From positions 1-35,300 of the forward strand of contig JACVJD010000025.1 in the NCBI GenBank assembly GCA_015711825.1: a stretch of DNA of 35,300 bases, given 5' to 3'. The stretch is from Candidatus Solincola daggyaiensis. Its GTDB lineage: Bacteria; Actinomycetota; Geothermincolia; Geothermincolales; RBG-13-55-18. Positions 1 to 35,300 of this stretch are shown piece by piece. Positions within the stretch are counted from its first letter, which is position 1. Each line of letters begins with the position of its first letter. The translations under genes were made by a program, and so were the position numbers. The notes beneath the pieces were generated by a model. It was not told the origin of the DNA. It did not search any database and saw nothing but the letters and a program-made list of their open reading frames with translations.

Positions 1-2
1 AC

Positions 3-116
3 TACAACGTCTCCACCAGGGTGGAGGCGAAAAGCGGCGAGGTGATCTGCGAGCGCGCCATGTACGGCGACGGCAGGACCTGGGCCCACGATTCCATCGC
101 CTATGCATCGCAATAA
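3..116 (+). CDS. C-terminal end of a secreted/surface-type protein (5' truncated)
   Basis: An open frame enters from the left edge and ends at TAA 114-116, giving 37 residues. The tail contains ERAMYG followed by a tryptophan and HDSIA. This pattern (ER-MY- then a short spacer then HDSI) resembles the repeats at the ends of extracellular DUF5719-like or beta-rich proteins in Actinomycetota. That comparison is from memory and is weak because only the last repeat is visible. It is followed by a strong hairpin at 213-259 that would end its transcript. Function unknown. Confidence 0.6.
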   Translation, partial: YNVSTRVEAKSGEVICERAMYGDGRTWAHDSIAYASQ

Positions 117-212
117 GACGCGGCCGTTTATACCTATCGACCCGGGTAAGCCGTTGCCCGGGTGAATCCGGGAAGCCCCATAAAAGGCTTTCTACAGCGG
201 GGGATCCTTTAA

Positions 213-259
213 GGTTTTGCCTCCGGGGCGACATCCCGCATCTCCCCGGAGGCAAAACC
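213..259. terminator. Bidirectional hairpin terminator
   Basis: A perfect 16-bp inverted repeat (arms 213-228 and 244-259, 15-nt loop) begins GGTTTTGCC and ends GGCAAAACC. The AAAACC/GGTTTT edges supply a T-tract on either strand. It lies between the + gene ending at 116 and the - gene ending at 277, which are convergent, so it probably terminates both. Confidence 0.8.
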
Positions 260-276
260 ATCCCCAATGTCGGGCG

Positions 277-753
277 TCATTTCAGGCGCTCGTCCACGGG
301 GTCCTTGGCGTCGCGTACCTGGTTCTCCCCGCGCCTGATGACGAAGGAAGTGGTCATGCCCGCCGCCACCAGATTGCCCTCCTCGTCTCTGACCTCAGCT
401 TGGCCCACGCCGGTGAAGCGTCCTTTGTGAAGGGCCCTTCCCTCGCCGTAGAGAACGCCCTCCTTCACGTTGGAGATGTAGTTGATGCGCTGGTCGAGGG
501 TGACCGCGGCCTCGTTCTCCTCCAGGAGCGTGCCCACGGCGATGGAGCAAGAGGAATCCAGCAGAGCCGCGATCACGCCGCCATGCAGGATGCCGTAAAG
601 GTTCTTCAGCTCGTCCTTGACGGGCAGCCGAAGCCTAGCCCGGCCATCCCCCGCCTCGATGACCTCCATACCCAGGTGGCGATAAAAGGGGGAATGGTTG
701 AGCAATTCGAATATCCTCTGCCTGATCTCCTCCCGGCTCAGTTCCTCGCTCAT
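277..753 (-). CDS. PaaI-family hotdog thioesterase
   Basis: A 158-aa protein of usual length for single-domain hotdog acyl-CoA thioesterases. The signature GILHGGVIAALLDSS (HGG at 57-59, Asp66 on the central helix) is the PaaI/YbgC-like active-site region. The family hydrolyses acyl- or phenylacyl-CoA to free acid and CoA in the cytosol. The start ATG at 753 has AGGAGG ten bases upstream. It lies 27 nt downstream of the ketopantoate-reductase-like gene on the same strand, so the two are probably co-transcribed. Substrate cannot be deduced. The last ~25 residues are charged and not part of the fold. Confidence 0.85.
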   Translation of the reverse strand: MSEELSREEIRQRIFELLNHSPFYRHLGMEVIEAGDGRARLRLPVKDELKNLYGILHGGVIAALLDSSCSIAVGTLLEENEAAVTLDQRINYISNVKEGVLYGEGRALHKGRFTGVGQAEVRDEEGNLVAAGMTTSFVIRRGENQVRDAKDPVDERLK

Positions 754-780
754 CTCACGCGGCCCTCCTCCGTTTTTCCT

Positions 781-1998
781 TTAAACACTCACGTTCATCA
801 TCCTCGTCCAGTCCAATAACGGCCACCGTCTGCGGACGATCATAGACCGCGCCGGCCGGTCGTCTTGAACGCCAGGCTGCGCCGCACCATCAAACACGAA
901 GCCCATGGACGACCGATAAGCGTACCGAACGCTCCTCGGTCTCTCCCACCTGATAGCGGATTCAAAGGCGCTTGAACGCCTTTGCCCCGGTGGGCGCACC
1001 TCGATCATGTCCAGGTTGTCGAAGCTGAGGGGGTACTTGCCCGCCTCGATGCCGCGGATGATCTCCGCCACCTTGTCGTTTACCGGGGTGGGCACGCCGG
1101 CCTCCGCCGACTTCACCGAAAGATAGCCGTTGAGGGTGTTCACCTCGCAGGGGATGCCCTTGCGGAGGTCCTGCAACATCGACGCCACCTGCTCGCGTGA
1201 GCGCGCATAGACCATGCGGATAACGTTGATGGCGTTCTCCTCGCTCTCCCTTATCACGTCCAGGATGAAATTGGGGTCCACGCCCTTGATAGGGTGCATG
1301 GAGATGCCGAGCGCCCTAGCGGTGAGCAAGGTCTCAACCATGATGGAGATGGCGGCCACGGTAGCTTTATGGTTGTCGAGGATGTCCCCGTAGGTGCAGT
1401 TAAGGGCGCTGCTCAGGCCGCTCATGGACACGTTGACCATCAACTTGCTCCAACGCGTTCCAACCAGGTTGTCGGTTATTTCGGCCTTGCCAGCGTGATC
1501 CAACACCTTCTTTACCGCTTGCACGCGGTCCGTGACGGATCCGTCCATCTCCCCGATATCGTAGGTCATCTCCTCGGGAGCGTAGGTGAGCTCCGAGACG
1601 CCGGGACCGATGAAGGTCGCGCCCCATCCGATGGCGCCTCCCAAGGTCCGGTTCCTGCCCACCACCGATGCCACCTTCTCCTCCGGGACGCCGTTCTGGA
1701 GGGTAACCACCACGCTCTCCTCCCCCAGGTGAGGCAGGATCTCCGGCAGCGCCTTGTCGTCATGGACCGTCTTAACAAGGTAGATCACCAGGTCATACCG
1801 CCCTTCCATGCCCTCGGGGGTCACGGCGCGCACGGGCACCGTCAGGTCCATATGCCCGATGATGCGCGCGCCCTTCTCGTTTAAGGCCCTCACGTGAGGT
1901 TCGTTGACGTCAACAAGCACGATGTCCTCCCCCGCCTTGGCGACCAGGGCTCCGATGATCGTGCCCATGGCTCCGGCTCCCACCAGCGCTATCCTCAT
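781..1998 (-). CDS. Ketopantoate reductase (ApbA/PanE)-family oxidoreductase with unusual C-terminal tail
   Basis: The N-terminus MRIALVGAGAMGTIIG is the Rossmann NADP-binding motif of 2-dehydropantoate 2-reductases. LQNGVPEE (about residue 100), a central Lys in the SKLMVNVSMSGLSS segment and EVNTLNGYL in the C-terminal helical domain are also family motifs. These enzymes reduce ketopantoate to pantoate, or related 2-keto acids. Start ATG 1998 follows GGAGG eight bases upstream. The recognisable fold ends around residue 334 (LDMIEV). The remaining 71 residues are Arg/Ser-rich and look non-domain, and the corresponding DNA contains a terminator-like hairpin (963-984). This suggests loss of an ancestral stop or a frameshift. 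It heads a likely two-gene operon with the thioesterase. A true PanE role is uncertain because many paralogs exist. Confidence 0.8.
   Translation of the reverse strand: MRIALVGAGAMGTIIGALVAKAGEDIVLVDVNEPHVRALNEKGARIIGHMDLTVPVRAVTPEGMEGRYDLVIYLVKTVHDDKALPEILPHLGEESVVVTLQNGVPEEKVASVVGRNRTLGGAIGWGATFIGPGVSELTYAPEEMTYDIGEMDGSVTDRVQAVKKVLDHAGKAEITDNLVGTRWSKLMVNVSMSGLSSALNCTYGDILDNHKATVAAISIMVETLLTARALGISMHPIKGVDPNFILDVIRESEENAINVIRMVYARSREQVASMLQDLRKGIPCEVNTLNGYLSVKSAEAGVPTPVNDKVAEIIRGIEAGKYPLSFDNLDMIEVRPPGQRRSSAFESAIRWERPRSVRYAYRSSMGFVFDGAAQPGVQDDRPARSMIVRRRWPLLDWTRMMNVSV
963..984. terminator. Terminator-like hairpin inside the 3' tail of the reductase gene
   Basis: An 8-bp perfect stem (CAAAGGCG at 963-970, CGCCTTTG at 977-984) with a 6-nt loop lies about 30 nt after the last codons of the conserved reductase domain. 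Its position is where a natural terminator would stand if the gene once ended near residue 334. There is no long T-tract, so activity is uncertain. Confidence 0.3.
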
Positions 1999-2353
1999 CC
2001 CTTACCCCTCCTTTCGCCGCCGCAACTTCCTGCTCCACCCGTCTGCCAATCGGAGTCCCTGCGGCGGTCGTCCTTCTTCGCGCGCCGGAAAACGTCTCGC
2101 TTTTGCCATTATAACCTTCTCCAGGCCCTGCGCGTCATCTCGGCAACCGGCGGACACGGCCATTTGATATTTGACCGGGGTAAGACGGTTGGCGGAGAAT
2201 ATGATGGTTGCGGCCGCTTTCGCTGCCGCCTTGGAAAGACAGGCCGAGAGGCGCTGACTGAACAGGTACCAGGCGGGTTTTTCGCGCTGGTGGCGAGAAA
2301 CGGGCCGATGGCGTCGCCGCAAGGGAGAAGAACCTAACATAACCGGAGCAGCA
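1999..2353. other. Divergent intergenic region
   Basis: 355 nt between the divergent reductase (-) and MFS (+) genes. A TATAAT hexamer on the minus strand (2108-2113) could be the -10 of the reductase operon, with a leader of about 100 nt. No good -35 is seen. Open frames crossing this stretch have no recognisable protein features. No RNA gene seen. Confidence 0.4.
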
Positions 2354-3529
2354 ATGAGCAAAGCCGTAGAGGGCGGGGCTGTGAGCGTCGACGAAAGGCT
2401 CTTCAGACGGGAATTCGTGATGGTGTGCCTGGTGAACATGCTGGCATTTTTTTCTATCTACCTCGTTATCCCCATCCTTCCCGTGTTCCTGGAAGAACGC
2501 GGGTACTCCAACGCCCTGGTGGGGACGATAATGTCCATGGCCACGGTGGCCGCCCTCCTGCGGCCTCTTTTCGGGCGCTTCGCGGACCTGCGGGGACGCA
2601 AGCCGACCCTCCTGTGCGGCACCATCGTCCTGGGAGCCTCCACCTTCCTCTACGCCGCTTTCTCGAGCGCCCTTCCGCTCTTCATCATCCGCTTGCTGAA
2701 CGGGCTGGGGCTTGCCGCCTTCCACACCGCCGCCTACGCCGTGGTGGGAGACCTCGCTCCCGCCGCGCGCCGCCTGCAGGCCATCGCCTTCTTCTATATC
2801 TCCGTGGACGTCACCATCGCCGCGGCACCCATAACCGCAAAGGCCATGGAGAGCTCCTTTGGATACACGCCGGTTTATATCCTCGCGGGATGCCTGGCGG
2901 TGCTGGCGTTCATGGCTTCACTGCTGGTAAGAGAGACCGGCGTCGCCACGGTCGCCGCCTCGAGTGAGCGGCGTCGCGTAAAGCTGACTCCGCTGCAAAG
3001 GACCATATTCCTCACCACCATGGGGTTCACCCTCACCTTCGGAACCCTCCAGACCTTTATCGTCCTCTCCTCGGAGAGCAAGGGCGTGGGCCAGGGAGAG
3101 CTTTTCTTCACCGTTTTCGCGCTTACCCTCATCGTCTTTCGGCTCGGGGTAGGCAGGCGCGCCGACCGCTGGGAAAGAAAAGGGCTCATCCTGTCCTCGG
3201 CGGCGATGACCTTGTGCGGCCTGGCAATACTTTCCTTCACGTTCAGCCTCTTCCATCTCCTCCTGGGAAGCTTCCTCTACGCCCTGGGCTTCGCCTATCT
3301 GCCCACCACCCTCTCGGCCCTCCTGCTCGACCACACCGACGCCGCCGACCGCGGGGCCGCCCTGGGCATTTTCATGGCCGTTTTCGATGTCGGCATCGGC
3401 CTGGGGGGTATCGCCCTCGGGCCGCTGGCGGATCTCTGGGGTTACACCGCCATGTACCTTTGCGGAGGGGCGATCGCCCTGGCGTGCCTGGCGCTTTTCA
3501 TGGCGCGCACCGCCTCGCTGCGGGGATGA
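2354..3529 (+). CDS. Major facilitator superfamily transporter
   Basis: A 391-aa hydrophobic protein with about 12 predicted membrane segments, the usual MFS size. The loop after helix 2 reads GRFADLRGRKP (74-84), the classic motif A (G-x3-D-x2-G-R-K), and a degenerate copy (RRADRWERKG) lies at the start of the second half. Such proteins export drugs or metabolites by proton antiport, or import small solutes; the motif balance resembles drug:H+ antiporter family exporters. Start ATG 2354 has CGGAG seven nt upstream. It stands alone, divergent from the reductase operon. Substrate unknown. Confidence 0.85.
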   Translation: MSKAVEGGAVSVDERLFRREFVMVCLVNMLAFFSIYLVIPILPVFLEERGYSNALVGTIMSMATVAALLRPLFGRFADLRGRKPTLLCGTIVLGASTFLYAAFSSALPLFIIRLLNGLGLAAFHTAAYAVVGDLAPAARRLQAIAFFYISVDVTIAAAPITAKAMESSFGYTPVYILAGCLAVLAFMASLLVRETGVATVAASSERRRVKLTPLQRTIFLTTMGFTLTFGTLQTFIVLSSESKGVGQGELFFTVFALTLIVFRLGVGRRADRWERKGLILSSAAMTLCGLAILSFTFSLFHLLLGSFLYALGFAYLPTTLSALLLDHTDAADRGAALGIFMAVFDVGIGLGGIALGPLADLWGYTAMYLCGGAIALACLALFMARTASLRG

Positions 3530-3811
3530 CCGCGGCGGGGAAAACGCTTTCTTATTCCCTGCGACTGCTTATCTATACCTCACAAAAAAGGGTCCGGCCT
3601 CCGGGATCTTCCCGCACTTCGTAGAACCGGGCAAGGCGTGCGGATGCGATCAAGACTATGTGGAGGCATGGGGTCGGCAAAGAAGGCCTTTGACTTGGGG
3701 TACGGGGCAAAACGAGCACGAGGGTGTTATCCTTATGGCGGATAACGGCCGCCGGGGCGGACCCGACTCCATACCGGGGACAGCGCCGGTTCAAGGGGAA
3801 AGCGAGGAAGC

Positions 3812-4621
3812 ATGCGATACAGGGAAGGCTTTGCCCGCGTCAACGGCACGGAGATCTATTACCGCGAGTACGGCGAGGGGGAGCCCTTACTCCTGATCAT
3901 GGGGCTGAGTGCCAATGCCGACTGGTGGGGGGAGGAGTTCGTGAACGAACTCGCGTCGCGGTTCAAGGTGGTCACGTTCGACAACCGTGGAGCGGGACGC
4001 TCCGGCAAGCCCGAAGGGCCCTACTCCATTTCCCAGATGGCCGCGGACGCCGCATGCCTCATGGAGCACCTGGGCTGGGCGTCAGCACACGTCCTGGGGG
4101 CATCGATGGGCGGCATGATCGCGCAGGAGCTGGCGCTGGAGAAGCCGGAGCGCGTGCGACGCCTGGTGCTCATGTGCACCTGCTGCGGAGGGCACGAGCA
4201 GGTACTGGCAAGCCCCGAAATATACGCGCTATTGAACATCCCCCGCAAGGGACTAACACCGGAGGATATCGCCTGGGCCTCTCTTCCCCTCCTCTTTCCG
4301 CAAGAATATATCGACGAAAACCCCGCCGCCATGCGCGCCGTAGTGGACGCTTTCCTGGTAGCGCCCATCGAACCCAGGTGCTTTGTCTGGCAGATGGCCG
4401 CCATCACCTCATGGTCTGACTTTCCGCGGTTGAAAGACATGCGCCCTCCCACCCTGGTGATCACGGGAAGCGAGGACGTCCTCATTCCCCCTCAGAACTC
4501 ACGTATACTTGCAGGCGTCATCCCCGAGAGCAAGCTGGTGGTGATCAAGGGCGCAGGTCATGCCCTTCAATCCATGTATCCCCAACAAGTTGCAAAGGAG
4601 GTGTTGGACTTCCTTTCCTAG
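3812..4621 (+). CDS. Alpha/beta-fold hydrolase
   Basis: A 269-aa alpha/beta hydrolase. The oxyanion region MGLSANADWW (30-39) precedes FDNRGAGRSGKP (56-66). The nucleophile elbow is GASMGG with Ser98. The acid is probably Asp222 in GSEDVLIPP, and the base is His250 in GAGHAL. Family members include esterases, dienelactone-like C-C hydrolases and 3-oxoadipate enol-lactonases. The sequence is nearest in style to the 3-oxoadipate enol-lactonase/haloperoxidase group, but no substrate can be assigned. Start ATG 3812 has GAGG four bases upstream. The 282 nt before it hold no recognisable gene. A 10-bp hairpin at 4813-4836 lies downstream. Confidence 0.85.
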   Translation: MRYREGFARVNGTEIYYREYGEGEPLLLIMGLSANADWWGEEFVNELASRFKVVTFDNRGAGRSGKPEGPYSISQMAADAACLMEHLGWASAHVLGASMGGMIAQELALEKPERVRRLVLMCTCCGGHEQVLASPEIYALLNIPRKGLTPEDIAWASLPLLFPQEYIDENPAAMRAVVDAFLVAPIEPRCFVWQMAAITSWSDFPRLKDMRPPTLVITGSEDVLIPPQNSRILAGVIPESKLVVIKGAGHALQSMYPQQVAKEVLDFLS

Positions 4622-4812
4622 GCCGCGTTCGGTATGAACATCCTTTCGAAAAGGCAAGCCATGAAGGTGGAAAACGGATCGGTCCTGCATACAGTGAAAT
4701 CGAAGCTGAAAAGGGTTGCTCAGGCCCGTGGAACAGGCAAGATGCGACGAATTGATGCAATCTGAATCGATAGATGATAGAAAAAAGCTTCTTGCCGGGC
4801 CCTGGCCAAAGG

Positions 4813-4836
4813 GAAAGGCCGGGTTTCCGGCCTTTC
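4813..4836. terminator. Hairpin terminator between convergent genes
   Basis: A 10-bp perfect stem (GAAAGGCCGG, 4813-4822; CCGGCCTTTC, 4827-4836) with a 4-nt GTTT loop lies between the + hydrolase and the - membrane protein, whose 3' ends face each other. The AAAGG/CCTTT edges give short U-tracts in both directions. Confidence 0.7.
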
Positions 4837-4857
4837 ACACATTCCCCTCGAGCATTC

Positions 4858-5463
4858 CTAATCCTCAGCTAGGGCCTCCAGCTTGGCGAGCTTTCTTTTC
4901 TTGTGCGCTTTAGCCGCTTTTTTTATCAAGCGATACCCTATATAGGCCCCGATCACATAGGGGGCGTATTTCATGGCCTCTCCCAGCAGCTCCTGGGCCT
5001 GCTTCCTGCGTTCCTCCGCCTCCCGCCTCGCGGCATCCTGCAGCTCTTCGACCGCCGCCTTTATCTCCTCGCCGGTCTCCTTGAGCGGCTGCACCGCCTC
5101 CGTCCCCATCCTGGGGAGCTCCCTTGCCCCCTTGCGCGCGATGCTCACACCCATCGCCGCCACGGCTCCCCCGAAGATCAGCAAGCCGGCGACCACGATG
5201 AGGGCCGAGAGCCACAGGCGGTCGAGGGCGATGTTCACCAGGAGGATCATCACCAGCACGATGTACATGGCGGCCACGGCCGCGACCATCAGCCCGAAAA
5301 GGGTGATGCCCGCGCCTATGCCCATACGCGCCGCCGCTTGTTTGGCCTTATCCCGTAAAGCCTCCCCCTCCGGTCCCCTCAGCCTCTCGAGCTGCTCACG
5401 CATCCTGGCGCCGAGCTCCGCCATGCGCTGCAGTCGCTGCCTTAATTCCGGAAGTCCACTCAC
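4858..5463 (-). CDS. Holin-X-like membrane protein with flanking coiled coils
   Basis: A 201-aa protein. The first ~45 residues are a charged amphipathic helix. Two hydrophobic segments (about 48-77 and 82-108, rich in Ala/Val/Leu) follow. A long Glu/Arg/Lys coiled-coil helix (about 125-165) and a short YAPYVIGAYIGYRLI hydrophobic stretch before a Lys-rich tail complete it. This layout resembles the actinobacterial holin-X/phage_holin_3_6 superfamily, which despite its name is mostly non-phage and of unknown role. Start is GTG 5463 with GGAGG eight bases upstream. No phage genes are nearby, so a housekeeping envelope role is more likely than lysis. Confidence 0.65.
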   Translation of the reverse strand: MSGLPELRQRLQRMAELGARMREQLERLRGPEGEALRDKAKQAAARMGIGAGITLFGLMVAAVAAMYIVLVMILLVNIALDRLWLSALIVVAGLLIFGGAVAAMGVSIARKGARELPRMGTEAVQPLKETGEEIKAAVEELQDAARREAEERRKQAQELLGEAMKYAPYVIGAYIGYRLIKKAAKAHKKRKLAKLEALAED

Positions 5464-5708
5464 CCAACCATCCTCCTTTCTCCCTCGGGAAGCGTTGGGA
5501 ATAGCGTTTGCCGCCGTTTAGGTTTGCCACCATTCAGTAATCCATATGTCAGCTTCCCGTAAAGCCCCTCCCATCCATGATTCTGCCGCCAAAGCCGTAG
5601 TCGCGCCCATTATATACCAGGCGCTTTCCTTCCTTTCAATAGTTTCTTCTCCGTGACCGCAGCTGTTACCTCCCCCTTTCCGCCGTTCCCCTACCCCGCC
5701 TTTGCGGG

Positions 5709-5714
5709 TATACT
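5709..5714 (+). promoter_or_regulatory. -10 box placed for a leaderless transcript
   Basis: TATACT (5709-5714) is followed by exactly six bases and then the ATG at 5721. With a usual 6-7 nt discriminator, transcription would start at or next to the A of ATG. No Shine-Dalgarno sequence precedes the ATG. No convincing -35 is seen, so this is the weakest of the three such sites in the window. Confidence 0.4.
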
Positions 5715-5720
5715 CAGCTT

Positions 5721-6134
5721 ATGCCGCAGGCAAACTGGATCATTCTTCTGCATTTACTGTTGTTGTGGGGCAGCGTGATCACCGGCTTGGCCTCGCAATG
5801 GCGCATTCCCCTGCCTTTCGCGGTCTCCATTCCCCTGGGAGCTGCGATATGGCTGCTGGGTTTCCTTTATAATCTGAACGCCCTGCGACGCCACCGCTTC
5901 AATCCCGAGGGGCACCGCACGGCGTTTCAGAAGCGCGTATATCGGAGGATAGCCGCGAGGACTTTGATGAACTTGGGCGTGACGGTGATATCCCGTTCAT
6001 GGCTGACCCTTATCGCAAGCGCGCTCCTTGTGCCTCTTTATGCCAACGCGGCCAGGCGGAGGCAGCAATACCTCGATTACCTGCGCACCGGAATGATGAG
6101 CGACGCTTTCCCGCACCGCGTATCGAGGCGATGA
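5721..6134 (+). CDS. Small membrane protein, function unknown
   Basis: A 137-aa protein with three to four hydrophobic segments (about 5-24, 32-52, 84-108) separated by basic loops such as NALRRHRFNPEGH and FQKRVYRRIA. The pattern of a short multi-helix protein with a histidine-containing basic loop vaguely recalls isoprenylcysteine methyltransferase/phospholipid methyltransferase-like proteins. The SAM-binding end motif is not evident, so I do not assign that role. The ATG 5721 lacks a ribosome site but sits six bases after TATACT. It converges on the glycosidase gene with a 37-nt gap. Confidence 0.6.
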   Translation: MPQANWIILLHLLLLWGSVITGLASQWRIPLPFAVSIPLGAAIWLLGFLYNLNALRRHRFNPEGHRTAFQKRVYRRIAARTLMNLGVTVISRSWLTLIASALLVPLYANAARRRQQYLDYLRTGMMSDAFPHRVSRR

Positions 6135-6171
6135 GCCGCATGCGTGGCGGCCCATCATCCCATGTTCGTCA

Positions 6172-7515
6172 TCAACCCCTCACCGCCTGGGGCCAGAAAC
6201 GGGCCATCATATCCAGGGCCAGGGCGGGCCAGCAGAAATCGCGGATTCTTCTCCCCTCCCCGCTGCGGGAATCATAGTATTCGTAAAACCCCTCCCTCAA
6301 GACCATGCGCACCACGCGACGCGAGAGCTCCCTCGCCTCATCAACGTATCCGTACTCCGCCAGGCCGATGGAGAGCATCCAGGAAAAGTTGATCCATACG
6401 CAATGACCGGACCACAGGTGGAGATCAACCCAAGAGCCGGCATGCGCGAGTTCCGATTCGGGGTTGAAGGGAACCGGGTACCGCGTCCAGAACTTCCTCT
6501 CATCAAGCAGATGACTCTCGATCATCTTGCGCGCGCGTTCGCGCGAGCACAGGCCGGTGAAAATGGGCAGCAGAGAGGCCGCGGTCCGCCTCCTCGCCAA
6601 GCGCGGACGCCGGTAACCGAAGCGAGGAAAATAGCATTGCTGTCGCTCGTCCCAGCAGTGCGTATCCAGTGCATCCATGATTTCCCTTGCCCTCCTCGCG
6701 TACTCGCTCTCCTCGCGCCTCCTTCCCAGCTCCCCCGCCAGGAAAGCCATGCTACGGCAGGCTCGCGCGGCGAGGGAGTTCACGGTGAGGTCCTCACATA
6801 CGAAACGGTCGGCCGCCGCCAGGCGGCGAGGCTTCCATCCCCATGCGCGGTTAAGCGCATAGAGCAGGGGGGGATAGACCTCGGCGCGCAGAGGGGAGGT
6901 GAGTCCACGATCCCGCAATCCCATGGCGGCGAAGAACTGCGGCGAAAGGTCGGTGCCGGTTTCCCAGGGGTGGAAAACGGCCACCAGTCCGTCTCCCCGC
7001 ACCCTCCGCGACCTTAGGAGATAATCGAGGCATCGGCTCAACGGTCGCCATATGCGCTTCAGCCAGGCGATATCTCCGTGGCGGCGGTAAACCGTTTCCA
7101 CGGCATAATGATAGATGGGCGGGTCGACCATGAAAGAGGCCCCCCTGCCATCGAATTCCCATTTCACCAACCGCGTCTCCAGCCCTCTCAACCAGCGGTG
7201 CGGGCAGCGGTTGGGAAGCAGAACCTCGTGGGGAAGGTGCCCGTCCCCGCTCACCTGGCGCATGAGGGTCTCCAACTCGCGCTGCGCCTTGGCGCCGTCC
7301 AGCACGGACATGGCCACGGAGTGAAAGCCGCTATCCCAGGCGAAGAGGGATGGGTAATGGAGATAGGAGGGCATGTGGTAGTAGATATCCCCCAGCTCCA
7401 CCTCGTTGGCGGCGAACACCCGCCGTGATTCCTCCACCATTCTTTCCCAGTCGCGTCGTTCGAGAGCCCTGGGTTCTTCCGCCTTTTCCTCCCATCCTGG
7501 TGCCTCCGCCAGCAT
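6172..7515 (-). CDS. GH63-like (alpha/alpha)6 glycoside hydrolase, possibly glucosylglycerate/mannosylglycerate-type
   Basis: 447 aa, without a signal peptide, so cytosolic. Motifs of the trehalase/GH63 six-hairpin fold are visible. LFAWDSGF has Asp61. The stretch HPWETGTDLSP has Asp189 in the place of the catalytic acid of glucosylglycerate hydrolases. Near the end are GFYEYYDSRSGEG (Glu412 as likely base) and FCWPALALDM. The family cleaves alpha-glycosides of glycerate, trehalose or short glucans; the ETGTDLSP motif favours compatible-solute glycosides. A start at 7551 is possible, but ATG 7515 has GGAGG six bases upstream and is chosen. No sugar genes are adjacent. Confidence 0.75.
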   Translation of the reverse strand: MLAEAPGWEEKAEEPRALERRDWERMVEESRRVFAANEVELGDIYYHMPSYLHYPSLFAWDSGFHSVAMSVLDGAKAQRELETLMRQVSGDGHLPHEVLLPNRCPHRWLRGLETRLVKWEFDGRGASFMVDPPIYHYAVETVYRRHGDIAWLKRIWRPLSRCLDYLLRSRRVRGDGLVAVFHPWETGTDLSPQFFAAMGLRDRGLTSPLRAEVYPPLLYALNRAWGWKPRRLAAADRFVCEDLTVNSLAARACRSMAFLAGELGRRREESEYARRAREIMDALDTHCWDERQQCYFPRFGYRRPRLARRRTAASLLPIFTGLCSRERARKMIESHLLDERKFWTRYPVPFNPESELAHAGSWVDLHLWSGHCVWINFSWMLSIGLAEYGYVDEARELSRRVVRMVLREGFYEYYDSRSGEGRRIRDFCWPALALDMMARFWPQAVRG

Positions 7516-7677
7516 CGTTTCCTCCCTGTCGCGCCCAAACACCCCCCGCATCCTCGTTCCCCGCGCCCTTCAGGTTATTGATTCGGCGCGAGGAGGGAAG
7601 AGATGAAGCGTCGCAGGCGGTTCCGAACGCATAAGAAGAGGGGCGCGGCAACTTAGACGCCTAAAGGCCTTGGCCCT

Positions 7678-7908
7678 TCAGGCCTGCTGCGGCGGTTTCC
7701 GGTATGCGGGAACCCCGTAAACTTTCTCATAAGCCCGGCACCAGGGGCACAGCTTCGTCCTGGACTCCATCTTGACCATCCAGTGAAAAAAGCCCTTGCC
7801 CTTCTCTCTGCCCAGCTTGCATACCGTGCACTTGTTCATGCACATATCCGCGCGCTTGCGCGTCTTCTCGTCCACCGGTGCGGTTTCAGGTGTTTGCTTC
7901 TCCATCAT
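7678..7908 (-). CDS. 76-aa four-cysteine mini-protein (probable zinc binding)
   Basis: The small, basic protein has CMNKCTVCKLG near residues 23-33 and LCPWCRAYE near 53-61. This gives two CxxC pairs (C27/C30 and C54/C57) plus Cys23, typical of a zinc knuckle or ribbon. Between them lies GFFHWMVKMES. Start ATG 7908 has AGGAG five bases upstream, a convincing site, which supports a real gene despite its size. It lies between the glycosidase and the two-module CxxC protein on the same strand, 248 nt from the latter. No family recognised. Confidence 0.6.
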   Translation of the reverse strand: MMEKQTPETAPVDEKTRKRADMCMNKCTVCKLGREKGKGFFHWMVKMESRTKLCPWCRAYEKVYGVPAYRKPPQQA

Positions 7909-8156
7909 CGCTTCTCCTTTCCATCCTTGCCGGGCCAGCGCTCCACCCTCCGAGGTAGGCCGTGATCCTACGACCTCGTTCTCGAAGCCTTTTTCCCTCT
8001 TTTCCGATGGTCAAGGGATTGCGTCGCCGGGACCCCTTCCCGCCATCCCTGACCCGCCCTTGCCTTCTCAATTACCCTGCCGTGTTGCCGCAAGCGGCGT
8101 CTCCAGCCACATGTGGTCGGCTTAAGGCCCCGCAGAAGCGTGCCTTTTCTCCAAGG

Positions 8157-9200
8157 CTAGGATGTCTCCACCCTCACCAGCACCGTCCCCTTCTCCGGTA
8201 CCTCCCAGGTGAACCGCTTTCCCTCCCCGGCGTAAACGGCGGCGACCATCCCCGCCACCATGGGCGCGTTGAAGGCGTTGCGCACCAGGATACCCGCCTT
8301 GAGCTCTTCCTCCCCCGGCCGCTCCCGGTCAGGGACCCCGAAGCCTCGCAGTTTCATGAAGGCGAGGTCGGAGAGAAAGGAGCCGGGGTGCTTTTGCGCC
8401 AGGCCGGAATAATAGTCTGCGGTGTACGCGTTGACCATGCGCGGGATGTCCTCGCCTATCTCCCTCTCCAGCTCCCGCAGCACGGTGTTCACCCCCTCCA
8501 CGTTGATGTATATTATCCATTCCCCCGTGTTGCGGTCGATGATCCTGCCCTGGGCGAGATCCCAGTGTAAGTTTCCTATGCCGAGAGGCACGCCACATTT
8601 CGCGCAGCGCTCGTAACCTGCTTGCGCCGACACCTCCGCGGTCTTCTCCAGCTCCAGCCGCTCCTCTGCGGGCAGGCTTTGATCCACGTAGAGCTCAAAG
8701 TACCACGCCTCACCTATGCTACCGTAAACCGGCCGCGCCCGCTTCCTCTCCAGGCTCTCGAAGGCCCCGCAAACGTCGCCCACGAACAGCACGGGGTGAT
8801 AAACGGGGAACGCCCTTCCGATAAACCTCTTGCCTTGCCGATAGGAAAGCAGCTGCGCCTTGGCCAGCCCGATGGTGGCCGCCTGCCTGATCATAACGGT
8901 ATAGCCAAGCCTGCGGAATGGGGCCAACCTTATTATCCTTCCCGCGACGCCGGATACCACGTCATCCACGTACAGCTTGGCATCGCGCCGCTTGGCGTCG
9001 ATGAGGATGCGGTCAAGGGGAACCCCGAGGGCCTCCTCCACTCTCTCCAGCACCCCGGCGAAGGCGTCCCTCTCTATCATGATCGCCCGCGTCGTCCCCA
9101 TGCGGCTTTCCAGGATGCCGTCATCCCTCCATCGGTGCATGAAAGCGATACGGTTGGGGACCCCACAATCCGGACAACCTTTAAACGAAGCGAACATCAT
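8157..9200 (-). CDS. Two-module CxxC/HxW protein with V4R-like domains (copy 1), function unknown
   Basis: 347 aa from ATG 9200 (GGGGTG upstream); a GTG at 9257 would add 19 unconserved residues. The protein is an internal duplication. Module 1 starts CPDCGVP (C9/C12) then MHRW (H22, W24) then DGIL. Module 2 starts CAKCGVP (C199/C202) then LHW (H212, W213) then GRII. Each is followed by an acidic helix ending in LGV/IGE and by a segment like HPVLFVGDVCGAF (135-147) or NAPMVAGMVAAVY (311-323). The last resembles the (P)xxxG-x-xxG helix of V4R ligand-binding domains, though V4R cysteines are missing. The same architecture recurs at 32702-33763. A cytosolic zinc-binding small-molecule sensor is my inference. 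No known family named. Confidence 0.75.
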   Translation of the reverse strand: MMFASFKGCPDCGVPNRIAFMHRWRDDGILESRMGTTRAIMIERDAFAGVLERVEEALGVPLDRILIDAKRRDAKLYVDDVVSGVAGRIIRLAPFRRLGYTVMIRQAATIGLAKAQLLSYRQGKRFIGRAFPVYHPVLFVGDVCGAFESLERKRARPVYGSIGEAWYFELYVDQSLPAEERLELEKTAEVSAQAGYERCAKCGVPLGIGNLHWDLAQGRIIDRNTGEWIIYINVEGVNTVLRELEREIGEDIPRMVNAYTADYYSGLAQKHPGSFLSDLAFMKLRGFGVPDRERPGEEELKAGILVRNAFNAPMVAGMVAAVYAGEGKRFTWEVPEKGTVLVRVETS

Positions 9201-9405
9201 CGCACCCCTTCGTCTCCCGACCCTTCTCCGAACATCTTCAAAACCGGGCTCTTCCACGCAAAATGCGGGTTCTCAGATGGTGAAGATGACTCAAGAACGC
9301 CGCCCATGCTTTTACCGCCGGCTTTTTTCTGAACCCTTTTCCCCGCCATCATCTTCTCGCCCCCGCTTCAGGGAGATGAGCCCCGCTTGATCTAGGTATC
9401 GGAAA

Positions 9406-9797
9406 AGAGGGAGCCGGCCTGTAAGCCGGATTCTGTACCCGGTGCGAACCGGGCGGTGGTCATCCATCTAGGACCGCCGTTGCCGGCGGCCTCCAGCGGC
9501 CCACCCGAGCCTCGAGCGCCGCGGGCCACGGCATCGGCTCCTATTTGGCCTTGCTCCGGGAGGGGTTTACCAAGCCGGCCCCGTCACCGGGACCGCTGGT
9601 GGGCTCTTACCCCACCTTTTCACCCTTGCCCACCGTTCCGCATACATCACGTCACCGGCGGGCGGTTTCCCTTTCTGTGGCACTTTCCGTCGGGTCACCC
9701 CGCCTGGGAGTTACCCAGCTCCCTGCCCTGTGGAGTCCGGACTTTCCTCGCGCGCGCCCTAGAGCGCGCCCGCGACCACCCGGCCGACTCCCTCTCT
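9406..9797 (-). ncRNA. rnpB: RNase P RNA
   Basis: Read on the minus strand, the region holds the universal bacterial RNase P core: GAGGAAAGTCCGGACTCC with CACAGGGCAG just after it, later GGGTAAGAGCCCACC, and AGAATCCGGCTTACAGG near the 3' end. The 5' end (GAGGGAGTCGG) pairs with the 3' CCGGCTCCCTC to form P1, which fixes the ends to within a few bases. The length (~390 nt) suits a type A molecule. The RNA is the catalytic subunit that matures tRNA 5' ends. A run of T after P1 (CTTTTCC) probably terminates it. A sigma70-type promoter lies just upstream. Confidence 0.95.
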
Positions 9798-9801
9798 ATA
9801 G

Positions 9802-9830
9802 ATTATTGTCGTTGCGAAAAAAAGCTTCAA
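9802..9830 (-). promoter_or_regulatory. Promoter of rnpB
   Basis: On the minus strand TTGAAG (9830-9825), a 17-bp spacer and AATAAT (9807-9802) form a good sigma70-type promoter. The predicted start about 9796 matches the 5' end of P1 of RNase P RNA. Confidence 0.75.
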
Positions 9831-9957
9831 CTCCCTTGGGGGGACACGGCAAGGACCCCATGCGAACATCGGCGAGCGTAACCGCGTTCTCTAAGGGGTC
9901 TTGGTCCAAGAAAACGGTTGCCAGTCAAGGAGAAGAGCCCACATGCGGGGCACCCGC

Positions 9958-10239
9958 TCAACCGCGCTGCTTTCTCTCCTCTTCCTCAGCCATCTCGATG
10001 AACTGGGCCCAATCCTCGCTCATCTTGGCCTCGCCCTCGAAACGGCCCATGGGGGTGATGACCGGACGCGGCCCGCTGCCGTCCCATTCCTTGTCCGCGG
10101 GCTCGAAGGAATGCCCGGTGACCTTCCCCTCCTCGTCGAAATGGAACCACACCCGCTGGGCGGGGCTCTCGTCCGGCGAGAGGAAAGCCTTCATGGTGAA
10201 CAGGTGCTGTGTTTTTAGATAGTCGCGTACCGCAGACAT
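9958..10239 (-). CDS. 93-aa hypothetical protein
   Basis: A small acidic soluble protein with no Cys and no membrane segment. Visible elements are RVWFHFDEEGKVTGHSFEP (29-47), which looks like beta strands, and a Glu/Arg-rich C-terminal helix. Start ATG 10239 has GGGAGG about seven bases upstream, a strong site. No family recognised. It stands between rnpB and the amidohydrolase, all on the minus strand. Confidence 0.65.
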   Translation of the reverse strand: MSAVRDYLKTQHLFTMKAFLSPDESPAQRVWFHFDEEGKVTGHSFEPADKEWDGSGPRPVITPMGRFEGEAKMSEDWAQFIEMAEEEERKQRG

Positions 10240-10542
10240 CGCTCACCTCCCTACAAGACACGCATTACAGCAACACTTCCAGGGCACCACGAAAAATATA
10301 TCACAGCAGGCGAGAGGCGGCTTTCCGCCGGTAAGCGGCGCGCCCGATCGAGCGCACCGTCATGCGGACATATGATTTAAGGTGCAGGGTCCTCCCATGC
10401 CGGGAAGGCGTGCCAGCATGTCTCCCTCGCGCAAGGGCGTGGGGCTCTCCCCTCGGCATCATCCCGGGGATAAGGCCTCCCCCGCAGACGCCCCCTCATG
10501 GAGAGTTCCCCGGGCAGGACCCTTTCCCCCGCGGACTCAATC

Positions 10543-11511
10543 TCAACCGGCTCCCTGCGGCAGTCGCGCGGCCAGATCGGGGCCCCCGCAAAGGGAGACC
10601 AGCCGGCACACGGTTCCGTAAAGCAGGTTCTCCTCCACCCCGCGCGGGAAGGAGAAAAAACGCAGGTCTTCCAACAACGCGGGATGATAGCCGAAACCCA
10701 CCGGGAAGTCCGTGCCGTACATGATGCGCTCGGGATAATCCTCGAAGAGGCGGTAGAAATAGCCGTGATTCCTCTCCACCTCCTCGACCTCCAGGCTCGA
10801 GGCGAGGGGGGGCAGGTCCTCACGGCCGCTGCGCAGCTCCTCGTACATGCGCATGCAGGAGATGGTGTTGGTCATATCCAGCCAAAAATTGGGATATTCT
10901 CCCAATAGCTTATGAGCGAGCTCGAAGCGCGGGAAAAGGGAGTGCACCGCCACCACCTGCATGCGCGGGTAATCGCGTATGGTCTTCTCCATGGCCTCCA
11001 GGTCCATGTACATGCCGTAGAAATCGTCGAAGCCGGTGTGCACCAGCAGCGGTTTTCCCTGCTCGTCGAGCACCTCGAAGAGGGGGCGCATCTCCGGCAC
11101 GAAGGCCGGGAATCTCTGGGCGAAGGGGTGGAGCTTCATGCCCAGGAAACCGTACTCCTCCAGGCAACGGCGCGCCTCCTTCTCCTTGTCGGGGGTCTCG
11201 ATGTGTAAAGACCCGAAGGGGATGGCCTCCTCTATACCCGCGCAGAGGTCGCGGTTGAACCGGTTGAGGTCGGCGGTCTCCTCCTCCCACAGCGGGAACA
11301 CCAGGTTGAAGAAAAAGGGTATCTCGGACCCGCGCAGGTCCGACAGTATCTCCTCCCTGGTGATGTCCTCGCTGATGGGAAAGCCGGGCGTGAATCCCTT
11401 CACCCAGCGCACCAGTCCGCGCATGCGCCGCGGCGGCAGGATGTGGACATGGGGGTCAACCCAGGGGACGCCGCCGTCTCCCATCCCGGTCTTGCCGCTC
11501 TTCCACCTCAT
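10543..11511 (-). CDS. Amidohydrolase-2-family metal-dependent hydrolase/decarboxylase
   Basis: 322 aa, TIM-barrel amidohydrolase. VDPHVH (H21, H23) is the N-terminal metal site. GMKLHPF (125-130), LLVHTGFD (His158), VVAVHSLFPRFELA (His190) and MYGTDFPVG (Asp268) complete the usual HxH-H-H-D set of PF04909-type enzymes. These include ACMSD-like decarboxylases and 2-pyrone or amide hydrolases acting on aromatic or heterocyclic acids. Start ATG 11511 has GGAG upstream. A TATAAT hexamer at 11586-11581 (minus) could be its -10, giving a leader of about 63 nt. The substrate is not predictable, and no pathway partner is adjacent. Confidence 0.8.
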   Translation of the reverse strand: MRWKSGKTGMGDGGVPWVDPHVHILPPRRMRGLVRWVKGFTPGFPISEDITREEILSDLRGSEIPFFFNLVFPLWEEETADLNRFNRDLCAGIEEAIPFGSLHIETPDKEKEARRCLEEYGFLGMKLHPFAQRFPAFVPEMRPLFEVLDEQGKPLLVHTGFDDFYGMYMDLEAMEKTIRDYPRMQVVAVHSLFPRFELAHKLLGEYPNFWLDMTNTISCMRMYEELRSGREDLPPLASSLEVEEVERNHGYFYRLFEDYPERIMYGTDFPVGFGYHPALLEDLRFFSFPRGVEENLLYGTVCRLVSLCGGPDLAARLPQGAG

Positions 11512-11752
11512 GCTCTCTCTCCTCCCACCGCTCTACGTTCCGCCTCGCGTGCATGGTTACGCGCTTATGCCCGCACGGAGATTATATCCCACATGCAGGC
11601 CCCTTGGCGCAGCCGACGCGCCTGTCCCTCAGGCAGCCTCTTTGCTAGGATAGGCATGGCGGGTTTTCGACCGTTCCGGCGGCCCTTTGAGCGAGGGCGT
11701 AAAAGACGTCATGATCAGATATGAATCGCATTTAAAGCTGGGGGTTACGGCC

Positions 11753-13015
11753 ATGATCTCCGATAGAGGTATCGGGAAATCGCGCCTTCGCGGAACGCCT
11801 CGTATTCGTTGCAGGAAAAGACCTCTTTCTTTTCTCATGGCAGTTGCTTTTATCGTGACCATCCTTCCGGCCTCTCTCTGCGCGGGAGGGTGCGGCGGCA
11901 ACGATGACGCGCGCGAGCTGAAGGAGCTGCTGCAACAGCGGGCGGGAGCCGTCGATACCCTGCGCTACACTTGCTTTACCGAGGACGGCGAAAACCTTTA
12001 CCGCGAGGAGTTCGAGCTCTCCTTCCCCGACCGCTACCGCTATCGCATGTATGAAAACGTGGATGGCTCCCCAAGGCTGGTGAGCGCGGCGGAGCAGCGC
12101 GGCGACGGGTTCTTCCGCGCACGCGCCTCCTACAACGATACGGGAGCGCTGCAGAGCACGGAGAGCGAGACTACCCTCCGCGTGCCGCCCCTGCGTAACG
12201 GCGGGAAATACCTGGGTCTCTACCACATGATCGGCAACGCCGATTATTTCCAATCCCTGATCTCCCTCATGGATGGAGGTAGCCTGGAGCTCGCGGCCAA
12301 AGAGGGTATCGACGGCAACTCCGCCTGGCGCCTGGATTCCGCCCAGGGCCTGACCCCGCGTATGCGATTATGGCTGGACATGGGTACCGGCCTGCCCTTG
12401 CGGAAGGAACTCTATCTGGGAGCGGATAGAAAAGTGGTCTTTCGCTTCCAGGGTTACGAGGAAGGCTTTTCATATCCCGAACTTCCCTTCCCACCCGACC
12501 TGAAAGGCCTCTTCGGGCAGGACGGCATAACCTCACAGTCAGCCAGCAGCGACGGGGGAAGCTTGCAGATCGACCTCGCGGGAGCGTCCTTCACGCTGGG
12601 TTTCGAGCCCCTGGTCCCCTCCCTGGAGAACTTCCAGCCGGCGGGAGCGTGGTGGCGCGACCCCTCGTCCCAGGCAATCGGCGCCGACGGCCGGCCTGTC
12701 CGCTTCCCGGAGGGTTTCCGCGAACTGTACCTGCTCTACCGCGACGGTACCCGCCAGGTGGAGATAAGGGAAAGCCCCTACGATCCCGAATTCGGGTACT
12801 ACACCATGGGGCTGGGCACCCTCACGGGCGCCTACCTTTCGCAGCAGGAGGTTTTTGGGGAGGAGGCGGGTGGCGCCATCTACACCGCTGCCCTGGACTG
12901 CCAGGAGATGCACCTGGTAGCGGGGGACCTGGAGATCACCGTGACCGGGGACCTCTCCCGGAACGACTTCGCCGCCCTGGCGGCTCAGCTCATACGTCTC
13001 GCTTCCGGCCACTAG
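11753..13015 (+). CDS. Secreted lipoprotein, LolA/LppX-like
   Basis: 420 aa from ATG 11753, which has GGGGG eight bases upstream; ATG 11711 or TTG 11687 are alternatives, so the start is uncertain. A basic stretch (RIRCRKR) precedes a hydrophobic core ending LPASLCAGGCGG, a plausible lipoprotein signal with AGG-C as the lipobox. The mature part has alternating beta-type sequence, for example LYREEFELSFPDRYRYRM and GNSAWRLDSAQG. This recalls the LolA/MucB/LppX half-barrel used by outer-leaflet lipid carriers or sensors. The second half (about 310-410) ends with LYRDGTRQVEIRES and could be a second domain of the same kind. It would be anchored outside the cell. Function inferred only at fold level. 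Confidence 0.7.
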   Translation: MISDRGIGKSRLRGTPRIRCRKRPLSFLMAVAFIVTILPASLCAGGCGGNDDARELKELLQQRAGAVDTLRYTCFTEDGENLYREEFELSFPDRYRYRMYENVDGSPRLVSAAEQRGDGFFRARASYNDTGALQSTESETTLRVPPLRNGGKYLGLYHMIGNADYFQSLISLMDGGSLELAAKEGIDGNSAWRLDSAQGLTPRMRLWLDMGTGLPLRKELYLGADRKVVFRFQGYEEGFSYPELPFPPDLKGLFGQDGITSQSASSDGGSLQIDLAGASFTLGFEPLVPSLENFQPAGAWWRDPSSQAIGADGRPVRFPEGFRELYLLYRDGTRQVEIRESPYDPEFGYYTMGLGTLTGAYLSQQEVFGEEAGGAIYTAALDCQEMHLVAGDLEITVTGDLSRNDFAALAAQLIRLASGH

Positions 13016-13230
13016 AGGTCTTATTCTCGCCACTCGGCCAGGCTACGCCGTCTCGAGGCTGGCGGTGATGATCGGTTGCCCCGCTTCCACCCCGCAACAT
13101 TCCGGCAGGTCGCCACGGCGCACGCGAGCTACGGATGCCGCCCGTAGCGCCGGAGAGGTCATGGAGGACATGCCCCACCACCGTCCTTGCTCTCGATTGC
13201 AGGCTCGCCGCGCAGGGATGGGGGCCCTTT

Positions 13231-14151
13231 TCAGCGGCTGGGCTCGATGGCGCGCAACGACCATCCCAAGGGAGTATGGTATGGCCGTTCTCCCCGCAAC
13301 GCCGCCTCTACCCTCTCCACCGCCTCGTCTGAAAAGGCGTCCAGCATGCGTTCTCCGGCTTCGGGGCTGGCGGCGCTGGGCTCGCCGATGTAATTGGAAG
13401 GCCGTTTCTCCGTCACCCAGGAGAGCATCAGCCCAACGTAGGCCACGTCGTCTCCCATCTCCTTCAATCCGAGGCCGCGCACCCCCTTACCCAGCGCCCC
13501 CAACAGCAGGTTGGGCCACCTGCGGGTGTCGATGGACACGCGTGGAAGCTCCTTCCAGGAGGGGCGGACTTTTTCGGGATGGGACCTCAGCATGAGGGAG
13601 GTCTCATTGAGGCCGGCGTGGCTGTCCTGGGGGTCGCCGCAGGCCCCCGCTCCCGCGCCCAGCCTGGAGAGCAACGCCGGGTCCAGCTCCACCATGCGCC
13701 GGAAGAAAGAGAGGAAAGGGGCTATGACGTGGAAGCCGCGCTTCTCGTACATACGCCGCACCGCCTTGGCGGTGGCAATCTGGTGACGCGGGCCGCCGTG
13801 GTTGTCGGTCACCAGGAGGTACCTGAAGCCCCGGTCCGCCAGAAAGGAAGCCACGCCCCTCAACATGAAGTTCACGGCCCTGCTGTCGATCTCCATCGAC
13901 CCCGGGATGGTATCGCTTCCCATATAGCAGGAGGGAAGGATGGCGAAATCGAGCTCCGGGCGTCTTTCCGCCAGCTTACCGAGAGCGCGCTCCCGGATCT
14001 CCTCCGCCATCCATACGTCGGTGCCCAGGGGGAGGTGGGGTCCGTGTACCTCGATGGGGCTCAGGGCCAGCACGAACAGCGTCTTATCACGGTCAAGGGC
14101 ATCGACCTCGTGACCCGTCAACTCAGCCAGTTCAAGCCTCTTTCCGCCCAT
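13231..14151 (-). CDS. Creatininase-family metallohydrolase
   Basis: 306 aa, the family's usual 240-310 range. Metal and active-site motifs are clear: SPIEVHGPHLPLGTD (E34, H36, D45), VTDNHGG (D116, H118) and DSHAGLNETS (H178, E183). The family includes creatinine amidohydrolase, the mycofactocin peptidase MftE and riboflavin-related formamide hydrolases. None of the mycofactocin or riboflavin genes are nearby, so a specific role cannot be assigned. The ATG lacks a Shine-Dalgarno site but lies exactly six bases after an extended -10 box, which suggests a leaderless mRNA. It converges on the lipoprotein gene with a 215-nt gap without a clear hairpin. Confidence 0.85.
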   Translation of the reverse strand: MGGKRLELAELTGHEVDALDRDKTLFVLALSPIEVHGPHLPLGTDVWMAEEIRERALGKLAERRPELDFAILPSCYMGSDTIPGSMEIDSRAVNFMLRGVASFLADRGFRYLLVTDNHGGPRHQIATAKAVRRMYEKRGFHVIAPFLSFFRRMVELDPALLSRLGAGAGACGDPQDSHAGLNETSLMLRSHPEKVRPSWKELPRVSIDTRRWPNLLLGALGKGVRGLGLKEMGDDVAYVGLMLSWVTEKRPSNYIGEPSAASPEAGERMLDAFSDEAVERVEAALRGERPYHTPLGWSLRAIEPSR

Positions 14152-14157
14152 AGGCCG

Positions 14158-14166
14158 ATTATATCA
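14158..14166 (-). promoter_or_regulatory. Extended -10 promoter for a leaderless transcript
   Basis: On the minus strand TGATATAAT (an extended TGn-TATAAT element) is followed by six bases and then the creatininase ATG at 14151. Transcription should begin at or beside the start codon. No good -35 is visible, which is usual with extended -10 elements. Confidence 0.65.
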
Positions 14167-14639
14167 CCTCGAACGCGCCGAGGGACGGGGTCCGAACCAT
14201 AGCCCGTTGCCTTTGGGGCCATCCTCGCCATGGATGCCTCGACCTCGAGTGCGCCGCGCCTCTGCCGCCTGCCTGCTGCACGGCTTCCGGTACAGGACCA
14301 ATCGGTGCCTTCTCTCCCGGATGCGTCGCCTCTTGGTGGTTTTTTCCTCCTCCTCCTCCTCCTTTTCTCGCCCCATCTCGCGCGCTCCGCCGCCACTTAC
14401 GGGTATCACCGGAATCGCAACCAGGGGCGATCTATCCGCGCCTGTGGACGGTTCGGACGGAAGGCGGCAAGAGCGCGGGGGTACGGAAAACGCCCTCGTC
14501 CACCCCCTCTATCTTGCCGCGGGCCTTCATTCCGCCGTTCTCAGGGGTTATCCTTTATCGTGACCTTATCGTGCCTGGACGGCTCCGGGCGAGCAGCAAG
14601 AGAAGCGCCGCCCCGATCACAGTAAAGGATGTGTCAGCG
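14167..14639. other. Long divergent intergenic stretch
   Basis: About 470 nt between the creatininase (-) and the acyl-CoA synthetase (+). It contains a pyrimidine-rich tract (14340-14375, mostly TCC repeats). The synthetase frame stays open from a TTG at 14514, but the residues before 14640 are low-complexity and basic and look untranslated. No RNA gene, hairpin or consensus promoter that I can support. Confidence 0.4.
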
Positions 14640-16052
14640 GTGGGATTCGACTTCGAGGAAATAGACGCCATCATCAACGCCCGCTCCATGGCCATAGTGG
14701 GCGCCTCCGCCAAGCCGGTGAAATTCGGCTCCCTCTTCACCGCCACCCAGCTCACTTTCGGGTTCAAGGGCCCGGTATGGCTGGTCAATCCCGGCGAGAA
14801 GGAGATCTTGGGACGGCCCGTCTACCCGGACCTGGGTTCCCTACCGGAAGTGCCGGATCTCGTCTATCTCACCATACCGGCCCACCGCTCCATGGACACC
14901 CTGCGGGACTGTGCGAGGTTGGGAGTGAAGGGGGTCATCATCATGGCGGCGGGCTTCCGCGAGGCGGGCGCCGAAGGGGCGGCGCTGGAAGGGGAAGCCA
15001 TGCGCCTGGCCCGCGAGGGCGGCTTCCGCATCGTGGGGCCGAACTGCTTCGGCATCTATAACCCGCGCAACCGCCTGGCGCTCCTGCCCGGACACGATTT
15101 TTCACAAACCCCGGGGGACGTCGCCTACATCTCGCAGAGCGGAGGCTTTTCGGTGCACGTGGGACGCCAGTGCAAGGGCTTGGGGATAGATTTCAGCGCC
15201 ATCGTGAGCTACGGCAACGGCGCCGACATAAACGAGATAGATCTCCTACGCTACTTCGCGGCCGACCCCCAGACCTCCATCATCGCCGCTTACCTGGAGG
15301 GCACCTCCGACGGCCGGCGCTTCGCGGAAGCCCTCGGCGAGGCCGCATCCCGCAAGGCGGTGGTGGTGTGGAAGGTGGGAAAAAGCGAGTCTTCGTCCCG
15401 CGCCGTAACCTCCCATACCGGCTCCCTGGCCGGTTCTGCCAGGATATGGGAGGGTTTGCTGCGCCAGTGCGGCGCTATAGAGGTCTCGGGGGTTGACGAG
15501 ACCTGCGACGTGCTCCTCGCCCTCAAGCACCTGGGAAGAAGGCCGGGGCGCAGGCTTTTCCTGGTGGGGGGAGGGGGTGGGCTGGGCACCTACGCCGCGG
15601 ACCTCGCCGAGGAGGAGGGCTTGGAGGTGCCGACCCTTCGCGCCGATACCGCCTCGCGATTGCGCGCCGTCCTCACCGCTCCGGGGGCGTCGGTGGGCAA
15701 CCCCATGGATATCGGTACGCCCCTTGTCCCCATCCCCGTCTTCGAGGCCGCCATGGACGAGGCCTCTTGCGACCCCGGCACGGACATCCTCGTCTTCGAC
15801 CTCGCCCTCAACTTCGGCTACGGGCTGGGCGGTGAGGAGGGGCTCGACGCCGCCGCCGATGTTCTGATCCGCGTGAGGCGGAAGAGCGGCAAGCCGGTGG
15901 TTCTGGTCCTTTACTCGCGCGCCATCGGCCCGGAAGATCTGCGTTTCGAGGAGATCCTGCGGCGCCTGCGCACACGCCTGCTGCAGGATGGCGTAATGGT
16001 ATATCCTTCCATGCAACGCGCTATGCGCGCCCTCGCGCTGGTCAACGCCTGA
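14640..16052 (+). CDS. ADP-forming acyl-CoA synthetase, alpha-type subunit
   Basis: 470 aa from GTG 14640 (AAGGA ten bases upstream; GTG 14631 is an alternative). An N-terminal CoA-binding Rossmann domain starts at SMAIVGAS and continues through KGVIIMAAGFREAG and IVGPNCFGIYNP. A succinyl-CoA-ligase-like domain has YISQSGGF and SYGNGADINEIDLL. SHTGSLAGS with His259 matches the position of the phosphorylated histidine of archaeal acetate-CoA ligase (ADP-forming) alpha chains (His257 in Pyrococcus). A third flavodoxin-like domain completes the chain. There is no ATP-grasp domain, so a beta subunit must be encoded elsewhere. The enzyme type makes ATP from acyl-CoA in fermenters, or activates acids. 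Acyl specificity is unknown. Confidence 0.8.
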   Translation: MGFDFEEIDAIINARSMAIVGASAKPVKFGSLFTATQLTFGFKGPVWLVNPGEKEILGRPVYPDLGSLPEVPDLVYLTIPAHRSMDTLRDCARLGVKGVIIMAAGFREAGAEGAALEGEAMRLAREGGFRIVGPNCFGIYNPRNRLALLPGHDFSQTPGDVAYISQSGGFSVHVGRQCKGLGIDFSAIVSYGNGADINEIDLLRYFAADPQTSIIAAYLEGTSDGRRFAEALGEAASRKAVVVWKVGKSESSSRAVTSHTGSLAGSARIWEGLLRQCGAIEVSGVDETCDVLLALKHLGRRPGRRLFLVGGGGGLGTYAADLAEEEGLEVPTLRADTASRLRAVLTAPGASVGNPMDIGTPLVPIPVFEAAMDEASCDPGTDILVFDLALNFGYGLGGEEGLDAAADVLIRVRRKSGKPVVLVLYSRAIGPEDLRFEEILRRLRTRLLQDGVMVYPSMQRAMRALALVNA

Positions 16053-16426
16053 AGGAAGGGTTTTCGGGGCGACGAAGCAGGTCGCCGTCGGGGCCGACGT
16101 ACTCACACACGGAGGCCCATGTTCCCCGGTGACCATAGCCGTCACTCACGGCACCAGCTATAACGGGCACGCAAGAAGCCGAGAGAGGTTAACGGCCATC
16201 ACGCGCGGCCGCAGGCGGTATCCCGGATTTCGCGCCCGCCACGGGCTACACCTTCAAACCACCCCTTTCCTCTTCCCGAGCCGGCCGGAACGGATCCGGA
16301 TGCGAAAAAGGCGGGAACGAGGATGTGAGAAGAGCGTGTTCGCGCTCCACGACACAATAGACCGCCACTCGAGAGAGCGGTGCACGGAAGGTTTTCGGTG
16401 CGAAATGAATGCGAAATAATCACAAC

Positions 16427-16455
16427 TTGACATATAGCTTACATATATGTTACAC
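16427..16455 (+). promoter_or_regulatory. Putative promoter of the excisionase-like gene
   Basis: TTGACA (16427-16432) is a perfect -35 hexamer. At 17-bp spacing lies TTACAC (16450-16455), a poor -10. The region is the only AT-rich part of the intergenic stretch and lies about 70 nt before the TTG start. Confidence 0.45.
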
Positions 16456-16469
16456 AACATTACACAACA
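16441..16469. repeat. Palindrome plus tandem 10-bp repeat, candidate operator
   Basis: ACATATATGT (16441-16450) is a perfect 10-bp palindrome. It runs into two exact tandem copies of TTACACAACA (16450-16459 and 16460-16469), followed by the partial copy CACGAAACAAC. The phasing of about one helical turn suits cooperative binding of a small HTH protein, possibly the gene product downstream. Confidence 0.5.
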
Positions 16470-16524
16470 CGAAACAACGTCGATAGCGGCATAATACACG
16501 AGGGAGAAAGTCCTGGAGGCGGGG

Positions 16525-16962
16525 TTGCGCAACTACATGAACACCATACACGTCGCCAAGACGCTGGGGGTGAACGTGCAGACGGTGCGTCATTACATCC
16601 GCAAGGGAGAGCTGCAAGCGGCCAGGGTGGGCAAGCGCTACGTGGTCACCCAGGAGGACATCGACGCCTTCCTGGAAAGGAGAAAGGAAAAGCGCGCCCT
16701 CGAGAGCCTGGAACTGACGGAGAGAGGATGCGAGATGGTGCGCAGGATAAAGTCGGACGCGGAGCGGATCCTCGCTTACCTCAACGAATGCCCTGGGGCC
16801 AGCGCGGGGGAGATCGCCTCCTCCCTGGGAATGGAGCTGGAGGAGGCGGAAAGGGCGCTTCGGCGCCTGGAGGGCAAAGGCCAGGCCTTTTGCGAGCCCG
16901 GCGGAGAGAAGCTGGACCGCAAGCGCGACCCTTGGTACCCGGATTACCGTGTAGGGGATTGA
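16525..16962 (+). CDS. Excisionase/MerR-type DNA-binding protein with C-terminal winged helix
   Basis: 145 aa. Residues 5-52 (HVAKTLGVNVQTVRHYIRKGELQAARVGKRYVVTQEDIDAFL) form the helix-turn-helix plus wing of the HTH_17/excisionase group. Residues 76-115 (ILAYLNECPGASAGEIASSLGMELEEAERALRRLEGKG) look like a MarR/IclR-type winged helix. The two-domain arrangement suggests a transcriptional regulator rather than a phage excisionase; no integrase is near. TTG 16525 is chosen because GGAGG lies five bases upstream; ATG 16537 lacks a site. It is followed after 81 nt by the SCP2 gene on the same strand and probably co-transcribed with it. Autoregulation via the repeats upstream is inferred. Confidence 0.7.
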   Translation: MRNYMNTIHVAKTLGVNVQTVRHYIRKGELQAARVGKRYVVTQEDIDAFLERRKEKRALESLELTERGCEMVRRIKSDAERILAYLNECPGASAGEIASSLGMELEEAERALRRLEGKGQAFCEPGGEKLDRKRDPWYPDYRVGD

Positions 16963-17043
16963 GACGGGAAGGTCCGCCTCGTGCGAGCGGGTTGCGGAGC
17001 CGGACCGTTCCTGTAGGAGAGAAAGGAGAAAGGGGGAAGAGCG

Positions 17044-17583
17044 ATGGCGGATAACACCGTCGGTATCCAGGAGTACCTGGAGTCCTACATCCCGTCCCTG
17101 GTGGGAAAGCGGCTGGCGGAAAAGCCCCTCCCCGATATGGAGGGCACGGCTTTCACGCTGCAGCTGACCTTCAAAGGGGAAAAAAGCCTGGTCTACGGCA
17201 TCACCATCAAGGACGCCAAGGAGGTCAGCGTGACTCCAGGCGGGGTGGAGAATCCCATGCTGCAGGTGATCATCGGCGAGGATTTCATCCGTCCGCTGGT
17301 GGACATGGCCGCCTCCCTTACCGGCCGCAAGCAGTACGACGCCGTCAGCCAGGCCAAGGGCACGGTGGACCTGGAGATAGCCATGCCCGGTGACTGGGTG
17401 ATGCCCGTTACCGCGGTGTTCAACGGGGCCTCGCAGCCCAGCCTCAAGATCATGGGCAAATCCGCCGACCTAGCCCAAGTGGCCACGGGGGAGATCAACG
17501 GGCCCATGGCCTTCATGCAGGGCAAGATAAAGCTCGAGGGTGATATGGCCTTCGGCCTCTCGCTGGCCAACCTCATGCCTTGA
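17044..17583 (+). CDS. SCP-2 sterol/lipid-transfer-domain protein
   Basis: 179 aa. Sequence from about residue 35 on (AFTLQLTFKGEKSLVYGITIKDAKEVSVTPG ... DFIRPLVDM ... PSLKIMGKSADLAQVATGEINGPMAFMQGKIKLEGDMAFGLSLANLMP) matches the SCP-2 pattern. The closing AFMQGKIKLEGDM segment is the most conserved part of that fold. These domains bind hydrophobic ligands such as fatty acyl-CoA. The N-terminal 30 residues form a helix that may cap the cavity. Start ATG 17044 has a purine-rich GGGGGAAG seven bases upstream. It is probably in an operon with the regulator upstream, and the AMP-forming acyl-CoA ligase is convergent, which fits lipid or acyl-CoA handling. Confidence 0.85.
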   Translation: MADNTVGIQEYLESYIPSLVGKRLAEKPLPDMEGTAFTLQLTFKGEKSLVYGITIKDAKEVSVTPGGVENPMLQVIIGEDFIRPLVDMAASLTGRKQYDAVSQAKGTVDLEIAMPGDWVMPVTAVFNGASQPSLKIMGKSADLAQVATGEINGPMAFMQGKIKLEGDMAFGLSLANLMP

Positions 17584-17612
17584 CCCGAGGCCTTGACCGC
17601 CGCATGCACCGC

Positions 17613-17657
17613 GGGGGCGGGTGGAATGGAACAACCTATGCAGCCACACCCGCCCCC
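17613..17657. terminator. GC-rich hairpin between convergent genes
   Basis: An 11-bp perfect stem (GGGGGCGGGTG, 17613-17623; CACCCGCCCCC, 17647-17657) with a 23-nt loop lies between SCP2 (+) and the acyl-CoA ligase (-). There is no nearby T-run for the + strand. A CTTTCTTTTTT tract follows at 17692-17702. Confidence 0.45.
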
Positions 17658-17701
17658 ACCCAATCGGCAACCCCTGAGAGGTAACCCACAACCTTTCTTT
17701 T

Positions 17702-19354
17702 TTACGCCTCCCGCAGCCGGTCCTTCATGATCTTGCCGCCGGGGTTCATGGGCAGCGGCGTCTCGGAGATCACCACGTAATCCGGCACCTTGTAATCGGC
17801 GATCCTCCCACGGCAGAACTCCAGCACCTCCTCGGGAGTGATGGTGTGACCGGGCATGGGGAACACCACCGCCTTGATCTTTTCCCCCAAAACCTGGTCG
17901 GGCACCCCCACCACCGCCGCCTGGAGGACCTTGGGGTTCATGAGGATGAGATTCTCTACCTCTACGGAATAGACGTTCTCACCGCCGCGCAGGATCATGT
18001 CCTTCTTGCGGTCCACGATGGTATAGAAGGCCTCTTCGTCCACCACCACCACGTCGCCGGAGCGGTGCCAGCGCCTGCCGTTCTCGTCCACGACGAAGCT
18101 TTCTCGCGTTTTGTCGGGCAGGTTCCAGTAGCCGCGGCAGACCCCGGAGCCGCTGATGAGCAGCTCACCCGGCTCCCCCACCGGAACCTCGCGCAGGTTC
18201 TCGTCCACCACCTTGAACAGGGTGGGGGGCGTGGGCCACCCGATGGATGAGCCGCGTTTGATCACCTCTTCCGGGGGCAGCAGCGAGCCGGCCCCTATGG
18301 AGGTGGTCTCCGTCATCCCGAAACCGTTGCCGATCTTGGCGTGGGGAAAATCCCTCAGCATCAGCTCACCCAGCTCCGGGGGCATAGGCGAGCCTCCCTG
18401 GAACATCACTTCCACCTTGCCTTCCTCGACCAGCCTGGGATAATTGGGCTGCATGCGCAGCAGCCAGAACATGGCCGTGACCCCCACGAAGAAGTTGACC
18501 TCCTCCTCGATCATGGACTCGATGACCTGATCGGCCTGGAAAAGGGGGAGCACCACGGCCCCTGCCCCCAGCAGGCAGAGGTTGAAGAGGGTGTGCAAGG
18601 CGGTGACGTGGAAGAGGGGCACGGAGATCATCTGCTTTATCTTGTAAATCTCTTCCATGCTGTATCTATCCGGGATGAGGAAGGGCATGCAGCTCAACTG
18701 GGCCATGGCGTTGGCGACCACGTTACGGTGGGTGATGATGCTCCCCTTCGGCTTTCCCGTGGTCCCGGAGGTGTAGCAGATGCTGCAGACGTCCCTCTCA
18801 TCGACCTCCACCCCGATGTGGCCCGGGGCTTCCCGCGCCAGGAGGCTGGTGAAGGGCGGGTTGCCGTCCACGCCCTCGTTGCCGGTGACCACTATGCCCT
18901 CCAACCCTTCCAGGTGTCCCTTGAGGGGCTTGACCCGCTCGTAAAGGTCCCTTTCCACTATCACCAGGCGTGCCCCGGAATCGCGCAACTGGTACGCGAT
19001 CTCCTCCGTCTCCAACCTGGCGTTGATCACCACCGAAATCCCTCCCGCAGCGGCGATGGCCAGGTAACTGACGCAGAACTCCGGGTTGTTGAGGAGTATC
19101 ATGGCCACGCGGTCCCCTTTTCCGATGCCGTGGTCCTCGATGAGGGACGCCGCCACCTTCCGCAACGCCTCGTCCAGGCGGCGCCGCGTGTACCTCTCCC
19201 CCAGGGTGGGGAAGACGAATATCTCTTTGTCGGGATACTTGGAAAGCCCGTCAAGGAATATGGAGTAAAGGTTCCGGTACCTGCACGCGTATGCGCGCTC
19301 CAGCGCCCCGTCGAACCACTCATCGATAACGCCGTCGCGCGGCCAACCCTCCAT
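17702..19354 (-). CDS. AMP-forming acyl-CoA synthetase (fatty-acid-CoA ligase family)
   Basis: 550 aa. Adenylate-forming motifs are all present: CYTSGTTGKPKG (194-205), GFGMTETTS near the middle, SGDVVVVDEEAFYTIVDRKKDMILRGGENVYSVEVE at the hinge, and NPGGKIMK with Lys541, the adenylation lysine. The enzyme class converts a carboxylic acid, ATP and CoA to acyl-CoA, AMP and PPi. Residues around 210-260 suggest a medium/long-chain or aromatic acid, but specificity is open. Start: ATG 19354 (AGAGG nine bases upstream) is chosen over GTG 19363. A TetR gene lies 162 nt upstream on the same strand and may regulate it. Confidence 0.88.
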   Translation of the reverse strand: MEGWPRDGVIDEWFDGALERAYACRYRNLYSIFLDGLSKYPDKEIFVFPTLGERYTRRRLDEALRKVAASLIEDHGIGKGDRVAMILLNNPEFCVSYLAIAAAGGISVVINARLETEEIAYQLRDSGARLVIVERDLYERVKPLKGHLEGLEGIVVTGNEGVDGNPPFTSLLAREAPGHIGVEVDERDVCSICYTSGTTGKPKGSIITHRNVVANAMAQLSCMPFLIPDRYSMEEIYKIKQMISVPLFHVTALHTLFNLCLLGAGAVVLPLFQADQVIESMIEEEVNFFVGVTAMFWLLRMQPNYPRLVEEGKVEVMFQGGSPMPPELGELMLRDFPHAKIGNGFGMTETTSIGAGSLLPPEEVIKRGSSIGWPTPPTLFKVVDENLREVPVGEPGELLISGSGVCRGYWNLPDKTRESFVVDENGRRWHRSGDVVVVDEEAFYTIVDRKKDMILRGGENVYSVEVENLILMNPKVLQAAVVGVPDQVLGEKIKAVVFPMPGHTITPEEVLEFCRGRIADYKVPDYVVISETPLPMNPGGKIMKDRLREA

Positions 19355-19516
19355 TACCATCACCCTCTCTCGCCGAGTTCATGCCGGGAAAAGCGTTACG
19401 AGCCACGTACCCTTCAGGCCCTTTACGCGTTTCCACCGGCTCCGTTTCAGCCAAAATCATCCTAGCAACAACGGCACAAGTGAGACAAGCGCGCACTGAA
19501 TCCCGTTCCTGGAGTT

Positions 19517-20119
19517 CTAGGCCGAAATAAAGTCGAAGGCCTGACGGAGCAGATCGGCCATGGAGAGCTTACCGTCGCTGGCCAATGAGAGCTTCCTCGC
19601 GGCGTTCCACGCCCCCACGGCGATAGCCGCGATAAGCTCGGGACGGGGATCGGACTCAGGTTCGACTTCCATCCGCCGGGCCAGGGCCTGGGCGATCACG
19701 CGCTCGAACTCCGGGTTGATCACGTTGCGCTCGTAATCGCCGACCCTCCGCGAGTTCTTAGCCAGCTGGTTGCGAAGGAGGATCCTGGACTCTTTATCGC
19801 GGTTGAGCTCGACCAGCTGCAGCGCGGCCTGCATCAAAGCCCGCAGGGGGGGTTCGTCGGCTGGCCGCGCGAGTATCAACTCCGATATGCGCTCCAGGTC
19901 GGAGCGCCAGTCCCCAAAGAGCACCGCCTCCTTGGAGTCGAAGTAGCGGAAGAAGGTGCGGGTGGATACATCCACGGCGTCGGTTATGTCCTCGATGGTC
20001 GTCTGGTCATAACCCTTGCGCTGGAACAGCCGCCAGGCGGTCGCTTCAAGTGCTTCTCGGGTCTGCTGCTTCTTGCGTTCCCTGCGGCCGAGAATGCGCT
20101 CGATCTTATCCTTTCCCAT
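19517..20119 (-). CDS. TetR-family transcriptional regulator
   Basis: 200 aa. The N-terminal HTH is typical: TREALEATAWRLFQRKGYDQTTIEDITDAVDVSTRTFFRYFDSKEAVLFG, about residues 20-69. The remaining helices form the ligand domain. It lies upstream of the acyl-CoA ligase on the same strand and divergent from the aldo/keto reductase, so both are candidate targets. The ATG at 20119 has no Shine-Dalgarno site but lies six bases after TGCTATAAT, suggesting a leaderless mRNA. The ligand is unknown; an acyl-CoA is a reasonable guess from context. Confidence 0.88.
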   Translation of the reverse strand: MGKDKIERILGRRERKKQQTREALEATAWRLFQRKGYDQTTIEDITDAVDVSTRTFFRYFDSKEAVLFGDWRSDLERISELILARPADEPPLRALMQAALQLVELNRDKESRILLRNQLAKNSRRVGDYERNVINPEFERVIAQALARRMEVEPESDPRPELIAAIAVGAWNAARKLSLASDGKLSMADLLRQAFDFISA

Positions 20120-20125
20120 ACTCGG

Positions 20126-20134
20126 ATTATAGCA
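20126..20134 (-). promoter_or_regulatory. Extended -10 promoter for the leaderless tetR-type gene
   Basis: On the minus strand TGCTATAAT (extended -10) stands six bases before the ATG at 20119, putting the transcription start at the start codon. A weak TTAATT lies at the -35 position with an 18-bp spacer. Confidence 0.7.
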
Positions 20135-20250
20135 GACAGGGAGGTAACCAATTAAGACTTTGGTGTATATTGGCGTTTATGTCAGATCGGTTGATCTTAT
20201 TTACTTCTTTTTTTTATCGGAAAATAAAAAGGGTCTTGAAAAATTAATAA

Positions 20251-20279
20251 TTGTCAAATGACATATATGACATTATTAT
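20251..20279 (+). promoter_or_regulatory. Promoter and candidate operator of the aldo/keto reductase gene
   Basis: TTGTCA (20251-20256), a 17-bp spacer and TATTAT (20274-20279) form a good sigma70-type promoter. The spacer holds TGTCA-AA-TGACA (an inverted repeat, 20252-20263) and two direct copies of ATGACAT (20258-20264 and 20267-20273) one helical turn apart. This is a likely binding site for the divergent TetR protein. Confidence 0.65.
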
Positions 20280-20318
20280 CAAGCTTGTTCTATCACCTTT
20301 TTCTGAAAGGAGTCCAAC

Positions 20319-21320
20319 ATGAGCGTCAGTTCTGTTGACGGTATTCCCAGACGCCGACTAGGCCGCACCGAAATAGAGATCACCCCCATCGGCCTAGGAA
20401 CATGGCAACTCGCCGGCGGCAGTGGCTTAGACAAGCTGGTTTGGCAGGGGGTTTCCGACCAGGAGACGAACGAGATCGTGAGAACCGCGTTGGCGGGCGG
20501 AATAAACTGGTTCGACACCGCCGAGGCTTACGGCATGGGGAGGTCGGAGAGAAGGCTTGCGCTTGCCTTGCGGGCCGCCGGCGCCAGTGACGAGGACGTG
20601 CTTATTGCCACCAAGTGGATGCCCTTGATGCGGACGGCAGGCTCCTTGAGCGCCAACATAGAACATCGCAAGGAATGCCTCTCCCCCTATTCCGTCGGCC
20701 TGCTCCAGATCCACCAGCCTATAGCGCTTTCAACCATCAAGGCTCAAATGGAGGCTTTGGCGGGCTTAGTCGACCAGGGTATGGTCCGAGCGGTAGGCAT
20801 CAGCAACTTTCCCGCGCCCATGATGCGACGCGCGCATGCCTGGCTCTCGGCACGGGGAATCCCGCTGGCCTCCAATCAGGTCAAAGTGAGCCTGCTTAAC
20901 CGGCACATCGAGACCAACGGAGTCCTTAAGGCGGCGAAGGAGCTGGGCGTGACCATCATCGCCTGGTCGCCCCTGGACATGGGTATGCTAACGGGCAAGT
21001 TCCACCAAGACCCGGATCTGCTTAAAAACCGCCCTGCGGGGCGAAGGGTTGTGCTGCGCGTGCGGCTCGAGCGCAGCCGTGAGCTGGTGCGAGCCCTGGA
21101 GGAGATCGCCGCTGCCAACGGGGTGACCCCTGCAGTGGTCGCCTTGAGCTGGCTGGTCAACTTCTACGGCGAGACGGTGGTGGCTATCCCGGGAGCCAGC
21201 AAGGTAAGCCAGGCGGAGCAGAATCTAACGGCCAACGAACTCAGGCTCTCGCCGCGTGAGATGGGGCGCCTGGACGAGCTATCCTCGAGATTCCGTCGCC
21301 TCATCCCCCGCGGCCGATAG
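20319..21320 (+). CDS. Aldo/keto reductase
   Basis: 333 aa, usual length for AKR proteins of the YajO/IolS type. The catalytic tetrad is visible as Asp66 and Tyr71 (WFDTAEAYGMG), Lys99 (IATKW) and His132 (LLQIHQP). NADP-binding elements include AVGISNF, IIAWSPLDMGML and the late IPGASKVSQAEQN stretch. It reduces aldehydes or ketones with NAD(P)H. ATG 20319 has AGGAG seven bases upstream. The gene is divergent from a TetR gene and has its own promoter with operator-like repeats, a common pair in electrophile response. Substrate unknown. Confidence 0.88.
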   Translation: MSVSSVDGIPRRRLGRTEIEITPIGLGTWQLAGGSGLDKLVWQGVSDQETNEIVRTALAGGINWFDTAEAYGMGRSERRLALALRAAGASDEDVLIATKWMPLMRTAGSLSANIEHRKECLSPYSVGLLQIHQPIALSTIKAQMEALAGLVDQGMVRAVGISNFPAPMMRRAHAWLSARGIPLASNQVKVSLLNRHIETNGVLKAAKELGVTIIAWSPLDMGMLTGKFHQDPDLLKNRPAGRRVVLRVRLERSRELVRALEEIAAANGVTPAVVALSWLVNFYGETVVAIPGASKVSQAEQNLTANELRLSPREMGRLDELSSRFRRLIPRGR

Positions 21321-21465
21321 GGCTTCCCCGCTTCGTACAGGGGCGCGCGATCATCGCGTTTCCGGCTTGAGCCGGCCCTTAGCGGGGAAAAGGCTTGAGC
21401 GGATCCCGCATAGGGGGCAGAATATCTCTTTATACGGGCAAGGTCGAATCGTCTCGGGGGTAAGG

Positions 21466-22587
21466 ATGAAGGCGGCGGAGATGAAAGAGGTGGAGAAGGT
21501 TCTCGTCCTGGAGGCCAGCTACGAACCGGAGCTGCTGCTTGAGCGCATGCGGGAGATATTGGAGGAGTTCCCGCTCGATCTCGCCGGGAAAAAAGTCCTG
21601 GTGAAGCCCAACCTGCTCGGGCCCTGGCCTGGAGAGAGCGGCATCATCACCCACCCCATGACGGTGAAAGCCATGGTGGAAGCTCTAAAGGAGCGCGGGG
21701 GCCTGGTGCAGGTGGGGGACAACCCCGGCCTGCGAGGCTACGGCTGCGTGGGTAGGGTCTGTAGGGAAACCGGGATGGAGGAGGCCGTCGGACCTTATTG
21801 GACGAACATGGCGTCCTCGCCGCGCTCCGTGGCCTTAGGGTCCCGTTTCGTCAAGGAAGTATCGATTTCGTCCCAGGTCCTCGACTGCGAGGTGCTTGTG
21901 TCCATGCCTAAGTTCAAGACCCACGTGAGCACCCTCATCACCGGCGCGGTCAAGAACAGCTTCGGCTTCCTGGTGGGCGCGGACAAGGCCCGCATGCACG
22001 CCGCGGCCCCGCGTTTCCGCGACTTCGGAGAGCTCCTGGTGGACATCTACCAGGTGCGCGTGCCCGACCTGGTGGTCATGGACGCGGTAACGGCCATGGA
22101 GGGCAACGGCCCCTCTTGCGAGGACATCCGCCATCTGGGAAGGATACTCGCCTCCCGCAACGGCGTGGCCCTCGACGTGGTGACGGCCTCCATGATGGGC
22201 ATGGACCCTTTGCTGATACCCAGCATCGCCGTGGCGGCGGAACGCGGGCTGGGCCCCGCCTCCCTTGAGGATATCGAGGTGGCAGGACCATTTGAGGTCA
22301 TACCGGATTTCAAACGCCCCTCCACGGTGCCGCGTATGTCGTGGACGGCCCCCTTTCACCGCCTGGTGTTCGCCCTCCTCTCGCATCGCGCCCTGGGGGT
22401 GGACCGCGGCCGCTGCACCGGGTGCCGCACCTGCGAGGAGGGGTGCCCTATGGGGGCCATAAGGGTGGAGCGATATCCGCGTTTCGACGCCTCGAAGTGC
22501 ATCAACTGCTACTGCTGCTACGAGCTATGCCCCGAGCACGCCGTGAAGCTCAATCGCCTGCTGCGGCTCGTGCAAGGGCGGGTATAG
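21466..22587 (+). CDS. DUF362 protein with C-terminal 2x[4Fe-4S] ferredoxin domain
   Basis: 373 aa from ATG 21466 (GGGGG then TAAGG directly upstream). The frame extends to 21256, but that part overlaps the reductase gene and is not conserved in character. The DUF362 core has KVLVKPNLLGPWPGE, GDNPG and the diagnostic FKTHVSTLITGAVKNSFGFLVGADK. The last 65 residues hold CTGCRTCEEGCPMGA and CINCYCCYELCPEHA, two CxxCxxCxxxCP clusters. DUF362-ferredoxin proteins are frequent in anaerobes. Some act near corrinoid or acyl-CoA enzymes as electron carriers, but the function is not established. The neighbouring corrinoid methyltransferase fusion (convergent, 49 nt apart) makes a role in cobalt reductive activation a hypothesis only. 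Confidence 0.85.
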   Translation: MKAAEMKEVEKVLVLEASYEPELLLERMREILEEFPLDLAGKKVLVKPNLLGPWPGESGIITHPMTVKAMVEALKERGGLVQVGDNPGLRGYGCVGRVCRETGMEEAVGPYWTNMASSPRSVALGSRFVKEVSISSQVLDCEVLVSMPKFKTHVSTLITGAVKNSFGFLVGADKARMHAAAPRFRDFGELLVDIYQVRVPDLVVMDAVTAMEGNGPSCEDIRHLGRILASRNGVALDVVTASMMGMDPLLIPSIAVAAERGLGPASLEDIEVAGPFEVIPDFKRPSTVPRMSWTAPFHRLVFALLSHRALGVDRGRCTGCRTCEEGCPMGAIRVERYPRFDASKCINCYCCYELCPEHAVKLNRLLRLVQGRV

Positions 22588-22636
22588 ACGAAAACCGCTA
22601 AGCCACGCCACCGCCACCCGGCCAGAAGCCTGCCCG

Positions 22637-24460
22637 TCATCCCGAGAGGAACTCCTTGCACATCTCCACCCCACGCTTGGGATCGAGGGTCCAGGCATCG
22701 GCGCCCACGTAATCCCTCACCTCCGGCGTGGTAGGCCCTCCCCCTATGATCACCAGACGCCCCTCGCGCAGCCCGTTTTCCCTGAGCGAATCCACCACCT
22801 CGCGCATGGAGTCGAAGGCGGGGGTGATGAGGGCGGACATGGCCACGATGGGGGCGCCGCTCTCCGCCACCTCGCGCACGAATTCGGTCGGCGCCACGTC
22901 CACGCCGAGGTCCCTCACCTCGAACCCCGCGGCCTTGAAGAGGGTGGCCACGATGTTCTTGCCTATATCGTGGATGTCCCCGGAGGGGGTGCCGATGACC
23001 ACGGGGCCGACGGCCGGCCCCTCTCTGCCGACCGCCATGAGCGGTTCCAGCTCCGCCAGCAGCTCCTTGAATATCTCGCCGGCCATGATGAGCTCGGAGA
23101 GGAAGTACTCGCCCGCGCTGTACCTCTCCCCCACCATCTCCATACCCCGCCGGCACTCCTCTATCACCGCCATCACCTCCTCGCCGGAGGCGAGGGCCTT
23201 CTGCACGCTCTCCTTCACATGGTCGTAAAGGAGCTGTGAGAAGGCCTGGGATATCTCACCCGACGGCCGCGTGAACTCCACCGCAGCCTCCTCGGGGCAT
23301 GGCGGCGCCGCCTCACGCGGTATCTTCTTGCCGCCGCGGTACCCCAGTCCCGTCTCCACCATGGCCCGGAGGTTCTCTGGCTTCACGTTCACGGGGCATT
23401 CGCATCCCGTGGTGAGCATGAAACCTCCCCCTTCCCCCACCTCGTCTATGAGCCGGCGGCAGTAGGCCGCGACGTCCTCCGGGCTTCCCAAGGTGAGCAA
23501 GGCGGCCGGGACGTCTCCGCTGATGCACATGTGCCCACCGAGGATCTCCTTGGCCCGGAAGATGTCCGTCATCCCGTCCAGGTCGCACACGCACTTGCCC
23601 CGCGGCAGCTCCCTGAGATAAGGCAGGTTGATACCCCAGTCGGTGTCGAAATGCAGCCAGGGCAGTATGCCTTCGGAGACGAAGGCGTCCACGTAGCGCT
23701 GCAGGAAAGGCCATTCGAAGCGCTCGAAGACCTCCAGCGGGTAATAGAAACCGGAGCCTCGCTCGAGGACGATGAAGGCGGTCATCTTGCCGTTCTCCCT
23801 GCACACCCGGACCGCGTTCTCGATGAGGTCGTCACAGGATGCGCGCATCGCCGCCTCCACCTTGTCCGGCACCTCGTGGAGGTCTCTGGTAAATTCCACC
23901 AGGGTGCGGCAGAGGGAGAAGGCCATCATCACCGAATCCACCGCCACCCCCAGGAACACCGGGGCGCCTTCCTCCTCGCATTTCCCCATGTCCTCCACGT
24001 AGAAGCGGTTGGAGAGCTCCTGCATGCCCTTCAGGCCCTCCCAGGACTTCCCGCTCATGACCTCGTAGCTCTCCTCCCAGTAAGCGTTCCATCCCATAGC
24101 CGCGATGCGGTCGTAGTCCTCGCGGGGAAAGAGGACCCGCTCGTCTATCTGGTAGAGAGCGTCCTCGGGAAGCTGCCTGCCCGGGATGAGGTTCCTCACC
24201 GGCGCGCCGCAGAACCTCCCCGGCAGCATGGGATAGTAATAATTGGGCTTGGATACGACGTCGTAACCGTATTCCCTCCAGCACCAGAGCAGCGCCTCGC
24301 GCGCCGCGTCGTGGTCGCGCCAGGCCTCTGCCTGGGTGATGCCGCGCAGTCGCGGCGCCGCGGTTACCAGGATGGGAAAGACGGGGTGCCGGTCCACCGG
24401 CTCCAGGGCGACGGCCGCCCGCATGCGTTCCTCCACGCTCATGTAGCCCACGCTCACCAT
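22637..24460 (-). CDS. Fusion of UroD-like methyltransferase and cobalamin-binding corrinoid protein
   Basis: 607 aa. Residues 7-370 form a uroporphyrinogen-decarboxylase-fold domain as in MtaA/MtbA methyltransferases (SVEERMRAAVALEPVDRHPVFP at the start, LHFDTDW at 269-275, GCECP at 352-356). Residues 400-480 are the four-helix cap (YFLSELIMAGEIFKEL). Residues 485-607 are the B12 domain with DIHDIGKN (cobalt-ligating His497), ALITPAF and GGGPTTPEV. Methyl transfer between a substrate, cobalamin and possibly an acceptor such as tetrahydrofolate fits. The usual zinc motif HxC reads H270-x-D272, with Cys353 later, so the metal site may differ. The two parts are normally separate proteins. ATG 24460 follows AGGAG closely; GTG 24457 or ATG 24442 are alternatives. 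Probably downstream of the dehydratase gene (133 nt). Confidence 0.85.
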   Translation of the reverse strand: MVSVGYMSVEERMRAAVALEPVDRHPVFPILVTAAPRLRGITQAEAWRDHDAAREALLWCWREYGYDVVSKPNYYYPMLPGRFCGAPVRNLIPGRQLPEDALYQIDERVLFPREDYDRIAAMGWNAYWEESYEVMSGKSWEGLKGMQELSNRFYVEDMGKCEEEGAPVFLGVAVDSVMMAFSLCRTLVEFTRDLHEVPDKVEAAMRASCDDLIENAVRVCRENGKMTAFIVLERGSGFYYPLEVFERFEWPFLQRYVDAFVSEGILPWLHFDTDWGINLPYLRELPRGKCVCDLDGMTDIFRAKEILGGHMCISGDVPAALLTLGSPEDVAAYCRRLIDEVGEGGGFMLTTGCECPVNVKPENLRAMVETGLGYRGGKKIPREAAPPCPEEAAVEFTRPSGEISQAFSQLLYDHVKESVQKALASGEEVMAVIEECRRGMEMVGERYSAGEYFLSELIMAGEIFKELLAELEPLMAVGREGPAVGPVVIGTPSGDIHDIGKNIVATLFKAAGFEVRDLGVDVAPTEFVREVAESGAPIVAMSALITPAFDSMREVVDSLRENGLREGRLVIIGGGPTTPEVRDYVGADAWTLDPKRGVEMCKEFLSG

Positions 24461-24593
24461 CGCTCCTTTCCCTCTTTCGAAGACGTTCTCAACACGGGCT
24501 GTTCACTGCATCTCAGCACCGCTCGCCATACCGGCAATTCATTGCCAGCGGCGGCTATCACTCCGCCCGACTAAAGGGCGATGACGCGACGCT

Positions 24594-26018
24594 TCAGTCC
24601 TCGATGCCGGCCAGGCGCTTGGCGATCTCCTTCTTCTCCTGGATGTCGTAGGTTCCCAGGATGGCGATGTCCTCCATGATGGGGGAGCCGCCGCCGTGCA
24701 CGCCGGCGTACTGCATGACCCCGGCCATGGAGGAACAGGAGAAGTCGCTTATCCATGCGAAGCACTTATATACGTTCTCGGCGCTCACGCCGTCCGCGCG
24801 CATGATGTATTTCTTCACCAGCTCGCCCACCTCCGGGCTGACCAGCTCCTCGCTGTAGGGTAGGGTGGCCGGCAGGCCCCCGGCTATCTCCGCCAGGATG
24901 TCGTACTCGTGGTACAGGTTCACCCCGGCGTGTTTGCGGGCCACGTTGCAGAAGACCACGTCCGGTATCTGGGTGCCGGACGGAGCCTTGGACGACTTCA
25001 CCGCCGCCGCGATACCGCAACCGTAAACCAGCTCCGCCACGCTGATGAGCTCGGCCAAGGCATGGCGCACGTGCTGCTCCCTCTCGATGCCGTTGTACTC
25101 CGCCGCCAGGGCGGTGGAGCCCATGATCACGTCGGACATGGCCGGCTTGCACCCGGTGTAGGAGTGGCGGTGATAAAGGGAGAAGAGCAGGGCGAGCTGC
25201 CCTCCGAACTCCGTCTCGCCGTTGAGGAAGACCCGGTCCCAGGGCACGAAGACGTCGTCGAAGATGGTCAGGGACTCGATCTCTCCCTTGCCCGAGAGCG
25301 CCGTCGCCACCTCGGGCACGCGGTCGCGGTACTTGGCGCCGCGGCAGACCAGCTTTACCCCCGGCCAGTCGCCGGGAACCGCGAAGGCCACCGCCCAGTC
25401 GCCCTCCTCGGGGGTGAGGAAGCGCGTGGGGGTCACGATGATCTCGTTGGCCAGGGGCGCGAAGGAGTTGTGGGCCTTGGCCCCCCGCACCACGATGCCG
25501 TCGCCGCGCCTCTCCACCACCCGCAGGTAGAGGTCGGGGTCGGCCTGCTCGTGGGGTCTTCTCTTGCGATGGCCCTTGACGTCGGTCTGGGCGCAGCAGC
25601 CCACGATGTCGTTGGCCTGCCAGAACTTAAGATACTCCAGGAAACGCTGGTGATACTCGGTGCCGTGGGCCTGGTCGCACTGGTAGGTGATCACCGAGAG
25701 GGCGTTCATGGCGTCGATGCCCATGCACCGCGCTATGCATCCCCCCACCAGGCGGCAGGACATACGCGTCATCTCCTGCTTGGCCAGGAGGTCCTCCGGG
25801 CTCTGATGGATGTGGCAGAAGCGGCTGACGGTCTCGCCGTTGAGGTGGGACTTTGCGGTGGTGAGGTGCTGCACTTCCTTGGCGTGAGCCAGCTCGATGG
25901 TGAGGTCCATGATGTCGGTTCCTGGAAGGTTTTCCCTTCCAAGCACCTCGCCACCCATGTACACGTTGGGCTTCATGGCCTTGAGGCTTTCGTGATACTC
26001 GTCGACGGTGCGGATCAT
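24594..26018 (-). CDS. abfD: 4-hydroxybutyryl-CoA dehydratase-type enzyme (AbfD/HpaB superfamily)
   Basis: 474 aa from ATG 26018 (GGAGG eight bases upstream; the TTG at 26033 is rejected). HpaB/PvcC flavoprotein fold. All [4Fe-4S] ligands of Clostridium aminobutyricum AbfD have counterparts: the GGCIARCMG pair (CxxxC) and H-x6-C in YHRHSYTGCKP, with the catalytic Tyr four residues after the His. Numbered from the longer frame these are C99, C103, H288, Y292 and C295, very near the reference C99, C103, H292, Y296 and C299. That separates it from the flavin monooxygenases, which lack the cluster. Expected reaction: 4-hydroxybutyryl-CoA to crotonyl-CoA via a ketyl radical, plus vinylacetyl-CoA isomerisation. 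A different acyl-CoA substrate is possible. Controlled by a strong promoter with paired operators and a divergent TetR. Confidence 0.88.
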   Translation of the reverse strand: MIRTVDEYHESLKAMKPNVYMGGEVLGRENLPGTDIMDLTIELAHAKEVQHLTTAKSHLNGETVSRFCHIHQSPEDLLAKQEMTRMSCRLVGGCIARCMGIDAMNALSVITYQCDQAHGTEYHQRFLEYLKFWQANDIVGCCAQTDVKGHRKRRPHEQADPDLYLRVVERRGDGIVVRGAKAHNSFAPLANEIIVTPTRFLTPEEGDWAVAFAVPGDWPGVKLVCRGAKYRDRVPEVATALSGKGEIESLTIFDDVFVPWDRVFLNGETEFGGQLALLFSLYHRHSYTGCKPAMSDVIMGSTALAAEYNGIEREQHVRHALAELISVAELVYGCGIAAAVKSSKAPSGTQIPDVVFCNVARKHAGVNLYHEYDILAEIAGGLPATLPYSEELVSPEVGELVKKYIMRADGVSAENVYKCFAWISDFSCSSMAGVMQYAGVHGGGSPIMEDIAILGTYDIQEKKEIAKRLAGIED

Positions 26019-26060
26019 CGCCATCCCCTCCAATATACTCGTTTCAGATATTGCCCTTTC

Positions 26061-26090
26061 ATTATAGAGTGACTATAATTATGGTGTCAA
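26061..26090 (-). promoter_or_regulatory. Consensus sigma70-type promoter of the dehydratase gene
   Basis: On the minus strand TTGACA (26090-26085), an 18-bp spacer and TATAAT (26066-26061): both hexamers are perfect. The start would be about 26054, giving a leader of about 36 nt with GGAGG. An operator-like inverted repeat overlaps the -10 box, so a strong but repressible promoter is expected. Confidence 0.85.
26063..26077. promoter_or_regulatory. Operator O1 (inverted repeat over dehydratase -10)
   Basis: TATAGAGTGACTATA: perfect 5-bp arms TATAG/CTATA around a 5-bp centre. It overlaps the -10 box of the dehydratase promoter. The same arms recur 31 bp to the right. Confidence 0.7.
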
Positions 26091-26093
26091 TTT

Positions 26094-26108
26094 TATAGTA
26101 AGTCTATT
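26094..26108. promoter_or_regulatory. Operator O2 (second copy, over the tetR -10)
   Basis: TATAGTAAGTCTATT: arms TATAG/CTAT(T), one mismatch from O1's pattern, centred 31 bp (about three helical turns) from O1. Its left half TATAGT could be the -10 of the divergent tetR gene, so one protein could silence both genes. Confidence 0.6.
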
Positions 26109-26124
26109 GGATTGAGGTTTATCA

Positions 26125-26787
26125 ATGGGGAATGACTACAAAGCCAGGGATAAATTCTCGAGTATCATTGAGGCTGCGCTCAAGGTCTTCGGCGAAAAGG
26201 GCTATTATAACGCCACCATCTCCGAGATCGCCCGCAAGGCGGGGGTTTCCGAGGCCACCATCTACGAATACTTCGGCAGCAAGGAGGACCTGCTCTTCGC
26301 CATTCCCAAGGAGATAACCACCCAGGCGGTGGATTTTCTGGAGGCCATAGGCCCGTATATCAGGGGCGCGGAAAACAAGATAAGGACCATCACTTACGGA
26401 TATTTCAACCTCTACCGCGACAACCCCGATTACTCCTCCCTGGTGCTCCTGGACCTCAAGCACAACCGCAAGTTCATGGAGGCCGAGGGCTACCAGGCGG
26501 TGAAGAGATCGGCGGGTTACCTGCTTTCCTGCATCAAGGAAGGGATCGCATCGGGCGAGTTCAAGCAGGGCCTGGATCCCTACCTGGTGCGCTCCATGAT
26601 CCTGGGAACCATCGAGCATGTGTTCTTCCGCTGGCACCTTCGCGGCCGCAGGGACGAGCTGGGGGATTTCGTGGACCCCATGCTGGACATGCTCTTCGAG
26701 GGGATAAGGAGCGAGCCCGAGCCGCGCGCCTACCAAATAAGCATCACCCTTCCCCCTCCCTCCTCCGCAAGGAACAAAGACGGTTGA
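26125..26787 (+). CDS. TetR-family regulator, divergent from the dehydratase
   Basis: 220 aa. The HTH reads SIIEAALKVFGEKGYYNATISEIARKAGVSEATIYEYFGSKEDLLFAIP, about residues 13-61, close in style to FadR/FabR-like fatty-acyl-CoA responsive TetR proteins. The C-terminal ligand domain includes LDLKHNRKFMEAEGYQAVKRSAGYL, followed by a Pro/Ser-rich tail. ATG 26125 follows GAGG seven bases upstream. The intergenic region contains paired inverted repeats overlapping both promoters, so it probably represses the dehydratase and itself and is released by an acyl-CoA (inference from family and layout). Confidence 0.88.
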   Translation: MGNDYKARDKFSSIIEAALKVFGEKGYYNATISEIARKAGVSEATIYEYFGSKEDLLFAIPKEITTQAVDFLEAIGPYIRGAENKIRTITYGYFNLYRDNPDYSSLVLLDLKHNRKFMEAEGYQAVKRSAGYLLSCIKEGIASGEFKQGLDPYLVRSMILGTIEHVFFRWHLRGRRDELGDFVDPMLDMLFEGIRSEPEPRAYQISITLPPPSSARNKDG

Positions 26788-26982
26788 GACGGACCGCACC
26801 GTCGGTGCCCTCGGCCAGCACCGCCACCGTGGCGACGAAACGACCGCGATATCACCTTATCCGACAGCACATACAACGAAGATGCGGTGCATGGTGCGGC
26901 GGATAGCCGACCACGTCGCCTGGGTTCATTTTCGATCGCCCATTGCCGCAACGTTTCCGCGGGCGATGATGCTGTTGCTCTT

Positions 26983-27006
26983 CGATAGGCGCTTTGCGGG
27001 TTGAAA
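26983..27006. repeat. 24-bp direct repeat, copy 1
   Basis: Identical to 27080-27103; starts CGATAGGCGC and ends GCGGGTTGAAA. The GTTGAAA end resembles the 3' end of many type I/III CRISPR repeats. The copies are separated by 73 bp and no third copy is seen. Confidence 0.7.
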
Positions 27007-27079
27007 CAGATGGTGAGGATTTCCCGTCATCTTGGAAAAACAAGCAAACCCGAAAACAGTCACCGATGCCTTGACGTTC

Positions 27080-27103
27080 CGATAGGCGCTTTGCGGGTTG
27101 AAA
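27080..27103. repeat. 24-bp direct repeat, copy 2
   Basis: Second exact copy, 97 bp from copy 1. Flanks differ apart from a loose TTG...TTC match just left of each copy. It lies 66 bp before the lipoprotein start codon. Confidence 0.7.
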
Positions 27104-27169
27104 ATCCGCCCCCTTGCGACGATAATAAGGCGACTACGATAAAAGCCTGAGACGGAAAGGGAGGAAGCG

Positions 27170-27610
27170 ATGAGAAGATCGTTGGTGCTGTTGCTGGCGC
27201 TGTGCCTTTGCGCCGCGGTTCTAGTGGCGGCCGGCTGCGGGGGCGGCGACAAGTCGGCCACGCCCGAGCAGGTGGTGGAGAAGTTCGTCAAGGCGGCCAT
27301 GGCCGGCGATGCCGATACCGCCTATTCCCTCATCTCCGAGTCCAGCAAGGGAGAGATCGAGAGCAAGGAGGAGCTGGTGGAGGGAGTGGGTGAAGGCGTG
27401 TCGGAATACTCGGTCGGCGGCGCCAGCATCTCCGGCGACACCGCCAAGGTGGCCACCAGCCTGACCCTGAAAGATCTCGAGTTCGAGATGGAGTTCGACA
27501 TGATCCTGGTCAAGGAGGGCGGCGCCTGGAAGGTCGACCTCGCCCAGACTCAGGCGGAGATGGAAAAAGCGGTCGAGGAGTTCATGCAGAATTTCGAGCT
27601 ACCTCAATAA
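27170..27610 (+). CDS. Small secreted lipoprotein (DUF4878-like)
   Basis: 146 aa. Signal peptide MRRS then a Leu/Ala-rich core, with lipobox VAAGC at Cys23, followed by a GGGDKS linker. The mature part (ATPEQVVEKFVKAAMAGDADTAYSLIS ... EEFDMILVKEGGAWKVDLAQ) has the NTF2/DUF4878 cystatin-like pattern: a first helix with VxxFxxAxxxGDxxxAxxLxS and a final GxWKVD strand. Role unknown; such proteins are anchored on the outer face of the membrane. Start ATG 27170 has GGGAGG six bases upstream. A strong terminator follows. Confidence 0.85.
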   Translation: MRRSLVLLLALCLCAAVLVAAGCGGGDKSATPEQVVEKFVKAAMAGDADTAYSLISESSKGEIESKEELVEGVGEGVSEYSVGGASISGDTAKVATSLTLKDLEFEMEFDMILVKEGGAWKVDLAQTQAEMEKAVEEFMQNFELPQ

Positions 27611-27629
27611 TCTGCCCAGGCGAGAAAAG

Positions 27630-27671
27630 AAAAACCCCCGCCCGCGGCAAACGCCGCGGGCATAGGTTTTT
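27630..27671. terminator. Bidirectional rho-independent terminator
   Basis: CCCGCGGC (27641-27648), loop AAAC, GCCGCGGG (27653-27660). Outside it AAAAACC (27630-27636) pairs with GGTTTTT (27665-27671), giving a T-run on both strands. It lies between the lipoprotein (+) and the membrane protein gene (-), which converge. Confidence 0.88.
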
Positions 27672-27722
27672 CCAAAGGGCCATAAAGGCGCCGGAAAGCC
27701 TAAGGCGCTCTTTTGGTTGCGC

Positions 27723-28328
27723 CTACGCGAAGTCCCCCCTCGACTCCGCCGCGGCCTTCATGCTCGCCTTGGGGCCGAGGGAGATGTGGACCTGGCTTAT
27801 GATGGTGGCGATCACCTGGTTCGCTATGGCCATGGCCGGATTGTGCCATACCAACCATATGATAAGGTCGATGGCGGTTATGACGGCTATGCTCAAGGCC
27901 CGGTTAGGCCAAGCCCTATGCTCTTTCTCGGCCTCCGACTGACGCCTCAGAAGCTCCTCGGACCGACGCAGCCTGCCCTCCGGATCGCTCAATTTATCGT
28001 TTTTCTCGAGCTCCTCCAAAGCTCCGGTTAAAGGTAACCGATACAGGCTCAGGAAGCTTCCGACGGTAAGCTTTTCCCCGCGCAGACCTCTCAGGGCGGA
28101 AATCCAGAGACCGTTAAGGCCGAGGTAGGAAAGGATGATGAATCCGATATAAGCGTTTCTTGCCTTGGCCTCGCCGGCCGTAAATGCCAGGACGGCAAGT
28201 GCCGCCAAGACCACCGCGTAGAAGACCAGCGTGCTCGTGAAATAGTTCCTTGTTTTCCTTTCCGATTCCCTCAGCGTCTTGACGATCATCTCGGTGTCGT
28301 CATGCTCGGATACGTCCATCCCCTTCAC
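27723..28328 (-). CDS. Membrane protein in the 2-hydroxyacyl-CoA dehydratase operon, function unknown
   Basis: 201 aa with four hydrophobic segments (about 30-50, 58-80, 143-163, 165-180). A charged cytoplasmic loop (GALEELEKNDKLSDPEGRLRRSEELLRRQSEAEKEH) lies between the second and third. No family recognised. Start GTG 28328 has GGAGG seven bases upstream. It follows the large dehydratase subunit by 24 nt on the same strand, so it is probably co-transcribed. A role as a membrane partner is possible but unsupported. Confidence 0.65.
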   Translation of the reverse strand: MKGMDVSEHDDTEMIVKTLRESERKTRNYFTSTLVFYAVVLAALAVLAFTAGEAKARNAYIGFIILSYLGLNGLWISALRGLRGEKLTVGSFLSLYRLPLTGALEELEKNDKLSDPEGRLRRSEELLRRQSEAEKEHRAWPNRALSIAVITAIDLIIWLVWHNPAMAIANQVIATIISQVHISLGPKASMKAAAESRGDFA

Positions 28329-28352
28329 GTGCGATCCTCCTTCCTCCTTGCA

Positions 28353-29702
28353 TCAGCTCTTTCTCACACCCTCCGGCGATGCCGTGCACAGCTCTTTCAG
28401 AAAGCGGTCGATGCGCGTCTTTACCACCATGAAATCGTCTCCGCGGTCGTCGACGCAGTCTCCGTCTATGACCAGCATGGGCAAGCCGTAAGTCCTGAAC
28501 TTCTCGGTTTCCATGCGCCCCGCGCAGTGGAAATGCCTGCATGACTTGGGATAGAAGGCGATGATGCCGTCCCCCGGTCTTATTACCCGCGCATAGAGCT
28601 CGACTCGCTGCTCTAAAGGGGTGTAGGCAGGGTTCAGCACCGTTCTGCGAGCGACGGCGCGGAAAGGATCGCCGGCGTCCAACTCGTCCCAATAACAATA
28701 ATTTACTATCGAGCCCACGATGTCCGCCCTCTCCTCTATGTAATCAAGGAGAGAATTCCTGTAATAAGGCCGCAGGTGAGCCCAGACGATCCTGGGCCTG
28801 GTGGAGGGCTCGCATTCCACCGCCGCGGCGGCCTCGATCTCCTGGTAGCGAGAGCGGAATATATCGACCAGCTCGCGTGCGCCCCAGGTCTGCATGAGAT
28901 TGGCCGCGTGGTCCATATCCTTCGACCCCCGCAGAAGAGGCCGGTCGCTGTAGTACGCAAGCTCGTTGCCCCTGGCGAGCCAGCGTCCCGCTTCGTTGCT
29001 GTTCCTTACCGCCTCGATCAGCTTTTCAAGCTCCAGTTTCGCCCCCGTTACCTCGGAGATGAAGGCCGCCATCCCCACCAGCTGTTCCGCAACGTAGTCG
29101 ATCGCCTCCTCCAGATCCGACGCGCCTCCTTCCCCCTCTTGCCTGCTCCAGGCGCCGTAGGGAACATCGAGCACGAACTCCGGCCGGTTGTATTTCGCGG
29201 ACGCGAACTCCGCCAGTTTCGCCGACGGGTCGCAAAGGTGGGTGGAGGTCAGTATGACGTCGGGACTGGGGAGGATATCCAGCAGCATGGCCCCCGCCGC
29301 CGCCTTCACGAAAGAGCACAGGTCGGGAGCGAACCCGTTCTCCTCCGCCTCCTCCAGGCACTTTACCGCCCTCCCCATCATGGAGACCTGCGCAGCGAAC
29401 ATCTCCAGGGTAAAAGGCATCAAGCCCATGGCATAGATTATCTCCGTGGGCATGAAAAGGCTCCGCCAAGCGACCGGATAGCTTTTGCCCTCATGGTATG
29501 GATGGCTTCCATAACAATGGAGAAACTGCTCGCTGAGCAGCCTCCCCCGCTTCTGGGAGGCTTTGAGCTCCTCCCAGGGCCTGGATAACGCCTTCTTCGC
29601 GTAGGAATCGTAAGCCTCCACGCTCAAGCCTTGAAAGGCGAGAAACCTCCGCCATTGCTCCTTCCTCAGCCTCTTATTCTCCTCCAACATGACCGTTTTC
29701 AT
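28353..29702 (-). CDS. 2-hydroxyacyl-CoA dehydratase / benzoyl-CoA reductase-type subunit (larger)
   Basis: 449 aa of the HgdB/FldB/BcrB superfamily (PF06050). Typical landmarks: MPTEIIYAMGLMPF (84-97), APDLCSFVKAAAG (Cys129), THLCDPSAKL (Cys157), FVLDVPYG (177-183) and late YPKSCRHFHCAGR (Cys388/393). Three of these cysteines should ligate a [4Fe-4S] cluster. Such subunits perform ATP-driven low-potential chemistry: removal of the 2-hydroxyl of an acyl-CoA, or ring reduction. Start ATG 29702 is one base after the stop of the preceding subunit; GGAGGAAGG precedes it. With the companion subunit it probably forms the heterodimeric catalytic component. Substrate not deducible. Confidence 0.85.
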   Translation of the reverse strand: MKTVMLEENKRLRKEQWRRFLAFQGLSVEAYDSYAKKALSRPWEELKASQKRGRLLSEQFLHCYGSHPYHEGKSYPVAWRSLFMPTEIIYAMGLMPFTLEMFAAQVSMMGRAVKCLEEAEENGFAPDLCSFVKAAAGAMLLDILPSPDVILTSTHLCDPSAKLAEFASAKYNRPEFVLDVPYGAWSRQEGEGGASDLEEAIDYVAEQLVGMAAFISEVTGAKLELEKLIEAVRNSNEAGRWLARGNELAYYSDRPLLRGSKDMDHAANLMQTWGARELVDIFRSRYQEIEAAAAVECEPSTRPRIVWAHLRPYYRNSLLDYIEERADIVGSIVNYCYWDELDAGDPFRAVARRTVLNPAYTPLEQRVELYARVIRPGDGIIAFYPKSCRHFHCAGRMETEKFRTYGLPMLVIDGDCVDDRGDDFMVVKTRIDRFLKELCTASPEGVRKS

Positions 29703-29703
29703 G

Positions 29704-30750
29704 TCAGGAAACCTTCCTCCTCCGCAACCTTTTCACGAAAGCCTCTATCTCCCGCGGATCGACCTTGCCGGATATATCGCTTTCCGCTATCTTCACCGGC
29801 ACCCCCCAGGCGGCTCTTTCCCTGAACAGCGGCCACTGGCCCTGCAGGTTGGAGCAGAACTTCATGGCGCAGTAGATGACCCCGTCCAAGCGGTATTCGC
29901 GGACGAGGGAGCGCAGTTCGTCCATCCCCGAGGCGGCCCGCCCGCCGAGCATGCGTGGGCATGGCGGTTTGGCCAGATAGGCCTCGGCGAGCGCGCGCAA
30001 CGGGTCCCCCTCCAGGTCGACTTTGCCGCGGCCAAACCTCATACCGTTGCAGGCATGCTCCAGCACCACCTCGCCGCCCGCCGATTCTATGAGTTCGTGG
30101 ATATGCACGCTGATAGGTCCTCCATAGATCATCAACCTGGGCCCTCGCCTTTCCCCCTTTTCCGCCGTCACTTCGATTCTCACCTCTTCCAGTTTTTCCA
30201 AAGACTCTTCGGGGGGACGGGTGAGGACGACGTGCAGTAGTCGCGCGAACTCCGAACCCCTGATGCCGGGGGGATCCGACATCCTCGAGCGTCGTATCTC
30301 CTCAAGCATCTCCCATAACGCGTCCCTCCGCCCTATGGCCTCCACCAGACGTTCCTCGGGGTAATCGCCGAAACGTCTTTTCACCGCATCCTGAAAACGC
30401 TTTATATTCGCCGCGAAAAAGGAGGCGCTTTTCATGTCCTTTTTTCTGGGAACATCGAGAAGATGGACCCACTGCCCGTCTCCTGCTTCCACCCCATGGG
30501 ACCAGGCGTCGAAAAGCCTGCGCATGCACTCGCAGGAATGGGCGATCACCGCCCCTTGGAATCGATCGTATGCTCCGCTCAGTTTTGCCCCCAGGCAGCT
30601 CCTTACGAACGAACAGGCGGCGTCGCCGAGGATGACGTCCTCGTGGCCCTTTCCCGAATCCTCCCTTATGCCATAGGGAACCAGTCCCGCGGCGTCAAGG
30701 ATTTCCAGGGGCGTATAGGTGCAGAACCAGGCGATCCTCGGTCTGCTCAT
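29704..30750 (-). CDS. 2-hydroxyacyl-CoA dehydratase-type subunit (smaller)
   Basis: 348 aa from ATG 30750 (AGGGCGGG upstream; longer ATG 30798 rejected). PF06050 landmarks: TPLEILDAAGLVPYGI (13-28), GDAACSFVRSCLG (Cys46), HSCECMRRL (Cys73/75), HLLDVPRK (97-103), YGGPISV near 210 and CAMKFCSN (Cys294/299). The Cys near 46, 75 and 299 are the likely cluster ligands. The ATG overlaps the activase stop codon (ATGA, 30747-30750), evidence of translational coupling. It pairs with the next gene as the two subunits of the dehydratase. Confidence 0.85.
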   Translation of the reverse strand: MSRPRIAWFCTYTPLEILDAAGLVPYGIREDSGKGHEDVILGDAACSFVRSCLGAKLSGAYDRFQGAVIAHSCECMRRLFDAWSHGVEAGDGQWVHLLDVPRKKDMKSASFFAANIKRFQDAVKRRFGDYPEERLVEAIGRRDALWEMLEEIRRSRMSDPPGIRGSEFARLLHVVLTRPPEESLEKLEEVRIEVTAEKGERRGPRLMIYGGPISVHIHELIESAGGEVVLEHACNGMRFGRGKVDLEGDPLRALAEAYLAKPPCPRMLGGRAASGMDELRSLVREYRLDGVIYCAMKFCSNLQGQWPLFRERAAWGVPVKIAESDISGKVDPREIEAFVKRLRRRKVS

Positions 30751-32231
30751 CCCGCCCTCCCCAGGTCGGCCCCGACATGTCGGTAATATTCGGGGCATGC
30801 GTAAAGGGTAGCAACCCTTTCACCATCAAGCAAAAAGCACACCAGGTCACATATGCGGTCGCGCCCGCAGCGCAGGCGAAGGTGTTCTTCGCATTCCTGG
30901 AAGCGCGATTCTATCCTCTGGACGGCGTCGAAGCCCCTGAAGCGGCTCGCCCCGTTGGTCTCGCGCCGCGCCAGCAGGGCCATCCCAAGCGCGCCCATTA
31001 CGCGATGGTGCAGAGGCACCTGGATCTCGCACCTCTCGCCGCGGCTCTCCTCGAGGCACTCCTCCAGCGCCTTCCGGACCCCGATGTTGGAGGCCACTCC
31101 CCCCTGAAAGGCGATGGGAGGGGTTATCTTTTTCTTGTTTATGCCCAGGGTCGAGAAGAAGTTCATGGCCAGGGAACGATGCAAACCCGCGATTATGTTC
31201 TCCTTGAAATTTCCCTTTGCCTGCTCCGAAACCAGGTCGCGCCCCACGAAGACCGTGCACATGCTGGAGAAGGTATAGGGCTTTTTCGCCCGCAAGGACA
31301 TCTCCCCGAACCTCTCCACCGGCACGCCCAGGCGCGCCGCTTGGGCATCCAGGAAGGCTCCGGTGCCCGCCCCACACTTGCGGTTCATCACCGCATCCAC
31401 CAGCACCCCGTCCTCCACGTACATGACTTTCGAGTCCTGGCCTCCGATATCGAAGATCACCCGCACTCCCGGGACCATATGCATGGCGGCCTCCGCGTGC
31501 GCGTCCAGCTCCGTTTCGTAGATATCCGCGTCAAGTATCCCCCTGGCGATCTCGTGGCCGCTTCCCGTAACCCCCGTGCCCGCTATCCTGACGTTGGCGG
31601 GCAGGCGCGAGGCGATTTTTCCCAGGGCCTTCTTTATGTTGTTGACCAGGTCTCCTTCGGTAAGGGTGTAATCGCTGGCGATCACCGTGCCTTCCTCGTC
31701 GATGACCACGGTGTTTATGGAGATGGAGCCCGCATCCAGGCCCAGGTAGGCATCCATGCCGTCCCTCCAGGCGCCCCTTCTCAACGCGTACAGCATGGGC
31801 ACTCCCTCGTGGGTGTATTTGAAAAGAGGCCGCTTCAGCCCGCGGAGAACCGCGTCTATGACCCCGACGGGATCGCGCCCGTTGTCCTCGTCGTCCACGT
31901 CGCGCAAGCGGCACCTCAGCCACAGCGAGGCGTCGCTGCTCCTTATTTCCATCAAGGCCCTTTCCTTTATCTTGAGGCGCACCATCACGCCGGAAGCCTC
32001 GCCCGGGGTACGGCTTGAAGGGCCGCCCCTGATCCATGCGTCCACCGCCTGGCCCTGCTTTCCCGCCATCTCCAGTATGGGGCGCAGCGCCGCCCACGCT
32101 TCCTCCTCGCTGCGCCTGAAATCCCCCGCCGGCAGGAACGGCAACTGGTAAAAGACCTCCTTGCCGTTCTCGGGCAGGTAAGAAAAGGCCATGTTCTCAG
32201 GCATATCCCATTTCACCTCTTTCTCTTCCAT
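30747..32231 (-). CDS. 2-hydroxyacyl-CoA dehydratase activase (BadF/HgdC family) with N- and C-terminal extensions
   Basis: 494 aa from ATG 32231 (GGAGG four bases upstream). The usual activase is ~260 aa. Here the ASKHA ATPase lies at 161-423: AYLGLDAGSISINTVV, GTGVTGSG, IFDIGGQDSK, then NRKCGAGTG (Cys286) and SSMCTVF (Cys325), the two cysteines that bridge the homodimer's [4Fe-4S] cluster, and FQGGVASN. It hydrolyses ATP to push electrons into the dehydratase. About 155 N-terminal residues form an unknown domain (DAWIRGG, MVRLKIKER). The 70-residue C-terminal tail carries five Cys (447, 455, 461, 465, 479), suggesting another metal site. First gene of the operon; divergent from the second two-module CxxC gene. 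Confidence 0.88.
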   Translation of the reverse strand: MEEKEVKWDMPENMAFSYLPENGKEVFYQLPFLPAGDFRRSEEEAWAALRPILEMAGKQGQAVDAWIRGGPSSRTPGEASGVMVRLKIKERALMEIRSSDASLWLRCRLRDVDDEDNGRDPVGVIDAVLRGLKRPLFKYTHEGVPMLYALRRGAWRDGMDAYLGLDAGSISINTVVIDEEGTVIASDYTLTEGDLVNNIKKALGKIASRLPANVRIAGTGVTGSGHEIARGILDADIYETELDAHAEAAMHMVPGVRVIFDIGGQDSKVMYVEDGVLVDAVMNRKCGAGTGAFLDAQAARLGVPVERFGEMSLRAKKPYTFSSMCTVFVGRDLVSEQAKGNFKENIIAGLHRSLAMNFFSTLGINKKKITPPIAFQGGVASNIGVRKALEECLEESRGERCEIQVPLHHRVMGALGMALLARRETNGASRFRGFDAVQRIESRFQECEEHLRLRCGRDRICDLVCFLLDGERVATLYACPEYYRHVGADLGRAG

Positions 32232-32701
32232 CACCCCTCCTAATTTCCTGTTGTTCTCTTTCGCCTGGGCCGGAGTAGGGTCCCTGGAATCCACGCCACG
32301 TGCACGCTGAATCCGTTAGTTCCTCTTGCGATCCGGCGACTCCGTCGATCCACACCGGCTCTGAGCTTAAACCTTTGCCGACTCCGCGGGACGCTCCCGG
32401 CACCGCTCACACGGGAGCTACCCACATGCCAACGCCATCTCCCTCGGGCAACCCTTTCATAACCTTTGATCACGGCTCCTTCTCCGGCGCTCCCGACTGT
32501 TTGCTGGGATATATTAACATTTAGGGCTTTCCCTCGGAGCCAGCGTTCAACCGATGTTAACACGTCGGTAGCAACAAGGTTTCACATGCAATTTTTCGAG
32601 TACTCGGTTCCGCGGGAAACGTTAAGTACGACTCGATATGTTCCGAAATATTTATTGGCGACCAAAAAGGCCGACAAGAATCGAGCGGGGAGGCGGGGAG
32701 G
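32232..32701. other. Divergent intergenic region upstream of activase and two-module gene
   Basis: 470 nt, becoming AT-rich toward the right. A perfect 10-bp palindrome CGAGTACTCG (32597-32606) and a distant inverted pair TTAACAT/ATGTTAA (32514-32520, 32554-32560) are possible regulator sites, but neither stands out statistically. No convincing sigma70 promoter or RNA gene found. Confidence 0.4.
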
Positions 32702-33763
32702 ATGAGAAGACCAGACCTATGCAGTAGCTGCGGGATACCTCTCTATGTCGGAAAAATGCACCAATGGAGTGGCGACGGGGTGATCATCCATAAAGTCATG
32801 TCACGTTCTAACGTCTTTTTTATGGAATCGGAGAATATCGACGCGGTTTTCAACACCCTGGACAGAGAACTCGGCGTCCCTATCGAGAACATAATCATGG
32901 AATGCACGCGCCGGGGAAACAGGAGATTCATGGAGCAAAACATCCCTGCGCCGCTGCGGTGGATGCTGTCTTACATGCCGCGCCTTTCAAGTGGACTCAT
33001 ATCTTACGCCGGCAAAACCCTCGGCTTCGGATCATCCGAGTTCGTCGGCGCAAGAAGGAGGGGTGACGAGAAGGATTGCTTGGTGCATATAATCCATGAC
33101 CCCTATTCCCTTTCCTCCATGCTCGCGGATGCTTTAGGAGTAACCGAGGCCTTCACGGGACAAGACGGAACGGTGGAGGGCCTGCCCCTTGGCGGCGACA
33201 GCTATCTCGTGGTCATGCGAACCGGCGAGCATCGCACCGGGCTCGAAGAGCGGCTGCAGCTGATCCACCCTCCGGTAAAAACGATCGGCTACGACCTCCC
33301 GCGCTGTGAAAAATGCCGACTTCCACTTGAACTGAGCGCAAGGTATAGGTGGGACATGAGGAAAGGGTTCATTCTCAGCAAGGCCTCCGGAAGGAGAATG
33401 GTGATCACCGGGTTCGACAATTACGAGGCGGTTTTTCGCGAGATAGAGGAGGAGATCGGCGAGGGGATATCGCAGGTCATCGTGGATGCCCAGAGAGAAT
33501 TCGTGCTCCATAGCAATTGGGATGAGAATTGGATCGAGAGCGAAAGCGCCCTGCGCATCAACCTGATGCTGAGAGGGTTAGGGTACCTCTCATCTTACTT
33601 CCAGGACGGCGAGCATTTGAAGGTGACCATCCTCAACTGCCTCATACCCAAACAGGTGGTGGGAATGCTGCAGGGTTTCTACGAGCTTGATAGCGGAAAG
33701 GACAGCAGTACCTGCGTATGGAGCGTGGGGCAGGAGGCGGATTTGCAAATAGAGCTCTCCTGA
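32702..33763 (+). CDS. Two-module CxxC/HxW protein with V4R-like domains (copy 2), function unknown
   Basis: 353 aa; ATG 32702 with GGGAGG eight bases upstream. Same layout as 8157-9200. Module 1: CSSCGIPL (C7/C10), MHQW (H20, W22), GVII, then an acidic helix ending RELGVPIENIIMECTRRG, the counterpart of copy 1's EALGVPLDRILIDAKRRD. Module 2: CEKCRLPL (C202/C205), YRW (215-217), GFIL, then EEEIGEGISQ beside copy 1's EREIGEDIPR. The module distance is 195 residues (190 in copy 1). Segments HDPYSLSSMLADALG and IPKQVVGMLQGFYE occupy the V4R-like helix position. In module 2 His is replaced by Arg216. It is divergent from the dehydratase activase. A sensor or accessory role to CoA enzymes is only inference. 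Confidence 0.78.
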   Translation: MRRPDLCSSCGIPLYVGKMHQWSGDGVIIHKVMSRSNVFFMESENIDAVFNTLDRELGVPIENIIMECTRRGNRRFMEQNIPAPLRWMLSYMPRLSSGLISYAGKTLGFGSSEFVGARRRGDEKDCLVHIIHDPYSLSSMLADALGVTEAFTGQDGTVEGLPLGGDSYLVVMRTGEHRTGLEERLQLIHPPVKTIGYDLPRCEKCRLPLELSARYRWDMRKGFILSKASGRRMVITGFDNYEAVFREIEEEIGEGISQVIVDAQREFVLHSNWDENWIESESALRINLMLRGLGYLSSYFQDGEHLKVTILNCLIPKQVVGMLQGFYELDSGKDSSTCVWSVGQEADLQIELS

Positions 33764-34024
33764 AGCGCTTCCCCGTCTCAATACACTACCAGGCACGGAA
33801 GAATGCTGGCGCCTAGCCGCTTTTTCCCTAAGCCCACATGTCCACGCCTGGATGATGTCATGGCGGCACGACTGCAAATTAGGGTGACCCTTAGCCTACT
33901 CCCTACGCCTCCGGATTCCCTCAGGGTGCTGCATCCATAGTAATAAGGCCTGGCCGTCTTAAAAACCTCTTTTTCCAGGGGAAAGAAAGCCCTTCCTTAC
34001 GAAAAATAAACGGATCGCAAGCTT
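33764..34024. other. Intergenic stretch
   Basis: 261 nt downstream of the two-module gene. Nothing recognisable: no clear terminator, open frame or RNA. The sequence becomes AT-rich toward 34000, where the promoter of the next gene begins. Confidence 0.35.
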
Positions 34025-34053
34025 TTGAACATTAAATAGACAAGATGTATTTT
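34025..34053 (+). promoter_or_regulatory. Promoter of the large secreted protein
   Basis: TTGAAC (34025-34030), a 17-bp spacer and TATTTT (34048-34053). The start would be near 34060, inside a long inverted repeat. This gives a leader of about 90 nt before the ATG at 34152. Confidence 0.6.
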
Positions 34054-34076
34054 TAGATAAGATATCTTGTCTATTT
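34034..34076. promoter_or_regulatory. Composite operator: 13-bp inverted repeat with an inner 18-bp palindrome
   Basis: AAATAGACAAGAT (34034-34046) and its exact complement ATCTTGTCTATTT (34064-34076) are separated by 17 nt. A third half-site AGATAAGAT (34055-34063) abuts the right arm to make AGATAAGATATCTTGTCT (34055-34072), an 18-bp palindrome with one mismatched pair. The array overlaps the -10 and probable start site, a typical repressor position. A transcript hairpin is the alternative reading. Confidence 0.7.
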
Positions 34077-34151
34077 GCCGGATTAACGGTAAAATCCGAT
34101 CAGGTCACCAGGCGATGTCGGCTAGGCGAGCCCGTAGGGGGGGTGTTGTGG

Positions 34152-35300
34152 ATGCGCGCGAAAACGAGGGCGGCAAAGACTTTGGGGGCGATTGTTTCCT
34201 CCGTCTTGCTGATGATGTGCCTTATCTCCTTTTTCCCAACCGCTGAAGCCGAGCCGGTGGGAGACGACTTCGAGGTTATGAGCTCCGAGGCGGTCACCCT
34301 GGACACCGATTTCAGCGGCGAGATCGAAAAGGGCCGGGTCATCACCTTCTTCGGGCTCACCGGAAACGGCGAGACGCAGGTAGCGAAGACCAACGATCTC
34401 GAGGGCGGCGGAAGGTGGCAAGGCGTGCATGCCTTCACCACCCCGAGGCTGGAGGAAGACACCTTGGTGTGGAGGAACCTGCGCGTGGACGGGTTCCGCA
34501 ACGTCATGAGCCTCATGGAATTCGGGGGTGAGGTAGCGGAGGAAGTCAAGTTAAAGGTGCCTTTGAAGTTGGAATACAGGTATTTTATGGATGGACAAAG
34601 GGTGGAAGACCCCAACCAGATAACCGGACAGAACGGCCGCTTCCGGCTGGAGCTCACCATGACCAACACCAGCGCCGAGAATCGCTTAGTGGAATACCAA
34701 GACCCGGAAACCGGGGAAACGGTGGAAAGACAAGCCGAGGTGTACCTGCCGCTGGTGATCCTGCCCTACGACTGGTATTTCGACAACGATATCTTTTACA
34801 ACCTCGAGGCAGATCCCACGGGTGTGGTGGTCCCCCTCCCGGATCACTGGCAGGTGGGATGGTCCATACCGCTCTTTCCCCCTGCCACGGAAGATACCCA
34901 CACCATCTGGGTGGAAGCGGACGTGAAGGATTTCCGGTTGCCCCCCCTGGTGCTTTCGGCCAACTTCATCTTTCCGCAGACCAACCAGAGGGACCCCCTC
35001 GGCGAATTCGTTGCGGGCTTGACTCAACTCTACGATGGGGTCAAGCAGCTTCATGCGGGCCTGCTGGAAGGCGAGCAGGGGATCGGAGGCCCTGAGCAGG
35101 AAGGCACCTTGCTTTACGGCACCAACGCCATACTGGACGGGCTAAAGCAGATGGCCAGCGTATCGAGCGGCCTCCCATTCGCGAAGGCAAACCTGGATTC
35201 CCAGATCATACCAGGCATCAATCAGATAACCGACGGCATGGGCTCCGCGGACACGCCCGACACCTTGCTTTACGGGGTAAGCGAATCCACCAAGGGTCTG
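34152..35300 (+). CDS. Large secreted protein, 3' truncated by window edge
   Basis: 383 codons visible from ATG 34152 to the right edge without a stop; GGGGGGGT lies about seven bases upstream. A Sec signal peptide is clear: MRAKTRAAK, a hydrophobic stretch to about residue 28, then PTAEAEP. The next ~240 residues look like beta-sandwich domains (for example FRLELTMTNTSAENRLVEYQDPETGE, a conserved-repeat/DUF11-like pattern). From about residue 284 there is a helical region of LYDGVKQLHAGLLEG and LLYGTNAILDGLKQ type, with a second TLLYG copy at 373-377. Such Gly/Leu heptad-like segments recall the extracellular coil of YhgE/Pip and MMPL-linked proteins. The full role cannot be judged from this part. 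Confidence 0.8.
   Translation, partial: MRAKTRAAKTLGAIVSSVLLMMCLISFFPTAEAEPVGDDFEVMSSEAVTLDTDFSGEIEKGRVITFFGLTGNGETQVAKTNDLEGGGRWQGVHAFTTPRLEEDTLVWRNLRVDGFRNVMSLMEFGGEVAEEVKLKVPLKLEYRYFMDGQRVEDPNQITGQNGRFRLELTMTNTSAENRLVEYQDPETGETVERQAEVYLPLVILPYDWYFDNDIFYNLEADPTGVVVPLPDHWQVGWSIPLFPPATEDTHTIWVEADVKDFRLPPLVLSANFIFPQTNQRDPLGEFVAGLTQLYDGVKQLHAGLLEGEQGIGGPEQEGTLLYGTNAILDGLKQMASVSSGLPFAKANLDSQIIPGINQITDGMGSADTPDTLLYGVSESTKGL

Follow-up and report, generated by a model that had tools for sequence, protein, structure and literature searches.

What kind of protein is encoded on the minus strand at positions 8157-9200 of a 35,300-nucleotide stretch of Candidatus Solincola daggyaiensis DNA (the window), and what might it do for the organism? 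The original prediction saw in it an undescribed family of proteins with two modules, each opening with a CxxC hairpin and continuing into a fold resembling the V4R small-molecule-binding domain, and pointed to a second copy in the same window. The open reading frame is indeed found at that place, and with the start given in Table 1 its first knuckle cysteine is residue 8. Copy 2, which is 22% identical to copy 1, follows the same two-module plan and is a distant paralogue belonging to copy 1's family, as had been supposed.

Table 1. Coordinates in the window of the two family copies, the parts of copy 1 and the adjoining genes
Feature	Position	Strand	Description
Copy 1	8157..9197	-	346-aa tandem V4R-like CxxC protein; ATG at 9197 is the likely and better start
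Copy 1 module-1 knuckle	9129..9176	-	C8-x2-C11-G-V-P14, then H21-x-W23
Copy 1 module-1 V4R-like core	8640..9128	-	residues ~24-186 including linker; from DSSP of the model and hhalign
Copy 1 module-2 knuckle	8562..8606	-	C198-x2-C201-G-V-P204 and W212
Copy 1 module-2 V4R-like core	8160..8561	-	residues ~213-346; from hhalign against V4R
Copy 2	32702..33763	+	353 aa, two-module plan as in copy 1
Mini-protein	7678..7908	-	76 aa, two CxxC; adjoins copy 1 only in some genera
RNase P RNA	9406..9791	-	RF00010, 313 bits; adjoins copy 1 on its upstream side, outside the system

Internal duplication and predicted interlocking of the halves

When the family alignment was halved, the profiles of module 1 and module 2 matched over 169 columns (probability 99.7, E 1.2e-25), and with 67 members the match had a probability of 99.8 and an E-value of 2e-30. 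By profile comparison, therefore, the two halves are homologous over the whole length of the protein, far beyond chance, and the predicted internal duplication is real. An AlphaFold2 model of the full chain, for which the input was an eight-sequence alignment of the window copies and related loci, has a pLDDT of 85.6 and a pTM of 0.86, and the order of strands and helices is identical in both of its halves, which is the repeated fold that had been anticipated.

The halves are duplicated, but modelling speaks against reading them as two separate modules. Module 2 modelled alone at the same alignment depth (the shallow eight-sequence alignment) gave a low-confidence model with a mean pLDDT of only 60.7, and the pLDDT of its knuckle region is about 40-50 alone versus about 90 in the full chain. 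This fall points to halves that complete each other, as happens in the sensor dimer of DmpR, which is interlocked by intertwining residues 18-45 (PMC7264223), and the modelling suggests that the halves need each other to fold and form one interlocked pseudo-dimer.

Relationship to the V4R superfamily

V4R, H-NOX and TRAPP proteins belong to one fold superfamily. In a Foldseek comparison of the full-chain model with the PDB, the top hits were the phenol-sensing V4R domains of DmpR, PoxR and MopR (E 8e-4 to 5e-3, probability 1.00), with target-normalised TM-scores of up to 0.60, which are modest, followed by H-NOX domains and then TRAPP subunit 3; a Foldseek search of the viral fold library (BFVD) returned nothing meaningful. 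The Pfam V4R profile PF02830 did not match the family above its cut-off, and searching the class genomes with PF02830 brought up only other genes. The class also has stand-alone V4R proteins (PF02830; L079-L100), which aligned with module 2 in hhalign over 114 columns (E 2.8e-6, probability 88), including the 'D..G.I' hairpin, the G-x-G and the last helix, and with module 1 in the same register at E 1.6e-3, a match that is weak alone; reversed or shuffled controls gave E-values of 0.02-0.36. The fold search and the profile comparison thus agree with the initial guess of a V4R-like fold, and we hold both the fold and homology to the V4R superfamily to be highly probable. The stand-alone proteins differ in having a single module with the V4R cysteine signature, and in number, with 0-4 copies per genome in 12 of the 31 class genomes. 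Several class genomes carry adjacent pairs of such single-module genes (L079, L080, L086-L089 and others), which could possibly be a parallel to, or the ancestor of, the tandem family.

The likeness to DmpR, PoxR and MopR, which are XylR-type sigma-54 activators, consists of the predicted fold across about one module, including the N-terminal strand and helix, and of the glycine motif in the last helix, a glycine-pair helix-packing motif that is common to V4R and Bet3 (PMC2253512). Unlike those activators, whose sensor works as an interlocked dimer, the family has two modules in one chain and is devoid of an AAA+ or DNA-binding domain; the zinc ligands of the DmpR V4R domain, Cys151, Glu172, Cys177 and Cys185 (PMC7264223), are absent from it, and a CxxC knuckle has been added at the start of each module. 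With H-NOX domains the family has the fold superfamily in common (Foldseek probability up to 1.00), but none of its histidines is conserved in the 67-member alignment, in contrast to the haem-ligating histidine of H-NOX. TRAPP Bet3/TRAPPC3 likewise shares the fold superfamily and the glycine-pair helix motif, whereas the family is a tandem with CxxC knuckles that has expanded in prokaryotes and has no copy-number link to roadblock proteins. The best local Pfam similarity is to zf-Mss51, over a short CxxCGxP...H stretch of about 20 residues (best E 3e-4); copy 1 scores 16.9 bits against a curated cut-off of 27 and so falls below it, and the resemblance to other Zn-knuckle Pfam families is just as local.

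Conserved residues and a putative shared zinc site

Which residues define the family? All four cysteines, one CxxC per module, are kept in 65 of 65 aligned members and are followed by G-x-P in nearly all of them. The tryptophan of module 1 is equally invariant (65/65), and that of module 2 is found in 61 of the 65, the other four having phenylalanine. The CxxC/HxW motif that had been assigned to each module is therefore only partly upheld: the cysteines and, very nearly, the tryptophan stand, but the histidine is present in only 19 of 63 members, so it is not a defining ligand, and HxW was rejected as a metal motif. The zinc-ribbon-like hairpin proposed for the start of each module is supported by the CxxC conservation and by the weak Pfam Zn-knuckle matches. 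Among the same 65 members the G-x-G that precedes the final strands and helix hardly varies, and the last helix has [GA]xxx[GA] in 61/63 members in module 1 and 62/63 in module 2, the strict form GxxxG occurring in 34/63 and 35/63. As had been noticed for the window copy, the V4R cysteines are gone from both modules: at least three cysteines are found in the part corresponding to the V4R Cys-Glu-Cys-Cys ligands in 4/63 members for module 1 and 0/63 for module 2. The conserved residues are cysteine, glycine, proline, tryptophan and a few arginine, glutamate and asparagine residues, with no obvious catalytic constellation, and an enzyme was rejected on this ground; a column analysis for specificity positions was weakly informative.

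The 67-member alignment holds no conserved cysteine or histidine besides the four of the CxxC pairs. Because these four lie two per half in the arm region, with no other candidate ligand, the simplest explanation is that they share one metal ion, and the family probably has a single Zn(Cys)4 site to which each module contributes one CxxC and which staples the halves together.

A class-restricted and expanded family

The original prediction missed the scale of the family: some 19 family loci were counted in the host genome (3.0 Mb in 190 contigs), of which 17 are complete and 2 run off a contig end, and the expansion is class-wide. All 31 class genomes searched (the host and 30/30 others) are positive, with 2-55 copies each, these being counts of matches that may include fragments. 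The named relatives that carry the family include Candidatus Geothermincola primus, so the class is the one around Candidatus Geothermincola. Among the relatives searched, 0/8 genomes of other classes had the family, and in a profile search of 198 Actinomycetota genomes the 16 positives all belonged to the host's class, leaving 0/182 positive outside it. A scan of the whole collection with six short peptide patterns of copy 1 reached close relatives only. Within Actinomycetota, restriction to the class, together with expansion in it, is strongly supported by these sequence searches. In the genome with the most copies, 55 of them at 1.05 kb each would fill an estimated 1.5% or so of its 3.9 Mb.

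That the family was undescribed agrees with searches of Pfam, NCBIfam, PADLOC and PDB sequences, none of which gave a significant match. Matches to rubrerythrin and L37 were set aside as chance or knuckle matches. No PADLOC model for anti-phage defence matched. A viral or plasmid origin was rejected because tblastn found nothing in phages or plasmids and no relative turned up among the viral contigs, each tested with one query.

The tree, built from 63 members of four genomes, places most host-genome copies next to an orthologue from a genus mate, and its deeper groups bring together members from different families of the class. Across 15 orthologue pairs dN/dS is 0.09-0.29, and purifying selection on the family is strongly supported. 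A genus mate has a five-gene tandem array of family copies (L047, 5077-11881) in which two proteins are identical, as if a two-gene unit had recently been duplicated, and in genome G019 a family copy beside an intact one is split into two overlapping frames of 149 and 218 aa (L061, 5016-6109) and is probably a decaying gene. Taken together, the orthologue pairing, the tandem array, the dN/dS values and the apparently decayed copy indicate a birth-and-death family under purifying selection.

Gene neighbourhood and candidate partners

Gene calls at the loci were made with a simple codon-usage script. The copies mostly stand alone, the gaps to their neighbours usually exceeding 100 bp, and the flanking genes are varied: ABC transporter, radical SAM, acyl-CoA dehydrogenase, tRNA synthetase, response regulator and others. 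No conserved operon partner was found at the loci examined, where neighbours are diverse. The called copies, at up to 412 aa, have no room for a large output domain. The CxxC mini-protein that had been pointed out next door to copy 1 is real and conserved, but it is not a general partner, since it occurs almost always as a single copy and is a neighbour of copy 1 in part of the class only, being apart from it in much of the class; as an obligate partner it was rejected.

Several other features of the window may be recorded here. Gene order in the RNase P RNA stretch is kept in related genera. Positions 22640-32294 hold a cluster of anaerobic acyl-CoA and C1-type genes, comprising an HpaB-type dehydratase/hydroxylase, a corrinoid/URO-D methyltransferase-like protein, two HGD-D dehydratase subunits and a BcrAD/BadFG activator. 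Downstream of copy 2, an open-ended 373-aa reading frame at 34182-35300 on the plus strand has no Pfam match.

Possible functions

What might so many divergent copies be doing? The cytosolic ligand sensor or carrier that the original prediction envisaged is plausible. A sensor is suggested by the superfamily and by the number of divergent, maintained paralogues, and readout by a partner in trans by the lack of an output domain in every examined copy. Our tentative preference, whose chances we would put somewhat below even, is for a soluble protein that unites two V4R pockets in one chain as a pseudo-dimer, has hydrophobic small molecules as its ligands and works in trans. The chain could be viewed as a covalent version of the interlocked DmpR/PoxR/MopR sensor dimer, in which the two knuckles, set in the intertwining arms, would jointly hold the one Zn(Cys)4. 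The pocket or pockets of every paralogue would accept a metabolite of their own, hydrophobic or aromatic, and ligand binding would shift the stapled arms, a shift that the partner would read.

The paralogues might instead be carriers or chaperones that shield a hydrophobic acyl or aromatic intermediate and deliver it to an enzyme, with no part in signalling. Such a role would agree with the missing output domain, with a TRAPP subunit among the V4R/TRAPP relatives that has covalently bound palmitate (6aq3), and with the position of some copies beside redox or acyl-CoA enzymes (acyl-CoA dehydrogenases next to L017, and a few FAD and 4Fe-4S proteins). We regard it as rather unlikely, given that such varied neighbours do not suit a fixed enzyme partner and that most copies are separate genes with gaps above 100 bp. 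It is less likely still that the CxxC pairs, and not a pocket ligand, do the sensing, as in a redox or oxygen switch of the kind suggested for the V4R-containing MsvR of methanogens. Invariant CxxC pairs would suit such a switch, and a V4R regulator is known whose DNA binding is redox-sensitive and modulated by cysteines (PMC3729527); but a single redox signal is hard to fit with twenty to fifty divergent paralogues per genome, the cysteines lie in the new N-terminal knuckle and not at V4R positions, and CxxC-G-x-P resembles structural Zn knuckles, albeit in weak Pfam matches. We give a similarly small chance to nucleic-acid-binding regulators, in which the two knuckles would form a zinc ribbon that contacts DNA or RNA close to the genes controlled, with effectors sensed by the V4R pockets: the ribbon-like knuckles and the dispersal of copies near many different genes fit this reading, but the database searches found no helix-turn-helix or other known nucleic-acid-binding family. 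A scaffold or trafficking-like role, as for TRAPP/Bet3 with roadblock proteins, is very improbable and was rejected despite the fold relationship to TRAPP subunits and the presence of roadblock genes in most class genomes, because these number 1-3 per genome where found, are mostly clustered and do not scale with the 2-55 family copies.

If the single-chain sensor acting in trans is the right reading, it can be extended to a history that is possible but distinctly more doubtful: one ancestral V4R protein may have been duplicated in tandem, lost the classical V4R metal site, gained a trans-module Zn(Cys)4 staple and then diversified, in some genomes into up to 55 paralogues, giving the class a private repertoire of proteins for different hydrophobic metabolites with partners in trans. 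Were this true, it would be a large soluble ligand-sensor family without counterpart in other lineages. The seven V4R genes of Ignicoccus hospitalis have been called unusually many for an archaeon (PMC2253512), and a V4R-derived family of the size seen here offers a system for studying how diverse specificities arise on one ligand-binding fold. The idea of a pseudo-dimer with a shared zinc is directly testable. Although none of the genomes searched in this little-studied class lacks the family and its copies number up to 55, Pfam and NCBIfam contain no entry for it, and it may offer a route to the signals that dominate in these uncultured Actinomycetota.
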